From Desulfonatronum lacustre DSM 10312 (GTDB lineage: Bacteria; Desulfobacterota; Desulfovibrionia; Desulfovibrionales; Desulfonatronaceae): 64,000 bases of DNA. Position 1 is the stretch's first letter. Each line of letters begins with the position of its first letter. The translations under genes and the position numbers were made by a program. The notes below the pieces were generated by a model. The model made no database searches. It was given only the letters and a program-made list of their open reading frames with translations, and was not told where the DNA came from. Shown here piece after piece: positions 1 to 64,000 of the stretch. Location of the stretch: contig NZ_KI912608.1 of the NCBI RefSeq assembly GCF_000519265.1, positions 2,265,313 to 2,329,312 of the forward strand, written 5' to 3'.

Positions 1-111
1 TACTTTGAGAAGGCCTATCACGATTCGTGCATTGGTTGTCACCGCGACCTGCGTCAGCAGGAACTGCCCACCGGTCCAGTGGCCTGCACCGGTTGTCACC
101 CCAGGGACTAA
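1..111 (+). CDS. C-terminal fragment of a multihaem c-type cytochrome
   Basis: The first frame reads straight in from the window edge and ends at a TAA at 109-111, giving 36 residues. Two CxxCH haem-c attachment motifs are visible (CIGCH at residues 10-14 and CTGCH at 29-33) with an upstream histidine that could be an axial ligand. The spacing and the end shortly after the last CH resemble class III (tetrahaem c3 type) cytochromes of sulfate reducers, which carry electrons in the periplasm. The start, signal peptide and other haem sites lie outside the window, so the exact subfamily cannot be given. Confidence 0.8.
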   Translation, partial: YFEKAYHDSCIGCHRDLRQQELPTGPVACTGCHPRD

Positions 112-247
112 TCGTTTTCCCTGACGGCTTCCGCAATTCAGGAGGGGCCGCGGTCAGCCGCGGTCCCTCTTGTTTTTTGCGGTGGTCATGGTTTATGCAG
201 ACGCTGTCCAAGACGCAACGACCGTCACTTTTGCCAAGGAAGGGACC

Positions 248-1972
248 ATGCCCAGTGCCGCCAAAGACGAAATCATCGACCTGACCGACATCGTTGAAGA
301 GGGTCACCCCGAAACGCCGAACCTCAAGACCGCCAAGCCTTCCGCCGCGACGGACGAAACCCTGGACGATCTGGATCTGGAAAGGGAAATCGACCAGATT
401 TTCGCGGACCTTGGCCCCCCCGAGAAGGATGGTCAGGGTGGCGCGTCAGGCAAGAAAGGCGAACCGGACTCGGATACGCTGGACCTGGACGACCTGTTCG
501 AGGACAAGGGCGACCAAGCCCCGGAGGCTTCGGACCAGACTGACGGCATGTCCGCTGGTGAAGATTCGGCCCTGGATTTCGGGGAGGATTTCGAAAAATT
601 ATTCGATGAGGACGCCCAACCGAAACAAAAGAACGAACGGGATTCAGACGCGTCCACCGAGGCTGCGCCGCAATCGACGGATGAACCGGACTGGTTGGCG
701 GAACTGGACGGTCTGGGTCTGGACGAGGCCAAGCCCGAAACGGCGAGTGCCCCGACGGCCACTTCAGTTGATGTCTCGCCGGATCTCTCGGATGCCGCGA
801 CCGCTGACTCCGAAATGAAGGCTGAAACAGACCTTCAGGACGTGCCGGAAACAGATCCGGAGTCAGGCTTGGAACCGGAAACCGCCCTGGAAACGGACCT
901 GGGCACGACCGATGAAGTCCTTGAAGACGTTGCCTCCATTACCGAGAAAACCGCAAACCAGGACCCCGCCTTGGACGAGGCCTCCACGCCCAAGGCAGCC
1001 TCGCCTGAATCCGTTTTACAGCGTCTGCAAGAATTTGAAGATCGTTTGGCCGCTTTGGAAAATCGGGAGTCGCCCCAAGTCGACGTCCCTGAACCTGATC
1101 TGGACGGCCTGCTGGTCCAAATGGACCAGCGAATAGACGAACGTGTCGGGTCGCGGGTGGACTCCGTGCAACGGACGGTGGACGGCATGGCGGAACAAAC
1201 GGAGACCGCCGTCGCCAAACTCGTCGACGCCGAACTGGCCAAACTTTCCGAGTCCATGTCCGCTGAGGTCGAGCAGCGACTGAAAGAACGCCTTGAAGAG
1301 AGCTTTGCGGAGCACTTGGAAAAACGGCTGGAAGAATACAAGGCGTCCATCCAGGAAGACATCGCACAAAAGCTTGCGTCCTCATTGGATGAACTGAAAC
1401 AAGACGACGGCGATCAACCGGAAGACCCGCGAATAGCCGAACTCGCCGCGGGCCAGGATGCGCTCAGGGAACGGATTGAGGAATTGGCCCAGAGTCAGGT
1501 CGCTGCCTCCGCCCCGGAGGAAAATCCGGACGAATCACTTGCTTCCACGCTTCAGGAGCGGGAAGACCATCTCGAAGCGCGCCTTTTGGAGACGATCCGT
1601 CAAGAAATGGGGAGCATGCGCGAGGACTGGGACGGGCAGAAGAACGCCCTGGCCAAGGACCTGGAAAACTCCTTGAACTACTGGGCCAAACTCCAAGACA
1701 AGTTCAAGGCGTTACAGGGTGAATGGCAAGCCCTGCGTCAGGAACAGGAATCGCCCCGGACCGGCGAGCAGGAAGCGGACGTCGCCGCGTTCCCGGATGG
1801 ATGGCGGGATGAACTGGCCGCGCTGCTGGACGAGCGTTTGGGATCCTTGCGGACGGAGCTGCGAAGAGAACTGACGGACGAGATGGACAAGGCCGTCCCG
1901 CTGGCCGCCGCGCGGATCATCCGTGAAGAAATCCAGGCCATGAGCCGGGAAGAGGAAGAGGCTGAACAATAG
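248..1972 (+). CDS. Acidic coiled-coil protein, function unknown
   Basis: A 574-residue protein. ATG 248 is chosen over an in-frame start at 170 because the purine-rich AAGGAAGGG lies just upstream. The first 250 residues are very rich in Asp and Glu with recurring DLDDL-like clusters and probably lack fixed structure. From about residue 255 to the end heptad-like helical sequence suggests long coiled coils, with a basic and glutamine-rich patch near residues 480-510. No membrane segment, signal peptide or catalytic motif is visible. The cytochrome ends 136 bases upstream. A scaffold or cell-organisation role is possible, but I do not recognise a family. Confidence 0.8.
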   Translation: MPSAAKDEIIDLTDIVEEGHPETPNLKTAKPSAATDETLDDLDLEREIDQIFADLGPPEKDGQGGASGKKGEPDSDTLDLDDLFEDKGDQAPEASDQTDGMSAGEDSALDFGEDFEKLFDEDAQPKQKNERDSDASTEAAPQSTDEPDWLAELDGLGLDEAKPETASAPTATSVDVSPDLSDAATADSEMKAETDLQDVPETDPESGLEPETALETDLGTTDEVLEDVASITEKTANQDPALDEASTPKAASPESVLQRLQEFEDRLAALENRESPQVDVPEPDLDGLLVQMDQRIDERVGSRVDSVQRTVDGMAEQTETAVAKLVDAELAKLSESMSAEVEQRLKERLEESFAEHLEKRLEEYKASIQEDIAQKLASSLDELKQDDGDQPEDPRIAELAAGQDALRERIEELAQSQVAASAPEENPDESLASTLQEREDHLEARLLETIRQEMGSMREDWDGQKNALAKDLENSLNYWAKLQDKFKALQGEWQALRQEQESPRTGEQEADVAAFPDGWRDELAALLDERLGSLRTELRRELTDEMDKAVPLAAARIIREEIQAMSREEEEAEQ

Positions 1973-2009
1973 TTAAAATACGGGAGGGCCATCCGGTTTT
2001 TCCGTTTTT

Positions 2010-2066
2010 AACCCGCCCGGTCATTGATCATGGTGGTCAAGGCCATTTCCCCAGGGCGGGTTTTTT
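2010..2066 (+). terminator. Candidate terminator after the coiled-coil gene
   Basis: A nine-base stem (AACCCGCCC at 2010-2018, GGGCGGGTT at 2054-2062) is followed directly by a T-run. The loop is long, about 35 bases, with a short inner hairpin. The next gene begins 23 bases later. Confidence 0.5.
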
Positions 2067-2088
2067 CTTTGCCGTGGAGGTCGCGAGG

Positions 2089-2283
2089 ATGGATCAGACG
2101 CAAAAGCAGGCCCTGCAGGTGACCAAGGAAATCGTGGTCAAGTTCATCGAAACGAATCGGATTTCTCCGAACACCTTTCCGGAGCTGTTCGGGGACATTT
2201 ACCGCTCCGTTCTCGGCACTATTCGCAACGAGGCCGGGACCGGTACGCCGGAAGGCGACGACGACCCGGAGGCGGCAACGTGA
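2089..2283 (+). CDS. Small conserved helical protein, MucR N-terminus-like
   Basis: A 64-residue protein. ATG 2089 follows GGAGG at 2076-2080 and GAGG at 2085-2088; a GTG at 2074 in the same frame is less likely. The core (ALQVTKEIVVKFIETNRISP, then an LFGDIYRSVL stretch) resembles the N-terminal helical region of MucR/Ros regulators, but the zinc-binding C-terminal half is missing and the tail is acidic and Ala/Asp-rich. It lies 19 bases upstream of menG and is probably co-transcribed with it. The resemblance is judged by eye; the function is unknown. Confidence 0.6.
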   Translation: MDQTQKQALQVTKEIVVKFIETNRISPNTFPELFGDIYRSVLGTIRNEAGTGTPEGDDDPEAAT

Positions 2284-2302
2284 CGTCCATGGCGGCACCG
2301 GC

Positions 2303-3052
2303 ATGAACCCGGACCACAAGGATCATGGACGCCGCGTCGTCGGCCTGTTCGGACGCATCGCGCCTTGGTACGATTTTCTGAATCACTTCCTGAGCCTGGG
2401 GTGCGACGTCGTCTGGCGCAAACGTCTCAGACGCTGCGTCCGGGTTCACCGGACCAACCGGGTCCTGGATTTGGCCGCCGGCACCCTGGACGTATCCCGG
2501 GAAATCGTCCGCCATATGCCGGACGTGGACGTCGTGGCCATGGATTTCTCCGAGCCCATGCTGCGTCGCGGACAGCGCAAGATTCGCGGTAAGGGAGAAG
2601 AAGGAGGCAGCCTTTCACGCCCACGCATCCAGCCGGTGGTGGCGGATGGACGGGCTCTGCCCGCCCGGGACGAATGCGTGGACTGCGTGACCATCGCCTT
2701 CGGAATCCGCAACATTCGCCCCAGGGAAGCGGCGTATCGGGAAGTGCTCCGAGTGCTCACGCCGGGAGGGCGATTCTGTATTCTGGAGTTCGGGGCAGGC
2801 CGTCAAAAAATCCTTCGCGGATTCTACAACCTTTACCTGCACCGCGTCCTGCCCCTGATCGGACGGATATTCTCCGGTGACCCCCAGGCCTACCGCTACC
2901 TCGCCGAATCGATCCAGGAATTTCCGGACGCCGGGACGTTGTGCGGGGAACTGCTTCAGGCAGGGTTTGCCCGAGCCTACTCCGTGCCCATGACCTTCGG
3001 GATCGTACAGCTGCACATCGCCGAGAAAGCCGGGACGGAGCGTGAAGTCTAA
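2303..3052 (+). CDS. menG: Demethylmenaquinone methyltransferase (UbiE/MenG family)
   Basis: A 249-residue SAM-dependent methyltransferase that carries out the last step of menaquinone synthesis, C-methylation of demethylmenaquinone. The N-terminus has the family signature IAPWYDFLNHFLSLG around residues 19-33. The SAM motif appears as VLDLAAGTLDVS near residues 54-65, and VVAMDFSEPML and the post-II region IAFGIRNI are present. Length is normal for the family. The futalosine-route genes mqnB and mqnD follow shortly, so the three fit one pathway. Its stop overlaps by four bases the 3' end of the opposing DUF2065 gene. Confidence 0.93.
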   Translation: MNPDHKDHGRRVVGLFGRIAPWYDFLNHFLSLGCDVVWRKRLRRCVRVHRTNRVLDLAAGTLDVSREIVRHMPDVDVVAMDFSEPMLRRGQRKIRGKGEEGGSLSRPRIQPVVADGRALPARDECVDCVTIAFGIRNIRPREAAYREVLRVLTPGGRFCILEFGAGRQKILRGFYNLYLHRVLPLIGRIFSGDPQAYRYLAESIQEFPDAGTLCGELLQAGFARAYSVPMTFGIVQLHIAEKAGTEREV

Positions 3053-3252
3053 AAAAACTTTCGGGCCAGGGCAAAAAAAAACAAACCGGCGATAATCGCC
3101 GCCAAGCCCATTTTGCGCAGCGTGGACGGCGGTCGTTCGGAGAGAAACCGCAAATACTCGGGCATCTTTTCGGACCACAGAAAATAGGGGATGCCTTCCA
3201 TGATCAAGGCCAGGCCGAGAGCCGCCAACAACAGTTGCATGTCAAACGTCAT
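3049..3252 (-). CDS. DUF2065 family small membrane protein
   Basis: About 67 residues from the ATG at 3252; ATG 3240 or 3315 are alternatives and none has a strong ribosome site. Two hydrophobic helices are visible (LLLAALGLALIMEGIPYFLW and MGLAAIIAGLFFFALA), separated by a short segment with PEYLRFL and STLRKMG. This is the usual layout of DUF2065 proteins, roughly 60-residue inner-membrane proteins of unknown function often found near stress or biosynthesis genes. It runs convergent to menG and shares four bases at the 3' end. Confidence 0.72.
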   Translation of the reverse strand: MTFDMQLLLAALGLALIMEGIPYFLWSEKMPEYLRFLSERPPSTLRKMGLAAIIAGLFFFALARKFF

Positions 3253-3341
3253 CAGCGGCTGATATCGCTTCCCCTGGGACTTTGTCCAGAACGGCATGAG
3301 CCCCCCATTTCCCACAACGGGACATCAACAGGTCGCCCTGC

Positions 3342-4136
3342 ATGCAATCCCCGTCATTCGCCACCAAACGCATCCTGATCGTGGCCACGGCCACGGTCAT
3401 GGAGATGCGGGCCGCTTTTCCGGGTCTTTCCCGACACGTGCCGGTGGAGCATGCATGGAGCCGGCTGGGCGTTTCCAAAGGGGGACTTCAGGGACGGCCC
3501 TGTGGTGAACTGATCCTGCTGGTTACCGGGGTTGGACCGGTGAACGCCGGAATCTCCCTGGGGCGTCTGCTGGGCAGCCTGTCGACCGGTTCATCGGGAA
3601 ACGCATCTGAACCCGTTGGCGTGCTGAACCTGGGCGTGGCCGGGGCCTTTTCCCTGGAACGGCTGCCTCTGGGAACGACCGTGGTGACGACAAAGGAAAT
3701 CTGGCCGGAGTACGGCCTGTTGACCGCTTCCGAGCTTGACCCCAGGGGCATCGGATTGGCCCAGGGCAAAGCCGACGGCGAGCCGGTCTGGGATCGACTG
3801 CGACTCACGCCGGAAAGCTGTGCCCGCCAAATGGGACTGGATATTTCCGGCCTGACCAAAGCGGTCGGCCTGACGGTGGCCGGAGTGTCCGGCACGCCGG
3901 AGCGGGCCGAGGCCCTGCGGACCCGATACGCCTGCGACATCGAAACCATGGAAGGGTTCGCCCTGGCCTGGACCTGTTCTCTCATCCGGGTGCCCTTCGT
4001 GCAGGTGCGAACCATCTCCAACCTGGTGGGTTCCAGGGATGCCGCGCACTGGGACCTGAACGGCGCCAAGCAACGCTTGGCCCTGGTTGCATCCGCACTG
4101 CTCGGCGATATTGAGGGAACTCCATGTCCGAACTGA
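3342..4136 (+). CDS. mqnB: Futalosine hydrolase MqnB
   Basis: A 264-residue nucleosidase-like protein that removes hypoxanthine from futalosine to give dehypoxanthinyl futalosine in the alternative menaquinone route. It shows the purine phosphorylase/MTA nucleosidase fold signatures: RILIVATATVMEM near residue 10, VTGVGPVNAG near 60, NLGVAGAF near 95 and IETMEGFALAW near 203, where the family carries the substrate-binding Glu. The next gene, mqnD, starts 13 bases before this stop, so the two are probably translationally coupled. ATG 3342 is the first in-frame start; a few residues of uncertainty remain. Confidence 0.9.
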   Translation: MQSPSFATKRILIVATATVMEMRAAFPGLSRHVPVEHAWSRLGVSKGGLQGRPCGELILLVTGVGPVNAGISLGRLLGSLSTGSSGNASEPVGVLNLGVAGAFSLERLPLGTTVVTTKEIWPEYGLLTASELDPRGIGLAQGKADGEPVWDRLRLTPESCARQMGLDISGLTKAVGLTVAGVSGTPERAEALRTRYACDIETMEGFALAWTCSLIRVPFVQVRTISNLVGSRDAAHWDLNGAKQRLALVASALLGDIEGTPCPN

Positions 4137-4948
4137 TCACGCCGCCCTTGCCCCTGACCGTGGCCGTTTCTCCGTGTCCCAACGACACGTTCATCTTCGG
4201 CGCTTGGGTGCTCGGCCAATGCGCCCCCTTGCCGGACCGAACCGCGTCCTTCATCTGGGAGGACGTGCAGGTGCTCAACGAGGCCGCTGTTCGAAGAGAA
4301 TACGACGTGATCAAGGTTTCCGCTGCCCAGGCCTTGGAACTGCTGGACGATTACGTCCTGCTCCCGGCGGGAGGAGCGTTCAGCAAGGTGCATGGACCGA
4401 AGCTGGTGACCTCCCCTCCCACCTCATCCTCATCTCCTTCAGGCGCTCCGCGGACCATCGCCGTGCCGGGCCTGGGAACCACGGCCGCGGCTCTGTTGCG
4501 CCGAGCCTGGACCGAACCGGTGGAGTTGATTCCGGTGCGCTATGACCGAATCGTGGACATGGTGCTGCGCGGCGAGGTGGATGCCGGGCTTTTGATCCAT
4601 GAAAGCGCCCTGCTGCTGGACAGGTACGGGCTGTCCTGCATCCTGGATCTCGGCCGCTGGTGGGACGAACGAACGAACGGCCTGCCCCTGCCCCTGGGGT
4701 GCATCCTTGGACGGCGGACTCTGGGCATTGAGACGTTGGAGTGGATCACTGGGCGGATTCAGGCCAGCCTGAGCCATGCGTCCCACGCCCCGGACTCCAT
4801 CTGGCCCCTGGTCCGTGCCCTGGCTCAGGAAATGGACGACGAAGTGCTCCGGACCCATATCCGAACGTATGTCAATCATTACAGCCGGGATATGGACGAG
4901 GAAGGCGCGCGCGCCTTGGAATACCTGAATGGGATGATCCATGCATAA
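4124..4948 (+). CDS. mqnD: 1,4-dihydroxy-6-naphthoate synthase MqnD
   Basis: A 274-residue periplasmic-binding-protein-fold enzyme that converts cyclic dehypoxanthinyl futalosine to 1,4-dihydroxy-6-naphthoate. The N-terminal signature SPCPNDTFIFGAWVLG is diagnostic. VIKVSAAQA, VPGLGTTAA and the RYD-VDAGLLIHE region also match the family. No signal peptide is seen, in line with a cytoplasmic enzyme. It overlaps mqnB by 13 bases. MqnA, MqnC and MqnE are not in the window and must be elsewhere if the route is complete. Confidence 0.93.
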   Translation: MSELITPPLPLTVAVSPCPNDTFIFGAWVLGQCAPLPDRTASFIWEDVQVLNEAAVRREYDVIKVSAAQALELLDDYVLLPAGGAFSKVHGPKLVTSPPTSSSSPSGAPRTIAVPGLGTTAAALLRRAWTEPVELIPVRYDRIVDMVLRGEVDAGLLIHESALLLDRYGLSCILDLGRWWDERTNGLPLPLGCILGRRTLGIETLEWITGRIQASLSHASHAPDSIWPLVRALAQEMDDEVLRTHIRTYVNHYSRDMDEEGARALEYLNGMIHA

Positions 4949-4961
4949 ACGTGGACGTTAT

Positions 4962-5085
4962 CAGTCCGTTGAAAAACTCCCAATTGCTGCGTCGCTGCAA
5001 AAAGTTCAAACTCTCACGTATGAATAAATACGCTTCGACCTTGAACTTTTTTTGCTCCTTGCACTTGGGGTTTTTGAACGGACTG
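4962..5085. repeat. 124-bp imperfect palindrome downstream of mqnD
   Basis: The outer arms CAGTCCGTTGAAAAACTCCC (4962-4981) and GGGGTTTTTGAACGGACTG (5067-5085) are near-complementary. An inner pair, GCAAAAAGTTCAA (4997-5009) with TTGAACTTTTTTTGC (5041-5055), and a central GTATGAATAAATAC complete a nested hairpin. No other copy is seen in the window. It could act as a terminator or be a small non-autonomous element. Confidence 0.6.
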
Positions 5086-5113
5086 CCGGATAAGGACTTT
5101 TTCAACACTCAGT

Positions 5114-5257
5114 TATCGAAATCGAATCGAAATTGGAATTGATGTCCAAACAAGCCTGTTGTCAGGCCTTGTGACGAGTTTACTTCTAGCCGATTTTGAT
5201 CACGATTTCGATACCGATCCGAATAGCCCGTGAGAATCGAGAACGAATTCGCCCTGG
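5114..5257. repeat. Six-base-periodic inverted repeat, GAAATC type (copy A1)
   Basis: The left arm at 5114-5143 carries ATCGAAATCGAATCGAAA; the right arm near 5191-5218 carries CGATTTTGATCACGATTTCG. The two are roughly complementary. The right end GAACGAATTCGCCCTGG (5241-5257) resembles the right terminal repeat of copy A4. A matching left terminus is not clear, so this copy looks eroded. Confidence 0.55.
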
Positions 5258-5275
5258 TCGCCGCGTACCGCGCTG

Positions 5276-5305
5276 TTGACACGTCGTCCTCCTCCTGACT
5301 ACTTT
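5276..5305 (+). promoter_or_regulatory. Sigma-70-type promoter of tRNA-Leu
   Basis: TTGACA (5276-5281), an 18-base spacer and TACTTT (5300-5305), ending 39 bases upstream of the tRNA. Confidence 0.55.
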
Positions 5306-5344
5306 CCCCCCGGAAACAGCTCTTTCTCTTTATTTCCACGATAC

Positions 5345-5428
5345 GCGAGGGTGGCGGAACTGGTAGACGCACCAGACTTAGGATCTGGCGGCTTGTCCGT
5401 GGGGGTTCGAGTCCCCCCTCTCGCACCA
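5345..5428 (+). tRNA. tRNA-Leu, anticodon TAG
   Basis: A seven-base acceptor stem GCGAGGG pairs with CTCTCGC (one G-U). The D-arm contains AACTGGTAGACGC. The anticodon stem CCAGA/TCTGG closes the loop CTTAGGA with anticodon TAG, reading CUA. A variable arm is followed by T-arm GGGGG-TTCGAGT-CCCCC and an encoded ACCA end. The 84-base length fits a class II leucine tRNA. Confidence 0.95.
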
Positions 5429-5487
5429 CTTCAACCGGCCGTGTCGCGCCGCGCAATGCGGCCTCGGCTCGGCGGCCTTCTCATTCA

Positions 5488-5516
5488 TTGCGGTTTTTTA
5501 ATAAAAACGATATACT
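5488..5516 (+). promoter_or_regulatory. Sigma-70-type promoter of tig
   Basis: TTGCGG (5488-5493), a 17-base AT-rich spacer and TATACT (5511-5516), about 140 bases before the tig start. Confidence 0.55.
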
Positions 5517-5654
5517 TTTCCACTTTTTACCTTGAGAGAATTCCGTGCGGCGGCCTTTCCGCCACGAGCGGACCTCTCTCGCGATTGCGCCGCTTCGGCC
5601 AGGTCGAGCGGCCTCGCCTTTTTTCGTCAATAACTCCAAGGAGGAATCGTTCAT

Positions 5655-7001
5655 ATGCAGCATGAAGTGCTCGAGCCGACACCGGTCAAACGCACCGTGA
5701 AAATCGTCACCCCGCCGGAAGAGGTCAATTCGGCCTTGGCCGTGGCCATTGCCCTGTATCGCAAGGACGCCGTGATCAAGGGCTTCCGCAAGGGCAAGGT
5801 GCCCTCGTCCGTCATTGAGGGCATGTTCAAAAAGAAGATCTACGAAGAGGCCACCAACGACCTGATCAACTGCCACATCAACGAGGTGATCAACGAGATG
5901 CAGGTCAAGCCGCTCTCGAGAATCGACGTGGATGCCGGCGAATTGGTCAGGGACCAGCCCTTTGAATACACCATCAGTTTTGAAGTGGCCCCGGAGTTTG
6001 AACTGCCGTCCTACGAAGGCGTCGCCGTGGAAGAGGAAAAAGCCCAGGCCAGCGAGCACGACACGCAATTGGTCGTGGACCGGATTCGGCGGAACATGGC
6101 GGAAATCGTCCCCCTGGAAGAGGATCGTCCCGCTCAGGACGGAGACGTGGTGGTCGTGGATTTTTACGCATCCCTGGACGGCAGAACCCTCGACGACTTC
6201 AAGGCCGAGAATTTTCAACTGGAGTTGGGTCAGGGACAGGCGCTGCCGGAGTTCGAAGCCCTGATCCAGGGCATCCGTCCCGGCCAAGGCACGGAATCGG
6301 ATATCTCCTTTCCGGAGGACTTCCTCAACGACGCGCTGGCCGGAAAAACCGTGACCATGAACGTGAAACTCCAGGAGATCAAACAGAAGAAGCTCCCGGA
6401 AGTGGACGCGGAACTGGCCAAGAAAGCCGGCAATTTCGATTCCGTGGAGCAGCTGCGTGAGGCCATCGAGAAATCGTACGTCGAATCTCGAAAACGCGTG
6501 AACAAAGCCGCCGCGCAAAAGAAGATCCTGGACGACCTGACCTCGCAGGTGGATTTTGCCTTGCCCGAGTCCATGGTTACCGAGCACATCGATCGAATGG
6601 TCGAAGAAATGCAGCATCGTCTGGAACGGATGGGCAAGCGCATCGAGGCCCTGGGCAAGCCCATGGAGGAAATCCGGGAACAGTTCCGGTCCAAGGCGGA
6701 AGATCTCGTCAAATCCCAGCTGTTTCTTTTGGCCGTGGCCACCAAGGAGAACCTGCGCGTTTCGCCCATGGAAATCGATGCCTTCTTCCGAGACATGGCC
6801 CAGCAGACCGGGCAGGACGCTCAGGGATTGAAGCATTTTCACGAGCAGAACAACCTGATGCCGGCCGTCAGCGACCGCATCCTGGCGGACAAGGCCATCG
6901 AATTGATCTACTCCAAGGCCCGGATCACGGAGGTCGACCCCCAACGGGCCGAGGAATCCGACTCTGAAAACGCCGAATCCCAAACCGAAGCAATGTCGTG
7001 A
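5655..7001 (+). CDS. tig: Trigger factor, ribosome-bound chaperone
   Basis: A 448-residue protein, standard length for trigger factor, which binds ribosomal protein L23 at the exit tunnel and shields nascent chains. The ribosome-binding signature appears as IKGFRKGKVPSSVIEGMF near residues 38-55. A PPIase (FKBP-like) domain follows at about 150-245 (PAQDGDVVVVDFYASLDG, then the FPEDF region). The helical C-terminal chaperone arms run to about 430 with an acidic tail. AAGGAGG lies about eight bases before ATG 5655. It heads the cluster tig-clpP-clpX-lon, a common arrangement that links folding with proteolysis. Confidence 0.96.
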   Translation: MQHEVLEPTPVKRTVKIVTPPEEVNSALAVAIALYRKDAVIKGFRKGKVPSSVIEGMFKKKIYEEATNDLINCHINEVINEMQVKPLSRIDVDAGELVRDQPFEYTISFEVAPEFELPSYEGVAVEEEKAQASEHDTQLVVDRIRRNMAEIVPLEEDRPAQDGDVVVVDFYASLDGRTLDDFKAENFQLELGQGQALPEFEALIQGIRPGQGTESDISFPEDFLNDALAGKTVTMNVKLQEIKQKKLPEVDAELAKKAGNFDSVEQLREAIEKSYVESRKRVNKAAAQKKILDDLTSQVDFALPESMVTEHIDRMVEEMQHRLERMGKRIEALGKPMEEIREQFRSKAEDLVKSQLFLLAVATKENLRVSPMEIDAFFRDMAQQTGQDAQGLKHFHEQNNLMPAVSDRILADKAIELIYSKARITEVDPQRAEESDSENAESQTEAMS

Positions 7002-7030
7002 CCCCTTGCGCCATGCCGCGAGGAACGTCG

Positions 7031-7080
7031 GCAAGCCCGCTCCCCCCGAAACATTCCGGGGCGGCGGGCTTGCCTTTGTC
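7031..7080 (+). terminator. Terminator between tig and clpP
   Basis: GCAAGCCCGC (7031-7040) pairs with GCGGGCTTGC (7064-7073), with C/G-rich extension inside, followed by a moderately T-rich CTTTGTCGTTTT. clpP therefore probably has its own promoter, although read-through is possible. Confidence 0.6.
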
Positions 7081-7200
7081 GTTTTGATTGCTACCTACAG
7101 AATCGCGTAAGAACGACCGCGTCCCACCTCTTCACGGGTCCGCGACCTCTCGCCGGCCGCGGGCTTCGCTGTCGGCCACTCAACTCCAGGAGGAAACACC

Positions 7201-7803
7201 ATGCCCATGGGCGTGCCCATCGTCATAGAAACCACGGGGCGGACGGAACGGGCCTACGACCTGTATTCGCGTCTGCTCAAGGACAGGATTTTGATCCTGG
7301 GAACGGCCATTGACGATTACGTCGCCAACTTAGTTTGTTCCCAGCTTCTTTTTCTGGAATCCGAGAACCCGGAAAAAGAAATCAACATGTACATCAATTC
7401 CCCCGGGGGCTCCGTCACCGCCGGTTTGGCCATCTACGACACCATGCAGTACATATCCTCCCCGGTGGCCACGCTTTGCCTCGGACAGGCCGCCAGCATG
7501 GGTGCGTTGCTGCTCACCGCCGGAGCCAAGGGAATGCGCTACGCCCTGCCTAACAGCCGAATCCTGATCCACCAACCCATGGGCGGTTTCCAGGGCCAGG
7601 CCACGGACATCGACATTCAGGCCAGGGAAATCATCCGCCTGAAGGAAAAACTCAGCGAAATCCTGGCCTCGCACACCGGCGCGGACCTGGCAAAGGTCCG
7701 CCACGATACGGAGCGGGACTATTTCATGAGTGCGCAGGAAGCAGTGGACTACGGGCTGATCGACAAGATTCTCTCCTCCAGATCGCAACTGAAGTCATCG
7801 TAG
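7201..7803 (+). CDS. clpP: ATP-dependent Clp protease proteolytic subunit
   Basis: A 200-residue serine peptidase (family S14) that forms the tetradecameric chamber used by ClpX. Catalytic Ser99 lies in [11 protein letters not shown], His124 in [10 protein letters not shown] and Asp in the [11 protein letters not shown] region near residue 173. The N-terminus [20 protein letters not shown] has the typical processing and axial-loop segment. GGAGGAAA lies just upstream of the ATG. Length and motifs are normal. clpX follows after eight bases, so the pair is co-expressed. Confidence 0.97.
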
Positions 7804-7811
7804 AGGTTTGT

Positions 7812-9059
7812 ATGGCCAAAAAGAAATCCAATCAGCCGCATTTGGGATGCTCGTTTTGCGGTAAGAGTCAGGACCAAGTTCGTCGGCTGATCGCCGGACC
7901 GGACGTGTACATCTGCGACGAATGCGTCATCCTGTGCGAGGAAATCATCAACCAGGACGACATGGAAACGGAGCTGCAGGACGGACGACTGCTGACTCCG
8001 GAGGAACTGCACAGGAAGCTGGACGAATTCGTAATCGGACAGCAGCAGGCCAAGAAAATCCTCTCCGTGGCCGTGCACAATCACTATAAGCGGGTCTTCT
8101 ACGCCCCGCAGATGACCGACGGCGTAGAGTTGGACAAAAGCAACATCCTGTTGATGGGCCCCACGGGCTCGGGCAAGACCTTGCTGGCCAAAACCCTGGC
8201 TCGGATCTTGAAAGTTCCCTTTGCCATCGCCGACGCCACCACCCTGACCGAAGCCGGATACGTGGGCGAGGACGTGGAAAACATTCTGGTGCAGCTGCTC
8301 CAGAACGCGGACTTCGACATCGAAACGGCCTCCAAGGGGATCATCTACATCGACGAGATCGACAAGGTCTCCCGCCGCTCCGACAGTCCCTCCATCACCC
8401 GGGACGTCTCCGGCGAAGGTGTCCAGCAGGCCCTGCTGAAGATCATCGAGGGCACGGAGGCCAACATCCCCCCAAAGGGCGGACGCAAGCATCCTCAGCA
8501 GGAATACATCCGGATGAACACCTCCAACATCCTGTTCATCGTTGGCGGGGCGTTCATCGGTCTGGAACGGATCATTCAGCAACGCACCCAATCCAAGTGC
8601 ATGGGCTTCGGAGCCGCCCTGACGTCGCCCAATAACGAGGATGCCTGCTCCTTCCTGGACCAAGTCCAGCCCATGGATCTGATCAAGTTCGGCTTTATCC
8701 CCGAACTGGTGGGACGGCTGCCCATTCTTGCCTCGCTCAAGGACCTGACGGAGGACGACCTGGTCCGCATCCTGACCGAGCCGAAGAACGCCCTGATCAA
8801 GCAATACCAAAAATTGTTCGAGATGGAGAACGTCCGCTTGCGCTTTACCCAGGACTCCCTGCGGGGCATCGCCCGCCAGGCCATTGAGCGCAAGACCGGG
8901 GCCCGAGGGCTGCGCAACGTGCTGGAGACCATCATGCTGAACATCTCCTACCGGCTGCCGTCGCTGACCGGCGTCAAGGAGTGCGTGGTCAACCAGTCCG
9001 TGGTGGAGAACGAATCCGAACCGCTGTTGATTTACGAGCAGGAAGTCAAGACCGCCTGA
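7812..9059 (+). CDS. clpX: ATP-dependent Clp protease ATP-binding subunit
   Basis: A 415-residue AAA+ unfoldase. An N-terminal zinc-binding domain has Cys13, Cys16, Cys35 and Cys38. Walker A GPTGSGKT is at 116-123, Walker B is IIYIDEIDK near 178-186, and the RYGF-equivalent pore and docking segments follow ([11 protein letters not shown] near 295). It selects and threads substrates into ClpP, encoded immediately upstream. The IGF-type loop that docks to ClpP is near MGFGAAL or its flanks. No oddities seen. Confidence 0.97.
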
Positions 9060-9093
9060 GCGCAAGGCCGCGTGCCTTTGCAAAGGATAGCCC

Positions 9094-11556
9094 ATGCCGG
9101 AGAAGAAAGAGAAAAAAAACCAGATCGGCGTCGCGCCGGAAATTCATCTGCCGTTGATGACCTTGCGGGAAGTGGTCATGTTCCCGCGGGCCATCATGCC
9201 GTTGTTCGTCGGACGTGAGACGTCCATTCGGGCCATTGAGCGCGCACTGAACAAGTTCGACAAGCAGATCTACCTGGTCACCCAAAAACATCCCGAGGCC
9301 GAGGACCCGTCCCCCGACGACCTGTACGACCTAGGCACGGTCAGCCGGATTCTGCAGTTGCTCCGGCTTCCGGACGGGACCATCAAGGTGCTGTTCGAGG
9401 GACTTTACCGAGCCACGTGGTCCAAGGAGTACGGCATCCAGGAGATTGAGCCCGGATACCCCATGGTCCTGGCCCACGGAATGGTCGGCGAGGACGCGGC
9501 CACACCGGAGGCCCTGGCCTTGATCCGAGCGGTCCAGGACTCCCTCCAGGACTACGCCAAGATCAATAAGAAGCTGGCTCCGGAAACCATGGCCGCCATC
9601 AACTCCCTGAATACTCCGGGGCGACTGGCGGACAGCCTGATGCCGCACTTGAAAGTTCCCTTCGCGGACAAACAGGCGGCCCTGGAACAGCCCAATCCCC
9701 AGGTTCGCCTGGAAAACGCCTACGAGTTGCTGCTCAAGGACATTGAGCTGACGTCCCTGGAAAAAAAGGTCAAAAGCCGAGTCAAGCAGCAGATGGAGCG
9801 CAACCACCGGGATTTCTACCTCAACGAGCAGATCAAGGCCATCCAGAAGGAAATGGGGCGGGGCGAGGAGGAGGCCGGCCAGGAACTCGAAGAATTGGCC
9901 AAACAACTTGAAGCCCTGGATCTGCCCAACGAGGCTCGGGAAAAATGCGCCAAGGAAATCAAAAAACTACGGCAGATGTCGCCGCAGTCCGCGGAATTCA
10001 CCGTGGTCCGCAACTACGTGGATTGGATACTGAACCTGCCTTGGAACGCCATCCAACCCACCTCCCTGGACCTCAAGGCCGCCCAGACCATCCTGGACGA
10101 GGACCATTTCGCCCTGGACAAGCCCAAGGAGCGGATTCTGGAATACCTGGCCGTGCAGACCCTGGTGGAGAAGATCAAGGGCCCGATCCTCTGCCTGGTC
10201 GGGCCTCCCGGCGTGGGCAAGACCTCTTTGGCCAAATCCGTGGCCCGGGCCATGGGTCGGGAGTTCGTGCGCATCTCCTTGGGCGGTGTCCGGGACGAGG
10301 CCGAGATTCGCGGCCACCGGCGGACCTACATCGGAGCCCTGCCGGGCAAGATCATCCAGTCCCTGCGGCGGGTGAAATTCAATAACCCGGTGTTCTGCCT
10401 GGACGAAGTGGACAAGATGAGCACGGATTTCCGAGGCGATCCGTCCGCCGCGCTTCTGGAAGTGTTGGACCCGGAACAGAACGACGCCTTCAGCGATCAC
10501 TATCTGGATCTGGATTACGATCTGTCCAAGATCTTCTTCATCACCACGGCCAACACCCTGCACTCCATTCCCGGCCCCTTGCGGGACCGCATGGAGATCA
10601 TCCGCCTGCCCGGCTACCTGGAAGTGGAAAAGACACGCATCGCCAAGGACTTTTTAACGCCCCGCCTGCTGACCAAGCACGGCCTGACCGCTTCGGACAT
10701 GACCTTTTCCGAGGGCGCGGTTCTGGAGATCATCCGCCGCTACACCCGAGAGGCCGGAGTGCGCAACCTGGAGCGGGAAATGGCCTCCATCTGTCGCAAG
10801 GTGGCCCGCAAGGTGGTGGAGGAAGGACGGGCCGACAAGCCCGTGGCCGTGAGCAAGACCATGGTCGCCACGTACCTGGGCGTGGCGAAGTTTCGCTACG
10901 GCGAGCGGGAGGAGCGGTCCCAGCCCGGTGTGGCCACGGGACTGGCCTGGACCGAAATGGGAGGTGAACTGCTTCTGGTGGAGGTCTCCCTGATGCCGGG
11001 CACCGGCAAGGTGGAGATCACCGGCAAGCTGGGCGACGTGATGCAGGAGTCGGCCCGGGCCGCCTGGAGCTATGTCCGCTCCCGCTCGGACCTGTTCGGA
11101 CTGCGCCCGGACTTTTACAAGGAAATCGACATCCACATCCACGTTCCGGAAGGCGCCACGCCCAAGGACGGCCCCTCCGCCGGAATCACCCTGGCCACCA
11201 GCGTGATCTCGGCCCTGCTCAACCTGCCGGTGCGCAACGACCTGGCCATGACCGGGGAAATCACCCTGCGCGGCCGCGTACTGCCCATCGGCGGAGTCCG
11301 GGAAAAACTTCTGGCCGCGCACCGCGGGTTGATCGCCAAGGTGATCATCCCGGCGGACAACGCCAAGGATCTCAAAGAAGTCCCGGCAAACATCCTCAAG
11401 GACCTGGAAATCATCACCGTGGAACACATGGACGAAGTCCTCTGCCACGCCCTGACCGTGGGCGTGCGCGAAGACATTTTCTGCGTCCCCCCCACGGACA
11501 TTCTGCCCCTGTCCCGCCGACTGCTCAAAGAGGAACATCAGCCCAGGACGCAGTAA
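9094..11556 (+). CDS. lon: Lon protease
   Basis: An 820-residue ATP-dependent serine protease. An N-terminal substrate-recognition domain (about 20-210) and coiled coil precede the AAA+ module with Walker A GPPGVGKT at 370-377 and Walker B FCLDEVDKM near 430. The C-terminal protease domain has the Ser-Lys dyad: Ser695 in PKDGPSAG and Lys738 in REKLLAAHR, 43 residues apart as in the family. It starts 34 bases after clpX and closes the proteolysis cluster. A strong hairpin terminator follows. Confidence 0.97.
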   Translation: MPEKKEKKNQIGVAPEIHLPLMTLREVVMFPRAIMPLFVGRETSIRAIERALNKFDKQIYLVTQKHPEAEDPSPDDLYDLGTVSRILQLLRLPDGTIKVLFEGLYRATWSKEYGIQEIEPGYPMVLAHGMVGEDAATPEALALIRAVQDSLQDYAKINKKLAPETMAAINSLNTPGRLADSLMPHLKVPFADKQAALEQPNPQVRLENAYELLLKDIELTSLEKKVKSRVKQQMERNHRDFYLNEQIKAIQKEMGRGEEEAGQELEELAKQLEALDLPNEAREKCAKEIKKLRQMSPQSAEFTVVRNYVDWILNLPWNAIQPTSLDLKAAQTILDEDHFALDKPKERILEYLAVQTLVEKIKGPILCLVGPPGVGKTSLAKSVARAMGREFVRISLGGVRDEAEIRGHRRTYIGALPGKIIQSLRRVKFNNPVFCLDEVDKMSTDFRGDPSAALLEVLDPEQNDAFSDHYLDLDYDLSKIFFITTANTLHSIPGPLRDRMEIIRLPGYLEVEKTRIAKDFLTPRLLTKHGLTASDMTFSEGAVLEIIRRYTREAGVRNLEREMASICRKVARKVVEEGRADKPVAVSKTMVATYLGVAKFRYGEREERSQPGVATGLAWTEMGGELLLVEVSLMPGTGKVEITGKLGDVMQESARAAWSYVRSRSDLFGLRPDFYKEIDIHIHVPEGATPKDGPSAGITLATSVISALLNLPVRNDLAMTGEITLRGRVLPIGGVREKLLAAHRGLIAKVIIPADNAKDLKEVPANILKDLEIITVEHMDEVLCHALTVGVREDIFCVPPTDILPLSRRLLKEEHQPRTQ

Positions 11557-11612
11557 ACGAGGCAAGCGATACCCGCCACAGGAACAACAAAGAAGCGGCA
11601 AAGCTGATCAAA

Positions 11613-11655
11613 AAAGGGGTTGGATGATGCGATCATCCAACCCCTTTGAATTTTC
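11613..11655 (+). terminator. Terminator of lon
   Basis: A perfect 16-base stem (AAAGGGGTTGGATGAT at 11613-11628, complement at 11632-11647) with a three-base loop, followed by GAATTTT. Confidence 0.85.
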
Positions 11656-12001
11656 TGGCAATGTTGGCACTGCCGGCGAAATTGGCGCAACACCCGCGAC
11701 CAAGTGGCACAATACTGATACAACGCAAACATGACTGATCACGTAACGCCTTTGTTTGTGAGGAAAAACAGGCGTTTTCCGATTCCTACTCATCCGTCGA
11801 ATAAGCATTTTTTAGACAAAAGGGAGGAAGGGCAGGCGTTTGACGGGCATTTTTTTCGCCTTGTCTTGCACCCTTCCGTCATGGCATAGGAAAGCAGGAC
11901 AAAAGCGGAAAAACCTTTTACCCGAAAAACACGGGACAACCCTTTGCCCGAAAAAAGTGGGATAGCAGCGAGGAAAAAATGACCATTCCAAAGAAGCGCA
12001 C
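11656..12001. other. 346-bp spacer without a recognisable gene
   Basis: Between the lon terminator and the tRNA-Lys terminator there is A-rich sequence with scattered short CCCGAAAAA-like words around 11910-11965. Small open frames on the minus strand lack convincing composition or start signals. I see no gene or defined repeat. Confidence 0.5.
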
Positions 12002-12036
12002 AAAAAAAGGCTTACGATTTTCATCGTAAGCCTTTG
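12002..12036 (-). terminator. Terminator of tRNA-Lys
   Basis: Read on the minus strand, AAAGGCTTACGAT and its complement form a 13-base stem with a four-base loop, followed by seven Ts. It lies eight bases downstream of the tRNA 3' end. Confidence 0.85.
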
Positions 12037-12043
12037 ATTGTTC

Positions 12044-12119
12044 TGGTGGGTCACCAAGGAATCGAACCTTGAACCTCCGGATTAAGAGTCCGCTGCTCTG
12101 CCAGTTGAGCTAGTGACCC
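12044..12119 (-). tRNA. tRNA-Lys, anticodon CTT
   Basis: On the minus strand the 76-base molecule starts GGGTCAC and ends GTGACCC-A-CCA. The D-arm has AGCTCAACTGGCAGAGC; the anticodon loop CTCTTAA gives anticodon CTT, reading AAG; the T-arm is CAAGG-TTCGATT-CCTTG. One mismatch at the base of the anticodon stem (27-43) is the only irregularity. Confidence 0.95.
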
Positions 12120-12148
12120 AGGGACGTGCCGCTCGCGGCAAGACAGCA

Positions 12149-12178
12149 CCTATAGACCTCACTCATGTACCTTGTCAA
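12149..12178 (-). promoter_or_regulatory. Sigma-70-type promoter of tRNA-Lys
   Basis: On the minus strand TTGACA (12173-12178), an 18-base spacer and TATAGG (12149-12154) precede the tRNA by about 30 bases. Confidence 0.6.
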
Positions 12179-12189
12179 GGCGGATTTGA

Positions 12190-14154
12190 ATGAAGCGTAT
12201 TTTTTTGAGGCATCAAGCGGAAAGTATGGAACGAGGCAGGTTCGTTTCGGGACGGGCATGGTTGTTTGGTTCTTACCTGCTGTTGATCGGTCTTGGGATC
12301 GCCCTAGGGGCCGGGATCGGCCCTTGGGAGCGATTGGCTCGCGGTGACGCGGCTCCGGCACCGTATTCGTCCAGGCTGGAGACGTATGTGCTGGATGAGG
12401 ATTTTGGCCTATTGCCCGCGGGCGCGACGGTGGGGGTGTATTGGGTGACTCCGGCACCGGGCTGGTACGCTTACGGGCACGAGCCCGGTGCCACCGGCAT
12501 GCCAACCACGTTGCAGGCCATGCTCGCGCCGGGCGAGGAATATCTGCGCGTGCTGTATCCTCCGGGCGTCGTGATCGAGGACAGCCTGGAGCCCGGTGTG
12601 ATGGTGGAGGCCTTCAAGGAGGCCACTCCGCTTTTCGTCGTTTTACCCGGCGAGGAGGTTTTGCGGGAACGCGACGTTCTTCATGTCCACCTGCGGATGT
12701 TGTTGTGCTCGGATCGCAGTTGCTGGCCCATTGATCTGCGCGAAGATCATGAGGTCGCGGACCTTCTGAAGCGAACGCGTCACGTTTCGGAGGATGAACC
12801 GGACTGGACCGAACGGCTGTTGACGGCGGCCCCTGGAGCCACGACGACCCCGTTCGTTCGGCCCGGTTCCGCAAGCGCTCCGGTCACGGAGTCGGCGCTC
12901 ATCGAATTCGCTCCGGAGCGGCTTGAACCCGTTTCCTTTCAGCCCGGGTTGGAGGTTCGCGGCTTGGGCAAAGCCTTGCTGCTGGCCCTACTCGGGGGAT
13001 TGATCCTGAACTTGACTCCCTGCGTGCTGCCCGTGGTCAGCCTGAAGCTGCGCGGTCTGATTCCGGATGCGTCCTCCGGGGATATGGAAAGCCAGCGCAA
13101 GGCGTTCCGGGATCACAACCAGCTCTTCGCCTTGGGCATTTTGACGTTTTTCATGATTCTGGCGTTTCTGCTCTCCCTGACCGGGATGGTCTGGGGCCAG
13201 ATATTTCAAAGCCCGACCACGGTCATCGTCCTGGCCACGCTTTTACTGGCTTTGAGCCTGAGTCTGTTCGGCGTCTTCAATCTTCCGGTGATCGATCTGA
13301 AGATGGGTCGCAAGGGGGAATCCTCCCTGTCCAGCGAGGGACAGGCGTATTTCACGGGGATGTTGGCCACGCTTTTGGCCACTCCGTGCAGTGGGCCGTT
13401 TTTGGGCGGAGTCCTGGCCTGGACCCTGGTCCAGCCGCCGCTGGTGGTGGCCGGGGTGTTCTTCTGCGTGGGTCTGGGCATGGCCACGCCATACTTCGTA
13501 GTCAGTTTCTTTCCCAATCTGGTCCGCTTCCTGCCCAGACCCGGCAACTGGACGCTCTACCTGGAAAAGGCCCTGGGGTTTTTGCTTCTGGCCACCTGCA
13601 TTTACCTGTTGACCTTTCTGCCCGGTGAATTCCTGTTCCCCGTGCTTATCTTGTTCTGGGCCACGGGCATGGCCTCCTGGATTTGGGGTGGATGGACGAA
13701 TCTGTCGCATTCGGCCTTACGACGCTGGTCGATACGGGCCGGGGCCTTGGTTCTGGTGCTGGCCGCGGGAGGCTGGGCCTTGACCGCCAAGCCCGTGTCC
13801 AGCGATTGGGAGCCGTTTTCCTCGGAATTGTACGTCCAGGCTCTGGGCACGGACCGGATGCTCGTGGAATTTACCGCGGAATGGTGCCCGAATTGCAAGT
13901 TTCTGGAAAAAACCGTGCTCACTCCGGGCAATCTCGCCCCGTTTCAGGACAAGTACGGCCTGCGCCTGGTCAAAGTGGACCTGACCCATGACAATCCGGA
14001 CGGAATGGCCCTGTTGCGCGGCCTGGGCAGCCAAAGCATCCCCCTGGTGGCAATCTTTGATCACGGCGAATCGGCGGAGCGTCCGATGATTCTCCGGGAT
14101 CTCTTCACCTTGGGACAACTGGAGCAGGCCCTGGAGTCGGCCTTTGACCCGTAA
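12190..14154 (+). CDS. dsbD: DsbD/ScsB-type thiol:disulfide interchange protein
   Basis: A 654-residue membrane protein that passes electrons from cytoplasmic thioredoxin across the membrane to periplasmic thiol proteins, including those used in cytochrome c maturation. After an N-terminal hydrophobic segment comes a periplasmic domain (about 45-250), then eight or so membrane helices from about 265 to 545. These carry the redox cysteines Cys278 (NLTPCVLPVV) and Cys400 (LLATPCSGPF). A C-terminal thioredoxin domain has C566-P-N-C569. The three-domain layout is that of DsbD or ScsB. ATG 12226 is an alternative start. Given the cytochromes expected in this organism, a role in haem-c assembly is reasonable. 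Confidence 0.9.
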   Translation: MKRIFLRHQAESMERGRFVSGRAWLFGSYLLLIGLGIALGAGIGPWERLARGDAAPAPYSSRLETYVLDEDFGLLPAGATVGVYWVTPAPGWYAYGHEPGATGMPTTLQAMLAPGEEYLRVLYPPGVVIEDSLEPGVMVEAFKEATPLFVVLPGEEVLRERDVLHVHLRMLLCSDRSCWPIDLREDHEVADLLKRTRHVSEDEPDWTERLLTAAPGATTTPFVRPGSASAPVTESALIEFAPERLEPVSFQPGLEVRGLGKALLLALLGGLILNLTPCVLPVVSLKLRGLIPDASSGDMESQRKAFRDHNQLFALGILTFFMILAFLLSLTGMVWGQIFQSPTTVIVLATLLLALSLSLFGVFNLPVIDLKMGRKGESSLSSEGQAYFTGMLATLLATPCSGPFLGGVLAWTLVQPPLVVAGVFFCVGLGMATPYFVVSFFPNLVRFLPRPGNWTLYLEKALGFLLLATCIYLLTFLPGEFLFPVLILFWATGMASWIWGGWTNLSHSALRRWSIRAGALVLVLAAGGWALTAKPVSSDWEPFSSELYVQALGTDRMLVEFTAEWCPNCKFLEKTVLTPGNLAPFQDKYGLRLVKVDLTHDNPDGMALLRGLGSQSIPLVAIFDHGESAERPMILRDLFTLGQLEQALESAFDP

Positions 14155-14197
14155 TGAGGAGCGACGACCTGGTCGGGGTTGGGTGAAGCGCCCGGCC

Positions 14198-15271
14198 TTA
14201 CGCCGCCAACAGATAGTCGCGACCCGGAAGGTATCCCCGCCCGCGCAGGAAGTGCTCGATGTCTTCGGCCCCGCCGTGCCCGGCGACGTAGGAAACCAGA
14301 AAGGCCCGTCCCGGAGAAGGAGCCTCGTCGCGGTGGATGACGGGACGACCGGCCACGCGACGATTGATCTTGCACGGATCGATGTCCAGCCAGGCGGTGA
14401 TCTCCACGCCGTGATCCAAAAGCATTTCCGCCCGACGGCGAGTGATTCGGCCCGCGCCCATGACCATGATGCGGGGATGATGCGGATTATGCTTCGCCAG
14501 CCATTTTGCCAGATAAGCGGCCTTGACGGCGTAGAATTCCCGGACGCCGTAGCGAGGGTGGGTCCGGGAAAGGCGATGCGGAGGGTCGTTCCAGACGTAA
14601 AACGTCTCGGGTAGCTTGGCCATGCGCACGCCGAGGCTCAGCCAGCGCAGCCAGAGTTCATAGTCTTCGGGAAACGGCCCGTCCCGATAGACGCCGAACC
14701 GGTGAACCAGTTCCTTGCGGAACAGTACGGTGGGATGGACCAGGGGGGATTCGCGGAACCGGCCCAAGCTGATCCGTTCCTGGGTCAGCAGAGTGTTGGT
14801 CCAGTCCAAATGTCGTTTGTACCCTCCGGCATGTTCCGCGCTCCCGCCGAACGCGGCCCGGCAGGCGACGAGGCCGACGTCCGGATTTTGCCGCAGGAAG
14901 TCGACCTGTTTTTGGAGTCGCTCCGGATGGCTTACGTCATCGGCGTCCATGCGCGCAATGTACTCGCCGCCCGCGGCGGTCAGCCCGTGATTCAGGGCCT
15001 GAACGATCCCTCCGTGCTTGATTCCCAGCACCCGCACGCGACGGTCGTTCCGGGCATATTCCTGAAGGACGGCTCGGGTGGCGGACGTTTCCGGCGCATC
15101 AGGAGGTTCGGGGCCGCCTGGGGTTCCGCGAGGGCCGTCCTCTGGACGGTCGTCGGAACCGTCGTCCACCGCGATAATTTCCAGGTCCGTGAAGGATTGA
15201 CGCAGCAGACTGTCCAGCGCATCCGGCAAGGTAGCGGCGGCGTTGTGGACGGGCAGAAGAACGGAAATCAT
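14198..15271 (-). CDS. Family 2 glycosyltransferase with C-terminal extension
   Basis: A 357-residue protein from the ATG at 15271, where the GT-A fold begins at once (MISVLLPVHNAAATLPDAL). VDDGSDD near 33-39 and the metal-binding RMDADD near 100-105 are the donor sugar-nucleotide motifs; FPEDYELWLRW is the acceptor-side ED motif. After about residue 260 a separate segment begins with RIMVMGAGRITRRRAEMLL, reading like a nucleotide-binding Rossmann start, and runs to the end. Acceptor and donor are not predictable. It is convergent with dsbD and divergent from the sensor kinase gene. Confidence 0.87.
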   Translation of the reverse strand: MISVLLPVHNAAATLPDALDSLLRQSFTDLEIIAVDDGSDDRPEDGPRGTPGGPEPPDAPETSATRAVLQEYARNDRRVRVLGIKHGGIVQALNHGLTAAGGEYIARMDADDVSHPERLQKQVDFLRQNPDVGLVACRAAFGGSAEHAGGYKRHLDWTNTLLTQERISLGRFRESPLVHPTVLFRKELVHRFGVYRDGPFPEDYELWLRWLSLGVRMAKLPETFYVWNDPPHRLSRTHPRYGVREFYAVKAAYLAKWLAKHNPHHPRIMVMGAGRITRRRAEMLLDHGVEITAWLDIDPCKINRRVAGRPVIHRDEAPSPGRAFLVSYVAGHGGAEDIEHFLRGRGYLPGRDYLLAA

Positions 15272-15369
15272 GGCAATTCTTGAATTCTTGGCAAAATGGC
15301 GTAAAGGTCCGAAGGACATGCCGGTGGTTGAAACAAAGGTCAAGCCCGATTATGCCGGGAATATCCGAA

Positions 15370-15375
15370 TATAAT
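15370..15375 (+). promoter_or_regulatory. Candidate -10 element of the sensor kinase gene
   Basis: A consensus TATAAT lies 39 bases before the GTG start; no good -35 is found at the proper distance, so an activator may be needed. Confidence 0.3.
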
Positions 15376-15414
15376 TTTGGGTAAAGTCCGGACAAGAATC
15401 CCAAGGAGCCCGCC

Positions 15415-16860
15415 GTGAGACGACCTCGAATCTCCCTCGGGGTGAAAATTCTGGGATTGATTTCCCTGGTGACCTGTTTGGTGTTTTTCGGCCTTTTCGC
15501 GGCCAATTACTACTGGAAACAAAAGATCACCATTCACCAGATCGACCGCCTGGGCCTGCGCGTTTCCGAATTGCTGAGCATGGCCATCGACGGCCCGATG
15601 CGCCGAGGCGACAATCCCGGGACCCATGAGCAATTTCGTATAGCCTCGGATTTGTACGAGGACATCCGGATCTACCTGACGGATTTCCGCGGCAACATCA
15701 CGTATTCCACGGAACCCGAAACCCTGAGACGCGACCTGCTTGACCTGTACGACCATTCTGAGGTCCGTGACATGCTCGACGTCAGTCTGACCGAGGGGAT
15801 GGACTCGGGCATGCTTTTGGAACTGCGGGATCGTCCCTACTACCTGCGCGTCAGGAGCATCACCAACAGTCCGGAATGCCACCATTGTCACGGCGCAAGT
15901 CAACCGACCCTCGGCGCGTTGTTCGAGTTTCAAGACATGCACGAGGACTTCTCCCAGCTCCGGACCATGCAGATGTACGGCGGGCTGATGGCTTTCGGCG
16001 GGCTGGCGGCGCTGTTGGCCTGCGTTTTGTTTTATTTGCGCACGCACCTGCTGGACCGCATCGGCAAGCTGTCCCGGGTCAGTCAGGCGATTCGCCGGGG
16101 AAATTATTCCGAGGACTTCGGCATTCAGGGCTCGGATGAACTCAGCGAATTGGGGCACAACCTTTCCACCATGGTCCACCGGCTGCAGGCCGCGGAGAAA
16201 TACGCCGCCATCGGCGAGTTTTCCACGTACATCGCCCATGAAATCCGCAACCCGCTTTTCGCCATCGGCGGCTTTGCCAATACCCTGGTTCGAGCGCCGG
16301 GGCTGGACGACACCAGTATGCAAAAGCTCAGGATCATCCTCAGCGAATCCAAGCGGCTGGACGACATCTTACGGACATTCATCAATTTTTCGCGTCCCCT
16401 GGAACTGACCATGAGCCCGGTGCGGATCGACATGTTGGTAAAAGAGGTGGCGCGCTCCCTGGACGCATCCATCCTTGCCCCGAACATCCGTGCTCGACTG
16501 GATCTGACCGAAACGACCCCCTCCATTGTCACGGATCCGGAAATGGTCCGGCAGTGTCTGAAAAATTTGATCAAAAACGCCGTATCCACCATGCCTTCCG
16601 GCGGTGAACTGCGGATTTCCGTCCGAGAAGGCCGGGACAACGTTGTCTTGGAGGTCGCCGACACTGGGCACGGCCTGCCCAGCGATGTTCTGGATCATCC
16701 CTTCAATCCGTTCACTAGCCTGGAATTGGCGATGACCCGGAAGATCGTGATCGACCTGGGTGGAGAACTGCACCTGGAAAGCAGTCGGGAGACGGGAACC
16801 ACGGCCACGTTGCGTCTGCCCAAGATCCGAAGCGCGGAGGCGGGAGTGAAAGGGGCCTGA
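15415..16860 (+). CDS. Sensor histidine kinase with periplasmic haem-c motif
   Basis: A 481-residue kinase starting at GTG 15415, eight bases after AAGGAG. A membrane helix (about 12-32) leads to a periplasmic domain that contains CHHCH at residues 155-159, a CxxCH haem-c site. A second helix (about 188-208) is followed by HAMP, then the H-box with His275 in IAHEIRNPL and an HATPase domain (NLIKNAV, ADTGHGLP). The C-terminal ATPase lacks a full GTGLGL box: after HPFNPFTS the text goes directly to LELAMTRKIV. The periplasmic part resembles DUF3365/Tll0287-like haem sensors. No response regulator is adjacent; rdgB follows. Confidence 0.88.
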   Translation: MRRPRISLGVKILGLISLVTCLVFFGLFAANYYWKQKITIHQIDRLGLRVSELLSMAIDGPMRRGDNPGTHEQFRIASDLYEDIRIYLTDFRGNITYSTEPETLRRDLLDLYDHSEVRDMLDVSLTEGMDSGMLLELRDRPYYLRVRSITNSPECHHCHGASQPTLGALFEFQDMHEDFSQLRTMQMYGGLMAFGGLAALLACVLFYLRTHLLDRIGKLSRVSQAIRRGNYSEDFGIQGSDELSELGHNLSTMVHRLQAAEKYAAIGEFSTYIAHEIRNPLFAIGGFANTLVRAPGLDDTSMQKLRIILSESKRLDDILRTFINFSRPLELTMSPVRIDMLVKEVARSLDASILAPNIRARLDLTETTPSIVTDPEMVRQCLKNLIKNAVSTMPSGGELRISVREGRDNVVLEVADTGHGLPSDVLDHPFNPFTSLELAMTRKIVIDLGGELHLESSRETGTTATLRLPKIRSAEAGVKGA

Positions 16861-16948
16861 GTCAGGAGACCGTGGGCGGTGGGGGGTGTCAAGAGTTGGG
16901 GCGGAGATTGTGAATGGAACGTGAAAATACCGTGAGAGGGGAAGAGAG

Positions 16949-17575
16949 TTGGAACTGATCATTGCCACGAAAAATAAGGGCAAAGCCACAGAAATCGCTG
17001 CATTGTTGGAGAAATTCGACGTGCGGGTGCTGACCATGGACGCCTTTCCGGAAATTGGCGAAATTCCGGAAACAGGCGAGACGTTCGAGGAGAACGCCTT
17101 GATAAAGGCTAGGGCCGTGGCCCGGTTGACAGGACTGACGTCCTTGGCGGACGACTCCGGTCTGGAAGTGGACGCCCTGGCGGATGCGCCGGGTGTGTAT
17201 TCAGCCCGGTTCAGTGGCCCTGACGCCACGGATGAGACGAACAACGCCCTGTTGTTGTCCCGGCTGGAAGGAATTCCCTGGGAGGACCGAGGGGCTCGTT
17301 TCGTCAGCGTGATCGCGGTCCATGCCCCGGTGATGGGCGGCAAGGAATTGCTGGCCAGAGGGACATGGTCCGGCAGGATCGCGATCTCCCCTCAAGGCCG
17401 GAACGGCTTTGGCTATGATCCGCTGTTTTTCGACGAGGAACTCAGCCTGACGTCCGCCCAACTGGAACCGACCGAAAAAAACAAACGCAGCCACAGGGCC
17501 GCGGCCCTGCGCCGCTTGGCCGACGCCTGGCCAGACTTCATCCGCGCAATTCAGGGCAAGGGCTCGAAGGGCTAG
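16949..17575 (+). CDS. rdgB: XTP/dITP diphosphatase (RdgB/HAM1)
   Basis: A 208-residue house-cleaning enzyme that hydrolyses XTP, ITP and dITP to monophosphates and so keeps deaminated purines out of nucleic acids. IIATKNKGKATEI at the N-terminus binds the triphosphate; DDSGLEVDAL and PGVYSARFSG near 67-90 and the late NKRSHRAAALRRL are family hallmarks. The start is an uncommon TTG at 16949, preceded by GAGGGGAAGAG; no ATG fits better because the fold begins at residue 2. Confidence 0.95.
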   Translation: MELIIATKNKGKATEIAALLEKFDVRVLTMDAFPEIGEIPETGETFEENALIKARAVARLTGLTSLADDSGLEVDALADAPGVYSARFSGPDATDETNNALLLSRLEGIPWEDRGARFVSVIAVHAPVMGGKELLARGTWSGRIAISPQGRNGFGYDPLFFDEELSLTSAQLEPTEKNKRSHRAAALRRLADAWPDFIRAIQGKGSKG

Positions 17576-17585
17576 CAGGAGGCCC

Positions 17586-17792
17586 CAGGGCAGATTTGCA
17601 CTCTGTAACATCTTCATAATACGAGAACATTAGACAGCTTGATGTTCAAAGTGCATCCCCATGGGGCACCAGCATACGTCGAAATTAAAATCGCTCTCTA
17701 AATCGGAAAGTTGTCAGAAACCGATTTCAATCATGATTTCGATTTGGATACCGACCAGATAACGTGTATGAGCCGAAATCAAATTAGCCCTG
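17586..17792. repeat. Six-base-periodic element, GAAATC type, with terminal repeats (copy A2)
   Basis: The ends CAGGGCAGATTTG (17586-17598) and CAAATTAGCCCTG (17780-17792) form a terminal inverted repeat with two mismatches. Inside, CGAAATTAAAATCG around 17680-17693 faces CGATTTCAATCATGATTTCG from 17722. The arms are more degenerate than in copies A3, A4 and A6. The element fills the gap between rdgB and the amidase gene. Confidence 0.6.
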
Positions 17793-17993
17793 CAGGAGGC
17801 CCGGTAACCCCTTGACTTCAGGGCTAATGATGGTCACTTTGAAGTGCGCGACTGCCATTGGCGGTCCTTCCCGGCATCTTTGCAGCTTTTCTTGCCGCCA
17901 TTCCGAGTCCCGGTCCTGCAACGATTCGTTGTCGCGGCCCGTTTCACAACCCCGATCTTACATCAGAATCTCTTCAGACACGCCGAGGCGCCC

Positions 17994-19802
17994 ATGCCGA
18001 TACGCCATCTCTGGATACTGTTTTTCGTTTTATTCTTGTCGTGTGGTGGGCCGCTGCCAACCTTCGGCCATGCCAGCGCCGAGCGCGACTACACCAGCGC
18101 TTGGAACGAATTTCAGCGCCTGCTCAAGGAGCCGGGCCAAGCCCAGAACCGCAACGCGTGGCTGGCCGCGCGCAACATGTTCAACAGCGCTTTTCAAAAA
18201 GCCCCGGAAGGACCCGAGGCGCCCAAGGCATTATTCTATCTTGGTCGGGTCCACGAGGAAATGGGGTTGCGCTTCGGTCAGGCTTCGGATTTTTCTCAGG
18301 CCGCGGACTACTATGGGCGGGTCGCCCTGCGGTTCGCCAACCATACCTGGGCGGACGACGCCCTGCTGCGCAAGGCCAAAATTCATCTGGAACACCTGAA
18401 TGATTCGGCCCAAGCGTACATCGACCTGCTGTCCATCGTCCACAATCACTCCAAGGGCGACATGGCCCCGCAAGCTCAGGCCATGCTCCGCGAGTTGGAC
18501 TCGACATTCCTGGCCAAGGTCAACGCATCCGGGGCCGGGCCGGGCAGCGCGGTCGCGGCCACGGTCCCCACCTCTTCCTCCGCCCGGACGACCGAGCCCG
18601 CAGTCCAGGCATCCTTGAGCGGCCCGGTTACTTCGCCTTCGCGCTCCGCCGGTCCGGACCCCGACGGCGCACGCTTGACCCAGGTACGCTACTGGAGCAG
18701 CGACGAGTACACCCGTGTGGTGTTGGATGTGAATTCCGAGGTCGCCTACAGCCATCGCCTGCTCAACCCCGATCCGGATCTGGGGACGCCTCATCGGCTG
18801 CTGATCGACCTGCAAGGGACGGTTCTGGGGCCGGAAGCCCCGGCCCAACTCCATGTGGCCGACGGTATTTTGCGTCAAGTGCGTACCGGTCAGAATCAGC
18901 CCCAGGTCAGCCGGGTGGTGCTGGACATTCAGCGCCTGGAGGACTTTCGCGTCTTTACCCTGGAAGGCCCGTTCCGGATCGTGGTCGACATCAGCGGGGC
19001 CAAATCCAAAGTCTTGGCTGGCGCGCGGGCTCCGCAAGCGTCTGCCGCAGGTCAACCTCGTCCGCAAGTCTCCCCCCGCTCTGAAGACGTGACGGGCAGT
19101 CTGATCGAACAGCTGGGGCTGACGGTCAGCACGATCATGATCGACCCCGGACATGGAGGAAAAGATCCAGGAGCCGTGGCTCACGGATTAAAGGAAAAAG
19201 ACATCAATCTCCGCATGTCCAGAATTCTGGGACGGATGCTGGAGGAAAAAGGATTTCGGGTCCTGTACACCCGGACCACGGACGTTTTCATTCCCTTGGA
19301 GGAGCGCACGGCCATGGCCAACGCCCAAAAGGCGGACCTGTTCCTGTCCATCCACGCCAACGCTCATCCGAACCCGAACATGAAGGGATTCGAAATTTAT
19401 TCACTGAACTTGGCCAGGAACCAGGATGCCGTGCGGGTGGCGGCCAGGGAGAACGCGGTGTCCTCAAAAAAAATCAGCGATTTGCAGCTGATTTTGACGG
19501 ATCTGATGCTCAATTCCAAGATTACCGAGTCGCGGGAACTGGCCACCAAGATTCACGGAAACACCATCAATGGCATGCGCCGCACCCATCCCAAACTCGC
19601 GGACCGAGGCATACGGGAAGCCCCGTTCTATGTGCTGATGGGTGCCAAAATGCCGGCGGTGCTGATTGAAATGGGCTACTTGACCAACCGGGAAGAAGCC
19701 CGGCTCCTGAATACCGACGCCTATCTGCGGACCCTGGCCACGAACCTTCTACAAGGGGTCCTGGCTTACCGCGATCACATTGAGCGGCACGCGAAATTGT
19801 AG
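17994..19802 (+). CDS. N-acetylmuramoyl-L-alanine amidase (AmiC-type, Amidase_3)
   Basis: A 602-residue exported amidase that cuts the amide bond between muramic acid and the stem peptide, typically in daughter-cell separation. ATG 17994 is chosen because it opens a signal sequence (RHLWILFFVLFLSCGG); an upstream in-frame start at 17844 adds an unlikely tail. A TPR-like helical region (about 30-160), a Ser/Thr/Pro linker, an AMIN domain (about 225-335) and a zinc amidase domain from about 378 follow. His387 in DPGHGG, Glu401 in KEKD, HANAH and the final IEMGYLTN motif are present. The AMIN domain would target it to the septum. Confidence 0.92.
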   Translation: MPIRHLWILFFVLFLSCGGPLPTFGHASAERDYTSAWNEFQRLLKEPGQAQNRNAWLAARNMFNSAFQKAPEGPEAPKALFYLGRVHEEMGLRFGQASDFSQAADYYGRVALRFANHTWADDALLRKAKIHLEHLNDSAQAYIDLLSIVHNHSKGDMAPQAQAMLRELDSTFLAKVNASGAGPGSAVAATVPTSSSARTTEPAVQASLSGPVTSPSRSAGPDPDGARLTQVRYWSSDEYTRVVLDVNSEVAYSHRLLNPDPDLGTPHRLLIDLQGTVLGPEAPAQLHVADGILRQVRTGQNQPQVSRVVLDIQRLEDFRVFTLEGPFRIVVDISGAKSKVLAGARAPQASAAGQPRPQVSPRSEDVTGSLIEQLGLTVSTIMIDPGHGGKDPGAVAHGLKEKDINLRMSRILGRMLEEKGFRVLYTRTTDVFIPLEERTAMANAQKADLFLSIHANAHPNPNMKGFEIYSLNLARNQDAVRVAARENAVSSKKISDLQLILTDLMLNSKITESRELATKIHGNTINGMRRTHPKLADRGIREAPFYVLMGAKMPAVLIEMGYLTNREEARLLNTDAYLRTLATNLLQGVLAYRDHIERHAKL

Positions 19803-19849
19803 TTCGTGGAACCTCCGCCAAACCCGCTATTGCTTTTCCTGAAACAACG

Positions 19850-19893
19850 AAAAGGCCCTGCGGCGTGTTCATCACACCGCAGGGCTTTTTTTT
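19850..19893 (+). terminator. Terminator of the amidase gene
   Basis: GCCCTGCGGCGTG and CACACCGCAGGGC form a long stem followed by eight Ts. Confidence 0.85.
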
Positions 19894-20010
19894 GCGAAGT
19901 TGAAATATTGGTAACGACTCAGCTCATCCGGGTCAATGCGGCCTGGATAGCGGTAACGCGCCCGCCTTCGCGGTATGACTGACTCGGGAACGGCATTGAA
20001 AAAAACGTCT

Positions 20011-20028
20011 TTCCCGCGAAAGCGGGAA
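20011..20028. repeat. REP-like hairpin TTCCCGC-GAAA-GCGGGAA
   Basis: A perfect seven-base stem with a GAAA loop. A near-identical hairpin occurs at 43922-43939, so it is a dispersed repeat. Confidence 0.6.
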
Positions 20029-20083
20029 TCCAGCCTCGGGATGAGGCTCTACCCAAGCTGTCCTGAATAGTTACAAATATTGT

Positions 20084-21247
20084 TCAGTGCGTTTCGGAGG
20101 GAGCGTTTGGGAGGAACTTCTTGATGAATTTTCGGTCGATAAAGTCCTTGATCCAAAAGGGCGCGCGTCCGCCGAAGGCGACGCCGCTTTTGTACAGGAT
20201 GCCTTGCCCCCCACCGATGTTGAAGATCAACAGGTAGGCTCCACCCGGATCAAAGGCTTTCAGAGAACGTCCTTCCAGGTGGGCCTGGAGGTTGTGCAGC
20301 AGCACGGGATTCTGACGCACGGCATAGACGCCCACCTTGTCCAGCGGTCTGGGCACAAAGGTTATGCAGTCGCCTCCGCCGAAAATGTCCGGGTGGGAAA
20401 GGCTTTGCAGGCATTGGTCAACCAGCAGTCCGCCGTCCTCGCTCACCTCCAGGCCGGACGCCCGAAAGACCGGCGAAGGCCGGACCCCCAGGGCCAAAAA
20501 AATCACGTCCTGGACATACCGCTTTCCGTTTTCCAGATGGATTTCTCCGGATTGCACGGACCGCACGTAGCTCCCCTCCACGACCTCGATTCCCCGTTTG
20601 CGCAGGACCTTTCCGGCCAGACGGCAAACTCTTTCCGGCATGTTCCTGAGCAGTTTGCCACCGGTAAACAGTTGCACGACGCAGCCGTTGCCCCCGTTTT
20701 CCCTGCCCGCGGACCAGGCGTTGCCGGCGATTTCCAGGGCCGCCGGACCGCCGCCGCACACTCCCACCCGGATCGAATGATCACGGGTCAGTTCATGGAC
20801 GCGTTGGCGGGCTTTCCAGAGTTGTTCAATGGGTTTGGCCGGGAAAACGGACCGTGATGCAACGGCCGCCCCCGGTCCATTCGCCCCATCCTGATTGTCG
20901 CAAGCGACCACCCCCTGAGGGACGAAGCTGCCCAGGTTGCAGCTCAGCACGTCATAGGGCTCTTCGTGGCCGGAATCCAGAATCACCACGTGACGGGCCG
21001 GGTCAATGCGCGCGACCTTGTCTTGGATAAAGACTCCGCCCCGACTTTCCACCATGTCGCGCACCGGAAAACTGATTTCCTCCGGCTGGTAGGTCCCTCC
21101 GAGCATGCCCGGCCCCATGCCGGAGTAGTAGTGGCGCTCTCCGGGACCGATGGCGGTTACCTGATGACCTTTGGCCACCAGCTCCGGAATGGCGGCCATC
21201 ACGGCCATGTGCGCGTGGCCGGCTCCGGCCAGGAGAAGTTTGGGCAT
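20084..21247 (-). CDS. FAD-dependent pyridine nucleotide-disulfide oxidoreductase (NDH-2/SelD-associated type)
   Basis: A 387-residue flavoprotein. The N-terminal FAD site is LLLAGAGHAHMAVM, and HYYSGMGPGML near residue 40 is typical of the subgroup often fused to or encoded beside selenophosphate synthetase. A second dinucleotide site appears near IRVGVCGGGPAALEIA (about 160-175) and FGGGDCITF near 295 contacts the flavin. No CxxC redox pair is present, which separates it from disulfide reductases. A quinone or NADH oxidoreductase role is plausible; the real electron acceptor is unknown. It lies 23 bases downstream of the photolyase gene on the same strand. Confidence 0.82.
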   Translation of the reverse strand: MPKLLLAGAGHAHMAVMAAIPELVAKGHQVTAIGPGERHYYSGMGPGMLGGTYQPEEISFPVRDMVESRGGVFIQDKVARIDPARHVVILDSGHEEPYDVLSCNLGSFVPQGVVACDNQDGANGPGAAVASRSVFPAKPIEQLWKARQRVHELTRDHSIRVGVCGGGPAALEIAGNAWSAGRENGGNGCVVQLFTGGKLLRNMPERVCRLAGKVLRKRGIEVVEGSYVRSVQSGEIHLENGKRYVQDVIFLALGVRPSPVFRASGLEVSEDGGLLVDQCLQSLSHPDIFGGGDCITFVPRPLDKVGVYAVRQNPVLLHNLQAHLEGRSLKAFDPGGAYLLIFNIGGGQGILYKSGVAFGGRAPFWIKDFIDRKFIKKFLPNAPSETH

Positions 21248-21270
21248 GGCTCAAGGTGCTCGTCGGTTCT

Positions 21271-22659
21271 TCACGGGATCACGGTTTCATTCTCAGGAGA
21301 AAACCGGCGGATGTATTCCGGAACATCGAACTTACGGGCGCAGCCGGTAGCGCTCATGTAGCGGATCTGTCCGAAAATCGACCGCTCGAACCAGGGCCGA
21401 TCATGCACGCCTCCGATGCTCCAGGCAATACCGGCGTAACCGTTGGGATCCCGTCCGTCCAGTTCGTAGGTGTCGTTGAGCAGGATGGCGATCTTCACGG
21501 CCTCCTCCGGGGACGGGGTCCACTCCAGGATTTTCTTGGCCCAGTACATGCGCATGTAGCCGTGCATCTTTCCGGTCTCGGTCATTTCCCGCTGGGCCGC
21601 GTTCCAGAGCGGATCATGGGTGGCACCGGTTTCGAAAGTATGAAGATCGTAGATGTAATCCCGCTTGTCCGCGCGATGCTTGTCCAAGGTTTTCCGGGCC
21701 CAGTCCGGAAAACCTTCCACCCGGTCATAGGCTTGGTTATACCAGCAAAAATTGTCCGCCAATTCCCGGCGGACGATCAGTTCCTCCAGAAAGGCTTCTC
21801 TGGACTCGGTGGATGCCGATGAGCGCAACACCTCCCACGCGACGCGCTGGGCCGATATCTGGCCGAAATGCAGGTAAGGGGACAGGTTGGAGAGCACCGG
21901 AGCGTTGGGGTCGTTACGTTGGGAGTACGCGTCCAGACGATGCTCCAGAAATTTCCGGAACACCTCCTCCCCACCGCGTTCGCCCGGGCGGAGCCAATCC
22001 ACTTCCGCCACGTCGCTGTTCACCTGGAGACGCTTTCTGACAGCGCCCCAGTCCGTGGCCTTGTTGAAGGCATCCGCCGAGGGTGGCGCGGGGAAGGCGG
22101 GAACCTCGGGAAACGGCGTCAGAAACTCATCCAGCTTGCGGTGAATCTTGGGACGGAGGGTCCGGGCCGCGTACTCCTGCTTTGGGGAGACCTCCCGGCA
22201 GGGCACGATGTTATGGGCATCCACTTCAAAGAACGGAATGGTCAGATTCGCCAGTACGTCCTGTTTCCAAGCCCGTTTGACACGCAACGGATCGAAATCC
22301 GTGACCAGGACACGGGCATTGAACCCACGAAGCATGTCCAGCAGAATCAGAGGAACATCCCCCAGCCGGAGTACGAAAGGGATACCGCGGCGGCGCAGGT
22401 TCGCTTCCACCTCGGTTAGGCCGTTGAGCATGAATCCGTACTGGCGAATGGTCGCCCCCAGAAAGGAAGGCGACAGGCAAAAGACCACGACCAGCGGGAC
22501 CTCGCGCTCCAGGGCCAGGTTCGCGGCGAAGAGCAAGGCCCAATTGTCCCGGACCCGCTGATCCCGGCTCATCCAGTAGACGACCGGGCCGCCTGGGGTC
22601 TCGGTGATCTGGTTGAGCCCCGTGACGCGGGCGGGATGGACTCTTTGAGTCCGGCTCAT
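21271..22659 (-). CDS. phr: Class II CPD photolyase
   Basis: A 462-residue flavoprotein that repairs cyclobutane pyrimidine dimers with light. VVYWMSRDQRVRDNWAL near residue 26 and the VDAHNIVPC and PKQEYAARTLRPKIH segments are typical of class II enzymes. The FAD-binding C-terminal half shows DNFCWYN, the TFETGATHDPLWNAAQREM segment and GKMHGYMRMYWAKKILEW. Length is normal. The neighbouring oxidoreductase gene probably shares its transcript. A photolyase in an anaerobe suggests exposure to light, as in shallow or surface sediments. Confidence 0.93.
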   Translation of the reverse strand: MSRTQRVHPARVTGLNQITETPGGPVVYWMSRDQRVRDNWALLFAANLALEREVPLVVVFCLSPSFLGATIRQYGFMLNGLTEVEANLRRRGIPFVLRLGDVPLILLDMLRGFNARVLVTDFDPLRVKRAWKQDVLANLTIPFFEVDAHNIVPCREVSPKQEYAARTLRPKIHRKLDEFLTPFPEVPAFPAPPSADAFNKATDWGAVRKRLQVNSDVAEVDWLRPGERGGEEVFRKFLEHRLDAYSQRNDPNAPVLSNLSPYLHFGQISAQRVAWEVLRSSASTESREAFLEELIVRRELADNFCWYNQAYDRVEGFPDWARKTLDKHRADKRDYIYDLHTFETGATHDPLWNAAQREMTETGKMHGYMRMYWAKKILEWTPSPEEAVKIAILLNDTYELDGRDPNGYAGIAWSIGGVHDRPWFERSIFGQIRYMSATGCARKFDVPEYIRRFSPENETVIP

Positions 22660-22803
22660 GATTCAATGCCTCCAAGCTTGATTCAAGAAGTGCGCCCCAC
22701 GCAAGCAAAGCCAACGCCTCACCCTGGGTTCGTCGCCGGTAACAAAGGTTGAGCCCACAAGCCTTGAGGAGGTTGTCAGATCCTTCCCCGAGGTTGATTA
22801 ATC

Positions 22804-22975
22804 GTAACTACTCAGCACAGAGGAATTCTGTTGCCGGGGTCGGAATCGGGATCGGGATCGGGATCGAAAACGCTGGGATGCGTTCTAAATTCTTCCTGTT
22901 CGATTCCGACTCCGATACCGACCCCGACACCGATTGCCGGAGCAAGATCGGACACAAAATGTACTGAGTAGTTAC
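22804..22975. repeat. MITE-like element with GGNATC-type periodic arms (copy B1)
   Basis: The element starts GTAACTACTCAG and ends CTGAGTAGTTAC. Together with flanking bases the inverted repeat is perfect for 22 bases (22794-22815 and 22964-22985). Inside, GTCGGAATCGGGATCGGGAT from 22840 faces GATTCCGACTCCGATACCGA from 22902. Its reverse complement matches copy B2 (57555-57745) over nearly the full length, including the non-periodic centre. The right flank contains the stop codon of the deacetylase gene. It fills the gap between that gene and the photolyase gene. Confidence 0.85.
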
Positions 22976-22977
22976 GA

Positions 22978-23751
22978 TTAATCAATCTCTTTGCCACGCA
23001 TCAGCCGCGAAAGTCGTTTCAGTGGATTCATCGGCCTGCGAACCCCGAACCTCTTGATCAGGAATGGGTCTTGGCCGTGACCGTTCACTCCCGGATCCAA
23101 GGTGACTGCGGTCTGGTATCCCGCCTGCCGGACACATTCGACAATCTGAGGCGTAACCTCTCCATATGGATAACAAAAGGACAGTACCGGGACCTGAAAA
23201 GTATCTTCAAGCATCTTGCGCGAGCCGTCAATTTCCTGCATGGCTTGGCGGCGCGGGATTGCGGGCAGATGGGGATGGGTCATGGTGTGCGAGCCGATCC
23301 TGAAGCCTTGGTCCAGCCACTCCCGGATCTGTTCTTTGTTCATCAAGGAACCGACGACTTCCCCATGGACAGTATCCCAAACATTGGTCTTGCCGAGCAT
23401 CCCGGCCACGATATAGAGCATGGCCGGGGCCTGATGCCGTTTGAGAATCGGGGCGGCATTCTCCAAAACATTGGAATAGCCGTCGTCAAAGGTCAGGACG
23501 GCGTTTTTTTGGGCATTGTCCGGGGCAAACGAGGCAGGCAGGTCCACAAAAGAAAATCCTGCGGTCCTCAGTTCCGCGAGCTGACGGTTGAGTACTCTCG
23601 GACTGACGTAAAGTCCTCGGATACGGGCTTTCCATGGACAAGAGCGGATCTGATGATAGGTCAGAACCGGAACGCCGTTTTGAAAAACATCGCGCATCCG
23701 GTTGAGTGAGGTATAGTTTTTGTTCATGGGCCATGCCCAGGGATTGGGCAT
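22978..23751 (-). CDS. Polysaccharide deacetylase (NodB homology)
   Basis: A 257-residue carbohydrate esterase 4 protein that removes N- or O-acetyl groups from a polysaccharide. VLTYHQI near residue 29, the metal- and base-motif LTFDDGYSN near 88 and the SHTMTHPHL zinc motif near 155 are all present; SFCYPYGE near 195 is motif 3. No clear signal peptide is seen. Starts at 23751 or 23727 are both possible without a strong ribosome site. It is divergent from a glycosyltransferase gene beginning 18 bases away, so the two may handle the same glycan. Confidence 0.88.
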   Translation of the reverse strand: MPNPWAWPMNKNYTSLNRMRDVFQNGVPVLTYHQIRSCPWKARIRGLYVSPRVLNRQLAELRTAGFSFVDLPASFAPDNAQKNAVLTFDDGYSNVLENAAPILKRHQAPAMLYIVAGMLGKTNVWDTVHGEVVGSLMNKEQIREWLDQGFRIGSHTMTHPHLPAIPRRQAMQEIDGSRKMLEDTFQVPVLSFCYPYGEVTPQIVECVRQAGYQTAVTLDPGVNGHGQDPFLIKRFGVRRPMNPLKRLSRLMRGKEID

Positions 23752-23769
23752 TCAAAGAGGTTAAAGATT

Positions 23770-24978
23770 GTGCGTATTTTACATGTGAATGCCGGACGTA
23801 ACTGGGGGGGCAAGGAATCCCGGTTGCTTACGGAAATGGAGTGGTTGGTCCATAACGGCCATGAAGTTCTTTTGGTCTGTGAACCGGACTCTCAGCTTTA
23901 CATCGTCGGCCGCGGCAGGGGCCTGCCCGTGCGGGCTTTGCGGATGCGCAAACGGCATAATATTGGGGCGGCGTTAAGTCTGCGTCGTATTGCCCGGATG
24001 TTCGACCCGGATGTTGTCAACATTCATACCGGCGTGGACGCCTATCTGTGCGCTTCCATGAAACTATGCGGTCGGCCCACTGTGCGCATGCAGAACATTC
24101 ATGTCAGCGGCCGCCAAAAAGTTTCCACGCGCTTGAGCTATCGCCTTTTCTGCCACCGGATCATCTGTCCAACCACGATTCTCCAACGCACCCTGATTTC
24201 CGAGTTTGGCTTCGCCCCGGACAGGATCGACATCATCCCGGACGGCGTTGATGTTGTAAAATTTCATCCTGATTATGACAGGCAGCGGTTTCGGGATGCA
24301 TTACAGATCAAGGACGATCAAATACTGGTGGGGATGGTCTCCATGCTGCGCCCTGAAAAAGGGCATCATCTTTTTCTGCAAGCCGCAAAAATGATCCTGG
24401 CCAAAAGAACCGACTGCAGGTTTGTCATGGTCGGCTCGCCCACCAATGATGCACGCTCGGTTCTCGCGGAAATTCAGGAGACCATTCGACAATGCTGCGG
24501 CAGCCTTGATCCGACCAATCCGATCGTGCATCTGGACTTTCGCGAGGATATTCCAGAAGTTCTCTGCGCCCTGGACATCTTTGTCCAACCTTCACGCTAT
24601 GAAGCTCAGGGCTTGGCCATTGCCGAAGCCATGGCCTGCCGAACAGCGGTCGTGGCGACAAATGTCGGCGGCATTCCGGAACGGGTCCGGCACGACCAAA
24701 CAGGTCTGCTGACCGAACCGGCCAACCCGGATGATCTCGCGGGGCAAATTGAACTCCTTGCGGACAATCCCAGCCTGCGGGCCAAGCTGGCGGAAAATGG
24801 TCATACCCTGCTCCGTGAGCAAGGAACCCTGGACCAGACCATGCAAAAGACTCTGGCATCGTATGCCCAAGCCGCCAGACAGGTTCGGGGGGGGACACCG
24901 CATACCGAAATGATCAGGTTGCAAGATCTTACCCCTGCCCACCTCCCGGTCCGGCGAAGCGCAGGCAGAGCGCGGTGA
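23770..24978 (+). CDS. Family 4 glycosyltransferase
   Basis: A 402-residue GT-B enzyme starting at GTG 23770. The acceptor-side motif is HVNAGRNWGGKESRLLTEM at the N-terminus; IDIIPDGVDVVKFHPD near 155-170 starts the second domain; MVSMLRPEKGHHLFLQAA and the donor-binding E-x7-E region (PSRYEAQGLAIAEAMAC near 277-293) follow. It probably transfers a sugar from a nucleotide donor during envelope polysaccharide assembly. The last 50 bases overlap the 3' end of the opposing phosphatase gene. Confidence 0.92.
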   Translation: MRILHVNAGRNWGGKESRLLTEMEWLVHNGHEVLLVCEPDSQLYIVGRGRGLPVRALRMRKRHNIGAALSLRRIARMFDPDVVNIHTGVDAYLCASMKLCGRPTVRMQNIHVSGRQKVSTRLSYRLFCHRIICPTTILQRTLISEFGFAPDRIDIIPDGVDVVKFHPDYDRQRFRDALQIKDDQILVGMVSMLRPEKGHHLFLQAAKMILAKRTDCRFVMVGSPTNDARSVLAEIQETIRQCCGSLDPTNPIVHLDFREDIPEVLCALDIFVQPSRYEAQGLAIAEAMACRTAVVATNVGGIPERVRHDQTGLLTEPANPDDLAGQIELLADNPSLRAKLAENGHTLLREQGTLDQTMQKTLASYAQAARQVRGGTPHTEMIRLQDLTPAHLPVRRSAGRAR

Positions 24979-26980
24979 TGTCGTCGGATTGCTGGGCCGC
25001 GCCCACATGCAGGGCCACGTCCTCCAACACGACCTGGATGGTCTGTTCCGCGGAGACAATGGGAGCGGCCTCCATCGTGGTCAGCAGGCGCTCGTCCGAA
25101 TACACGGCCAGTTCCTCGTCCATGGCCTCGGTGATCCCGTCCGTGTACAGAAAAATCATCTCGCCAGGGGCCAGGTCAATTTCCAAGGTATTGTAGGGGA
25201 TGTCCTCCACGGCACCGACCATGGGACCGCTCCGGCCTTCCAGAAAGCGCACCCCGTCATGGTTTTTAATCACCGGCTTGTTGTGCCCGCCATTGGCGAA
25301 AAGCAACCGCCCGGTGCGGGTGTTCAGAACGCCAACGAACAGGGTCACGAACATGGAATTGGGATTATCCGGGGCCAGGTCGTTGTTCATGATTTCCATG
25401 ATTGGGCCGGGATCGCGATCCCTGGCACCAGCGGTGCGCAGCAGGGTTCGGGTGATGGCCATGAACAGGGCCGCGGGCACGCCCTTGCCCGAGACGTCGC
25501 CCACGGCAAAACAAATGTGGTCCTCGTCCATGAAGAAGAAATCGTAGAGATCCCCGCCGACTTCCTTGGCGGACTTCAGCGTGGCGAACAGATCGAACTC
25601 CCGGCGCTCGGGAAAGGGTGGAAAAGTCTTGGGCAGCAGCCCGAGCTGGATTTCCCGGGCCACGTTCAGCTCGCCTTCGATCCGCTCGTTGGCCGCCGTG
25701 GTTTCGATGAGCGACCTGATGTTCTCGCGCAGCGACCCTTCCATGAACATCAAGGCCGTGGCCAGACGCCCCACTTCGTCCTTGTGTCGTTGAGGCAAAT
25801 GGCGAATGGCCGCGGATTGGTCCTGAACCTCCTGGGCCGTGAAATCGGTTTCCGGCAGGGCCTTGGCGTAGTCCGCCAGGGCGTTCAACGGCTTGGCGAT
25901 CCGCCCGGCCAACACCAACCCTAACACCAGCCCGGCCAGAAGCACTGCCAGGATGATCCCGGACAACCTGGCCACGAGGTTCCGGGCCGGCGCCTCCACC
26001 TCGTCCACGTAGGTCAGGGCCGCGACATACCAGCCCAAGGCCCGGAAATAGCCGCAAAAGACTTCCTGCTCGCGGATATGGCCCGCGGCGTCCGCAGCTT
26101 GCGGTACAAAGCGCATGGATAAGCGATCCCTGGCCGCAGCCAAGCCCTTCAGCTCATCCAACAGCGGCTTGCCGGTCAGGGCGTTGATGGCCGTGCCCGG
26201 ATCTAAGTTGTTATCCTCCGGCCCGATGAGCACTTCGCCCTGGGCGTTGAACAGGATCACGGAACCCGACTGGGCAATCCGGATCTTGCTGAAATTGGCC
26301 CGCAGGTTGTTCAGCAGTTCCTCCAACTTGCGCTCACCTTCCTGCTCCAACTCATCGATGTCCACGGCAGCGCCGATGATCCAATCCGTGGGGGGATAAT
26401 GGACAAACCACCCGAATTTCTTTATCGGCTGGCCGTGCCCGGTCCAGGTCCAATAAAACATGCTGGAAATCTCGCCCAGACGCCGCGCTTCCGAGTTCAC
26501 GGCTTCAGCCATCGGACTGCCCTTGATATCCCGGAGCAGGTTCAAGTCACCGCCTCGGGCGTCCGGATCCGAGTGAGCCAGAAGTGTGCCTTGGGCATCG
26601 AAAACGATGAACTCCCCCTCCTCGGCCAGACGAGGGCGGCTCAACCAGTCCAGGGCTCGGGATTCAGCCCTGGCGCGGGCTTCCCCCGACAGGTCGGACA
26701 TGGTAAATATCTCGTCCAGCGTGGTTCGTGCGACCATGGTCAAGCCGCGCAGGGCGCGGCGGTGGGCGTTGACCGCGTCCACCCGGCTGCGCACCAGATC
26801 CCGGTATCCGCTTTGGATGTTCAGTTCCACCAGTTCCAGCACGTTGCGGGCGCTGCGCTGTTCCGCCTCGAACATGGCCTGCTTCACGTCCCGGTCGGTG
26901 AAGTAGAGGACGAACACGGCCACCAGGGCCAGAATGACGCTGACCAGCAAGAAAATTTTCGTTTTCAGGGAATGAAACAC
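24929..26980 (-). CDS. Membrane PP2C/SpoIIE-type serine phosphatase with Cache and HAMP domains
   Basis: A 683-residue signalling protein. A membrane helix near residues 8-27 and another near 338-360 enclose a periplasmic double-Cache-like sensor (WTWTGHGQPIKKFGWFVHYP near 171-190 is typical). HAMP follows, then a short coiled linker and a SpoIIE/PP2C phosphatase domain from about 440: GGDLYDFFFMDEDH, FAVGDVSGKGVPAAL and YTDGITEAMD carry the metal-binding aspartates. Such proteins usually dephosphorylate an anti-sigma factor antagonist in partner-switching. No such partner is adjacent. Confidence 0.92.
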   Translation of the reverse strand: MFHSLKTKIFLLVSVILALVAVFVLYFTDRDVKQAMFEAEQRSARNVLELVELNIQSGYRDLVRSRVDAVNAHRRALRGLTMVARTTLDEIFTMSDLSGEARARAESRALDWLSRPRLAEEGEFIVFDAQGTLLAHSDPDARGGDLNLLRDIKGSPMAEAVNSEARRLGEISSMFYWTWTGHGQPIKKFGWFVHYPPTDWIIGAAVDIDELEQEGERKLEELLNNLRANFSKIRIAQSGSVILFNAQGEVLIGPEDNNLDPGTAINALTGKPLLDELKGLAAARDRLSMRFVPQAADAAGHIREQEVFCGYFRALGWYVAALTYVDEVEAPARNLVARLSGIILAVLLAGLVLGLVLAGRIAKPLNALADYAKALPETDFTAQEVQDQSAAIRHLPQRHKDEVGRLATALMFMEGSLRENIRSLIETTAANERIEGELNVAREIQLGLLPKTFPPFPERREFDLFATLKSAKEVGGDLYDFFFMDEDHICFAVGDVSGKGVPAALFMAITRTLLRTAGARDRDPGPIMEIMNNDLAPDNPNSMFVTLFVGVLNTRTGRLLFANGGHNKPVIKNHDGVRFLEGRSGPMVGAVEDIPYNTLEIDLAPGEMIFLYTDGITEAMDEELAVYSDERLLTTMEAAPIVSAEQTIQVVLEDVALHVGAAQQSDDITALCLRFAGPGGGQG

Positions 26981-27087
26981 TGTTGTCTCCGTACGCTCGC
27001 AACGCGGGGTTGATTGAGGGCCGATACAACATGAACGTCCAACAACACAAGCGGCCGTCCTAGCCGACCCTCTTGCCCACCACTCCC

Positions 27088-28227
27088 ATGCCCCAGCCTG
27101 CTTCCTGCCCGGACCTGACCGCCGTCATTCACCTGGACCGCCTACGGTCCAACGTGGCGCTGGTCCGCGCCCGGGTTCCGGCCCATGTCCAACTGATGGC
27201 CGTGGTCAAATGCGACGCGTACGGCCACGGCGCAATACCCATCGCCCGGGCGCTCAAGCAGTGCGCGGTTGATCAGCTGGTAGTCGGCTCGATCACGGAA
27301 GGCATTGCCCTGCGCCAGGCCGGTCTCTCCGGCCCGATCCTCGTTTTCAGCGATCCCTTGCACCCGGACTTGCAGGACGCATTGACGCATGAGCTGACCC
27401 TGACCGTGGCGGATGAGCCGTTCGCGGCCCGGCTGGCCCGGTTGCGGGCCCGTCCCGGCCAGGTCGTCGCGGTGCATCTCAAGGTGGATACCGGCCTGTT
27501 CCGGTTCGGGGTCGACCCGGGCCGGGCCGGGCCGGTGATGGCCGACCTCGCAAAAATGCCCCATGTTCGGGTCGAGGGCGTGTACAGCCATCTGTCCTCC
27601 ACCTTTCACGACGACGCAGCGAGCAACGCATCCACCCGATGCCAGATCAAGGCCTTCGAGGTGGTCTGTGAACACTTGGAGGAGCAAGGCCTGCTGCCGC
27701 AGATGGTCCACCTTGGAAGCTCCACCGGCCTGCTGGGCTTTCCCGACGAACTTTGTTCCACCCGGTTCAACGCCCTGCGGGTGGGCACGCTGTTCTACGG
27801 CTTCCTGGAGCGGTCCAACACCTGGACGAACCGCCCCCGGCCCATTGCCGAGCTGACCACGCGGATCTTGCAGGTCCGCGCGGTCCGGGCCGGCGTCCAC
27901 GTCGGATATCATCGCGCCCACCGGATGGCCCACGACGGACGGATAGCGGTGATCCACGGCGGCTATACCCAGGGCCTGCACGGCGATCTGGCCGGGAATT
28001 TCCAGCCTTTGGTCCAGGGTCGGCCCGCCATGCTGCTCGGCAAACCGGCCCTGGCCCAATCCCTGCTTGACGTCAGCCATGCCCCCCGGGTTCAACCCGG
28101 CGACGAAGTGCTCCTGGCCGGGGAAGCGGTGAACATGCGCACCGTCGGCCAAGCCTTGGGCCGATCTACCTGGGAACTGCTCGCCCCGATGCTCCAGGCC
28201 GCCCGCAAAATCTATCCGCAATCCTGA
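27088..28227 (+). CDS. alr: Alanine racemase, divergent
   Basis: A 379-residue PLP enzyme of the fold III racemase family, which makes D-alanine for cell wall. The PLP lysine is in VVKCDAYGHG near residue 38. The VDTGLFRFG and VEGVYSHLSS segments and RVGTLFYGF near 233 are conserved. The catalytic tyrosine region reads HVGYHRAHRM instead of the usual GYGxTY pattern, and the normal RxxMD loop near 315 is GKPALAQSLLDV, so the usual Met-Asp is absent. Seven bases separate it from the sensor-MFS gene. ATG 27088 is preferred to a TTG at 27073. Substrate could differ from alanine. Confidence 0.85.
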   Translation: MPQPASCPDLTAVIHLDRLRSNVALVRARVPAHVQLMAVVKCDAYGHGAIPIARALKQCAVDQLVVGSITEGIALRQAGLSGPILVFSDPLHPDLQDALTHELTLTVADEPFAARLARLRARPGQVVAVHLKVDTGLFRFGVDPGRAGPVMADLAKMPHVRVEGVYSHLSSTFHDDAASNASTRCQIKAFEVVCEHLEEQGLLPQMVHLGSSTGLLGFPDELCSTRFNALRVGTLFYGFLERSNTWTNRPRPIAELTTRILQVRAVRAGVHVGYHRAHRMAHDGRIAVIHGGYTQGLHGDLAGNFQPLVQGRPAMLLGKPALAQSLLDVSHAPRVQPGDEVLLAGEAVNMRTVGQALGRSTWELLAPMLQAARKIYPQS

Positions 28228-28234
28228 ACCGGCC

Positions 28235-30640
28235 ATGCGCGACACCCAAAAAATCACCCTCATCGCGATCCTGATCCTGCTCCTGTCCCAGGCTTTCATG
28301 ATCGTGCTGGTGGCCAATTCCTTCGAAAAAATCCACGTGGCCTCGGAACTGGCCCGATACGTCGTGCCCCAGAAGGATTTTAAGCGCCAGGTGGAGGGCG
28401 CGTTGCGCTTCGGCAAGCCCCTGGACAACCTGCTGGGCATGGACAAGCTGCTGGCCCGATCCGCGGAGAGTTACGACGATCTGACGAATATCGCGGTCTA
28501 TTCCGCGCACGGCGATTTTTTGTACAGCCTGCGTCCCATTGATCAGTTCCCGGCGTTTCCGGATCTCCCCCCAGGCGCACAAAGCAAGACCATTTCCCTG
28601 GCCGATCCCCTGCTGGATGCCCGGGAAACCCCGGAAGCCTATCAAATTGCCATGCCCCTCTTTGGGCCGGGACAATCCTGGATGGGTGGCGAAAGCCCTT
28701 CTGTTTTGGCCGGAACCGTTGTCTTCGCCTTTTCCAAGCAAAACATCCGCGATGGCGTGCGGCTGTTTTGGCAGCAGCGCCTATTCTACGGACTGGCCAT
28801 CTCCGCCGCCGCGGCCCTGGCCCTGTTCCTGCTCCTGCGCCAGATCCGGGGGGGGGATATGACCGCCCTGCGCCGGAAGATTTTCGTCCGCGTGCTGCTG
28901 GTCACGATTCTGGCCCAGCTCGCCTTTTCCGGCCTGAGCGCCCACCAATTCCACCATAACCATGTCCGCGTGCTGACGGAACGGGTTCAGGCCCAACTGG
29001 ACCTGTTGCGCCAGGAGGTGGAGCGGGTTCTGGCTCGGGGGATCACCCTGGAACGGGTTAGCCGGATGGACGAATACCTGTTGGAAATTCTGGAGAACAA
29101 TCCGGAAGTGACGAGGTTGGTTCTGCACGACGCGCAAGGTGCTCCCCTGGCCCAGGCCCAGGACCAGGCCGCAGAGGAAACGGGACGTCCATCGTGGTTT
29201 TTGTCCGCCGCCGACTTGACCATCGTCCTGCCCGTGACGGGACCGACCCCGGACATCCAGGTTGGCAGCCTTCGCGCCACGTTAAACGCCAACGTCCTGC
29301 TCGCCGTGCTTTGGAAAATCCTGGTGGACTCGCTGACCGTGGCCCTGATCGCCTCGCTGTTCATCGTGGAGCAGATCTATTTTATGGTCAGCCGGATCAA
29401 GGAACGTCCCGAAGAAAACCGCCCCCTCAACACGGAACGGGAGAACCTGGACACCCTGTTACTGGCCCGATTCGCGGCCTTCGCGTTCCTGTTCGCCTTT
29501 GCCCTGCCCGTCTCCTTCGTGCCGCTGCAAATGCGCGAGCTGTACACTCCGATGTGGGGCCTGCCCAGGGACATGGTTCTCGGGCTGCCCATTTCCCTGG
29601 AAATGCTTTGCGCCCTGCTGGCCTCCCTGATTGCCGGGGCGACAGCGGACAGCCGGGGCTGGCGGCCACCGTTCCTGGCCGGGGTGCTGGTCACGGCCGC
29701 GGGGCTCTTTTTCTGCTCCCAGGCCGAAACCGGCCTGCAGTATATTCTGGCCCGCGGGGTCTGCGGCCTGGGCTACGGCCTGTCCTGGATGTCCCTGCAA
29801 ACCTTTCTCTTCACCCAATCCACCCCCTCCACCCGGGCCCAGGGGAGTTCCCATTTCGTGGCCGGGATTTTTTCCGGACATATCTGCGGTACGGCCCTGG
29901 GCGGAATCTTGGCGGAACGGATGGGCTTCAACGCGGTGTTTCTGGTCGGGGCGATGCTGATGACCTGTTCGCTGGTCCTCTTTTACCTGTTCATGCGCCG
30001 GATTCCGGACCAGGTCGGACAGGGCCCCACGGTTCTGGTCAAACCGCGGGCCCTGCTGCGCTACCTGACCAACCGGAACACCTTTGCCCTGATTTTTTGC
30101 TGCGTGATCCCCTTTTCCATTTGCCAAGTGGGGCTGCTCTTCTTCGCCACGCCGCTGTATCTGGACCAACTGGGCGTGAACCAGTCGGACATTGGCCGGG
30201 TGTTGATGATCTATGGTCTGTCCGTGGTCTACTTGGCCCCCCAGATCAGCAAGATCGTGGACCGCCAGGAACGGAAAATGCCGTTCATCGCCGTGGGCGG
30301 CCTGATCGGGGGGCTGGGCCTGGCCCTGCTCTTCGTGCACCAGGGCTTCATGGCGGTGATGGCGGCCATTTTCCTGCTCGGCGTGGCCAGCAGCATCGGC
30401 TCCTCGGCCCAGACCGCCTTTGCCCTGAAATCGCGCGCCACCCAGGAGCTGGGCCCGGGCAAGGCCATGGCCATCCAGCGGGCCATGGACAAGCTCGGTC
30501 AGATGCTGGGCCCGCTTCTGCTGGGTCTGCTCATGTCCGGCGTCAGCATTGCCCAGGGGCTCGTGGTCCTGGGCCTGGGCTACATGCTCCTGTCCGGGCT
30601 ATTCCTCGTGCTGGCCCGGGAGCGGGAGTCCGATGGATGA
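28235..30640 (+). CDS. Sensor-domain/MFS transporter fusion
   Basis: An 801-residue membrane protein of unusual build. A first helix (about 8-27) and a second near 183-202 enclose an extracytoplasmic domain with a Cache-like IAVYSAHGDFLYSL. A third helix (about 218-238) and a fourth near 361-383 enclose a second such domain. From about 409 to 795 twelve hydrophobic segments with the MFS linker ADSRGWRPPF near 470 form a transporter. It overlaps the next gene at ATGA, so the two are translationally coupled. Cargo is unknown; co-transcription with alr and a GCS2-like ligase suggests an amino acid or small peptide. Confidence 0.85.
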   Translation: MRDTQKITLIAILILLLSQAFMIVLVANSFEKIHVASELARYVVPQKDFKRQVEGALRFGKPLDNLLGMDKLLARSAESYDDLTNIAVYSAHGDFLYSLRPIDQFPAFPDLPPGAQSKTISLADPLLDARETPEAYQIAMPLFGPGQSWMGGESPSVLAGTVVFAFSKQNIRDGVRLFWQQRLFYGLAISAAAALALFLLLRQIRGGDMTALRRKIFVRVLLVTILAQLAFSGLSAHQFHHNHVRVLTERVQAQLDLLRQEVERVLARGITLERVSRMDEYLLEILENNPEVTRLVLHDAQGAPLAQAQDQAAEETGRPSWFLSAADLTIVLPVTGPTPDIQVGSLRATLNANVLLAVLWKILVDSLTVALIASLFIVEQIYFMVSRIKERPEENRPLNTERENLDTLLLARFAAFAFLFAFALPVSFVPLQMRELYTPMWGLPRDMVLGLPISLEMLCALLASLIAGATADSRGWRPPFLAGVLVTAAGLFFCSQAETGLQYILARGVCGLGYGLSWMSLQTFLFTQSTPSTRAQGSSHFVAGIFSGHICGTALGGILAERMGFNAVFLVGAMLMTCSLVLFYLFMRRIPDQVGQGPTVLVKPRALLRYLTNRNTFALIFCCVIPFSICQVGLLFFATPLYLDQLGVNQSDIGRVLMIYGLSVVYLAPQISKIVDRQERKMPFIAVGGLIGGLGLALLFVHQGFMAVMAAIFLLGVASSIGSSAQTAFALKSRATQELGPGKAMAIQRAMDKLGQMLGPLLLGLLMSGVSIAQGLVVLGLGYMLLSGLFLVLARERESDG

Positions 30641-32175
30641 TGGACGGGAAGAGTGAGCCCATGGCCGCAACGGGAACTGACCATTTCAGTCTGGGCGTGG
30701 AGCTGGAAATGCCCACGGCTGATGCCTCCACCGGCGCGACCCATCCGGTGCGCGGCTTTTTCGCCAACCTGGCCCACATCCTCGCGGACCAGGGCCTGAC
30801 CCAGGGCCTGGCCACGCAGCCCCTGCACGGCAACGGGCGGGAATACGGCTTGCGCAGCCCGCGCGGCGTGCACTCCATAGACAACGGTTTCAACAATCTG
30901 GAAAGCTCCCTGGGCCCCGTGGCCGCCGGAGAAAGCAGCCTCGACACCCTGGCCGTGATGATCCGCCGGGAAATCCGGGACGTCAGCGCGGCCCTGGCCC
31001 GGGAAGGGGCCATGCTGGTCAATTTCAGCGAGCATCCCGACGTGGTGGTGGACGAGGACTTCTACTTCGCGCACCGGGCGCCCAAGGCCCTCTACGACTA
31101 CCAGATTCTGCACCGCGGTTGGAACCATATGTCCGGGTTCGACGCCAAGGCCCAGAACAGCCCCAGCACGGGGCTGGATTTCAGCCAGGCCGTCAGCGGC
31201 CTGAATTGCCTGATCGCCCTGGCCCCGGCCTTCATCGCCCTGTATGCCAATAGTCCGTTCGAAGCCGGCGTCCTCACCCCGAACAAGGAAAACCGGCTGA
31301 CCATCTGGCCGCGCCAGTTGGATTGCTCCCGAATGCCCGGCGACCGCAAGCTGCATCGAGCACCCGTTCGGCCCTTTCGGAATATGGCGGACTATCTGAC
31401 GTGGATGTTCGGCCCGGACACCCAGATGTGGTTCGCCGAACATCGTGGCCAGGGCAAAAGCATCAGCCAGGCCTTGCTCGCGCCCGGCGATCCGCCCCTG
31501 CTGGATTTTTTGCGCGGCGGTCCGCGCTGGGTCGTGCCCTATGGACCGGGAAACGCCAAAATCGTGACGCCTTCCATCCGCCACCTGGAAGACCACCAGT
31601 TCACCCAGTACGGCGACTGCCGGTTGCGGTACGCTTTTGCCGACCCACCGCCGGAACTGGAGCGTTTCCTGGCCCTGCTCGACGAACAGCCAGACCAACT
31701 GGAGACCTTTTTTCAGGACCACACGGCGTACTGCTACCTGGAAGGCCGCGCCGCCGGGGCCACCTTCGCGGACCAGGAACTGCTGGACCTGGCCGGAGAG
31801 GAGGTCGGCGCCTCGGCAGCCGTATCGCCCAGTGCGCTGCAATATGGATTGTTGCGGGATTTGGACCGGACCAAACGGCTGGTGGCCGGCCATGCCTGGT
31901 CGGAGTGGATCGGCCTGCGGGAGCAGGCCGTGCGCAGTGCCCTGGACGGAGAGTTTGGAGGGATCACGCTGCGCCGGGTCTGCGCGGCTGTCCTGGAAAT
32001 CGCCGGCAACGCCTTGGCCGCGGACCAAGCCTGGACCCTGGCCTATCCGCTCTGGGTGTTGCGGACCGGAAAAACCGGAGCGGACCGGGCCCTGGCCCGA
32101 TTTGCGCGAAGCAGCGGCCCGCCGACACAGCGCCTGCGCGAGCTGATTCTGACCCGCCGGGTGATTCCGGTCTGA
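30637..32175 (+). CDS. Glutamate-cysteine ligase-like (GCS2 family) protein
   Basis: A 512-residue protein starting at ATG 30637, which overlaps the stop of the MFS gene. SLGVELEMP near residue 19 is the opening motif of GCS2-type ATP-dependent carboxylate-amine ligases; NNLESSLGP, HRAPKALYDY and SGLNCLIALAPAFIALYANS follow, and the family glutamates and arginines (VRPFRNMADYL) are recognisable. The reaction is probably ATP-dependent amide formation between a carboxylate and an amine; glutathione synthesis is one option, but a racemase and transporter in the same operon allow others. The open frame continues upstream inside the MFS gene; that part is a shadow. Confidence 0.8.
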   Translation: MMDGKSEPMAATGTDHFSLGVELEMPTADASTGATHPVRGFFANLAHILADQGLTQGLATQPLHGNGREYGLRSPRGVHSIDNGFNNLESSLGPVAAGESSLDTLAVMIRREIRDVSAALAREGAMLVNFSEHPDVVVDEDFYFAHRAPKALYDYQILHRGWNHMSGFDAKAQNSPSTGLDFSQAVSGLNCLIALAPAFIALYANSPFEAGVLTPNKENRLTIWPRQLDCSRMPGDRKLHRAPVRPFRNMADYLTWMFGPDTQMWFAEHRGQGKSISQALLAPGDPPLLDFLRGGPRWVVPYGPGNAKIVTPSIRHLEDHQFTQYGDCRLRYAFADPPPELERFLALLDEQPDQLETFFQDHTAYCYLEGRAAGATFADQELLDLAGEEVGASAAVSPSALQYGLLRDLDRTKRLVAGHAWSEWIGLREQAVRSALDGEFGGITLRRVCAAVLEIAGNALAADQAWTLAYPLWVLRTGKTGADRALARFARSSGPPTQRLRELILTRRVIPV

Positions 32176-32217
32176 TTCCCTCAGCCTCAACCCCGACAAA
32201 CGCTGTCCACAGGTAGC

Positions 32218-32241
32218 AGGGGCGACCGGCCGGTCGCCCCT
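32218..32241. repeat. 24-bp perfect palindrome after the GCS2-like gene
   Basis: AGGGGCGACCGG followed at once by its complement, between convergent genes. It could act as a weak terminator or be a REP-type dispersed repeat; no second copy is seen here. Confidence 0.55.
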
Positions 32242-32336
32242 ACGGGCGTGGGCATGAACAACCGTACCCGGAAGCGTCAAGCAGTATTCCTGGAAACAAG
32301 TGAACCATCCCACGTTGTCGGTGGTCGTTGGCGGGT

Positions 32337-33500
32337 CTACTCCCCGCCCACCGGCTCGATCTGGTCGTAGACCTCGTCCGCGGCGGCCAGGATGTCGAAG
32401 GGCGGGTCAAAGCCGATCTTTTCCGCCGTTCGCAGATTGATGGCGATCTTGGGTGGGGCGTTCCAGCGTTGCGGCAGGTCACGGGGCTTGGCGCCATTGA
32501 AGATCTTGGCCACTGTTTCGGCATGAAATCGACCGACATACGCGAAACCGGCCTGGGCAATACTCAGCAGAGCGCCGTGCCTGACAAACTCCGAACCGGC
32601 CATGGCGAACGTGGCCACGTTGTGCTCCAGGAGCGGGGGAAGCAGGCTGGGCAGGTTGGGCAGTCCCTCGCCCCGGTGAACCGTGATGTACAGGGCCTCC
32701 ACCTGGGGAGCCAACTCTTCGTAGCAGGCCCGAACTTCCGCGGAGGCCTGTTCCAAGGTGACGTCATTGTTTCGGGCAAAACAGTGGTGCAAGGAGAAGC
32801 CGCGCTCTTTGGCCACCAATTCGGCCTCGTCCAGGGCCGCGAAGGTCCGGCCTTCCACGCTGTCCTCGTAGACCAGCCCCATGCTGGTAAAGCCGATGAT
32901 GTCGTGGAACAGCCGCAACTGCCGGGCGTAGCGTTCCGGTTCGACCTTGGCGTGGAGATGATCAAAGCCGGAATCGTCCATGCTCTGGATGATCCCAGAG
33001 GCCAGGGGGTTACTGGTGGAGGCGACCACCGTGGCCGTGGTGTGCTGGTCATTGGCCAGATCCAGTCCGGCCCAGGTGCCCAAGGCCAGGATCAAGTCCA
33101 GATCCTTGTCCCGTTCCAACCGTCCGAGCAACTCGGCCTTGGTGGCTTGACGCAAATCAACATTGAACTCAGAGGTATAAAAAGCGTCCTTGACGAATTC
33201 CAGGTAATCGGACTGGATGTTGTCCGCCACCCACTCCCAGGTCCGCCGATGATCCGGATCGTACTCCGTCGGCAACGACGCGGCCTTGATCCAGCCCAGA
33301 TCCATCAGCCCAGCGACGATCCTCAGAAAAATCACCTCATAATCCGGAAAGGCTCCTCCCTCCAGATAACCGATCCGCCACTTTTGCCCGTTATTGTCCC
33401 GAGGCGCGGTGTCCGCGTCCTGGGCCCAAGACGCGGACGTCGCGAACGTTAAAAGGCAGATCATGCCGATGCAAACAAGAATTCTCCAAACTCGTCGCAT
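32337..33500 (-). CDS. Exported ABC-type substrate-binding protein (PF04392-like)
   Basis: A 387-residue protein from ATG 33500, preceded by GGAGGT at ideal distance. A signal peptide (RRVWRILVCIGMICLLTFA, cleavage near SASWA-QD) directs it to the periplasm. The body has the two-lobed look of the TrpX-like ABC substrate-binding family: ALGTWAGLDLAND, VVASTSNPLASGI, LGLVYEDSVEGR-like MGLVYEDSVEGR and PSLLPPLLEHNVATFAM. The family usually has a permease and ATPase alongside, but none is here, so it may be an orphan or a sensor partner. Ligand unknown. Confidence 0.82.
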   Translation of the reverse strand: MRRVWRILVCIGMICLLTFATSASWAQDADTAPRDNNGQKWRIGYLEGGAFPDYEVIFLRIVAGLMDLGWIKAASLPTEYDPDHRRTWEWVADNIQSDYLEFVKDAFYTSEFNVDLRQATKAELLGRLERDKDLDLILALGTWAGLDLANDQHTTATVVASTSNPLASGIIQSMDDSGFDHLHAKVEPERYARQLRLFHDIIGFTSMGLVYEDSVEGRTFAALDEAELVAKERGFSLHHCFARNNDVTLEQASAEVRACYEELAPQVEALYITVHRGEGLPNLPSLLPPLLEHNVATFAMAGSEFVRHGALLSIAQAGFAYVGRFHAETVAKIFNGAKPRDLPQRWNAPPKIAINLRTAEKIGFDPPFDILAAADEVYDQIEPVGGE

Positions 33501-33581
33501 ATTCCTACCTCCGGATGCGTAGAGGTGAAGGGGAAAACAGAGGGATGGCCGAATTGCCAGCCCTTGTCGCGTCAATCCGTC

Positions 33582-33653
33582 ATCGAAATCGCTATCGAGA
33601 TCGAAATCGTTTTCTGACAAGCTTTCGATTTCGATTTCGATAGCGATTTCGAT
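33582..33653. repeat. 28-bp-arm hairpin of six-base-periodic sequence (copy A3)
   Basis: The arms at 33582-33609 and 33626-33653 are complementary at 27 of 28 positions and consist of GAAATC/GATTTC-type hexamers with one CTATCG variant in matching places. The loop is 16 bases. It lies about 80 bases upstream of the substrate-binding protein start and just after budA. Confidence 0.9.
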
Positions 33654-33680
33654 CCGGAAAGCGTCAGAGTGTCTTTGTCA

Positions 33681-34418
33681 TCAACCCTGCTCGGTTTCCG
33701 CCTGGTGCAAGGCCTGGGTGGTGTCCCGGCTCAGGTCCGCGGTCAGGTAGTCCAGGGTCACGGGCAGGTCCATGCGCAGGCTGCGCAGGATCTGAATCCC
33801 GATACGGGCGCGCACGGCCCGGCATTGGAGGAGGTGCCCGCCGCGCTGGCGGTCCTCGGAAATGAAGTGCAGGTGCACTCCGGGCACGCTCAGGGAGGAC
33901 ATGAACCTCGGAGTGAAGAATCCGGCCAGAGTTCCGGAGAGATTGCTCATCTCAAAGGTGGGTTGATCCCTGGTCGCCTCGGTCAGGGGCCGATACTGGT
34001 CCTGCTTGGGCACGGACCGGGTGCGCACGAACTCGAAATCTCCGTCCACCCGCAGGGCGTACATCATGTTCGGAGAAGGAAACTCGTTTTCCAGCAGGGC
34101 CAACAGGGTCTCCAGATCCGTGAAGCCGGAGTCGATCTCCTCAAAGGTCAGTTCCCGGAAAAAACAGACGCAGGCAAAGGGCGTCAAGACGTCGTCCCCA
34201 GGCCTGTGCACCCGACCGTCTCCGGTGATCTGGAACGCCGAGCCGCCCAAGAGGACGAGTTCCCCGTCCAGATCGTTGAACGTCCCCAGCCCGAAATCTC
34301 CATGTTCCCTGAGCTGGCCCAGGGTGGTGTTCTGGCGGTAGATCCCTTCCACCAGGGCGTTCACCGGAGCGGAAAGGTACAGGGTGTCCCGTTCCGGTTC
34401 TCGAGAGTGTTCCGTCAT
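33681..34418 (-). CDS. budA: Alpha-acetolactate decarboxylase
   Basis: A 245-residue zinc enzyme converting acetolactate to acetoin. LYLSAPVNALVEGIYR at the N-terminus, HGDFGLGTFNDLDGELVLL near 40-58 and the zinc site GVHLHFISEDRQRGGHLLQC near 180-199 (His-x-His and a third His) are diagnostic, with the Glu in the second motif. Length is normal. In fermenters it accompanies acetolactate synthase, which is not here; it may drain excess acetolactate from branched-chain amino acid synthesis. A UDP-sugar enzyme lies upstream on the same strand. Confidence 0.95.
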   Translation of the reverse strand: MTEHSREPERDTLYLSAPVNALVEGIYRQNTTLGQLREHGDFGLGTFNDLDGELVLLGGSAFQITGDGRVHRPGDDVLTPFACVCFFRELTFEEIDSGFTDLETLLALLENEFPSPNMMYALRVDGDFEFVRTRSVPKQDQYRPLTEATRDQPTFEMSNLSGTLAGFFTPRFMSSLSVPGVHLHFISEDRQRGGHLLQCRAVRARIGIQILRSLRMDLPVTLDYLTADLSRDTTQALHQAETEQG

Positions 34419-34483
34419 GCTGACCTCCAGCGAGTCGTCGTCCGTCTATCCCGATTCGTCTAGCCTCGATCCGTCTAACCCGT

Positions 34484-35455
34484 CTAGCCAAGGATGCCCG
34501 CCGGACCGAATTTCTTGATCAGATGCTCGAAGAAGTCCACGGTCTTGACCAATCCGTCCTCGAGCTTGACCCGTGGTTCCCAACCCAGCCGCTGCTTGGC
34601 CAGACTGATGTCCGGCCTACGGCGTTCCGGGTCGTCTTTGGGCAGCGGCTTGTACACGATCTCCGACGCGGACCCGGTCATGGCCACCACTTTCTCGGCC
34701 AGTTCCTTGATGGTGAATTCCCCGGGATTGCCCAGATTGACCGGGCCGGTGAATTCGTCCGGAGAGTCCATCAGCCTTAGAAATCCGTCGATCAGATCCT
34801 CCACGTAACAGAATGACCGAGTCTGCGAGCCGTCGCCGTAAATGGTGATGGGCCTGCCCAACAGGGCCTGGACGATGAAGTTGGAGACCACCCGACCGTC
34901 GTTGGGATGCATCCTCGGCCCGTACGTGTTGAAGATCCGGGCCACCTTGATCCGCAGCTTGTGCTGGCGGTGGTAATCGAAAAACAGGGTCTCGGCGCAG
35001 CGCTTGCCTTCGTCGTAACAGGAACGGGGCCCGGTGGGATTGACGTTGCCCCAGTAACTCTCCGGCTGCGGGTGCACGGTGGGATTGCCGTAGACCTCGG
35101 AGGTGGAGGCCTGCATGATTTTGGCCCGGGTCCGCTTGGCCAGCCCGAGCATGTTGATGGCTCCATGGACCGATGTCTTCGTCGTTTGCACCGGATCGTG
35201 CTGGTAATGGATGGGAGACGCCGGGCAGGCCAGGTTGTAGATTTCATCCACTTCCACGAACAGCGGAAAAGTCACGTCATGGCGCATGATCTCGAAGTGC
35301 TTGTTGTCCAGCAAATGCTCCACGTTCATCCGGGACCCGGTGAAATAATTGTCCAGGCACAGCACCATGCAACCGCGCTCCAGCAACCGTTCACACAGCC
35401 ACGACCCCAAAAAACCCGCCCCACCGGTAACCAGAACACGTTTGTGAATATGCAT
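34484..35455 (-). CDS. UDP-glucuronate decarboxylase-type NAD-dependent epimerase/dehydratase
   Basis: A 323-residue short-chain dehydrogenase of extended type from ATG 35455, preceded by [20 protein letters not shown] binds NAD; the catalytic set is Ser/Thr in ASTSEVYG, Tyr and Lys in [31 protein letters not shown] and [10 protein letters not shown] match UDP-xylose synthases, which decarboxylate UDP-glucuronate to UDP-xylose. The protein lacks the N-terminal membrane anchor of eukaryotic forms. It likely supplies a nucleotide sugar for envelope glycans. Confidence 0.93.
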
Positions 35456-35508
35456 CGAATCGTCCCTCTCCTGAAGTAAAATTGAGCGGCCACGGCCTTC
35501 CGTAGGTG

Positions 35509-36141
35509 CTACGAAATCGCTTGCCAAGTCTGAAAGGCCGCGAAGAGCGCCAAGATGATGAAAAATATCCCGCTGACGCGGTGCAGCAGTTTCATGGGAA
35601 TGCGTTGCAGTACGGTACAACCGGCCCAGATCCCCAGGGCGGAGGTGAGGATCAAGGCCGTCGTGGCTCCGGCCCAAACGGCCAGGGGAATACTCGTACT
35701 GCTCAAACCGACCACGGCCAACTGCGTCTTGTCGCCGAACTCGGCCACGAAGATCAGGGCAAAAGTGGCCAGGAAAATGCCGTGCCCGCTTGGCGGACTC
35801 GCGCATTCCCGGTCAGGCTCCTCCTCGGCCCGCATGCTCTGGATGCCGAAGACCAGAAACAACACTGCCACAATGGCATAGACCATCACCTCCGGAATCC
35901 AATTGGCCAGGGCCGCTCCGAAAACCACCGCCAGGGTGTTCAAGACCACAAAGGCCAATGCACTGCCGACCATCACCGGAAAAGCCCGGTGCCGGGCGGC
36001 CATGACCATACAGACCAACTGGCTCTTGTCGCCGATCTCCGCGGCGAAGATCAACAGAAAACTGGTTCCCGAGGCAATCAGAAAGTCGATCCCGCCAACG
36101 CCCAGCCCCGTGGCGGCCAAAACCGCAAGAACGTGCTCCAT
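35509..36141 (-). CDS. GDT1/TMEM165 family (UPF0016) cation transporter
   Basis: About 210 residues from ATG 36141, preceded by AAGGAAG; the frame continues upstream to 36231 and a longer form is possible. Six membrane helices come in two repeated halves, each holding the family signature: EIGDKSQL near residue 38 and EFGDKTQL near 137. Family members export Mn2+ or Ca2+ in exchange for protons. A cytoplasmic loop rich in Glu ([10 protein letters not shown]) splits the halves. No manganese riboswitch could be recognised upstream. Confidence 0.9.
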
Positions 36142-36300
36142 GGCTTCCTTGTTTATGACCAAGACCGTCGGCACGCGCCCCATTTGAAACATCCACGCCG
36201 ACCAGATCATTCCCCCGCGTTTCCGCGTCACCTCTAGCAGGGTGCACGGATGAAGGGCAAGCCGTCGGAGATGGTGTCGTGGGGATCACGACCGTTCCAA

Positions 36301-36330
36301 TTGACACGACCGAAATATAGTAATTACAGT
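36301..36330 (+). promoter_or_regulatory. Candidate promoter of the MazEF-like operon
   Basis: TTGACA (36301-36306), an 18-base spacer and TACAGT (36325-36330). The -10 overlaps the tandem repeat operator. Confidence 0.4.
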
Positions 36331-36336
36331 AATTAT
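36319..36336 (+). promoter_or_regulatory. Candidate operator of the MazEF-like operon
   Basis: Two adjacent direct repeats AGTAATTAC and AGTAATTAT, each holding the palindrome TAATTA. Toxin-antitoxin operons are commonly repressed by the antitoxin at such repeats. Confidence 0.45.
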
Positions 36337-36394
36337 ATTTCTATTGAAATGAAGCGGAACAGCATCTCGAACACGGCACAAAGGAGCACGACGC

Positions 36395-36670
36395 ATGGAG
36401 CATCACGCCCGCTCACACCCCATCAAGCTCGTTCCCATCGGCAACTCGAAAGGCGTCAGGATACCGAGCAAACTCATCAAGAAATACGGTTTTCTAAGTA
36501 CCCTCGTGCTGGAGGAAACTGAAAAAGGATTGCTCTTACGCGGAGAAAGGGACGGCAAGCTTAGTTGGGAGGACACATTCCAGACCATGGCCGAAGAAAA
36601 GGAGTCTTGGGACGATTTCGAGGCCACACTGCTGGACGGGTTGGAAAATGGCGATGACGACAATTTCTAG
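36395..36670 (+). CDS. AbrB/MazE-type antitoxin
   Basis: A 91-residue protein. The N-terminal half (IKLVPIGNSKGVRIPSKLIKKYG) is a swapped-hairpin AbrB/MazE DNA-binding domain; the acidic C-terminal half (EEKESWDDFEATLLDGLENG) is the usual toxin-binding tail. It ends 23 bases inside the next gene, the predicted toxin, in the standard antitoxin-first order. Autoregulation through the repeats upstream is likely. Confidence 0.88.
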   Translation: MEHHARSHPIKLVPIGNSKGVRIPSKLIKKYGFLSTLVLEETEKGLLLRGERDGKLSWEDTFQTMAEEKESWDDFEATLLDGLENGDDDNF

Positions 36671-36983
36671 ATACGAAATTTACCTTGCCGACCTCAACCC
36701 CACTATCGGAGGAGAGATCAAAAAGGTCCGCCCGGTGGTCATCGTCAGCCGGGACGAAATGAACCGACACCTGGAAACCGTGGTCGTCTGCCCACTGACC
36801 ACGCGCCTGCATCCTCGCTGGCGCTCTCGCCTTCAGGTCGAATGCGCGGGGAAAAGCTCCGAAATCGCTGTGGATCAAATTCGAACCATCAGCAAGCAGC
36901 GGCTGATCCGGAAAATCGACCAGATCTCCGACGCCCAGGCAGCCCAACTGCGCACCCTGATCACGGAAATGTACGCCGAGTGA
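36648..36983 (+). CDS. MazF/PemK-type toxin, predicted mRNA interferase
   Basis: A 111-residue protein. ISRYEIYLADLNPTIGGEIKKVRPVVIVS is the PemK/MazF N-terminal strand-loop pattern, followed by VVVCPLTTR near 47-55 and VDQIRTISKQRL near 75-86, which carry the active-site Arg and the conserved Thr. Members cleave mRNA at short sequence motifs. ATG 36648 and ATG 36654 are both possible starts. Confidence 0.92.
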   Translation: MAMTTISRYEIYLADLNPTIGGEIKKVRPVVIVSRDEMNRHLETVVVCPLTTRLHPRWRSRLQVECAGKSSEIAVDQIRTISKQRLIRKIDQISDAQAAQLRTLITEMYAE

Positions 36984-36990
36984 CCCACGT

Positions 36991-37032
36991 AAAAAAAGAA
37001 CGGGTCAACGTCACAAGGACGCCGACCCGTTC
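36991..37032 (-). terminator. Terminator of the peroxiredoxin gene
   Basis: On the minus strand GAACGGGTC pairs with GACCCGTTC, with inner GCGTCC/GGACGT-like pairing, followed by seven Ts. Confidence 0.8.
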
Positions 37033-37061
37033 AATGGCCATTCCAGGGAAGGGATGACCGT

Positions 37062-37694
37062 CTATTCATTCAAGGATTCGTACACCTTGCCCACCAGCTT
37101 TTCCGACGGCGTCAGGGTCTTTTCGCCCTTGGTCCATTTCGCGGGGCAGGCTTCCGCCGGATGGTCCAGGAGGTAGATGTTGGCCTCCATCTTCCGCAGC
37201 AGCTCGTCCGAGTTCCGCCCCACGTTGTAGAAATTGATCTCCGAAGAGACCAAAACCCCTTCCGGATTGATGATGAACGTCCCGCGCAGATCCAACCCGG
37301 TATGGCAGTCGTAGACCCCGAAATAGCGGGACACCGCGCCGTTGGGGTCCGCGGCCATGATGTACTTCACCTTCTCCAGCAGCTTCTCGCTGTTCCTCCA
37401 GGCCAAGTGTGAGAACTTGGTGTCCGTGGACACGGCGACCACCTCGCAACCCATCTGCTCCAGGGCCGCGTATTTGTCCGCCAAGTCGGCCAATTCCGTG
37501 GGGCAGACAAAGGTGAAGTCCGCCGGGTAGAAAAAGAGCACTACCCATTTTCCGGCCTTGTTCAGTTCCTTCAAGCTTACGGTCCCGAAAGACCCCTCTT
37601 TCGGGTCGTAGGTTTCCATGGTGAAATTGCAAACCTTCTTTCCAATTTTCACATGTTCCACCGGTTCATGATGCGGTTTGACGTCACATCCCAT
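37062..37694 (-). CDS. Typical 2-Cys peroxiredoxin (AhpC/TSA family)
   Basis: A 210-residue peroxidase that reduces hydrogen peroxide, organic peroxides and peroxynitrite. Peroxidatic Cys64 is in FTFVCPTE; resolving Cys183 is in EACPAKW. Thr61 and the late Arg of the active site are in place. Extra cysteines occur near the N-terminus (residues 3 and 22). No AhpF lies beside it, so a thioredoxin or rubredoxin-type donor is likely. A strong promoter upstream fits a highly expressed oxygen-defence gene in an anaerobe. Confidence 0.95.
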   Translation of the reverse strand: MGCDVKPHHEPVEHVKIGKKVCNFTMETYDPKEGSFGTVSLKELNKAGKWVVLFFYPADFTFVCPTELADLADKYAALEQMGCEVVAVSTDTKFSHLAWRNSEKLLEKVKYIMAADPNGAVSRYFGVYDCHTGLDLRGTFIINPEGVLVSSEINFYNVGRNSDELLRKMEANIYLLDHPAEACPAKWTKGEKTLTPSEKLVGKVYESLNE

Positions 37695-37752
37695 AACAAG
37701 TTCCTCCCTTGGTTGAGTAGGTTGAATGTCGCAACTGGCAGAGACGAGCTCT

Positions 37753-37781
37753 TTATTAAGAGGAATGATTCACATTGTCAA
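37753..37781 (-). promoter_or_regulatory. Sigma-70-type promoter of the peroxiredoxin gene
   Basis: On the minus strand TTGACA (37776-37781), a 17-base spacer and TAATAA (37753-37758), about 60 bases before the start codon. Confidence 0.65.
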
Positions 37782-38015
37782 GAATAAAATTTGACTCAAC
37801 CGAGACGTTCCCGCGCCACAAATTGCCGTCATCGCGTCCCGCAGGGGAAAACGGCCTTCCTTGCAGGCTGATAACGCATCTCCGCCTCGCCCAACCGAAG
37901 GCCCTGACTCTCGGAATCAGCCGCTTTTTGGTTGCCGTTATCCCAGGCGTGGTGTTATTGGTAGCCGTTCCGATCTACAACCGTCTCGCCCAGATTGATT
38001 CACAAGGGAGGAAAC

Positions 38016-39188
38016 ATGTCCGAAACAGGAAAGAGCAAAGGCCATTACGCGGGGCTTTTTGGGGATCAAAGCTCCCGATGTTGCGCCGTGGTGTTTGGTG
38101 AATCGGAGCAAACACCTCCAGCCCCCCTGTATCTGGCAGCGGACATCGGAGGGACCACCAGTCGGTTCGCGCTGTTTGAGGACCTCGGCGACACCATGCG
38201 GCTCCGAAGCGTGGAACGGATCCCCACCTCGGAGGCGAAATCTTTCAGTGATCTATTGCGATTGCTCAAGGACGGCCCCCTGGGGCCGGAGTTGTCGCAC
38301 TGTCGGGCCGGGGCTCTGGCCGTGGCCGGAGCGGTGCAAGGCGGGGTCCAGGCCGACCCGCCGAACATCCCCTGGGCCATCGACGTCCGCTCCACGAACC
38401 TGTCCGGCCTCCCGGACACGCTGATCCTGCTCAACGATTTCGCGGCCCAGGCTTATGCCTGCAAGACCGCGGCCCTGGATGAGGCCGTCACGATCAACGC
38501 CGGTCGGCGGAATGAACGGGGCATGGTGGGGGTGATCGGCGCGGGGACCGGGCTGGGCCATGGGATGCTGGCCCCGTTGCCTGAGCAGGGTTTGAGGGAC
38601 TTTCCTGGGAGGAGCTTTCTGGCATGGCCTTCGGAGGCGGGACACGCCGCTTTCGCGTTCGTGAACCGAGAGGAGGCGGCCTTCGAAGACTTCGTGCGCC
38701 GCGAACTGGGGCTGGAGTATGTTTATGGGGATGTGGTCGTTTCCGGCCAAGGCTTGGCCTTGCTGCACCGCTTCCACTTCGGCCAGGACCTCAGGCCGGA
38801 GCAGGCTGCCGCCGCCATGGACGAAACATCGCCCGTGATGAGCTGGTTTGCCCGGTTCTACGGCCGGGCCTGCCGCCACTTTGCCCTGAATATTCTGGCC
38901 ACCGGCGGAATCGTGGTCACCGGCGGGGTGGCGGCCAAAAATCCCGGCCTGATGCGACACCCGGAGTTTTTTCGCGAATTCACGGACAACCCCAACTACC
39001 GGGCTCTGCTCCAGGACATCCCGGTCGTCCTGAATACCAACCAGGACAGCGGACTGTGGGGCGCGGCCCTGGCAGCCAAGCTCGCGGCCCGGAGGCGGCC
39101 GACACCCTCAGCGACGCCGCCTGAACCGCACGGCAATCACGAGACAGGGAGAACGTGCGCTGAAGGGCGGCTCGTCGCCGACGGATGA
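38016..39188 (+). CDS. glk: Glucokinase (Glk family)
   Basis: A 390-residue kinase that phosphorylates glucose at C6. ATG 38016 follows GGGAGG. LAADIGGTTSRFALF (residues 37-51) is the phosphate-1 motif; LLNDFAAQAYA near 140, VIGAGTGLGHGML near 175 and FLAWPSEAGHAAF with the substrate-binding Glu-His near 200 follow. NILATGGIVVTGGVAAKNPG is the adenosine motif. The first 35 residues and the last 25, which are Pro-, Thr- and charge-rich, extend beyond the usual core of about 320 residues. Confidence 0.9.
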   Translation: MSETGKSKGHYAGLFGDQSSRCCAVVFGESEQTPPAPLYLAADIGGTTSRFALFEDLGDTMRLRSVERIPTSEAKSFSDLLRLLKDGPLGPELSHCRAGALAVAGAVQGGVQADPPNIPWAIDVRSTNLSGLPDTLILLNDFAAQAYACKTAALDEAVTINAGRRNERGMVGVIGAGTGLGHGMLAPLPEQGLRDFPGRSFLAWPSEAGHAAFAFVNREEAAFEDFVRRELGLEYVYGDVVVSGQGLALLHRFHFGQDLRPEQAAAAMDETSPVMSWFARFYGRACRHFALNILATGGIVVTGGVAAKNPGLMRHPEFFREFTDNPNYRALLQDIPVVLNTNQDSGLWGAALAAKLAARRRPTPSATPPEPHGNHETGRTCAEGRLVADG

Positions 39189-39617
39189 TCAGCCCGTCAA
39201 GCCAAGGCTCGAAAATCGGGACAGGATGTCCGCCTTGGACATATAGCCCTCGTAACGCAGAACCTCCCGTCCGTCCTGGTCAAAAAAGATCAGGGTCGGC
39301 AGGACGCGGATGGTCCCGAAGGAGCGCCCGATGTCCGGACGAAGGCCCACGTCGAAGGTGTAGATGCGAAACGCTTCGCCGTGCCCTCTCTCCAACTCCG
39401 CCAAAATGGGGATCATCCGTTTGCAGTGAATGCAGTTTTCGGTTTTCAGGTTCACCAGTCGCGGCAATTCTCCCGGCACCCCGGGCAGGGCCGGGGCCGG
39501 ATCGATTTCCGGTCCGGTCAATTGGGACTGGGTGGTGGTGTAGTGTTGGATCAGCCCCACGGAAGCGAACAGGGCCATGAGGATGACGATGATTCCGGCT
39601 TTGCTGTAGGAGGTCAT
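39189..39617 (-). CDS. Membrane-anchored thioredoxin-like protein
   Basis: A 142-residue protein with an N-terminal helix (KAGIIVILMALFASVGLI) and a thioredoxin-fold domain with redox motif C-I-H-C in KTENCIHCKRMIPIL. The cis-proline region is IRVLPTLIFF. Most likely it faces the periplasm and reduces or isomerises disulfides, possibly served by the DsbD-type protein encoded elsewhere in the window. It ends two bases from the glk stop, convergent. Confidence 0.85.
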   Translation of the reverse strand: MTSYSKAGIIVILMALFASVGLIQHYTTTQSQLTGPEIDPAPALPGVPGELPRLVNLKTENCIHCKRMIPILAELERGHGEAFRIYTFDVGLRPDIGRSFGTIRVLPTLIFFDQDGREVLRYEGYMSKADILSRFSSLGLTG

Positions 39618-39679
39618 AATGTAAAGGTATGAGGGTTGGGGGTGAAACGGGGTCGGTTGCCGTTCTGCGCCAAAAGTCT

Positions 39680-41062
39680 TCAGTCCGCTGTCTTGAGGCC
39701 GAGACCACGGAGCTTTTTGTACAGATAGGTGCGCTCCATGCCGATGGTTTCCGCCAGCCGGGTGACGCTGCCGTTGCAGCTGTTCAGCTTGTCCTCCAGA
39801 AACTTGGCCTCGAACTGGGCCCGGGCCGCCTTGAAGTCCACCGGCCAGTCGTCGTCCGGATCAAAAGGTCCGCGACCGTTGCCCGCGCCGTGGCTCGTGA
39901 CCAGCATCTCCGGCGGCAGCATCTCCGGCAGGATGGTTTGACCGGGATACATGATGCACATCCGCTCCAGAAAGTTCTTCAGCTCACGGACATTGCCCGG
40001 CCAGGGGTAACGTTGCAGCGCGGTCATGGTCTCCGGGGGAAAACGCAGAGCCTTAAAGCCCTGGGTCCGGATCAGGCCGCCCATGAAATCGGCCAGGAGC
40101 AGCGGAATGTCCGCGACCCGCGCCCGCAGGGGCGGGACATACAGCGGAAACACCTTCAGCCGGTAGTAGAGATCCTCCCGAAACCGTCCGGCGCGAATCT
40201 CCTCGGGCAGGTTCTTGTTCGTGGCCGCGATCACCCGGACATCCACCTGGATGGTCTTCCGCCCTCCGACCCGTTCAAAACGCTGCTCCTGCAGGATGCG
40301 CAGAATCTTGGCCTGGGTCTTCAGGCTCATGTCCCCGATTTCGTCCAGGAACAAGGTGCCGCCGTGGGCCAACTCGAACTTGCCCACCTGAGCCCGATCC
40401 GCGCTGGTGAAGGCGCCTTTTTCATGACCGAACAGCTCACTTTCGATCAATTCCTCGGGAATGGCCGCGCAGTTCACCTCCACCAGGAGCTTGTTCACCC
40501 TGTGACTGAGCTGATGCAGGGACCGGGCTACGATTTCCTTGCCGGTGCCGTTCTCGCCGGTGATCAGCACCCAGGCCTCGGTGGGCGCGACCTGACGAAC
40601 CTGCTGCTGCAACTGCTGGACCCGGGGCGTCTCCCCGGTCAATTCCTGGACCCGAGTGTCCCGGATCTGACTGCGCAGAACCATGTTTTCCTGGCGCAGT
40701 TCCTTGAATTCCACGGCCTTGGCCGTGGTCACCAGGACCTTTTCCAGGGAGAGCGGCTTTTCGATGAAGTCGAAAGCGCCTTTCTTGATGGCCATGACCG
40801 CGGTTTCAATATTGCCGTGGCCCGAGATCATGATCATCGGCAGATGCGGCAACGCCCCGTGAACCCGATCCAGCACCTCCAGGCCGTCCATGCCCGGCAA
40901 CCAGATGTCCAGAAAGCACAGATCCGGGTCGGCTTCGGCAAGCACCTCCAGACCTTGTTCCCCGCTGGCCGCCTCCCGGACCTCGTGGCCCTCGTCCTCC
41001 AGGATGCCCCGCAACGTGGTGCGAATGTCCTCTTCGTCGTCAACTATGACGATCTGGGCCAT
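39680..41062 (-). CDS. NtrC-family sigma-54-dependent response regulator
   Basis: A 460-residue regulator from ATG 41062. The receiver domain has acidic residues in IVDDEED and the phospho-site Asp in CFLDIWLPG near residue 52. The AAA+ domain has Walker A GENGTGKE and Walker [11 protein letters not shown]. The sigma-54 contact loop reads [15 protein letters not shown], where the usual sequence is GAFTGA. A Fis-type helix-turn-helix ends the protein ([20 protein letters not shown]). A partner kinase is not adjacent. The TPR gene follows 39 bases downstream on the same strand... read in minus direction the regulator lies after the TPR and LolA genes' side, so operon limits are uncertain. Confidence 0.93.
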
Positions 41063-41101
41063 GGCCGTCCTCACGGGGTAAAAGGAAAATCGGAAGAACC
41101 A

Positions 41102-42244
41102 TCACGGACAGTAGCCTTCCTTACGGGCAAAATCCAGGGTCGTGCAGCGGCCCAACGCGCAGGCCGCGCGCAGATCGTCGCATCCTTGGGCCAGTTGACC
41201 GAGTTGCAGAAGGACCACCCCGCGGTTGTTCAGGGCCCCGTAATTGTCCGGTTCCAGGCGGATCACCCGGGTGTAATCGTCGATGGCCTGGGAATACTGC
41301 TCCAATTCCTGGTGCGCCAGGCCGCGTCCCAAAAGGGCCTGGGGATGATCGGGCTCCCGGCTCAAGGTCTGGGTAAAGTCGGCCACGGCCCGTTGATGAT
41401 CCGCAGCCAAAGCGTACAACGAGGCTCGGTGAAAGTGAATCAGCGCATCTCCAGGGGCCAAGCGTAAGGCAGTGTTGAAATCGTCCAGGGCGGAACGCAG
41501 ATCGCCCTGAGCGCCGTAGGTCAGCCCTCGCTCCATGTAGGCCGGAGCGGTGGGCTCAAGGCGAATGGCCCGCGTCAAATCGGTCAAAGCCGGGTCCAGC
41601 CGCCCCAGTTCCCGCAAACTCTTCCCTCGCCCAAACAGGGCTTCGGCGGACTCCGGCGCCAACGACGCGGCCACGTCGAAATCGGCCAGGGCCTGTTGGT
41701 GATTGTCCCGTTCCAGATACAGCCGCCCCCGGTACAGGCGGCCTTCCAGATGGTTCGGGGAGGCCCGCAACAACCGGCTCAGCTCCTCCAGAGCGCGGTT
41801 GAGGTCTCCGGCTTCCAGACGGGCCCGAGCCAGTCCGAACAAAGCCTCTTCATTCTCCGGAGCCAATTGGACCGCCTGCTCGTAATCAGCCGTGGACCTA
41901 GCCCAATTGCCCATCCGGGCGTAGGCTTCTCCGCGCAGCTTCAGGACCGTGGGATCGCCCGGGGCCAAGCGCAGGGCTTGGTCCAAGTCCACGATGGCCC
42001 GTGGGAAGGATCGATTGGACATGTGCCGCTGAGCCCGGGCGATGTACAGCGCGGCGTTATGCGGATCATCGCTGATGGCCTGGTCCAATTCGTCCAGGGT
42101 CATGTTTGCGGCCGCGTCCGGAATGGCCGTGAAGGCCCGGTCCACGACCGGCGGAGCCAGCAGGAAAAGGCAGGCTGCCAGGACAAGAAAGAGGGAACGA
42201 AAAGGAGGGCGAAAAAAGAGTAGCGAAGATGTACCTTGATGCAT
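41102..42244 (-). CDS. Exported TPR-repeat protein
   Basis: A 380-residue protein with an N-terminal signal or anchor (SLFLVLAACLFLLAPPVV) followed by about nine tetratricopeptide repeats from residue 48 on. Typical 34-residue units are visible, for example RAIVDLDQALRLAPGDPTVL and SALDDFNTALRLAPGDALIH. Three cysteines occur near the C-terminus. TPRs provide protein-protein contact surfaces; the partner is unknown. It lies immediately upstream of the NtrC-type regulator gene on the same strand, 39 bases apart. Confidence 0.88.
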   Translation of the reverse strand: MHQGTSSLLFFRPPFRSLFLVLAACLFLLAPPVVDRAFTAIPDAAANMTLDELDQAISDDPHNAALYIARAQRHMSNRSFPRAIVDLDQALRLAPGDPTVLKLRGEAYARMGNWARSTADYEQAVQLAPENEEALFGLARARLEAGDLNRALEELSRLLRASPNHLEGRLYRGRLYLERDNHQQALADFDVAASLAPESAEALFGRGKSLRELGRLDPALTDLTRAIRLEPTAPAYMERGLTYGAQGDLRSALDDFNTALRLAPGDALIHFHRASLYALAADHQRAVADFTQTLSREPDHPQALLGRGLAHQELEQYSQAIDDYTRVIRLEPDNYGALNNRGVVLLQLGQLAQGCDDLRAACALGRCTTLDFARKEGYCP

Positions 42245-42332
42245 GGAAAAACTCAGGAGCGTTTCCGAGGGTTCGACAAAAGAAGAACTTGCCGTAGCGA
42301 GAGGAAAAATGCAAACCCGCGCGCCCCTCGGA

Positions 42333-42486
42333 CAGGGCAGATTTGTTCTCGATCCTCACCCGCTATCTCAATCGGCATCGAAATCGAAATCGTGATCGAA
42401 ATCGACGGAGTGGTGCACAGTGCTTTCCGATTTCGATCGCGATTTCGATAGCGATTTCGATTTTTGATGAGAACGGATTTGCCCTG
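42333..42486. repeat. Six-base-periodic element with 18-bp terminal repeats (copy A4)
   Basis: The termini CAGGGCAGATTTGTTCTC (42333-42350) and GAGAACGGATTTGCCCTG (42469-42486) are complementary at 15 of 18 positions. Inside, ATCGAAATCGAAATCG from 42377 faces CGATTTCGATCGCGATTTCG from 42428. This is the best-preserved GAAATC-type copy and defines the family ends. It lies between lolA and the TPR gene. Confidence 0.85.
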
Positions 42487-42500
42487 GCCGCCCGGAAATA

Positions 42501-43157
42501 TTACCGTACCAGAACCCCTTTCGGCGGCGTGAAATCAAACAGCGTGGGCTCCAAGTCCGGATCGAGACGCAGGTTGTGCAAGGTAACCTGGTTGATATTG
42601 CCGTAAAAATCCACGGCCAGGACCTGCTGCAACAAGAACGTTTCCGGATCGACCCGGATCGTGGCCTCCACCAGGCTGGGCTCCGGAACACGGGGCCGGA
42701 GACGGATCACCGTGGCGGCTGTATCCTCGGCCAAGTCCACCTCGGTCAGAAAATCGTCGTCCAGGCGGGCCTGCCCGGAGAGGATCTTCAGCACCGTGGC
42801 CGAACCGAGGACGTCCTCCACGGCGTAGCGATACGCGATTTCCTCGTCCTCGAAATAGTTCCAGACCACTTCGGAACCGACGATGAGCAGTTCCGGTTCC
42901 GGACTGACGGTTTCCCAACGGATCAGCCCGGGATGCCGGAAATACAGGACTCCCCGACGCTCCTCGCTCTCCCGGCTGGCGGCCACCGTCAGTTCCTGGG
43001 TAAACTCGGCCTGGAACGATTGGATGGATTCATACCGACGCTGAATTTTTTCAACGATCCCCTCCTCCGCTTGGGCCGCCGGGGCCGCGCCCACCGCACC
43101 CCAAAAAATGGCCGCCAGTCCGACAATCCCTACGAAAGCTCGAAAAAAATGGCCCAT
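42501..43157 (-). CDS. lolA: LolA-family outer-membrane lipoprotein carrier
   Basis: A 218-residue periplasmic protein with signal peptide (FVGIVGLAAIFWGAVGAAPAAQA). The mature part begins IVEKIQRRYESIQSFQAEFTQEL, a LolA signature, then GVLYFRHPGLIRWE and the VWNYFEDEE strand. LolA shuttles lipoproteins from the inner-membrane LolCDE complex to the outer membrane. Length is normal. It lies 46 bases downstream of pyrR. Confidence 0.9.
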   Translation of the reverse strand: MGHFFRAFVGIVGLAAIFWGAVGAAPAAQAEEGIVEKIQRRYESIQSFQAEFTQELTVAASRESEERRGVLYFRHPGLIRWETVSPEPELLIVGSEVVWNYFEDEEIAYRYAVEDVLGSATVLKILSGQARLDDDFLTEVDLAEDTAATVIRLRPRVPEPSLVEATIRVDPETFLLQQVLAVDFYGNINQVTLHNLRLDPDLEPTLFDFTPPKGVLVR

Positions 43158-43203
43158 GACTCTCTCCCCTGATGTCGACTTCCGCTCCGAGCTCGGAGCG
43201 TTA

Positions 43204-43767
43204 TCACTTCATCTCGCTCAAAAAAACCACGTCCTCTCCATCCTGCTCCTTGACGTACACGTCCACCTGTTCCTGCTGGGAGGTGTTCACCTTTTTCCCG
43301 ACATAGTCCGCGTGGATGGGCAGTTCCCGGTGACCGCGGTCCACCAGGACCAGCAGTTCCACTCGTTTCGGACGTCCATAGTCCAAAATGGCTTCCAGAG
43401 CCGCGCGAATGGTTCGCCCCGTGAACAGGACATCGTCCACCAGGATGATTTCCCGGTCGTCCACGGGAAACGGGATCCAGGTTTTGTGAATCTGCGGCTG
43501 GCCGTCCAGATTGGTCCAGTCGTCGCGGTACAGATTGATGTCCAGACTGCCAAAGGGAATTTCCCGCCCAAAGCGCTGCTCCAGGACGGATTTCAGCCGC
43601 TTGGCCAGCTCCACTCCGCGGCGTTGAATCCCGACCAGGGCCAGGTTCGCGCCCTCGCCGTGCCGTTCGATGACCTCGTAGGCCAATCGTTCCATGGTCC
43701 TTCGGATTTCCTCGGCGTGCAGCAGGGTCTTTTTCTCAACTGGTGCGCCTTGTTTCGCTGTCCTCAT
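43204..43767 (-). CDS. pyrR: Bifunctional pyrimidine operon regulator / uracil phosphoribosyltransferase
   Basis: A 187-residue type I phosphoribosyltransferase fold protein. The PRPP-binding motif is IILVDDVLFTGRTIRAALE at about 108-126. LVGIQRRGVELAKRL and DINLYRDDWT are PyrR-specific. In many bacteria PyrR binds pyr mRNA in response to UMP; no pyrimidine gene lies beside it here, so it may act in trans or only as an enzyme. Confidence 0.93.
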   Translation of the reverse strand: MRTAKQGAPVEKKTLLHAEEIRRTMERLAYEVIERHGEGANLALVGIQRRGVELAKRLKSVLEQRFGREIPFGSLDINLYRDDWTNLDGQPQIHKTWIPFPVDDREIILVDDVLFTGRTIRAALEAILDYGRPKRVELLVLVDRGHRELPIHADYVGKKVNTSQQEQVDVYVKEQDGEDVVFLSEMK

Positions 43768-43827
43768 AAGGAGCCTCCTTCATCGTCCATCCGCCAAACC
43801 AACTGACGGCTTTTATCCGTATTCAGC

Positions 43828-44011
43828 TTAGCACTACAGCGACACTTGGGTTGGTAAACATGACCTGGATGCCCGCCTTCGCGGGCATGACGAGCTGAAT
43901 AAAGCAGACCTATTGAAGTCATTCCCGCGAAGGCGGGAATCCAGGTGCGCACTCACTTTCATCCTAGGCCTGACCTATTTGGGCAGATACAAAGTGTCGC
44001 TGTAGTGTTAG
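43828..44011. repeat. 184-bp MITE-like element with 20-bp terminal repeats
   Basis: TTAGCACTACAGCGACACTT (43828-43847) and AAGTGTCGCTGTAGTGTTAG (43992-44011) are complementary at 18 of 20 positions. Inside lie two REP-like hairpins, TGCCCGC-CTTC-GCGGGCA (43870-43887) and TTCCCGC-GAAG-GCGGGAA (43922-43939). No open frame of note. The gap between pyrR and ald is otherwise without a gene. Confidence 0.8.
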
Positions 44012-44084
44012 GGAGTTGGCTGATCCCAATTTACCATTCTTGCCGAGTTTTCTGCTCCACGAGAGTGGAAGAAGGCATGCAAAG

Positions 44085-44135
44085 CGGTGGGACAGGCATC
44101 TTGCCTGTCCGTGCAGGCAGGATGCCTGCGCCACC
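44085..44135. repeat. Double hairpin GACAGGCA/GCAGGCA unit
   Basis: Two small hairpins, GACAGGCA-TCT-TGCCTGTC (44091-44109) and GCAGGCA-GGA-TGCCTGC (44113-44129), lie within GGTGG/CCACC arms. It looks like a dispersed REP-type unit near the ald 3' end and could end transcription of ald. Confidence 0.55.
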
Positions 44136-44173
44136 CTCTTCACAAACGGTCATTCAGTACCAGCCATAATCCC

Positions 44174-45271
44174 TTAAAATTCCGTCCATTCATGCCCACA
44201 GGCCTCGGCCACGGCCTTGTAGACCACCTTTCCGCGAACCACGTTCAAGCCCCGGCGCAGGGCCGGATCTTCCTGGCAGGCTCGGGGCCACCCCTTGTCC
44301 GCCAATTGCAGGGCGTAGCGCAGGGTCGCGTTGGTCAGGGATTCCGAGGCTGTCCGGGAATACGCCCCGGGCATGTTGGCCACGCAGTAAAGGTTGACGC
44401 CGTTGCCCACTCGAAAGCAAGGATTGTCGTGGGTGGTGGGCCGGGACAGTTCCGTGGACCCTCCCTGGTCGATGGCGATGTCCATGATCACCGAGCCGGG
44501 TTTCATGGCCTCGATGATTTGCCTGGTGATCAGCTTGGGCGCGGAAGCGCCGGGAATGAGCACGCAGCTGATGACCACGTCCGCCTTGACCACCTGGTCT
44601 TCGATATTCAGGGCGTTGGAGAACAGGGTTTTGATTTTCTGATCCAGATGGTGGTACAGTCGATAAATTTTGGCCATGTCCACGTCCAGGACCAGCACGT
44701 CAGCTCCCAGCCCCACGGCCATCTGAGCCGCGCCCGCGCCGGAGATGCCCGCGCCGATGATCACCACCCGGGCCGGCAACGTGCCGGTAACTCCGCCCAG
44801 AAACACGCCGCCGCCGCCGTTATAGTGGCAAAGCATTTCCGTGGCCTTGGTCACGGACATCCGCCCGGCGATCTCGGACATGGGCGCCAGCAGCGGCAGG
44901 CTTTTGTCCGGCAACTGCACGGTTTCATAGGCAATGGCCACGCAACCGGACCGGACCAGGGCGTCGGTTAAGGTCTTGTTCGCGGCCAAATGCAGATAGG
45001 TGAACAAAGTCAGGTCTTCGCGCAGGTACCTGTATTCCTGGCTGAGCGGCTCCTTGACCTTGATCACCAGTTCCTGGCTCCAGGCCTCTTCCGCGGTTCC
45101 CATCCGCGCCCCTTGGGAGACGTAGACGTCGTCCAGGGCCCCGCAGCCGTCTCCGGCCCCGGATTCCACAACCACCTCATGCCCGTGCTCCACCAGGGCC
45201 TTGACCCCGGAGGGAAACAACCCCACGCGGCGCTCCTGCGCCTTGATCTCCCTCGGTACTCCGATCCGCAT
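44174..45271 (-). CDS. ald: Alanine dehydrogenase
   Basis: A 365-residue NAD-dependent enzyme that interconverts alanine and pyruvate plus ammonia. [20 protein letters not shown] at the N-terminus and the [10 protein letters not shown] region carry substrate residues (Lys near 72); [11 protein letters not shown] with the catalytic His near 94; [22 protein letters not shown] is the NAD fold; [21 protein letters not shown] includes the catalytic Asp. Length is normal for the family. It starts 261 bases from the divergent copA gene. Confidence 0.95.
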
Positions 45272-45319
45272 ATGGTTTCTCCTTGCAAGATGGCGTCCAA
45301 ATGTATCGACGATCAGTAC

Positions 45320-45407
45320 GCATCGAAATCGGTCTTGGGCGAAAAATTTTCAATGCATGGTCAGGGTGAGCTTTTTTCGATGTCGATTTCGATAGCGATT
45401 TCGATTG
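45320..45407. repeat. Eroded six-base-periodic element (copy A5)
   Basis: A short left arm CATCGAAATCGG near 45321 faces a longer right arm TCGATTTCGATAGCGATTTC from 45383. The arms are unequal and no clear termini remain. It lies in the divergent ald-copA gap. Confidence 0.5.
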
Positions 45408-45532
45408 ATTCCATGGTCGTTGTGAAAAGCCGGTTCACAACAGCGGAGAAAAATCGTACCGTACAAACCAAGCGACCGCGAGTTTTCGTGTCCCGCCCCA
45501 CGCCCCCCTCTACCATCAAACCCGGAAGCGCC

Positions 45533-48118
45533 ATGAACACTCCCCAGTCCAACGTCCATGCCCGGCACCCTAGTCAGCCCGAAACCCGCCGCAAATCCGA
45601 ATACGCCGTTCAGGGCATGACCTGCGCGGCCTGTGTGCGTCGCGTGGAAAATGCCGCTTCCGGGGTGGCAGGGGTCCGTTCCGTCTCCGTGAACCTGGCC
45701 ACCGAAACCATGTCCGTGGAGTGGGACCCGAACGCTTCACGTTCCGAGGACCGTGAGGACCGCCTGCTTCAGGCCGTCCGGGATGCGGGATACGACCTGC
45801 GCGCTGACGCCGAGACCGACGCGTCCGCCGACCTTTCGGGCGGTCAGGTGGAGCTGGGTATTCGGGGCATGACCTGCGCGGCCTGCGTGCGTCGCGTGGA
45901 GCAGGCCATTGCCGGATTGGAAGGCGTGGATTCGGCCGAGGTCAATCTCGCATCTGAAACGGCTCAGGTACGCTTCCAACCCGAAAAGGTCAATCTTCCG
46001 GCCATTCTGGAGGCCGTCCGTGACGCGGGGTACGAGGCCTTTACCCAAGACTCCGGGCAGGGAGGGCCGCGGGAATCGCTGATGGACGCGCAGCGCCGGG
46101 AAATGCTCAAGCGGCTGGCAACCCTGCGTTCCAAGCTGATCCTGGCCATGGCCTTCGCCGTCCCGATCTTCATCATTTCCATGGGTGAAATGGTCGGCCT
46201 GCCCATGCCGGGGTTGCTCAGCCCGCACCATTCTCCGCTGACCTTCGCCCTGGCCCAGTTTCTGCTCACCCTGCCCGTGGTCTGGGCCGGTCGGGAATTT
46301 TACCTGCGCGGCTTTCCCAACCTCTGGAAGCGGGCCCCGAACATGGATTCCCTGATCGCCGTGGGCACCGGCGCGGCGGTGGTCTACAGCACCTGGAACC
46401 TTCTGGAGATCGCCCTGGGACACGAACCCATGGCCAGGGCCATGGACCTGTACTTCGAATCCGCGGCCGTGATCATCGCCCTGGTCACGCTGGGCAAGTA
46501 CCTGGAAAACCGCTCCAAGGTGCGCACCTCGGATGCCATCCGGCAACTCATGGCCCTCACGCCGAGCACAGCCACCCGAGTTCGTGACGGCCGGCGGGAA
46601 AGCATTCCCGTGGAACGGATCCAGCCCCAGGACCTGCTCCTGGTCAAACCCGGGGAGCGTATTCCCGTGGACGGCAAGCTCACCGAGGGCCAGACCAGCG
46701 TGGACGAGTCCATGCTCACCGGGGAAAGCTTGCCCGTGTCCAAAAAGGAGGGCGATCCGCTGATCGGCGGCACCCTGAACGCCCACGGCTCCATCTACAT
46801 GGTCGCCGAGCGGGTCGGCCGGGACACGGTCCTGGCCAGGATCATCCGATTGGTCCAGGAAGCCCAAGGCTCCAAGGCCCCCATCGCCAGCATGGTGGAC
46901 CGCCTCAGCCTGTACTTCGTGCCCATCGTGATCTGCGTGGCCGTGCTCTCCGGCCTGGGCTGGTATTTTTTGGCCGGGGAAGCCTTCACCTTCGCCCTGC
47001 GAATCTTCATCGCGGTGCTGGTCATCGCCTGTCCCTGCGCCATGGGGCTGGCCACGCCCACGGCGATCATGGTCGGTACCGGACGCGGAGCCCAGCTCGG
47101 CGTGCTGATCAAGGGCGGGGAAGCTCTGGAAATGGCCCGCGGCGTAAAGACCGTGGTCCTGGACAAGACCGGCACTCTGACCGAAGGCCGCCCGGCAGTG
47201 ACCGACATCCTCATCCTGTCCGGCCAGGCCCTGTCTGAAAACGAGCTGCTGCGTCTGGCCGCCGGAGCTGAAGCCCGCTCCGAACACCCCCTGGCCGCGG
47301 CTATTGTCCAGTCGGCCCGTGAACGCGGCCTGGAAGAGCCTCGGGCCGATGACTTCGCCTATATTCCCGGACAGGGTATCCGGGCCCGGGTGGAAGGCCG
47401 TGTTGTGCTCCTGGGCAACAGTCGGCTCCTGGAGACCGACCAGGTTCAAGGTTGGGACTCCGCACAACTTCGGGAGATGCGCGACAAGCTGTCCGGTCAG
47501 GGCAAGACGCCCCTGCTCATGGCCGTGGACGGTGTCGCGGCCGGAATTCTGGCCGTGGCCGACCGGATCAAGCCCGAGGCCGGGGAAGTGGTCGCCAAGC
47601 TGAAGGGCATGGGCCTGCGGGTGGTCATGCTCACCGGCGACAACCTACGCACAGCCCAGGCCGTGGCGGCCCAGGCCGGAATCGACGACGTCCGGGCCGA
47701 GGTCCTGCCGGAGAACAAGGCTGAAACCGTGGCTGAACTCCAAGCACAGGGGATCAAGGTGGCCATGGTCGGAGACGGGATCAACGACGCTCCGGCCCTG
47801 GCCAAGGCCGATCTGGGCGTCGCCATGGGCACGGGCATCGACGTGGCCATGGAATCCGGGGACATGGTCCTGATGAGCGGCAATCTGCACGGCCTGACCA
47901 CCGCCCTGACCCTCAGCCGGGCCGTTGTTCGGAACATCAAGCAGAACCTGTTCTGGGCCTTCGCCTACAACGTCATGGGCATCCCCATCGCCGCCGGCCT
48001 GCTCTACGCCTTCGGCGGCCCGACCCTCAGCCCGATGATCGCCGGAGCGGCCATGGCCATGAGTTCGGTTTCCGTGGTCACCAACGCCCTGCGTCTGCGT
48101 CTTTTTCAGCCGTCCTGA
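45533..48118 (+). CDS. copA: Copper-exporting P1B-type ATPase
   Basis: An 861-residue copper pump. Two N-terminal metal-binding domains each have the MTCAAC motif (Cys31/34 and Cys115/118). Membrane helices start near 200. TGES lies at 396-399, the transmembrane copper site C500-P-C502 is followed by the phosphorylated Asp544 in DKTGT, the EHPLAAA motif near 585, and GDGIND at 747-752. The frame is open for over 500 bases upstream, but that part is antisense to ald; ATG 45533 fits the first domain. It extrudes Cu+ from the cytoplasm. Confidence 0.97.
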
Positions 48119-48140
48119 TCCCTGCCGGGACCCTTGGAAT

Positions 48141-48169
48141 TTGACAAAACGTGTTCACGTATTTAATTA
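48141..48169 (+). promoter_or_regulatory. Sigma-70-type promoter of the HesB-like selenoprotein gene
   Basis: TTGACA (48141-48146), a 17-base spacer and TAATTA (48164-48169), about 38 bases before the start codon. Confidence 0.7.
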
Positions 48170-48206
48170 TGGTGGACTTGACGAACTATTTCACTTGGAG
48201 GTTACA

Positions 48207-48515
48207 ATGTTTGAATTGACACCGTCCGCGAAGCAGCAGCTGGACAGCTATTTTCAGGGCAAGGACAGCTCGCCCATCCGCGTGTACATGGCCCCCGGCT
48301 GAGGCGGTCCGAAACTTGCTCTTGCTCTGGATGAGCAGAGGGATTCCGACAGTGTGCACGCGATCGAAGGCTACACTTTTGTCGTCGATCAAGATTTGAT
48401 CAAGAATGCCGGCGGCATCAAGGTCGACATGACCCCTTACGGGTTCGCCGTCAGCTCGACCGTGAGCATGGGCGGCGGAGGCGGAGGCTGCTCAGGTAGT
48501 TGTTCTTCCTGCTAG
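48207..48515 (+). CDS. HesB/IscA-like selenoprotein with in-frame UGA
   Basis: Reading from ATG 48207, preceded by TTGGAGG, the frame meets TGA at 48300-48302 and goes on to TAG at 48513-48515. With TGA read as selenocysteine the product has 102 residues: residues 22-31 are SPIRVYMAPG, residue 32 is Sec, then GGPKLALALDE. In HesB/IscA proteins this place holds the conserved cysteine of the GCGGP-like motif, and HesB-like selenoproteins are known in sulfate- and metal-reducing deltaproteobacteria. The tail is GGGGGGCSGSCSSC, a Gly/Cys-rich end. A possible SECIS hairpin follows the TGA. Conservation of the sequence beyond the TGA rules strongly against a nonsense mutation. Role in iron-sulfur or redox chemistry is inferred. 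Confidence 0.88.
48303..48340 (+). promoter_or_regulatory. Candidate bacterial SECIS hairpin
   Basis: TGCTC (48323-48327) pairs with GAGCA (48333-48337) around a five-base TGGAT loop, with weaker pairing below. The stem begins 20 bases after the UGA, within the usual distance for SelB recognition. Confidence 0.5.
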
Positions 48516-48556
48516 CAGTGCCTTCGGGCCGCGAGGCCCTGGCAACGACTCACGAC

Positions 48557-48595
48557 AACGCGGGTGGAGCCTTTCGGCTCCACCCGCGTTCACTT
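48557..48595 (+). terminator. Terminator of the selenoprotein gene
   Basis: AACGCGGGTGGAGCC (48557-48571) and its exact complement (48576-48590) form a 15-base stem with loop TTTC, followed by CACTTTT. Confidence 0.85.
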
Positions 48596-48622
48596 TTCCC
48601 CCCAAGGTGTGTTGGCGTCTTC

Positions 48623-48788
48623 ATCGAAATCGAAATCGAAATCGCGATCGAAATCGAAACCTCATCCATGAAGATGACGTCATCACAGGGTGATGAACAG
48701 TATTTTCCGATTTCGATTTCGATTCCGATTTCGATTTCGATTCCGATTTCGATTTCGATTCCGATTTCGATTTCGATCGCGATTTGGA
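48623..48788. repeat. Six-base-periodic element with 18-bp tandem units (copy A6)
   Basis: The left arm (48623-48659) is GAAATC-type hexamers; the right arm (48705-48788) is its inverse and contains four near-exact tandem units of 18 bases, CGATTTCGATTTCGATTC, at 48708-48779. The centre CAGTATTTTCCGATTTCG resembles the centre of copy A4. The right arm is over twice as long as the left, as if tandem units expanded. Confidence 0.85.
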
Positions 48789-48834
48789 TTTTGATAAGAA
48801 CGAATCCCCCCCCCTGTTGATCTTCCGCCCTTCC

Positions 48835-48863
48835 TTGACAGCGGCGTATCCAGTCCATAGGTT
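48835..48863 (+). promoter_or_regulatory. Sigma-70-type promoter of the 119-residue protein gene
   Basis: TTGACA (48835-48840), a 17-base spacer and TAGGTT (48858-48863), 45 bases before the start. Confidence 0.6.
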
Positions 48864-48907
48864 ATTTTGTTTTTTACATCTTTATTTCACGGAAAGGAGA
48901 GCAATTC

Positions 48908-49267
48908 ATGGCTTACGATATCCGATTGGTGAAGCTGATCACCGGCGACCTGGCCCTTGGCAAGTGGGAGGAAAGCGAACACAAAATCAAGGACATCGCC
49001 GTCATCCAGACCATGCCCACCCAGAGCGGCGGCGTCCAGATGATGCTCCTGCCCTTCGGCTACCCCTTTGAGAACGAGATCACCGGCGAAATTTCCATGG
49101 ACCACATCATTTACGTCTACAAGACCTTCCCGGACGAGCTGAAAACCAAATACATGGAAGCCAGCAGCAACCTGACCCTGTCCTCTCCCGGCGACCTGCA
49201 ACGCCTGAAGAACATGGGCGGTCCCGGTGGAGCTCCCGGCGGGAAAGGCATTTCCCTGATCAAATAG
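48908..49267 (+). CDS. Conserved-looking 119-residue protein, possible Sm-like fold
   Basis: Preceded by AAGGAGAG, so well translated. The first 55 residues (IRLVKLITGDLALGKWEESE, IKDIAVIQTMPTQSG, VQMMLLPFGYPF) read as a five-stranded small beta-barrel of Sm or Hfq type, but I cannot confirm this. A helix-forming segment (FPDELKTKYMEAS) and a Gly/Pro-rich tail (GGPGGAPGGKG) follow. Own promoter and strong terminator mark it as a single-gene unit. Function unknown; RNA binding is only a guess. Confidence 0.8.
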   Translation: MAYDIRLVKLITGDLALGKWEESEHKIKDIAVIQTMPTQSGGVQMMLLPFGYPFENEITGEISMDHIIYVYKTFPDELKTKYMEASSNLTLSSPGDLQRLKNMGGPGGAPGGKGISLIK

Positions 49268-49298
49268 CGTCCCTTCCGGCTTCGGACCCCTTCTTCGA

Positions 49299-49340
49299 CA
49301 AAGGGCGGCGGTGCTCCATATCCCGCCGCCCTTTGTTCGT
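49299..49340 (+). terminator. Terminator of the 119-residue protein gene
   Basis: CAAAGGGCGGCGG (49299-49311) pairs perfectly with its complement at 49323-49335; the T-run is short. Confidence 0.75.
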
Positions 49341-49356
49341 TCATGAGACCCACCCC

Positions 49357-52011
49357 ATGCGAGACCTGCTCCCCCTGCTTCCCCGCCCCAGCCAGTACCT
49401 GGGCACCGAGCCCAATGCCGTGCACAAGGACCCTTCCCGCGTGCGGGTGCGCGCGGCCCTGGCCTTTCCGGACCTGTACGAGGTGGGCATGTCCTACCTG
49501 GGCGGGCGCATCCTTTACCATGCGGTGAACGCTCATCCGGAGTTCTGGGCCGAACGGGCCTTTGCCCCGCCTCTGGAAGCGGCCCATATCCTGCGGGACT
49601 CGGGAACGCCTTTGAGCACCCTGGAATCCGGCACCCCCCTGCGGGACATGGACGTCCTCGCCTTCAGCCTGACCCACGAGTTGTGCTATACCAACGTTCT
49701 GTACATGCTGGACCTGGCAGGCATCCCGTTTCGCTCCCAGGACCGGGACGAGAGTCATCCCCTGATCCTCGGCGGCGGCGGAGTTGTTTTCAACGCCGAA
49801 CCCATGGCTCCGTTTTTCGACCTGTTCCTGGCCGGGGACGGGGAAGAGGCCCTGCCGGAAATCCTGGCTCTGATCGACCGTTGCAAGACCCAAGGCCTCT
49901 CCAAGGCCGAATTTCTTCAGGCGGCCCGGGACGTCACCGGCTGCTACGTGCCGTCGTTTTTCGCTCCCGGACCTGAAGACGTCGCAAGCACTCCCGCTGC
50001 GCTCCGGCCCCTTTACGCCGACTACGCCCAGGTGGAGAAACGCATCCTGCCGGACCTGAGCGCCGCGGACTTTCCCACGAACCAGGTTGTTCCCTTCGGG
50101 CCGGTGGTCCATGACCGTCTGAGCATCGAGATCGCCCGGGGCTGCACCCGGGGCTGTCGATTCTGCCAAGCCGGGATGATTTATCGTCCGGTCCGGGAAC
50201 GCCGCCTGGACGAGTTGGACCGGATCATCCAGCAGGCCCTTGGACGGACCGGGTTCGACGAGCTCTCCTTTCTCTCCCTGAGCACCGGGGACTTTTCCTG
50301 CCTGGACGCCCTGTTTCAGCGCAGCCATGCCCGGTGCCGGGATCGGCAGGTCTCGGTCTCCCTGCCCTCGCTCCGGGTGGGCTCGGTCAGCGGCCAGGTC
50401 ATGGACATGATCGCCGGGATCCGCCGCACCGGCATCACCCTGGCCCCGGAAGCCGGGAGTCAGCGCCTGCGGGACGTGATCAACAAAAACATCACCGAAC
50501 AGGCCCTGCTGGACCATACCCGCGAACTCTTCGCCCGGGGCTGGTCCGCGGTGAAGCTCTACTTCATGATCGGCCTGCCCACGGAAACGGACGAGGATTT
50601 ACAGGCCATCGTGAACCTCTGCCTGAAAGTGGCGGCCACGGCCGGGGAGCGGGCCAAGCGCTTGCAAATCACGGCCTCCATCTCTCCCTTCGTGCCCAAG
50701 CCCCAGACCCCGTTCCAGTGGGAGGAGCAGCTCTCCTTCGAGGAAACCCGGCGGCGTCTGAATCGGCTCAGGGACCTCTTTCGTCCGCACAAGCGGCTGG
50801 TGATGCGCTGGCATATGCCGGAAATGAGTTACCTGGAGGGCGTCTTTTCCCGCGGGGACCGAGCTCTGGCAAACGTGGTGGAACGGGCTTTCGCCAAGGG
50901 TGCGCTCTTTTCCAGTTGGGCCGATTCCCTGAGCCTGGAGTCCTGGCTGGAGGCCATGCGGGAATGCGGCCTGGACCCGGACTGGTATCTGCGGGCCAGA
51001 GACCCGGAGCAGCCGCTGCCCTGGGACCACGTTTCCAGCGGTATCCGCCGCTCCTTTCTGCTGCGGGAGCGCCGCCTGGCCCTGGAGGGCCGAACCACGC
51101 CGGACTGCCGCAACGGCAAATGCCTGGGCTGCGGCGTCTGCACTACGACCAAGGTCAAGACCGCGCTGCGCCGCCAGACCGGCCTGGACATTCGGCCTCG
51201 GGTGAATCAGGACGAGCACGCCGAAAGCTTGGCCCCGTGGCTGGGGAATGGAAAGGATGGGGGAGATGGGACGGATGCGGAGGACGGCCGGAGCCGGTTG
51301 GTTCCGGCCCGGCAGCCCGAGGAGGACGTGGGCCGGACACCAGAGCAAGTCCCTGAAGACCTGGGGGCCAAAGCCAACGCCCTGCGCATCGCCTACCGCA
51401 AGCTCGGCCCGGCGGTGTATTTCAGTCAACTGGAACTGACCCGGCTTTTCGAGCGCTGCATGCGCCGGGCCGGGGTGGCCATGAGCTTCTCTCAGGGCTT
51501 CCATCCCATGCCCCGGATGTCCTTTGGCCGGGCTCTGCCCGTGGGCGTGGGCAGTGTTCGCGAGGAAATGGTCGTGGTGCTGCGCGCACCCATGACCGCC
51601 GCCGAACTGTGCGCCCGGCTGGCTCCGGAAGTGCCCAAGGGGCTGGAGATTCGCGGCGTGGAGGACGCTCCGCTCAAAGGCCGGGCCGACCAGCCGGCTT
51701 TTGAGGAATACCTGCTCCACCTCCTGGACCGCGAATCATCCTCAAGGGCTGAAGCAACGGCCATATGGCGGTCGTTCCTCTCCGCTGACCAGTTCCCCTT
51801 TGCCAAGAAGACCAAGCGCGGCTCACGAGAAATCAACCTCCGAGCCCTGTTCCGGTCCATTCGCTTCCTGGGCGAAAACCGTCTCCGGCTGCTCTTCGAC
51901 TTCCGGGAAGACTACCTCAACCCCTGGGCCGCCATCACCGCCGTGACCCCGGAACTCTCCTTCCAGACCGCCCGACTGACCAAGATCCAGGGGTTGACCG
52001 TCGAGCCTTGA
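49357..52011 (+). CDS. Radical SAM protein fused to a DUF2344 domain
   Basis: An 884-residue protein from ATG 49357 (an in-frame TTG at 49333 is less likely). A B12-binding-like N-terminal region (VGMSYLGGRILYHAVN, LILGGGGVVFNAEPM) precedes the radical SAM core with the iron-sulfur motif in EIARGCTRGCRFCQAGM, near residues 257-273. A cysteine-rich piece PDCRNGKCLGCGVC lies near 590-603. After a charged linker the last 220 residues (ALRIAYRKLGPAVYFSQLEL) are the DUF2344 domain often encoded as a separate gene next to the radical SAM partner. The natural substrate is unknown; a tRNA or small-molecule modification is the usual suggestion. Confidence 0.92.
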   Translation: MRDLLPLLPRPSQYLGTEPNAVHKDPSRVRVRAALAFPDLYEVGMSYLGGRILYHAVNAHPEFWAERAFAPPLEAAHILRDSGTPLSTLESGTPLRDMDVLAFSLTHELCYTNVLYMLDLAGIPFRSQDRDESHPLILGGGGVVFNAEPMAPFFDLFLAGDGEEALPEILALIDRCKTQGLSKAEFLQAARDVTGCYVPSFFAPGPEDVASTPAALRPLYADYAQVEKRILPDLSAADFPTNQVVPFGPVVHDRLSIEIARGCTRGCRFCQAGMIYRPVRERRLDELDRIIQQALGRTGFDELSFLSLSTGDFSCLDALFQRSHARCRDRQVSVSLPSLRVGSVSGQVMDMIAGIRRTGITLAPEAGSQRLRDVINKNITEQALLDHTRELFARGWSAVKLYFMIGLPTETDEDLQAIVNLCLKVAATAGERAKRLQITASISPFVPKPQTPFQWEEQLSFEETRRRLNRLRDLFRPHKRLVMRWHMPEMSYLEGVFSRGDRALANVVERAFAKGALFSSWADSLSLESWLEAMRECGLDPDWYLRARDPEQPLPWDHVSSGIRRSFLLRERRLALEGRTTPDCRNGKCLGCGVCTTTKVKTALRRQTGLDIRPRVNQDEHAESLAPWLGNGKDGGDGTDAEDGRSRLVPARQPEEDVGRTPEQVPEDLGAKANALRIAYRKLGPAVYFSQLELTRLFERCMRRAGVAMSFSQGFHPMPRMSFGRALPVGVGSVREEMVVVLRAPMTAAELCARLAPEVPKGLEIRGVEDAPLKGRADQPAFEEYLLHLLDRESSSRAEATAIWRSFLSADQFPFAKKTKRGSREINLRALFRSIRFLGENRLRLLFDFREDYLNPWAAITAVTPELSFQTARLTKIQGLTVEP

Positions 52012-52020
52012 AAAATCCCT

Positions 52021-52209
52021 AATACCATTTCCAATTCAAAGCTTCTCTTTCGGTATCGGTATCGGTATCGGCATCGGGGTCGAATTAGGATTATTGGCGA
52101 ACAAACAGTATCTATCCCGATCCCGATCCCGATCCCGATACCGACGCCGATCCCGATAACTGCATTTTCTCAAGCGAATAACGCATTGCCGAAGTAGAAT
52201 TGGTATAAC
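52021..52209. repeat. Six-base-periodic element, GGTATC type (copy C)
   Basis: The left arm (52051-52082) is CGGTAT hexamers with CGGCAT and CGGGGT variants; the right arm (52112-52159) is CCGATC hexamers ending in CCGATAC. Short outer sequences ATACCA and TGGTAT are complementary. It lies between convergent genes. Confidence 0.75.
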
Positions 52210-52214
52210 TATAA

Positions 52215-53759
52215 CTATGCCTCCCTGATTTTGTCTTGCGAAAGCGTGAAGAAAAAGGTCGAGCCGAGACCAGGCGCGCTTTCAGCCCAGATCCGGCCGC
52301 CGTGCCGCTCCACGAATTCCTTGCAGAGCAACAGCCCGAGACCGCTGCCGCTCTCTCCTTCGGTTCCGCGGTTTCTCGTCTTTCTGGTCATGGAAAAAAT
52401 GCCTTCCATGGTTTCCCGGTCCATGCCCACACCGGAATCTTGAACAGCGACGGTGACGTCGGCATTCGCTTCCACCGCGCGGATGTTCACCGTTCCCCCA
52501 CGCTCCGTGAACTTGAGGGCATTGGAGAGCAGGTTGCGGATCACCGTGTTGAGCATGGCCTGGTCCGCGGAAACGACCAACTTCGAGGCCACCGTGTTGC
52601 TCAGGACGACCTCTTTTTGGATGGCCCACGGACGGAGAAGCCCTATGTTGGCGGCGATCACCTCGCGCAAAACGCACGGGACCGGCTCGAATGCCGTCAA
52701 CCCTCGCTGCATCCGTGACCAGTCCAACAAATTCTCCAGCAACGCGAAAAGATCGCCCACGGTCTTGCCCATGATCTTCGCGATATTCCGCAGCTCTTTC
52801 GGGGACAGACCGCCGTCGTCCCGGCCCATCATCTCGGCCAATCCCAGCAGGCCGGACAAGGGAGACCTGAGATCATGGGCGATGATGGAGAAAAATTTAT
52901 CCTTGTCCGCCAGAAGAGCCTTCAATTCCTCTCGGCTCTTTTCCAAGGCCTGCTCGACTCGACGCTGTTCGCTGACGTCCTGAAAGATGCAGTGCGTTCT
53001 CTGGAACCGGCCCTGGGCGTCTTTTTGGATCTTGCCGTTGAAAAAGACGAGAATGGTCGAGCCGTCCTTCTTGACCATCTCGAATTCAACCCCGAGGATT
53101 TCGCCGATAGCCTTGAATTTTGGAAAATTGGTTTTGAAGTGATCGACCCAGTCCGGATGCAGGACGTCTCCGAAGTTTTTCCCGATCAGCTCCTCGCGGG
53201 AATAGCCGAGGACATGCAGGAAGGATTGGTTGACGTCCAGGAAGTTGCCCTTCTCGTCCAAGGACTGGTAGGGCATGGGAGCGTTCTGGAACAACAGCCG
53301 GAAGCGTTCCTCGCTTTCCAGCCGCGCTTGTTCGGCCAGCTTGCGCTGGGAGATGTCCGTGGAGAAGCCTTGGTAGCGAACGGCGCCCGAATTTGGGTCC
53401 ACGATGATCCGGGCATTCAAGGAGACCCAGAACATGGAGCCGTCGCGGCGCAGCCGACGGCTTTCATAATTGAGCACCTCGCCGTTTTGTTCGAGAAGGC
53501 GCAGAAGCAGTTCACGGTCCGCCGGATCGACGTACACCTGGGTCGCGATATCCCGGATCAACGTCAGCATCTCTTCCGGACTCTCGTAGCCGTACATCCG
53601 GGCCATGGCCGGGTTGAGCGAAACGTACCGGCCCTCGGGCACGGAGGTGAAAATGCCGATAGGGGCGTGCATCAGGGTGTCATGGCACTCCTGAAGTCCG
53701 ATCCGACAAGCTCCACCTTCGGCCTGCATCGTCGTAACGAACGACTCCGTGACCTTCAC
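52215..53759 (-). CDS. PAS-domain sensor histidine kinase, soluble
   Basis: A 514-residue protein starting at GTG 53759, after AGGAGG at an ideal distance. Two PAS domains (about 25-145 and 150-270) each end with a PAC piece (VRYQGFSTDISQRK, RTHCIFQDVSEQRR). His295 in SIIAHDLRSPLSGLL is the phospho-acceptor; NLLSNALKFTERG, DSGVGMD and GSGLGLLLC are the ATPase boxes. No membrane helix, so it senses a cytoplasmic signal. It lies 56 bases downstream of the HTH-PAS gene and probably forms a unit with it. Confidence 0.93.
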   Translation of the reverse strand: MKVTESFVTTMQAEGGACRIGLQECHDTLMHAPIGIFTSVPEGRYVSLNPAMARMYGYESPEEMLTLIRDIATQVYVDPADRELLLRLLEQNGEVLNYESRRLRRDGSMFWVSLNARIIVDPNSGAVRYQGFSTDISQRKLAEQARLESEERFRLLFQNAPMPYQSLDEKGNFLDVNQSFLHVLGYSREELIGKNFGDVLHPDWVDHFKTNFPKFKAIGEILGVEFEMVKKDGSTILVFFNGKIQKDAQGRFQRTHCIFQDVSEQRRVEQALEKSREELKALLADKDKFFSIIAHDLRSPLSGLLGLAEMMGRDDGGLSPKELRNIAKIMGKTVGDLFALLENLLDWSRMQRGLTAFEPVPCVLREVIAANIGLLRPWAIQKEVVLSNTVASKLVVSADQAMLNTVIRNLLSNALKFTERGGTVNIRAVEANADVTVAVQDSGVGMDRETMEGIFSMTRKTRNRGTEGESGSGLGLLLCKEFVERHGGRIWAESAPGLGSTFFFTLSQDKIREA

Positions 53760-53815
53760 TCTTCCTCCTCCGACGAACCCCCCGACTCCATGAAACGCCG
53801 TGCCGATTCGGCTTC

Positions 53816-56080
53816 CTATTCCAGGCGTCGCAAAAGATCCCAGAGGCTGGTAATATCCTGCAGCGCCCCTTCCACCCGCACGATAACTCCGGATTCGTCA
53901 CGCACCGCTTCGCCCCTCGTACGAATCCAGATCCGCTGTCCTTGCCTGGTCACAAACTCCATCATTTCGTCAAAGGACGTTCCTTCCCGGACGCACTTGC
54001 CGAATGTCTCCGCGATCTTTTCCCGCCAGACGCCGGGATAGAAATCCATGGCCTCTTCCACGGTGGGGGCGTAGCCTTCGGGCATGCCGTGGATCGCGGC
54101 GGCCTGTCCGGAGAGAGTGACCTTGTTCGTCGCCAAGTCCACGGACCATGCGCCGAACCGGGCGACCCGCTCCGCCGCGGACATGAGTAACCGATTATCC
54201 AGCAGCTTCCGCTCCATCGCGACCTTTTCGGTGATGTCCCGCCCCGTGCCGAAGATATAGCCCTCAAGATGCTGGCAATGCCACTCGATGGTCCTCCATT
54301 CGCTATTGCGTGCGCGGTATCGCTCAATGAAGGAAAAGATATGCTTTTTTTCAGGGAGTTCCATGAAGAGCCGCTTTACGGACTCCACATCCTCAGGATG
54401 AAGAAAGTTCAAGTACCGCAATCCCATGAAGTCATCCGGCGGCCACCCGAGAATCCGTTCCCAGGCTTGGTTCAGCCTGATGATTGAACCATCCTCTGTG
54501 CAGACGATCATGAGATCCAGCGACTCCATGAAAAAAGCGTCCAGCTCGCGGGTTTTGCGTTCAAGAGCCGCTTCCGCGTTCTTCAGCTCCGTGAGGTTGA
54601 TAAGCATGATCAAGGCCTCCTTGTACTGGCCTTGGTCAGTGAAGATGGGCGACGCGGAAATCAGAACCCAAATCTCTCGTCCGGTCTCGTGAATCAACCT
54701 TGTGGTGTAGCGGATGTCCTTTCCGGAACGGAGATTGGCAATTTCAGCATGCGTACGCTCCAATTCCTCCGGATGAAGGTGATCGAGGGCCTTGGTCCCG
54801 ACCAGGTCTTCAACGCCGTGGCCCACCAACTCGCCGATCTTCGCGTTGCCAAAGGTGATCCGCTGTTCCGCGTCAACAAGAACAATGCCTTCGTTGGCCG
54901 TTTCCAACATCTGCTGCAGCAAACGCTCGCGCGCTCCGAGACGTTCATGAATCTCCATGAAATAGGTCAGATCATGGACCGTGACCACTACGCCGGCCAC
55001 GTCTCCGTTCTTCCGGCAGGGAGTAAAAATCACGTGAACGTATCTGCGCCTGCCGCCCCTGTAGATTCGCCACTCGTGAAAGGAGCCCTGCTCTTCACCG
55101 GCAAGCGCTTTTTCGGCTCTGGACCGCATCGCGCCCCCAAAGTCCTCCCTGCCCCAATAGTCGATCAGGTATTCGGACCATTGCCTGCCCTCGATTTCAT
55201 CGGCGGAAAGCCCCGCCAGTTTTTCATATTGTCTGTTGACCGCGATGATTACCCCATCGGCGTCGATAAACGCCTGGGCGTCGTGGGAGCTATCCACCAT
55301 CTGTTCGAAGATGCGCAGTCCTTTCTCGGCCTGTCTCCGTTGCTCGGCCTCCAGCTTGAACTTGCCCGCTACCTCGGAAATATCCTGGTTTTTTTGGAGC
55401 ACATATGCTTCCAGCTCGCCCTGGCGCAGCGTGACCGTCTGATTCAAGGCCACGCAATCCGTGACGTCCTGAACGACCAGTTGCGGTATCGGCGGGTCTT
55501 GCAGGCTTGGCCGGAACGTGTCCGGATTGAGCATCAACGTGCGCTCCTGGTCATGCCTGGTCACGATCTCGACCAGCATGCCGGAATCCGCTTGCCCATG
55601 ACGCGTCGCCTCCAGAAAGCGAGCTACGGCTTCTTGCCGGGACGGACGGACATGCTTCAGGAATCGTTTGACCGTGGGGCTGACGGAAAAAGGCGCGTAT
55701 CCGAGCAAGGCGTACAAAGACTCGGACCAGAACGGCTTCAGGCTCGGCCCGCCCAGAGCCCAGGTCGCCAAGCGGATCGCGAAACACGGCTTTGCATAAG
55801 AGTTGGATGTCGGGACCTGAAAGGAGGCGTCCAAAGTTTTGGTGGGCGAGGGAATCTGCTCGAAATGCAGGAAAAAATCCAAAGGCGTCGTGCCCAAGGT
55901 CTGGGCAAGGTTCGGAATGAGCGGAAAGGATGGAACGGCCTCACCTCGCTCGATCCGCCCGATATGCTTGACGCTCAGCCCGACCTTCCCGGCCAGTTCC
56001 GCCTGGGTCATGCCTTTCAGCAGACGAAGGTATCTCACGCGGCTGCCGAACGAATGCGCCAACCTCTCGACGTTGTTCAT
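53816..56080 (-). CDS. Helix-turn-helix protein with multiple PAS domains, no kinase
   Basis: A 754-residue protein. Residues about 10-66 form an XRE/Cro-type helix-turn-helix (LRLLKGMTQAELAGKVGLSV, then IGRIERGEAVPS). A spacer and at least four PAS domains follow (starts near 235, 370, 495 and 620), with PAC-type ends such as GVVVTVHDLTYF and YIFGTGRDITEK. No kinase, cyclase or sigma-54 domain is present. A DNA-binding PAS relay is rare; it may be a transcription factor whose activity is tuned by ligands or by the adjacent kinase. Confidence 0.88.
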   Translation of the reverse strand: MNNVERLAHSFGSRVRYLRLLKGMTQAELAGKVGLSVKHIGRIERGEAVPSFPLIPNLAQTLGTTPLDFFLHFEQIPSPTKTLDASFQVPTSNSYAKPCFAIRLATWALGGPSLKPFWSESLYALLGYAPFSVSPTVKRFLKHVRPSRQEAVARFLEATRHGQADSGMLVEIVTRHDQERTLMLNPDTFRPSLQDPPIPQLVVQDVTDCVALNQTVTLRQGELEAYVLQKNQDISEVAGKFKLEAEQRRQAEKGLRIFEQMVDSSHDAQAFIDADGVIIAVNRQYEKLAGLSADEIEGRQWSEYLIDYWGREDFGGAMRSRAEKALAGEEQGSFHEWRIYRGGRRRYVHVIFTPCRKNGDVAGVVVTVHDLTYFMEIHERLGARERLLQQMLETANEGIVLVDAEQRITFGNAKIGELVGHGVEDLVGTKALDHLHPEELERTHAEIANLRSGKDIRYTTRLIHETGREIWVLISASPIFTDQGQYKEALIMLINLTELKNAEAALERKTRELDAFFMESLDLMIVCTEDGSIIRLNQAWERILGWPPDDFMGLRYLNFLHPEDVESVKRLFMELPEKKHIFSFIERYRARNSEWRTIEWHCQHLEGYIFGTGRDITEKVAMERKLLDNRLLMSAAERVARFGAWSVDLATNKVTLSGQAAAIHGMPEGYAPTVEEAMDFYPGVWREKIAETFGKCVREGTSFDEMMEFVTRQGQRIWIRTRGEAVRDESGVIVRVEGALQDITSLWDLLRRLE

Positions 56081-56262
56081 CTCGTCTCCCGCCTCGCCAT
56101 CCGCGACTCTGAAAGAACGGATTCGGCGAACTGTTCCAATATACGCGCTTCACGCACCCGCTTCGCCTTGCTTTTGAACATGCCCAGCATACCGCTCAGG
56201 GAGGGGGGTAGCACGAAGAGATCATCATGCGGTTCCCTGGGCTTTTCCCGCAGGGCGCGCAA
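56077..56262 (-). CDS. Possible 61-residue protein coupled to the HTH-PAS gene
   Basis: The frame ends in TGA that overlaps the ATG of the HTH-PAS gene (ATGA), which suggests coupling. The product begins MRALREKPREPHDDLFVLPP and its second half is basic and helical (SKAKRVREARILEQFAESVL). No family is recognised and the start lacks a clear ribosome site, so it may be chance. Confidence 0.35.
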   Translation of the reverse strand: MRALREKPREPHDDLFVLPPSLSGMLGMFKSKAKRVREARILEQFAESVLSESRMARRETR

Positions 56263-56584
56263 GCAAAAGACAGCGACAACCGCAATCCATGATCAAAGTG
56301 TCCACCCGGCGCATTGGAATACCTGAGATACATTTTTTCCGATTCTTCGTGATTCCTACCAAATAACAAATCACAATGAAACAACCTGAAATGTCCTTTT
56401 TCAAAGGATTTCTGATTGGCGCAATATGTATCAAACTGCCGATGGCAGAATCCAAACAAGATTCCGCGTGGACACAAACACGCTCAGGCGGGGGCTACCG
56501 TTGGAATTCCAGGCAAAGGCAGGAAGACCTTCAAGCAGATCCGATGACATCGGGCGAAGGTTGCGCTTTTTGCCGACTTCCGGC
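56263..56584. other. Spacer of about 320 bp before the rplM promoter
   Basis: No convincing gene. The sequence is AT-richer around 56330-56400, where promoters for the leftward PAS genes could lie. Small frames on either strand have no clear start signals. Confidence 0.4.
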
Positions 56585-56614
56585 TTGACAGACTTCACCC
56601 TCTCCGCTTATAGG
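56585..56614 (+). promoter_or_regulatory. Sigma-70-type promoter of rplM-rpsI
   Basis: TTGACA (56585-56590), an 18-base spacer and TATAGG (56609-56614), 36 bases before the rplM start. Confidence 0.7.
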
Positions 56615-56650
56615 CTTCCTCTTTCAGTTCTGAACGAGGAGACGGAGCGC

Positions 56651-57079
56651 ATGAAGACATATTCCCCGACAGCGGCGGAGCTGAACCGCGAATGGTACGT
56701 GGTCGACGCCGAAGACAAGATTTTGGGCCGCCTGGCGAGCACCATCGCCATGCGCCTGCGTGGAAAACATAAGCCTGAATTCGTCCCGCATATGGACAAC
56801 GGTGATTTTATCGTCGTGGTCAATGCTGAGAAGGTCAAGGTTACGGGCGCAAAGCTGGATCAGAAGATGTACAATCGCCATTCCGGCTACATGGGCGGCC
56901 TGAAGCAGACCAAGCTGCGGACCATGCTCCAGAAAAAACCCGAGCACGTCCTGCAGCACGCGGTCAAGGGCATGCTGCCCAAGAATCGTCTGGGGCGCGC
57001 GTTGCTGAAAAAGCTGAAGGTATACCCCGGCACCGAGCATCCCCATGCGGCACAACAGCCGAAACAATTGGATTTTTAA
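56651..57079 (+). CDS. rplM: 50S ribosomal protein L13
   Basis: A 142-residue protein. ATG 56651 is preceded by GAGGAGACGGAG; the open frame upstream to 56426 includes the promoter and is not translated. [69 protein letters not shown] and [11 protein letters not shown] cover the whole L13 family. L13 binds 23S rRNA early in assembly. rpsI follows after 12 bases, the usual pair. Confidence 0.97.
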
Positions 57080-57091
57080 GAGAGGTCGCGC

Positions 57092-57484
57092 ATGAGCAGT
57101 GAATTCTTCTACGGAACCGGACGCCGGAAATCCGCCGTTGCCAGGACCCGCATCTATCCCGGAAGCGGACAAATCTTGGTGAACAATCGGCCCTTTGACG
57201 AATACTTTCCCCGGGCCACTCTGCGGATGATCGTGCGCCAGCCCTTGAACCTGACCAAAACCCTGGGCAAATTCGACATCAAGGCCACCGTGGACGGCGG
57301 CGGCGTTGCCGGACAGGCCGAGGCCCTGCGCCACGGCATTTCCCGCGCCCTGCTGGCCTTTGACTTAGAACTGCGGCCGACCCTGAAGCGCGCCGGCCTG
57401 CTGACCCGGGACGCCCGGATCAAGGAACGCAAAAAATACGGCCTGCGTTCCGCCCGAGCCCGGTTCCAGTACTCCAAGCGGTAA
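57092..57484 (+). CDS. rpsI: 30S ribosomal protein S9
   Basis: A 130-residue protein, normal length. [18 protein letters not shown] at the N-terminus, [21 protein letters not shown] in the centre and the C-terminal [17 protein letters not shown], whose last Lys-Arg reaches into the P-site of the ribosome, are all present. A strong terminator closes the operon. Confidence 0.98.
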
Positions 57485-57511
57485 TATCCGCCCTTTTCGA
57501 CATTGCTTTTC

Positions 57512-57545
57512 AGGCGGATCTCTCCAGAGAGGTCCGCCTTTTTTG
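57512..57545 (+). terminator. Terminator of rplM-rpsI
   Basis: AGGCGGATCTCTC pairs with GAGAGGTCCGCCT (one mismatch), followed by six Ts. Confidence 0.85.
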
Positions 57546-57554
57546 TTTTCTGCC

Positions 57555-57745
57555 TGTAACTACTCAGTACATTTTGTGTCCGCTCTTGCTCCGGCAATCG
57601 GTATCGGGGTCGGCGCTTCGCTATCGGAGTCGGAATCGAAACATGAAGAATTTAGAACGCATCCCAGCGTTTTCGATCCCGATTCCGATCCCGATTCCGA
57701 TTCCGACCCCGGCAGCAGAATTACTCTCTGTGCTGAGTAGTTACA
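57555..57745. repeat. MITE-like element with GGNATC-type periodic arms (copy B2)
   Basis: The ends TGTAACTACTCAG (57555-57567) and CTGAGTAGTTACA (57733-57745) are exact inverted repeats. The left arm has GGTATC, GGGGTC, GGAGTC and GGAATC hexamers; the right arm GATCCC, GATTCC and GACCCC. The non-periodic centre (AGAATTTAGAACGCATCCCA at 57647-57666) is identical to copy B1 read in reverse. An extra CGCTTC hexamer sits in the left arm. It follows the rpsI terminator. Confidence 0.85.
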
Positions 57746-57885
57746 CATTTTTTTACTTTCTCGGCATAAAATATCGTCCTTTCAGAACTCAAGCCAATTC
57801 TATGCCCAAACCCGGTGGTTAAAACCACCGGCTCTACGATTTCTCCCTTCCAGGGAGGATAAAACAAAATGCCACACGACCCTCC

Positions 57886-58851
57886 ATGAAAAACAGACGG
57901 AGTGACCACCTCCCAGTACGGCTGGGGACCAACCGCATCTACATTCTGCCCACCAAAACCGGAACGACCTTTTTCATCCTGCTGGTCGTCCTGCTGCTGA
58001 TCTCCATCAACTACAACAATCCGCCGGGCTATCTCCTGACTTTCCTGCTGACCGGCATCGCCCTGGTCGGTATTTTTCACACCCATCGCGGTCTCTCCGG
58101 GCTGCTGATCAGCCACGGTGCGGCATCGCCGGTTTTTGCGGGCGGCCGAGCGGAATTTCCGGTCGCGGTCACCAACCCGAGCCGGTGGCCGCGTCACGGG
58201 ATTCAGGTCGGTTGGGCCCGGGTCGATACCGGACCACTCAAAGACGTCCCCGCCGCCGAAGAGCAGATATTTCTTCCGTCCTTGCCCGCGGCCACCCGAG
58301 GAGCATTGCGGCCAAAGCGGATCGTTGTCGCCACGGTTTTCCCCCTGGGCCTGTTCCGGGCCTGGTCCTGGGTCGCCCTGCCATTGCGCTGCGTGGTGTA
58401 CCCGGCCCCGGATCCGAGGGCTTCCGTCTTTGATCAACAAAGCGCTTCCCTGGACCAAGGCGAGGACCGTCCACGGGCGGGAAACACCCTGGAAGGCGAG
58501 GAATACCATGGCTTGCGTGCATATCAGATGGGCGACCCCTTGCGTCGGATCGCCTGGAAGGCCGTAGCCAGGGGCACGGAGCTGGTATCCAAGGAGTTCG
58601 CCGACGACGCCCGCCAGGAGGATATCGTGCTGGACTGGAACGCCCTGCCCGGCGAGGAGACCGAGGCCAAGCTGTCCCTACTCTGCCGTCTGGTGCTGGA
58701 CGCGGAGGCCGCCGGGCAGGGCTACAGTCTGCGGATTCCCGGCCAACGCATCCCCGTGGGCAACGGACCGCGCCAGATGCACGCCTGCCTGACGGCCCTG
58801 GCGCTGTTCGCCATGCCTGATTCAGAGCCAGTCGACGAGGTCCGGCGATGA
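57886..58851 (+). CDS. DUF58 membrane-associated protein
   Basis: A 321-residue protein. Two neighbouring hydrophobic helices (about 26-43 and 47-64) precede a soluble part with the DUF58 core, GEEYHGLRAYQMGDPLRRIAWK and the AR-GTELVSKEF segment. DUF58 proteins usually form a unit with MoxR ATPases or transglutaminase-like membrane proteins. Here the transglutaminase gene follows with a four-base overlap, so the two very likely act together at the envelope. Confidence 0.9.
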   Translation: MKNRRSDHLPVRLGTNRIYILPTKTGTTFFILLVVLLLISINYNNPPGYLLTFLLTGIALVGIFHTHRGLSGLLISHGAASPVFAGGRAEFPVAVTNPSRWPRHGIQVGWARVDTGPLKDVPAAEEQIFLPSLPAATRGALRPKRIVVATVFPLGLFRAWSWVALPLRCVVYPAPDPRASVFDQQSASLDQGEDRPRAGNTLEGEEYHGLRAYQMGDPLRRIAWKAVARGTELVSKEFADDARQEDIVLDWNALPGEETEAKLSLLCRLVLDAEAAGQGYSLRIPGQRIPVGNGPRQMHACLTALALFAMPDSEPVDEVRR

Positions 58852-61025
58852 TGATCCGTGCCTCGCGAACCCTCCTGCGTGATCCCCTCGGCTCCTGGGT
58901 TTGGATTCTCGGGCCGGCCTTCCTGGCCGCGTTGCCGCATTTCGCCAGATATCCGGCGTGGATCGGATTGACCTGCGTCGGCTTATGGAGCCTGTGGCTC
59001 TCCACCTTGCAACGCCCAGGATTGACGCCGTCCAGAATGATCCGGTTCGCCTTGACTCTGGGCTGCGTCGGCGGCGTCTACTTCAGCTTCGGCTACTTGC
59101 TGGGGCCGGAACCCGGTACGGCCCTGCTCCTGCTCCTGCTGGCCCTGAAGCCCTTTGAGGCCAAGGGACGCCGGGATCAGATCCAGATTCTGTTCATGAC
59201 GTACCTGCTGGTGCTGCTCCAGTTTCTGCACAGCCAAAGCCTGCTGGTGGCGGGATACATGATTTTGGTCGTGCTGATCGCCACGGCGGCCCTGGTTGGC
59301 GTCGCCCACCCGGCCAGCCAGACCGATCCGCGATTTCGGCTGCGCCAGGCAAGCGTCCTGCTGCTCCAGGCCCTGCCGGTAATGCTGATCCTGTTCGTGC
59401 TCTTTCCCCGCCTGCCCGGCTCACTTTGGGGCCTGTTCCAGACCCCGCGAACCGGGCTGACCGGGCTCAGCGACACCATGAGCCCGGGAGACATCAGCGA
59501 ACTGCTGCAATCCTCGGAAGTGGTCTTCCGGGTCACCTTTGACGATCAACCGCCGGCGGTCGGCCGGATGTATTGGCGAGCCCTGGTGCTCTGGGAAACG
59601 GACGGGCGGACGTGGCGGGTCGGCGAATCCGACCGAGAATCCGGCCGGGAGTCCGGACAGTGGCAGGTCCGGCCCCTGGGCGAGCCCGTGGAATACGTCC
59701 TGACCATGGAAGCCCATGGCCAGCGGTGGCTTCCGGTCCTGGAAATGCCGCTGCAAGGCAACCAGGGAAGGCAACGTGGAACATCGTCGGACGCCTTGCC
59801 CGAGACGCCCCCCGAGACGCCCCCTGGCACGATGCCTGCCACGGACCCGGACACGTCACTCCCAGCGACTCCGGCGTCCCTTCCAGCCCCTCAGGGGCTC
59901 ACGGTTCAAGAACTCGAACCGGCTCCGGATTATCGGCTGGTGATATCCGAAGAGCTGCGTCGCCGCGCCCGGTTTCAGCTCCAGGCGGCCCTGGAATTCG
60001 AGACGGACGCCCCGACGTCGGGAGAGCATCTTCGTGCCCTGGAGCTTCCGCCCTCCGGCAACGAGAGGGCCAGGGAACTCGCACGAAGTTGGGCCACGAC
60101 GACCATGGACGAGCGGACCGTGGTGGACCAAGCCTTGGATTTCTTCCGCGACGAGACCTTTGACTACACCCTGCGTCCGCCCTTGCTGCGCGAGGAGGCC
60201 GTGGACGACTTTCTGTTCCGGACCCGGAGCGGGTATTGCGAGCACTATGCATCGGCCTTCACCTTCCTGATGCGCGCCGCCGGCATTCCGGCCCGGGTGG
60301 TCGTCGGCTATCAGGGCGGGGACCGCAATCCCTTGGGAGACTACTTCGTGATCCGGCAGTATCACGCCCACGCCTGGAGCGAAGTCTGGTTGGAGGAAAC
60401 CGGCTGGACCCGTGTGGATCCGACCACGGTGCTCGCACCGGAACGGATCGATGTGGGTGCCGGGGCCCTGGTGCCGAATATCGACATGCCCAGAGTGCTT
60501 TCCAGCCGGGAAATGGGGTGGGTGATCAGCGCCTGGCGCGGCCTGACCCAGGGCTGGGACGCGGCCAATACGGTTTGGAATCAATGGGTCCTGGATTTCG
60601 GCTTCGAGCGGCAGCGCCGTTTTCTGGAGCGTTTCGGCCTGGCCGGAACAACCCGTCTGGAACGCCTCGGCCACCTGGCCCTGGCCCTGAGCCTGAGCTT
60701 TGTCGCCGCGGCCCTGGTCTACGGTTTGATCCTGCTCCGCTCACGCCCGCCCGAGGACGTCCTGGACACAACCTACGCCAGGTTCTGCCGCCGTCTGGCC
60801 AAAATCGGCATCCCCCGCTTTCCTCAGGAAGGGCCAAGAGATTACGCCCTTCGAGCCGCCGGGCTGCGCCCGGACCTGGCCGAATCAATCATGGCCGTCA
60901 GCGAGGGCTACATCCGATTGCGCTACGGGGCGTCCCCGTCGTTTGCCTCGGACACGGCCTCTCTCAAGGCCCAACAGGACGAATTGATCCGGATGGTTCG
61001 CGCATTTCGCCCCAAGCCGAACTGA
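58848..61025 (+). CDS. TgpA-type membrane transglutaminase
   Basis: A 725-residue membrane protein. Six or so N-terminal helices (about 15-205, DUF3488) precede a periplasmic region with a transglutaminase-like core: Cys464 in RSGYCEHYASAF, His508 in HAHAWSEVW and Asp524 in TRVDPTT form the catalytic triad. A further helix near 610-630 leads to a cytoplasmic DUF4129-like tail. Between about 290 and 350 lies a Pro/Thr/Glu-rich stretch that is unusual for the family. The target of the crosslinking or proteolytic activity is unknown. Confidence 0.92.
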   Translation: MMIRASRTLLRDPLGSWVWILGPAFLAALPHFARYPAWIGLTCVGLWSLWLSTLQRPGLTPSRMIRFALTLGCVGGVYFSFGYLLGPEPGTALLLLLLALKPFEAKGRRDQIQILFMTYLLVLLQFLHSQSLLVAGYMILVVLIATAALVGVAHPASQTDPRFRLRQASVLLLQALPVMLILFVLFPRLPGSLWGLFQTPRTGLTGLSDTMSPGDISELLQSSEVVFRVTFDDQPPAVGRMYWRALVLWETDGRTWRVGESDRESGRESGQWQVRPLGEPVEYVLTMEAHGQRWLPVLEMPLQGNQGRQRGTSSDALPETPPETPPGTMPATDPDTSLPATPASLPAPQGLTVQELEPAPDYRLVISEELRRRARFQLQAALEFETDAPTSGEHLRALELPPSGNERARELARSWATTTMDERTVVDQALDFFRDETFDYTLRPPLLREEAVDDFLFRTRSGYCEHYASAFTFLMRAAGIPARVVVGYQGGDRNPLGDYFVIRQYHAHAWSEVWLEETGWTRVDPTTVLAPERIDVGAGALVPNIDMPRVLSSREMGWVISAWRGLTQGWDAANTVWNQWVLDFGFERQRRFLERFGLAGTTRLERLGHLALALSLSFVAAALVYGLILLRSRPPEDVLDTTYARFCRRLAKIGIPRFPQEGPRDYALRAAGLRPDLAESIMAVSEGYIRLRYGASPSFASDTASLKAQQDELIRMVRAFRPKPN

Positions 61026-61086
61026 CCAGAACCGCGAGAGATGAGGTCGGAATATGCGCCCTGCCGTGCTACCTGACGGCACTGGA

Positions 61087-61857
61087 TCAGGCGATCCGGA
61101 TCAATCCGACCTGACGGCCGGTTGTCTTGTCGCGGCGGTAGGAGAAGAAGGTTTCAGGCAGGCCGGCGGTGCAGAGGTCCAGGCCGAAGACGTGGGCCGG
61201 GCGGAGGCCGGCGGCCAGGAGTTGATCCCGGGTCAGCCGCCAGAGGTCCACGGTTTTGGCTTCGGAGTCGAAGTAGTCGAGGAATGCGTCGCCCCATTCC
61301 AATTCAAAGTTGACGAACTCACTGGCGCCGGGTCCCAGACTGGGGCCGCGCACGGCCAGAACGTCTTCGGGACGAAGGTTGTAGGCCCGGCAAAACGCGG
61401 CTACGCCTTTTTGGGGGAAGCCCTGGCGGTTGCCGCGCCAACCGCAGTGCAGGGCCGCCACGTGCCGTCCGCCCCGATGGGCCAGGAGGATGGGCTGGCA
61501 GTCCGCGATTTTCACGATCAGGGCCAGACCGGGGCGGGAGGTGGCCGAGCCGTCGGCCTCCAGGGTGGGGCGCGGGGAGACGGCGTCATCACCCGTTCCC
61601 GCATCCGTTCCCGCACTTGGCGGGCCTGGTTCGATGATCATTTCCACGCCGTGGACCTGCCTGGTCTCGAACCAGTGGCCGAAGTCCAGCCTACGTTGCA
61701 GAATCTGACGGTTGGCCAGGACCCTGGCGTCCTCGTCCCCCACTTCAAGGGAGAAATTGGCCTCGGCGTAGGGCCCTTGGCTCACGCCGCCCAGCCGGGT
61801 GGTGAAGGCCGCCTGGATGTTCGGCAGGCCGGGAAAGGAAAAGGGGATGATGGTCAT
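61087..61857 (-). CDS. pgeF: Peptidoglycan editing factor / multicopper-like YfiH family protein
   Basis: A 256-residue purine nucleoside phosphorylase-like protein of the YfiH family, members of which remove misplaced L-Ser from the peptidoglycan precursor or act on purine nucleosides. FTTRLGGVSQGPY at the N-terminus, KIADCQPILLAHRGG with the metal Cys near 134, ALHCGWRGNRQGF with the metal His and LDLCTAGLPETFFSYRRD near the end are the family motifs. Its ATG overlaps the stop of the upstream folate gene (ATGA). Confidence 0.92.
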   Translation of the reverse strand: MTIIPFSFPGLPNIQAAFTTRLGGVSQGPYAEANFSLEVGDEDARVLANRQILQRRLDFGHWFETRQVHGVEMIIEPGPPSAGTDAGTGDDAVSPRPTLEADGSATSRPGLALIVKIADCQPILLAHRGGRHVAALHCGWRGNRQGFPQKGVAAFCRAYNLRPEDVLAVRGPSLGPGASEFVNFELEWGDAFLDYFDSEAKTVDLWRLTRDQLLAAGLRPAHVFGLDLCTAGLPETFFSYRRDKTTGRQVGLIRIA

Positions 61858-62434
61858 CGCGGGGGGCGGATGGTTTCCCGCTCCGTGCAGACCACGCGCA
61901 CGGGCTGGTCGTGGGCTTCCCGGGGCAGGTGGTCCAGCAGGGTGTCGTGGAAGGTCGGGCCGATGGTCAGGATGTGTGGATCGAGCCGGGAAAGCAGGCG
62001 GTCATAGTAGCCGCCGCCGAAGCCCAGCCGGTATCCGTCGCGGTCAAAGGCCAGGGCCGGGACCAGCACGGCGTCCGCGTCGTGCGGAGCGCACTGGGTG
62101 CAAACCCGGCGGTCCGGCTCAAGGATGTCGTAGCGGCCGGGCAGCAGTTCGTCTTTGGACCGAAATTCCAGGAAATCCATATCCCCGAAGCGTTCCGGGC
62201 AACAGCAAGGGGCCAGGGTGCGGACACCCCGGCCCCAAAGTTCCTGGATCAGCGGCCACGTGTCCACTTCGCCCGGCAGGGGCAGATAGACCAGGACGGT
62301 CCGCGCCCCGCCGAGTATCCGGGCCCACTCGGGCAGGCCGCGAACCCGGTGGAGAATCAGCTCGTGGACCGCCGGGGCCGCGGCCGACGCCTCGCGCCGG
62401 GCCCGCAACCCGCGGCGCAACGCGGCCTTGTCCA

Positions 62435-62435
<1 letters not shown>
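61854..62435 (-). CDS. 5-formyltetrahydrofolate cyclo-ligase
   Basis: A 193-residue ATP-dependent enzyme that turns 5-formyl-THF into 5,10-methenyl-THF. KAALRRGLRARREA at the N-terminus, VLVYLPLPGEVDTWPLI near 48-64 and the late LVPALAFDRDGYRLGFGGGYYDRLL with the ATP-binding Gly-rich turn are characteristic. ATG 62435 overlaps by one base the stop of ahcY (TAATG). The open frame upstream is a shadow of ahcY. It ties folate recycling to the methyl cycle. Confidence 0.93.
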
Positions 62436-63742
<1,307 letters not shown>

Positions 63743-63918
63743 TGGTCGTACTCCTTTGCGCTTGACGAAAAAATGAAGATGAAACAAGGGGCGGGCCCCA
63801 TCGGGACCGTTTGAGCCTGGCCTGGCTTGATCGAGCTTGGACCGGATCGGGCGGGACGGTCGTGTTTGAAAAAAACGAGAAAAACCTATATCCCCCCACG
63901 GGTCAAGCGCGGGCAAGC

Positions 63919-63953
63919 AAAAAGGGGTCAACCCGTGTCCGGATTGACCCCTT
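63919..63953 (-). terminator. Terminator of tRNA-His
   Basis: On the minus strand AAGGGGTCAA pairs with TTGACCCCTT with a 15-base loop, followed by more Ts. It lies nine bases after the tRNA end. Confidence 0.8.
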
Positions 63954-63961
63954 GAATTGCA

Positions 63962-64000
63962 TGGGGTGGATGACGCGACTTGAACGCGCGGCCGCCTGGG
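63962..64000 (-). tRNA. tRNA-His, 3' part only
   Basis: On the minus strand the visible 39 bases end with T-arm GCGCG-TTCAAGT-CGCGT, acceptor strand CATCCAC and C-CCA. A cytosine at the discriminator position is characteristic of histidine tRNA. The anticodon lies beyond the window edge, so the assignment rests on that base. Confidence 0.7.

Follow-up and report, generated by a model that had tools for sequence, protein, structure and literature searches.

A decayed ISAs1-type MITE beside lolA and the one-handed hexamer stem it shares with unrelated elements

Between a lolA-like gene and a TPR-repeat gene of Desulfonatronum lacustre lies a short repeat, here called A4, in which two arms of six-base units face one another inside inverted ends. 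What kind of element is this, and what holds its arms in phase? We studied A4 within the window, the whole 64,000-nucleotide stretch of DNA that was analysed (Table 1). Its 18-bp termini (CAGGGCAGATTTGTTCTC and GAGAACGGATTTGCCCTG) are complementary at 15 of 18 positions and the units of its ATCGAA/TTTCGAT arms are spaced by exactly six bases, both as the first-pass annotation of this DNA had described. The phased hairpin pattern ATCGNNATCGNNATCG-N(12-42)-CGATNNCGATNNCGAT gives eight overlapping matches at three places in the window (33582, 42371 and 52061) and none in 100 dinucleotide shuffles of it. A genome-wide motif search for hexamer words and termini, which that annotation had proposed, gave counts far above reversed controls: across the 3.76-Mb genome CGATTTCGATTTCGAT occurs 95+101 times versus 0+0 for its reversed control, and the end CAGGGCARATTTGTTCTC, with up to three mismatches, 46+53 times versus 0+1. 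A BLAST search of A4 against its own genome returns 121 match rows.

The annotation had also tied A4 to five other spots with common hexamers and had given the same ends to those at 5114 and 17586. The copy at 17586 does have both ends, and only the right one is kept at 5114; the hexamers recur as a phased hairpin at 33582, but the spot at 45320 holds a single CGAT array only. The likeness of A4's centre to that of another copy is seen at 48623. What had been missed is the transposon nature of A4, with its 10-bp target duplication and empty site, together with window elements that have arms of the same kind and different ends (around 22804-22975, 52050-52157 and 57674).

Table 1. Coordinates of A4, its neighbours and related repeats in the window.
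Feature	Position	Strand	Remarks
A4 MITE	42333-42486 (G000:C1:2307645-2307798)		154 bp
A4 left target-site copy GCCCCTCGGA	42323-42332	+	Identity with right copy 8/10
A4 left terminal inverted repeat CAGGGCAGATTTGTTCTC	42333-42350	+
A4 5' arm	42371-42404	+	Six phased ATCG units; spacers GC, AA, AA, TG, AA
A4 stem loop	42405-42427	+	Resembles centre of 48623 copy
A4 3' arm	42428-42461	+	Six phased CGAT units; spacers TT, CG, TT, AG, TT
A4 right terminal inverted repeat	42469-42486	-
A4 right target-site copy GCCGCCCGGA	42487-42496	+
lolA-like gene	42501-43157	-	PF03548 LolA, 100.5 bits; stop 14 bp from A4
TPR-repeat gene	41102-42244	-	TPR families; opposite side of A4
Second ISAs1-type MITE	17586-17792		Both ends present; perfect 10-bp duplication CAGGAGGCCC at 17576-17585 and 17793-17802
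Degraded copy	5115-5256		Right end alone kept (5239-5256)
Copy with expanded 3' arm	48623-48783		18-bp super-period; right end decayed, no intact end pair; centre resembles A4's
Phased ATCG hairpin	33582-33653		No ISAs1 ends
Single CGAT array	45378-45405		No long partner arm; no ISAs1 ends at the 45320 spot
MITE of a different family, ends GTAACTACTCAGCACA	22804-22975	+	8-bp duplication GATTAATC; stem of the same kind
Third phased-stem repeat	52050-52157		Outer ends near TAATACCATTTCCAATT, by eye only
3' arm of a further copy of the 22804 family	57674-57711		CGATCC/TC type

A4 is an ISAs1-type MITE that inserted between lolA and the TPR gene and has since decayed, a reading that follows from ends like those of ISAs1 elements, a 10-bp target duplication, an empty site and many copies. 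That it is a non-autonomous element, inserted near lolA and moved by a transposase supplied in trans, we consider highly probable (roughly 0.93). Pairing of the ends (at most four mismatches, three variable positions being free or A/T) found 33 elements of 142-250 bp in a 574-kb sample of the own genome that was partly picked around known copies and is not a census. Their 10-bp flanks are identical at 244 of 330 letters, versus 95.9±9.4 after reshuffling (maximum 130 in 2000). The sums for the same 33 copies are 84/264 versus 75.2±6.6 at 8 bp and 97/297 versus 82.7±7.2 at 9 bp; the 11-bp sum (137/363 versus 103.1±8.7) is above the null but far below the 10-bp sum. At least nine of the ten duplicated letters are kept by 15 of the 33 copies, with fewer than nine in the remaining 18. 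A4's own duplication has decayed to the 8/10 given in Table 1, and that of the 17586-17792 copy is intact at 10/10.

The lolA-like neighbour of A4 has a match in each of seven genus mates, and in one of them, G007, the protein is 90% identical. G007 presents the empty site: its intergenic DNA aligns on both sides, without A4 and one target copy, and departs from a perfect match by a 2-bp gap and single changes. The alignment scores 181 when the element and one target copy are removed and 171 when the element alone is removed. A4 thus combines the features of a MITE, being short (154 bp) and multicopy, with an empty site, a duplication of fixed length and ends in common with ISAs1 insertion sequences. 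It is neither a stand-alone simple repeat nor a structural RNA; as a simple sequence repeat it fails because the two free bases of each unit (NN) vary while RTCG is fixed, and because the ends and the duplication are fixed as well. The puzzling repeat can thus be understood as an inserted transposon, for which there are an empty site and a candidate helper enzyme. In the mechanism that we propose, an ISAs1-family transposase, supplied in trans, would recognise the 18-bp ends, and insertion with a 10-bp stagger would give the target duplication, with A4 landing a short way downstream of lolA in the lineage that led to this genome. At the orthologous site in another species of the genus, G003 (L291), the lolA-TPR intergenic space holds an independent ISAs1-type MITE that has the same ends but no stem.

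Such ends and duplications of 8-10 bp are typical of ISAs1 elements. The own genome, searched for the transposase families PF13808 (ISAs1) and Y1_Tnp, has no PF13808 protein (0/1), so activity here has probably ceased or is low, and we infer mobilisation in trans. Across the own genome and 100 relatives, PF13808 occurs in 11 of 101 genomes (8 above the cut-off), and in 3 of the 7 genus mates. ISAs1-family elements of about 1.9 kb, one in a genus mate and two in a second family of the order, have ends that match the A4 type with 0-4 mismatches. The one in the genus mate G007 (L069, 744-2656) lies between CAGGACGATTTTATTCTC and CAGGGCAAATTTGTTCTC; its right end matches CAGGGCAAATTTGTTCTC with no mismatch, its left end has 4 mismatches in 18 positions, and no target duplication is present at this locus. 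The two in G033, of the other family (L072 and L084), span 747-2662 between CAGGGCCAATTTATGCTC and CACGGCAAATTTGTTCTC and have perfect 10-bp duplications (CCCCTTGCCC and GGTATCTGTT), with one mismatch in the right end; left ends across all three loci have 3-4. Among the other loci of the 14 scanned at up to three mismatches, L078 has one end and the remainder none.

In L069 and L084 the gene is split over two frames, the first with a DruA domain (PF14236) and PF13808, the second with PF01609. Their second halves score 129 and 137 bits with the ISAs1 model NF033564, versus a cut-off of 70, and the first halves alone score 38.3 and 44.6 bits, below that cut-off. In both elements (L069 744-2656, L084 747-2662) the DruA domain is fused ahead of the transposase N terminus, and the catalytic part lies in the second frame. 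PADLOC gave no match.

The chassis of A4 is of a known kind, and, as far as our searches go, a handed hexamer stem common to unrelated MITEs is undescribed. ISAs1-family MITEs have their ends and 10-bp duplications in common with the A4 family; several same-ended MITEs of relatives have other interiors, whereas 32 of the 33 own paired copies carry the phased-hexamer interior (by CGATTT/AAATCG count). A MITE in hupL of Candidatus Thiomargarita (PMC4853749), about 205 bp long from its coordinates and described with 19-bp inverted and 10-bp direct repeats, has the dimensions of an ISAs1-type MITE, a likeness of description rather than of sequence; its authors, in the part of the paper available to us, report no parent in ISfinder. 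In the main text of a 2024 review of prokaryotic MITEs (PMC10969869), as far as it was available, the words ISAs1, IS66, hairpin and tandem repeat do not appear, and a word search of the available part of a short-tandem-repeat survey found no passage on these repeats. The hexamer words retrieved only two human-cell papers from open-access full texts, neither of them relevant, which leaves absence in print unproven.

The stem can be separated from its chassis in both directions. Genus mates and a second family of the order have same-ended elements without the CGATTT stem (e.g. L038, L044, L055 and L059), so the stem is probably unneeded for mobility. L048 and L059, both of G046, have similar ISAs1-type ends and arms of the AAATTCGAAATTCGAA type, and L059 is flanked by CTATAGGCGG on both sides. 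In the own genome, a 250-bp element at G000:C1:2801215-2801464 has ISAs1-type ends and no CGATTT hexamers, and forms a strong long palindrome (-130.7 kcal/mol).

The stem also occurs in other chassis. For the second MITE family of the window (ends GTAACTACTCAGCACA), the 8-bp flanks of the 11 of 14 copies in which both ends were found are identical at 73 of 88 letters, versus 30.7±6.5 by chance (maximum 61 in 2000), with no duplication signal at 6, 7, 9 or 10 bp. A MAG titled Desulfobacteraceae has the stem in elements ending in GGCATCCTTCAT and GGGCTTGGTTCT, with 8-bp duplications. Of 129 cross-phylum hairpins, 110 have full flanks; ends together with a duplication of at least 5 bp were found around 15 of these, versus 0 of 544 reshuffled; among the 12 listed with a duplication of at least 7 bp, 7 come from that one MAG and 3 more have the same two kinds of ends. 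A 464-kb sample of the own genome, consisting of 20 evenly spaced 20-kb stretches and the window, contains 18 direct hairpins (7 of them inside ISAs1 end pairs), 18 single arrays and no everted hairpin. In the GC-rich genome G336, comparison of flanks up to 60 bp from 25 distinct hairpins finds nothing in common (none of 1225 end pairs at a local score of 14); either, therefore, no single MITE with recognisable ends gave rise to them by copying, or they have grown too old for this to be seen. By eye, several of the G336 hairpins (L297-L316, L337-L356) stand shortly after a gene stop, in DNA where gene calling is unreliable because antisense frames are open.

The stem has the form 5'-(RTCGNN)n–loop–(NNCGAY)n-3'. 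The first-pass annotation had called six-base phasing in both arms unusual, and this is borne out: among all 256 tetramers at periods 5-9, only ATCG and its overlapping frames stand out. ATCG at period 6 forms 25 inverted phased arrays in the own genome (464 kb) and 21 in G336 (400 kb), with the overlapping frames TCGG, TCGA and TATC also found and CGAT-first arrays numbering 0 and 1; the other inverted arrays are two of GTGA (period 7) and one of GGCC (period 9), all in G336. The arrangement is one-handed. Eleven genomes chosen without regard to direction give 402 direct matches (199 in G000 and 139 in G336), which overlap and so represent fewer hairpins, versus a single everted match, in G336. 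Among 40 named genomes that were selected for a direct hairpin, and in which direct matches were uncounted, 4 contain the everted form, at 5 sites in all. The free bases are handed too: with 40 organisms represented by a single hairpin each, the commonest pairs of the 5' arm are AA (28), CT (26), GG (25), GT (24) and GA (14), and of their complements only AG (2) is within the ten commonest. TG is additionally used in the own genome.

The tetramer is the most conserved part of the element. In alignments of 18 of the 23 copies of the T2 subfamily (five with divergent or doubtful ends were omitted by eye) and of all 10 A4-type copies, the RTCG/CGAY columns are 95.3% and 95.8% identical, figures that alignment by repeat phase inflates, versus 74.9% and 78.1% for NN, 87.3% and 80.9% for the transposon ends and 72.6% and 77.2% for the rest. 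A walk along the phase finds 116 of 150 and 114 of 134 interior units intact. Of 382 cross-phylum 5' units, 378 have T, 377 C and 373 G in TCG, counts that are high partly by construction since the matrix followed TCG/CGA chains, and the first place is A in 349 and G in 20.

The pattern is not universal: of 395 genomes that represent the phylum, 38 contain four-unit CGATNN arrays, and 11 have at least 10 matches; G000 has 587 matches, G336 288 and G439 212, versus 0-2 for the reversed pattern. In a collection of named genomes at least 120 stretches match the hairpin pattern, and among the matches listed, assigned to phyla by record name, are titles of Chromatiaceae, Desulfobacteraceae, Desulfuromonadales and Thermoanaerobaculales as well as Planctomycetota, Verrucomicrobia, Kiritimatiellota, Lentisphaerae and Chitinispirillaceae. 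A collection of viral contigs gave no stretch with the pattern. The set of 40 organisms used above excludes one row, L110, by eye a coding P-loop gene.

Is the paired structure itself what is conserved? If so, the stem might be a structural or regulatory RNA, REP-like or an mRNA 3' element, and a structural RNA was one of the roles suggested in the first-pass annotation. A4 does fold well as RNA, with z scores of -8.5 on the plus and -5.4 on the minus strand. The arms do not covary, however: RNAalifold on 18 copies of the T2 subfamily, the kind of covariance analysis that had been proposed, shows a double change in 1 of 35 consensus pairs and a covariation term of +0.44. The NN pairs of own arms match at 47 of 82 positions, below the 52.5±2.4 of swapped arms. 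Outside the own genome the match is weakly above chance, at 41/119 versus 32.6±3.4 (22 of 2000 shuffles as high), in G336 it is 32/71 versus 23.1±3.7 (26 of 2000 as high), and in the 129 cross-phylum hairpins 139/347 versus 104.2±7.3 (maximum 130 in 1000); in one of these tests hairpins less than 200 bp apart were merged. The numbers of units in the two arms are uncorrelated, with rho of -0.03 in 27 own hairpins, 0.24 (p 0.13) in the 40 organisms and -0.03 in 20 of G336; the arm rule admitted 22 hairpins of the 33 own elements to the NN test and 27 to that of unit number. What is conserved is therefore not just base pairing, since the arms of own copies show no covariation of sequence or of unit number.

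The genomic setting also speaks against an RNA. The larger subfamily has no strand preference (11/23), so that a strand-specific RNA finds no consistent strand, even though 8 of 10 A4-type copies favour the plus strand. Of 36 own arrays, 19 lie between tandem, 8 between divergent and 6 between convergent genes and 3 inside genes, a context like that of intergenic gaps in general (120/41/36 tandem/divergent/convergent, by our own gene caller), so placement in this genome has no terminator-like bias. Rfam has no match at A4. Taken with the fold of A4, these results make an RNA function of the stem improbable. REP sequences with GTAG or CGTC tags, 20-40 bp long and in the GTAG case tied to tyrosine (RAYT) transposases, resemble the present repeats as high-copy intergenic palindromes of many phyla with a directional hairpin, in the portion of the source available (PMC3733652); they differ in that the elements here are larger and have ISAs1 or other ends. 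A REP/RAYT element was rejected on size and ends, and five 3-kb loci around Y1_Tnp genes contain neither the ends nor CGATTTCGAT/ATCGAAATCG.

A purely mutational origin would make the arms hexanucleotide microsatellites, grown by slippage and kept symmetric by hairpin-templated repair, with no selection. Unit number does change by whole hexamers between aligned copies, as slippage predicts and as expected from the slippage tolerance that the first-pass annotation had attributed to the hairpin, and hexamers were presumably gained and lost in this way. Local expansions, such as that at 48623, fit the same process, as does the slight excess of NN matches outside the own genome. Slippage, however, copies whole units, but neighbouring units differ in NN and keep RTCG; under templated repair the NN of the two arms should match, yet they are below the swapped-arm value in the own genome and only weakly matched elsewhere; and neither process predicts a handedness of 402 to 1 or the choice of one tetramer. 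Slippage thus explains gain and loss of units, but not why the tetramer is fixed, why the pattern is handed or why it recurs in unrelated elements, and we regard it as unlikely that the arms are no more than microsatellites. BrickBuilt, a MITE of Porphyromonas gingivalis that is also found in P. gulae, likewise has a tandem-repeat core, IS-like ends and intergenic positions; its unit is 23 bp and, in the part of the paper available, is not described as inverted, whereas that of the present stem is 6 bp, inverted, one-handed and found in several phyla (PMC4596501).

There remains a one-handed hexamer pattern that recurs in unrelated MITEs of several phyla and is explained by neither slippage nor base pairing. 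The constraint appears to act on the sequence of each arm and its direction toward the loop, not mainly on pairing, and would hold the RTCG/CGAY tetramers nearly constant while the intervening two bases drift. Our preferred guess is a widespread host factor that recognises RTCG arrays in DNA or RNA form, and we think that such recognition is the likeliest unproven explanation, with a mutational generator as the main alternative. Reverse-complementing the hairpin leaves its handedness unchanged, so either strand could be read, as DNA or RNA. A protein-binding array or a DNA cruciform, the other two roles raised in the first-pass annotation, may each apply. That the stem is a sequence-specific module, bound by a conserved factor and repeatedly captured by unrelated MITEs, has a substantial chance of being right, if less than an even one. 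It would account for the same handed grammar in unrelated chassis and in 40 organisms (one hairpin each), for the G336 hairpins without common flanks and for RTCG as the most conserved part. We suggest more tentatively that a one-handed code is read by a widespread factor, that mobile elements converged on it or traded it, and that some genomes keep bare hairpins. Should a factor read the pattern, transposon biology and genome organisation would be tied to a new recognition code, and these stems would be recognised repeats of a new class, directed from base to tip.

Against recognition by a conserved factor stands the uneven distribution noted above, since the arrays are not universal in the phylum and, of two array-rich genomes, G439 (212 array matches) has only 3 hairpins that satisfy the loop limits and G346 (29 array matches) has none. 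In G346, two loci (L335 and L336) consist of very long mixed CGATNN/CGACNN arrays with no compact hairpins, possibly a relative or an ancestor of the stem.
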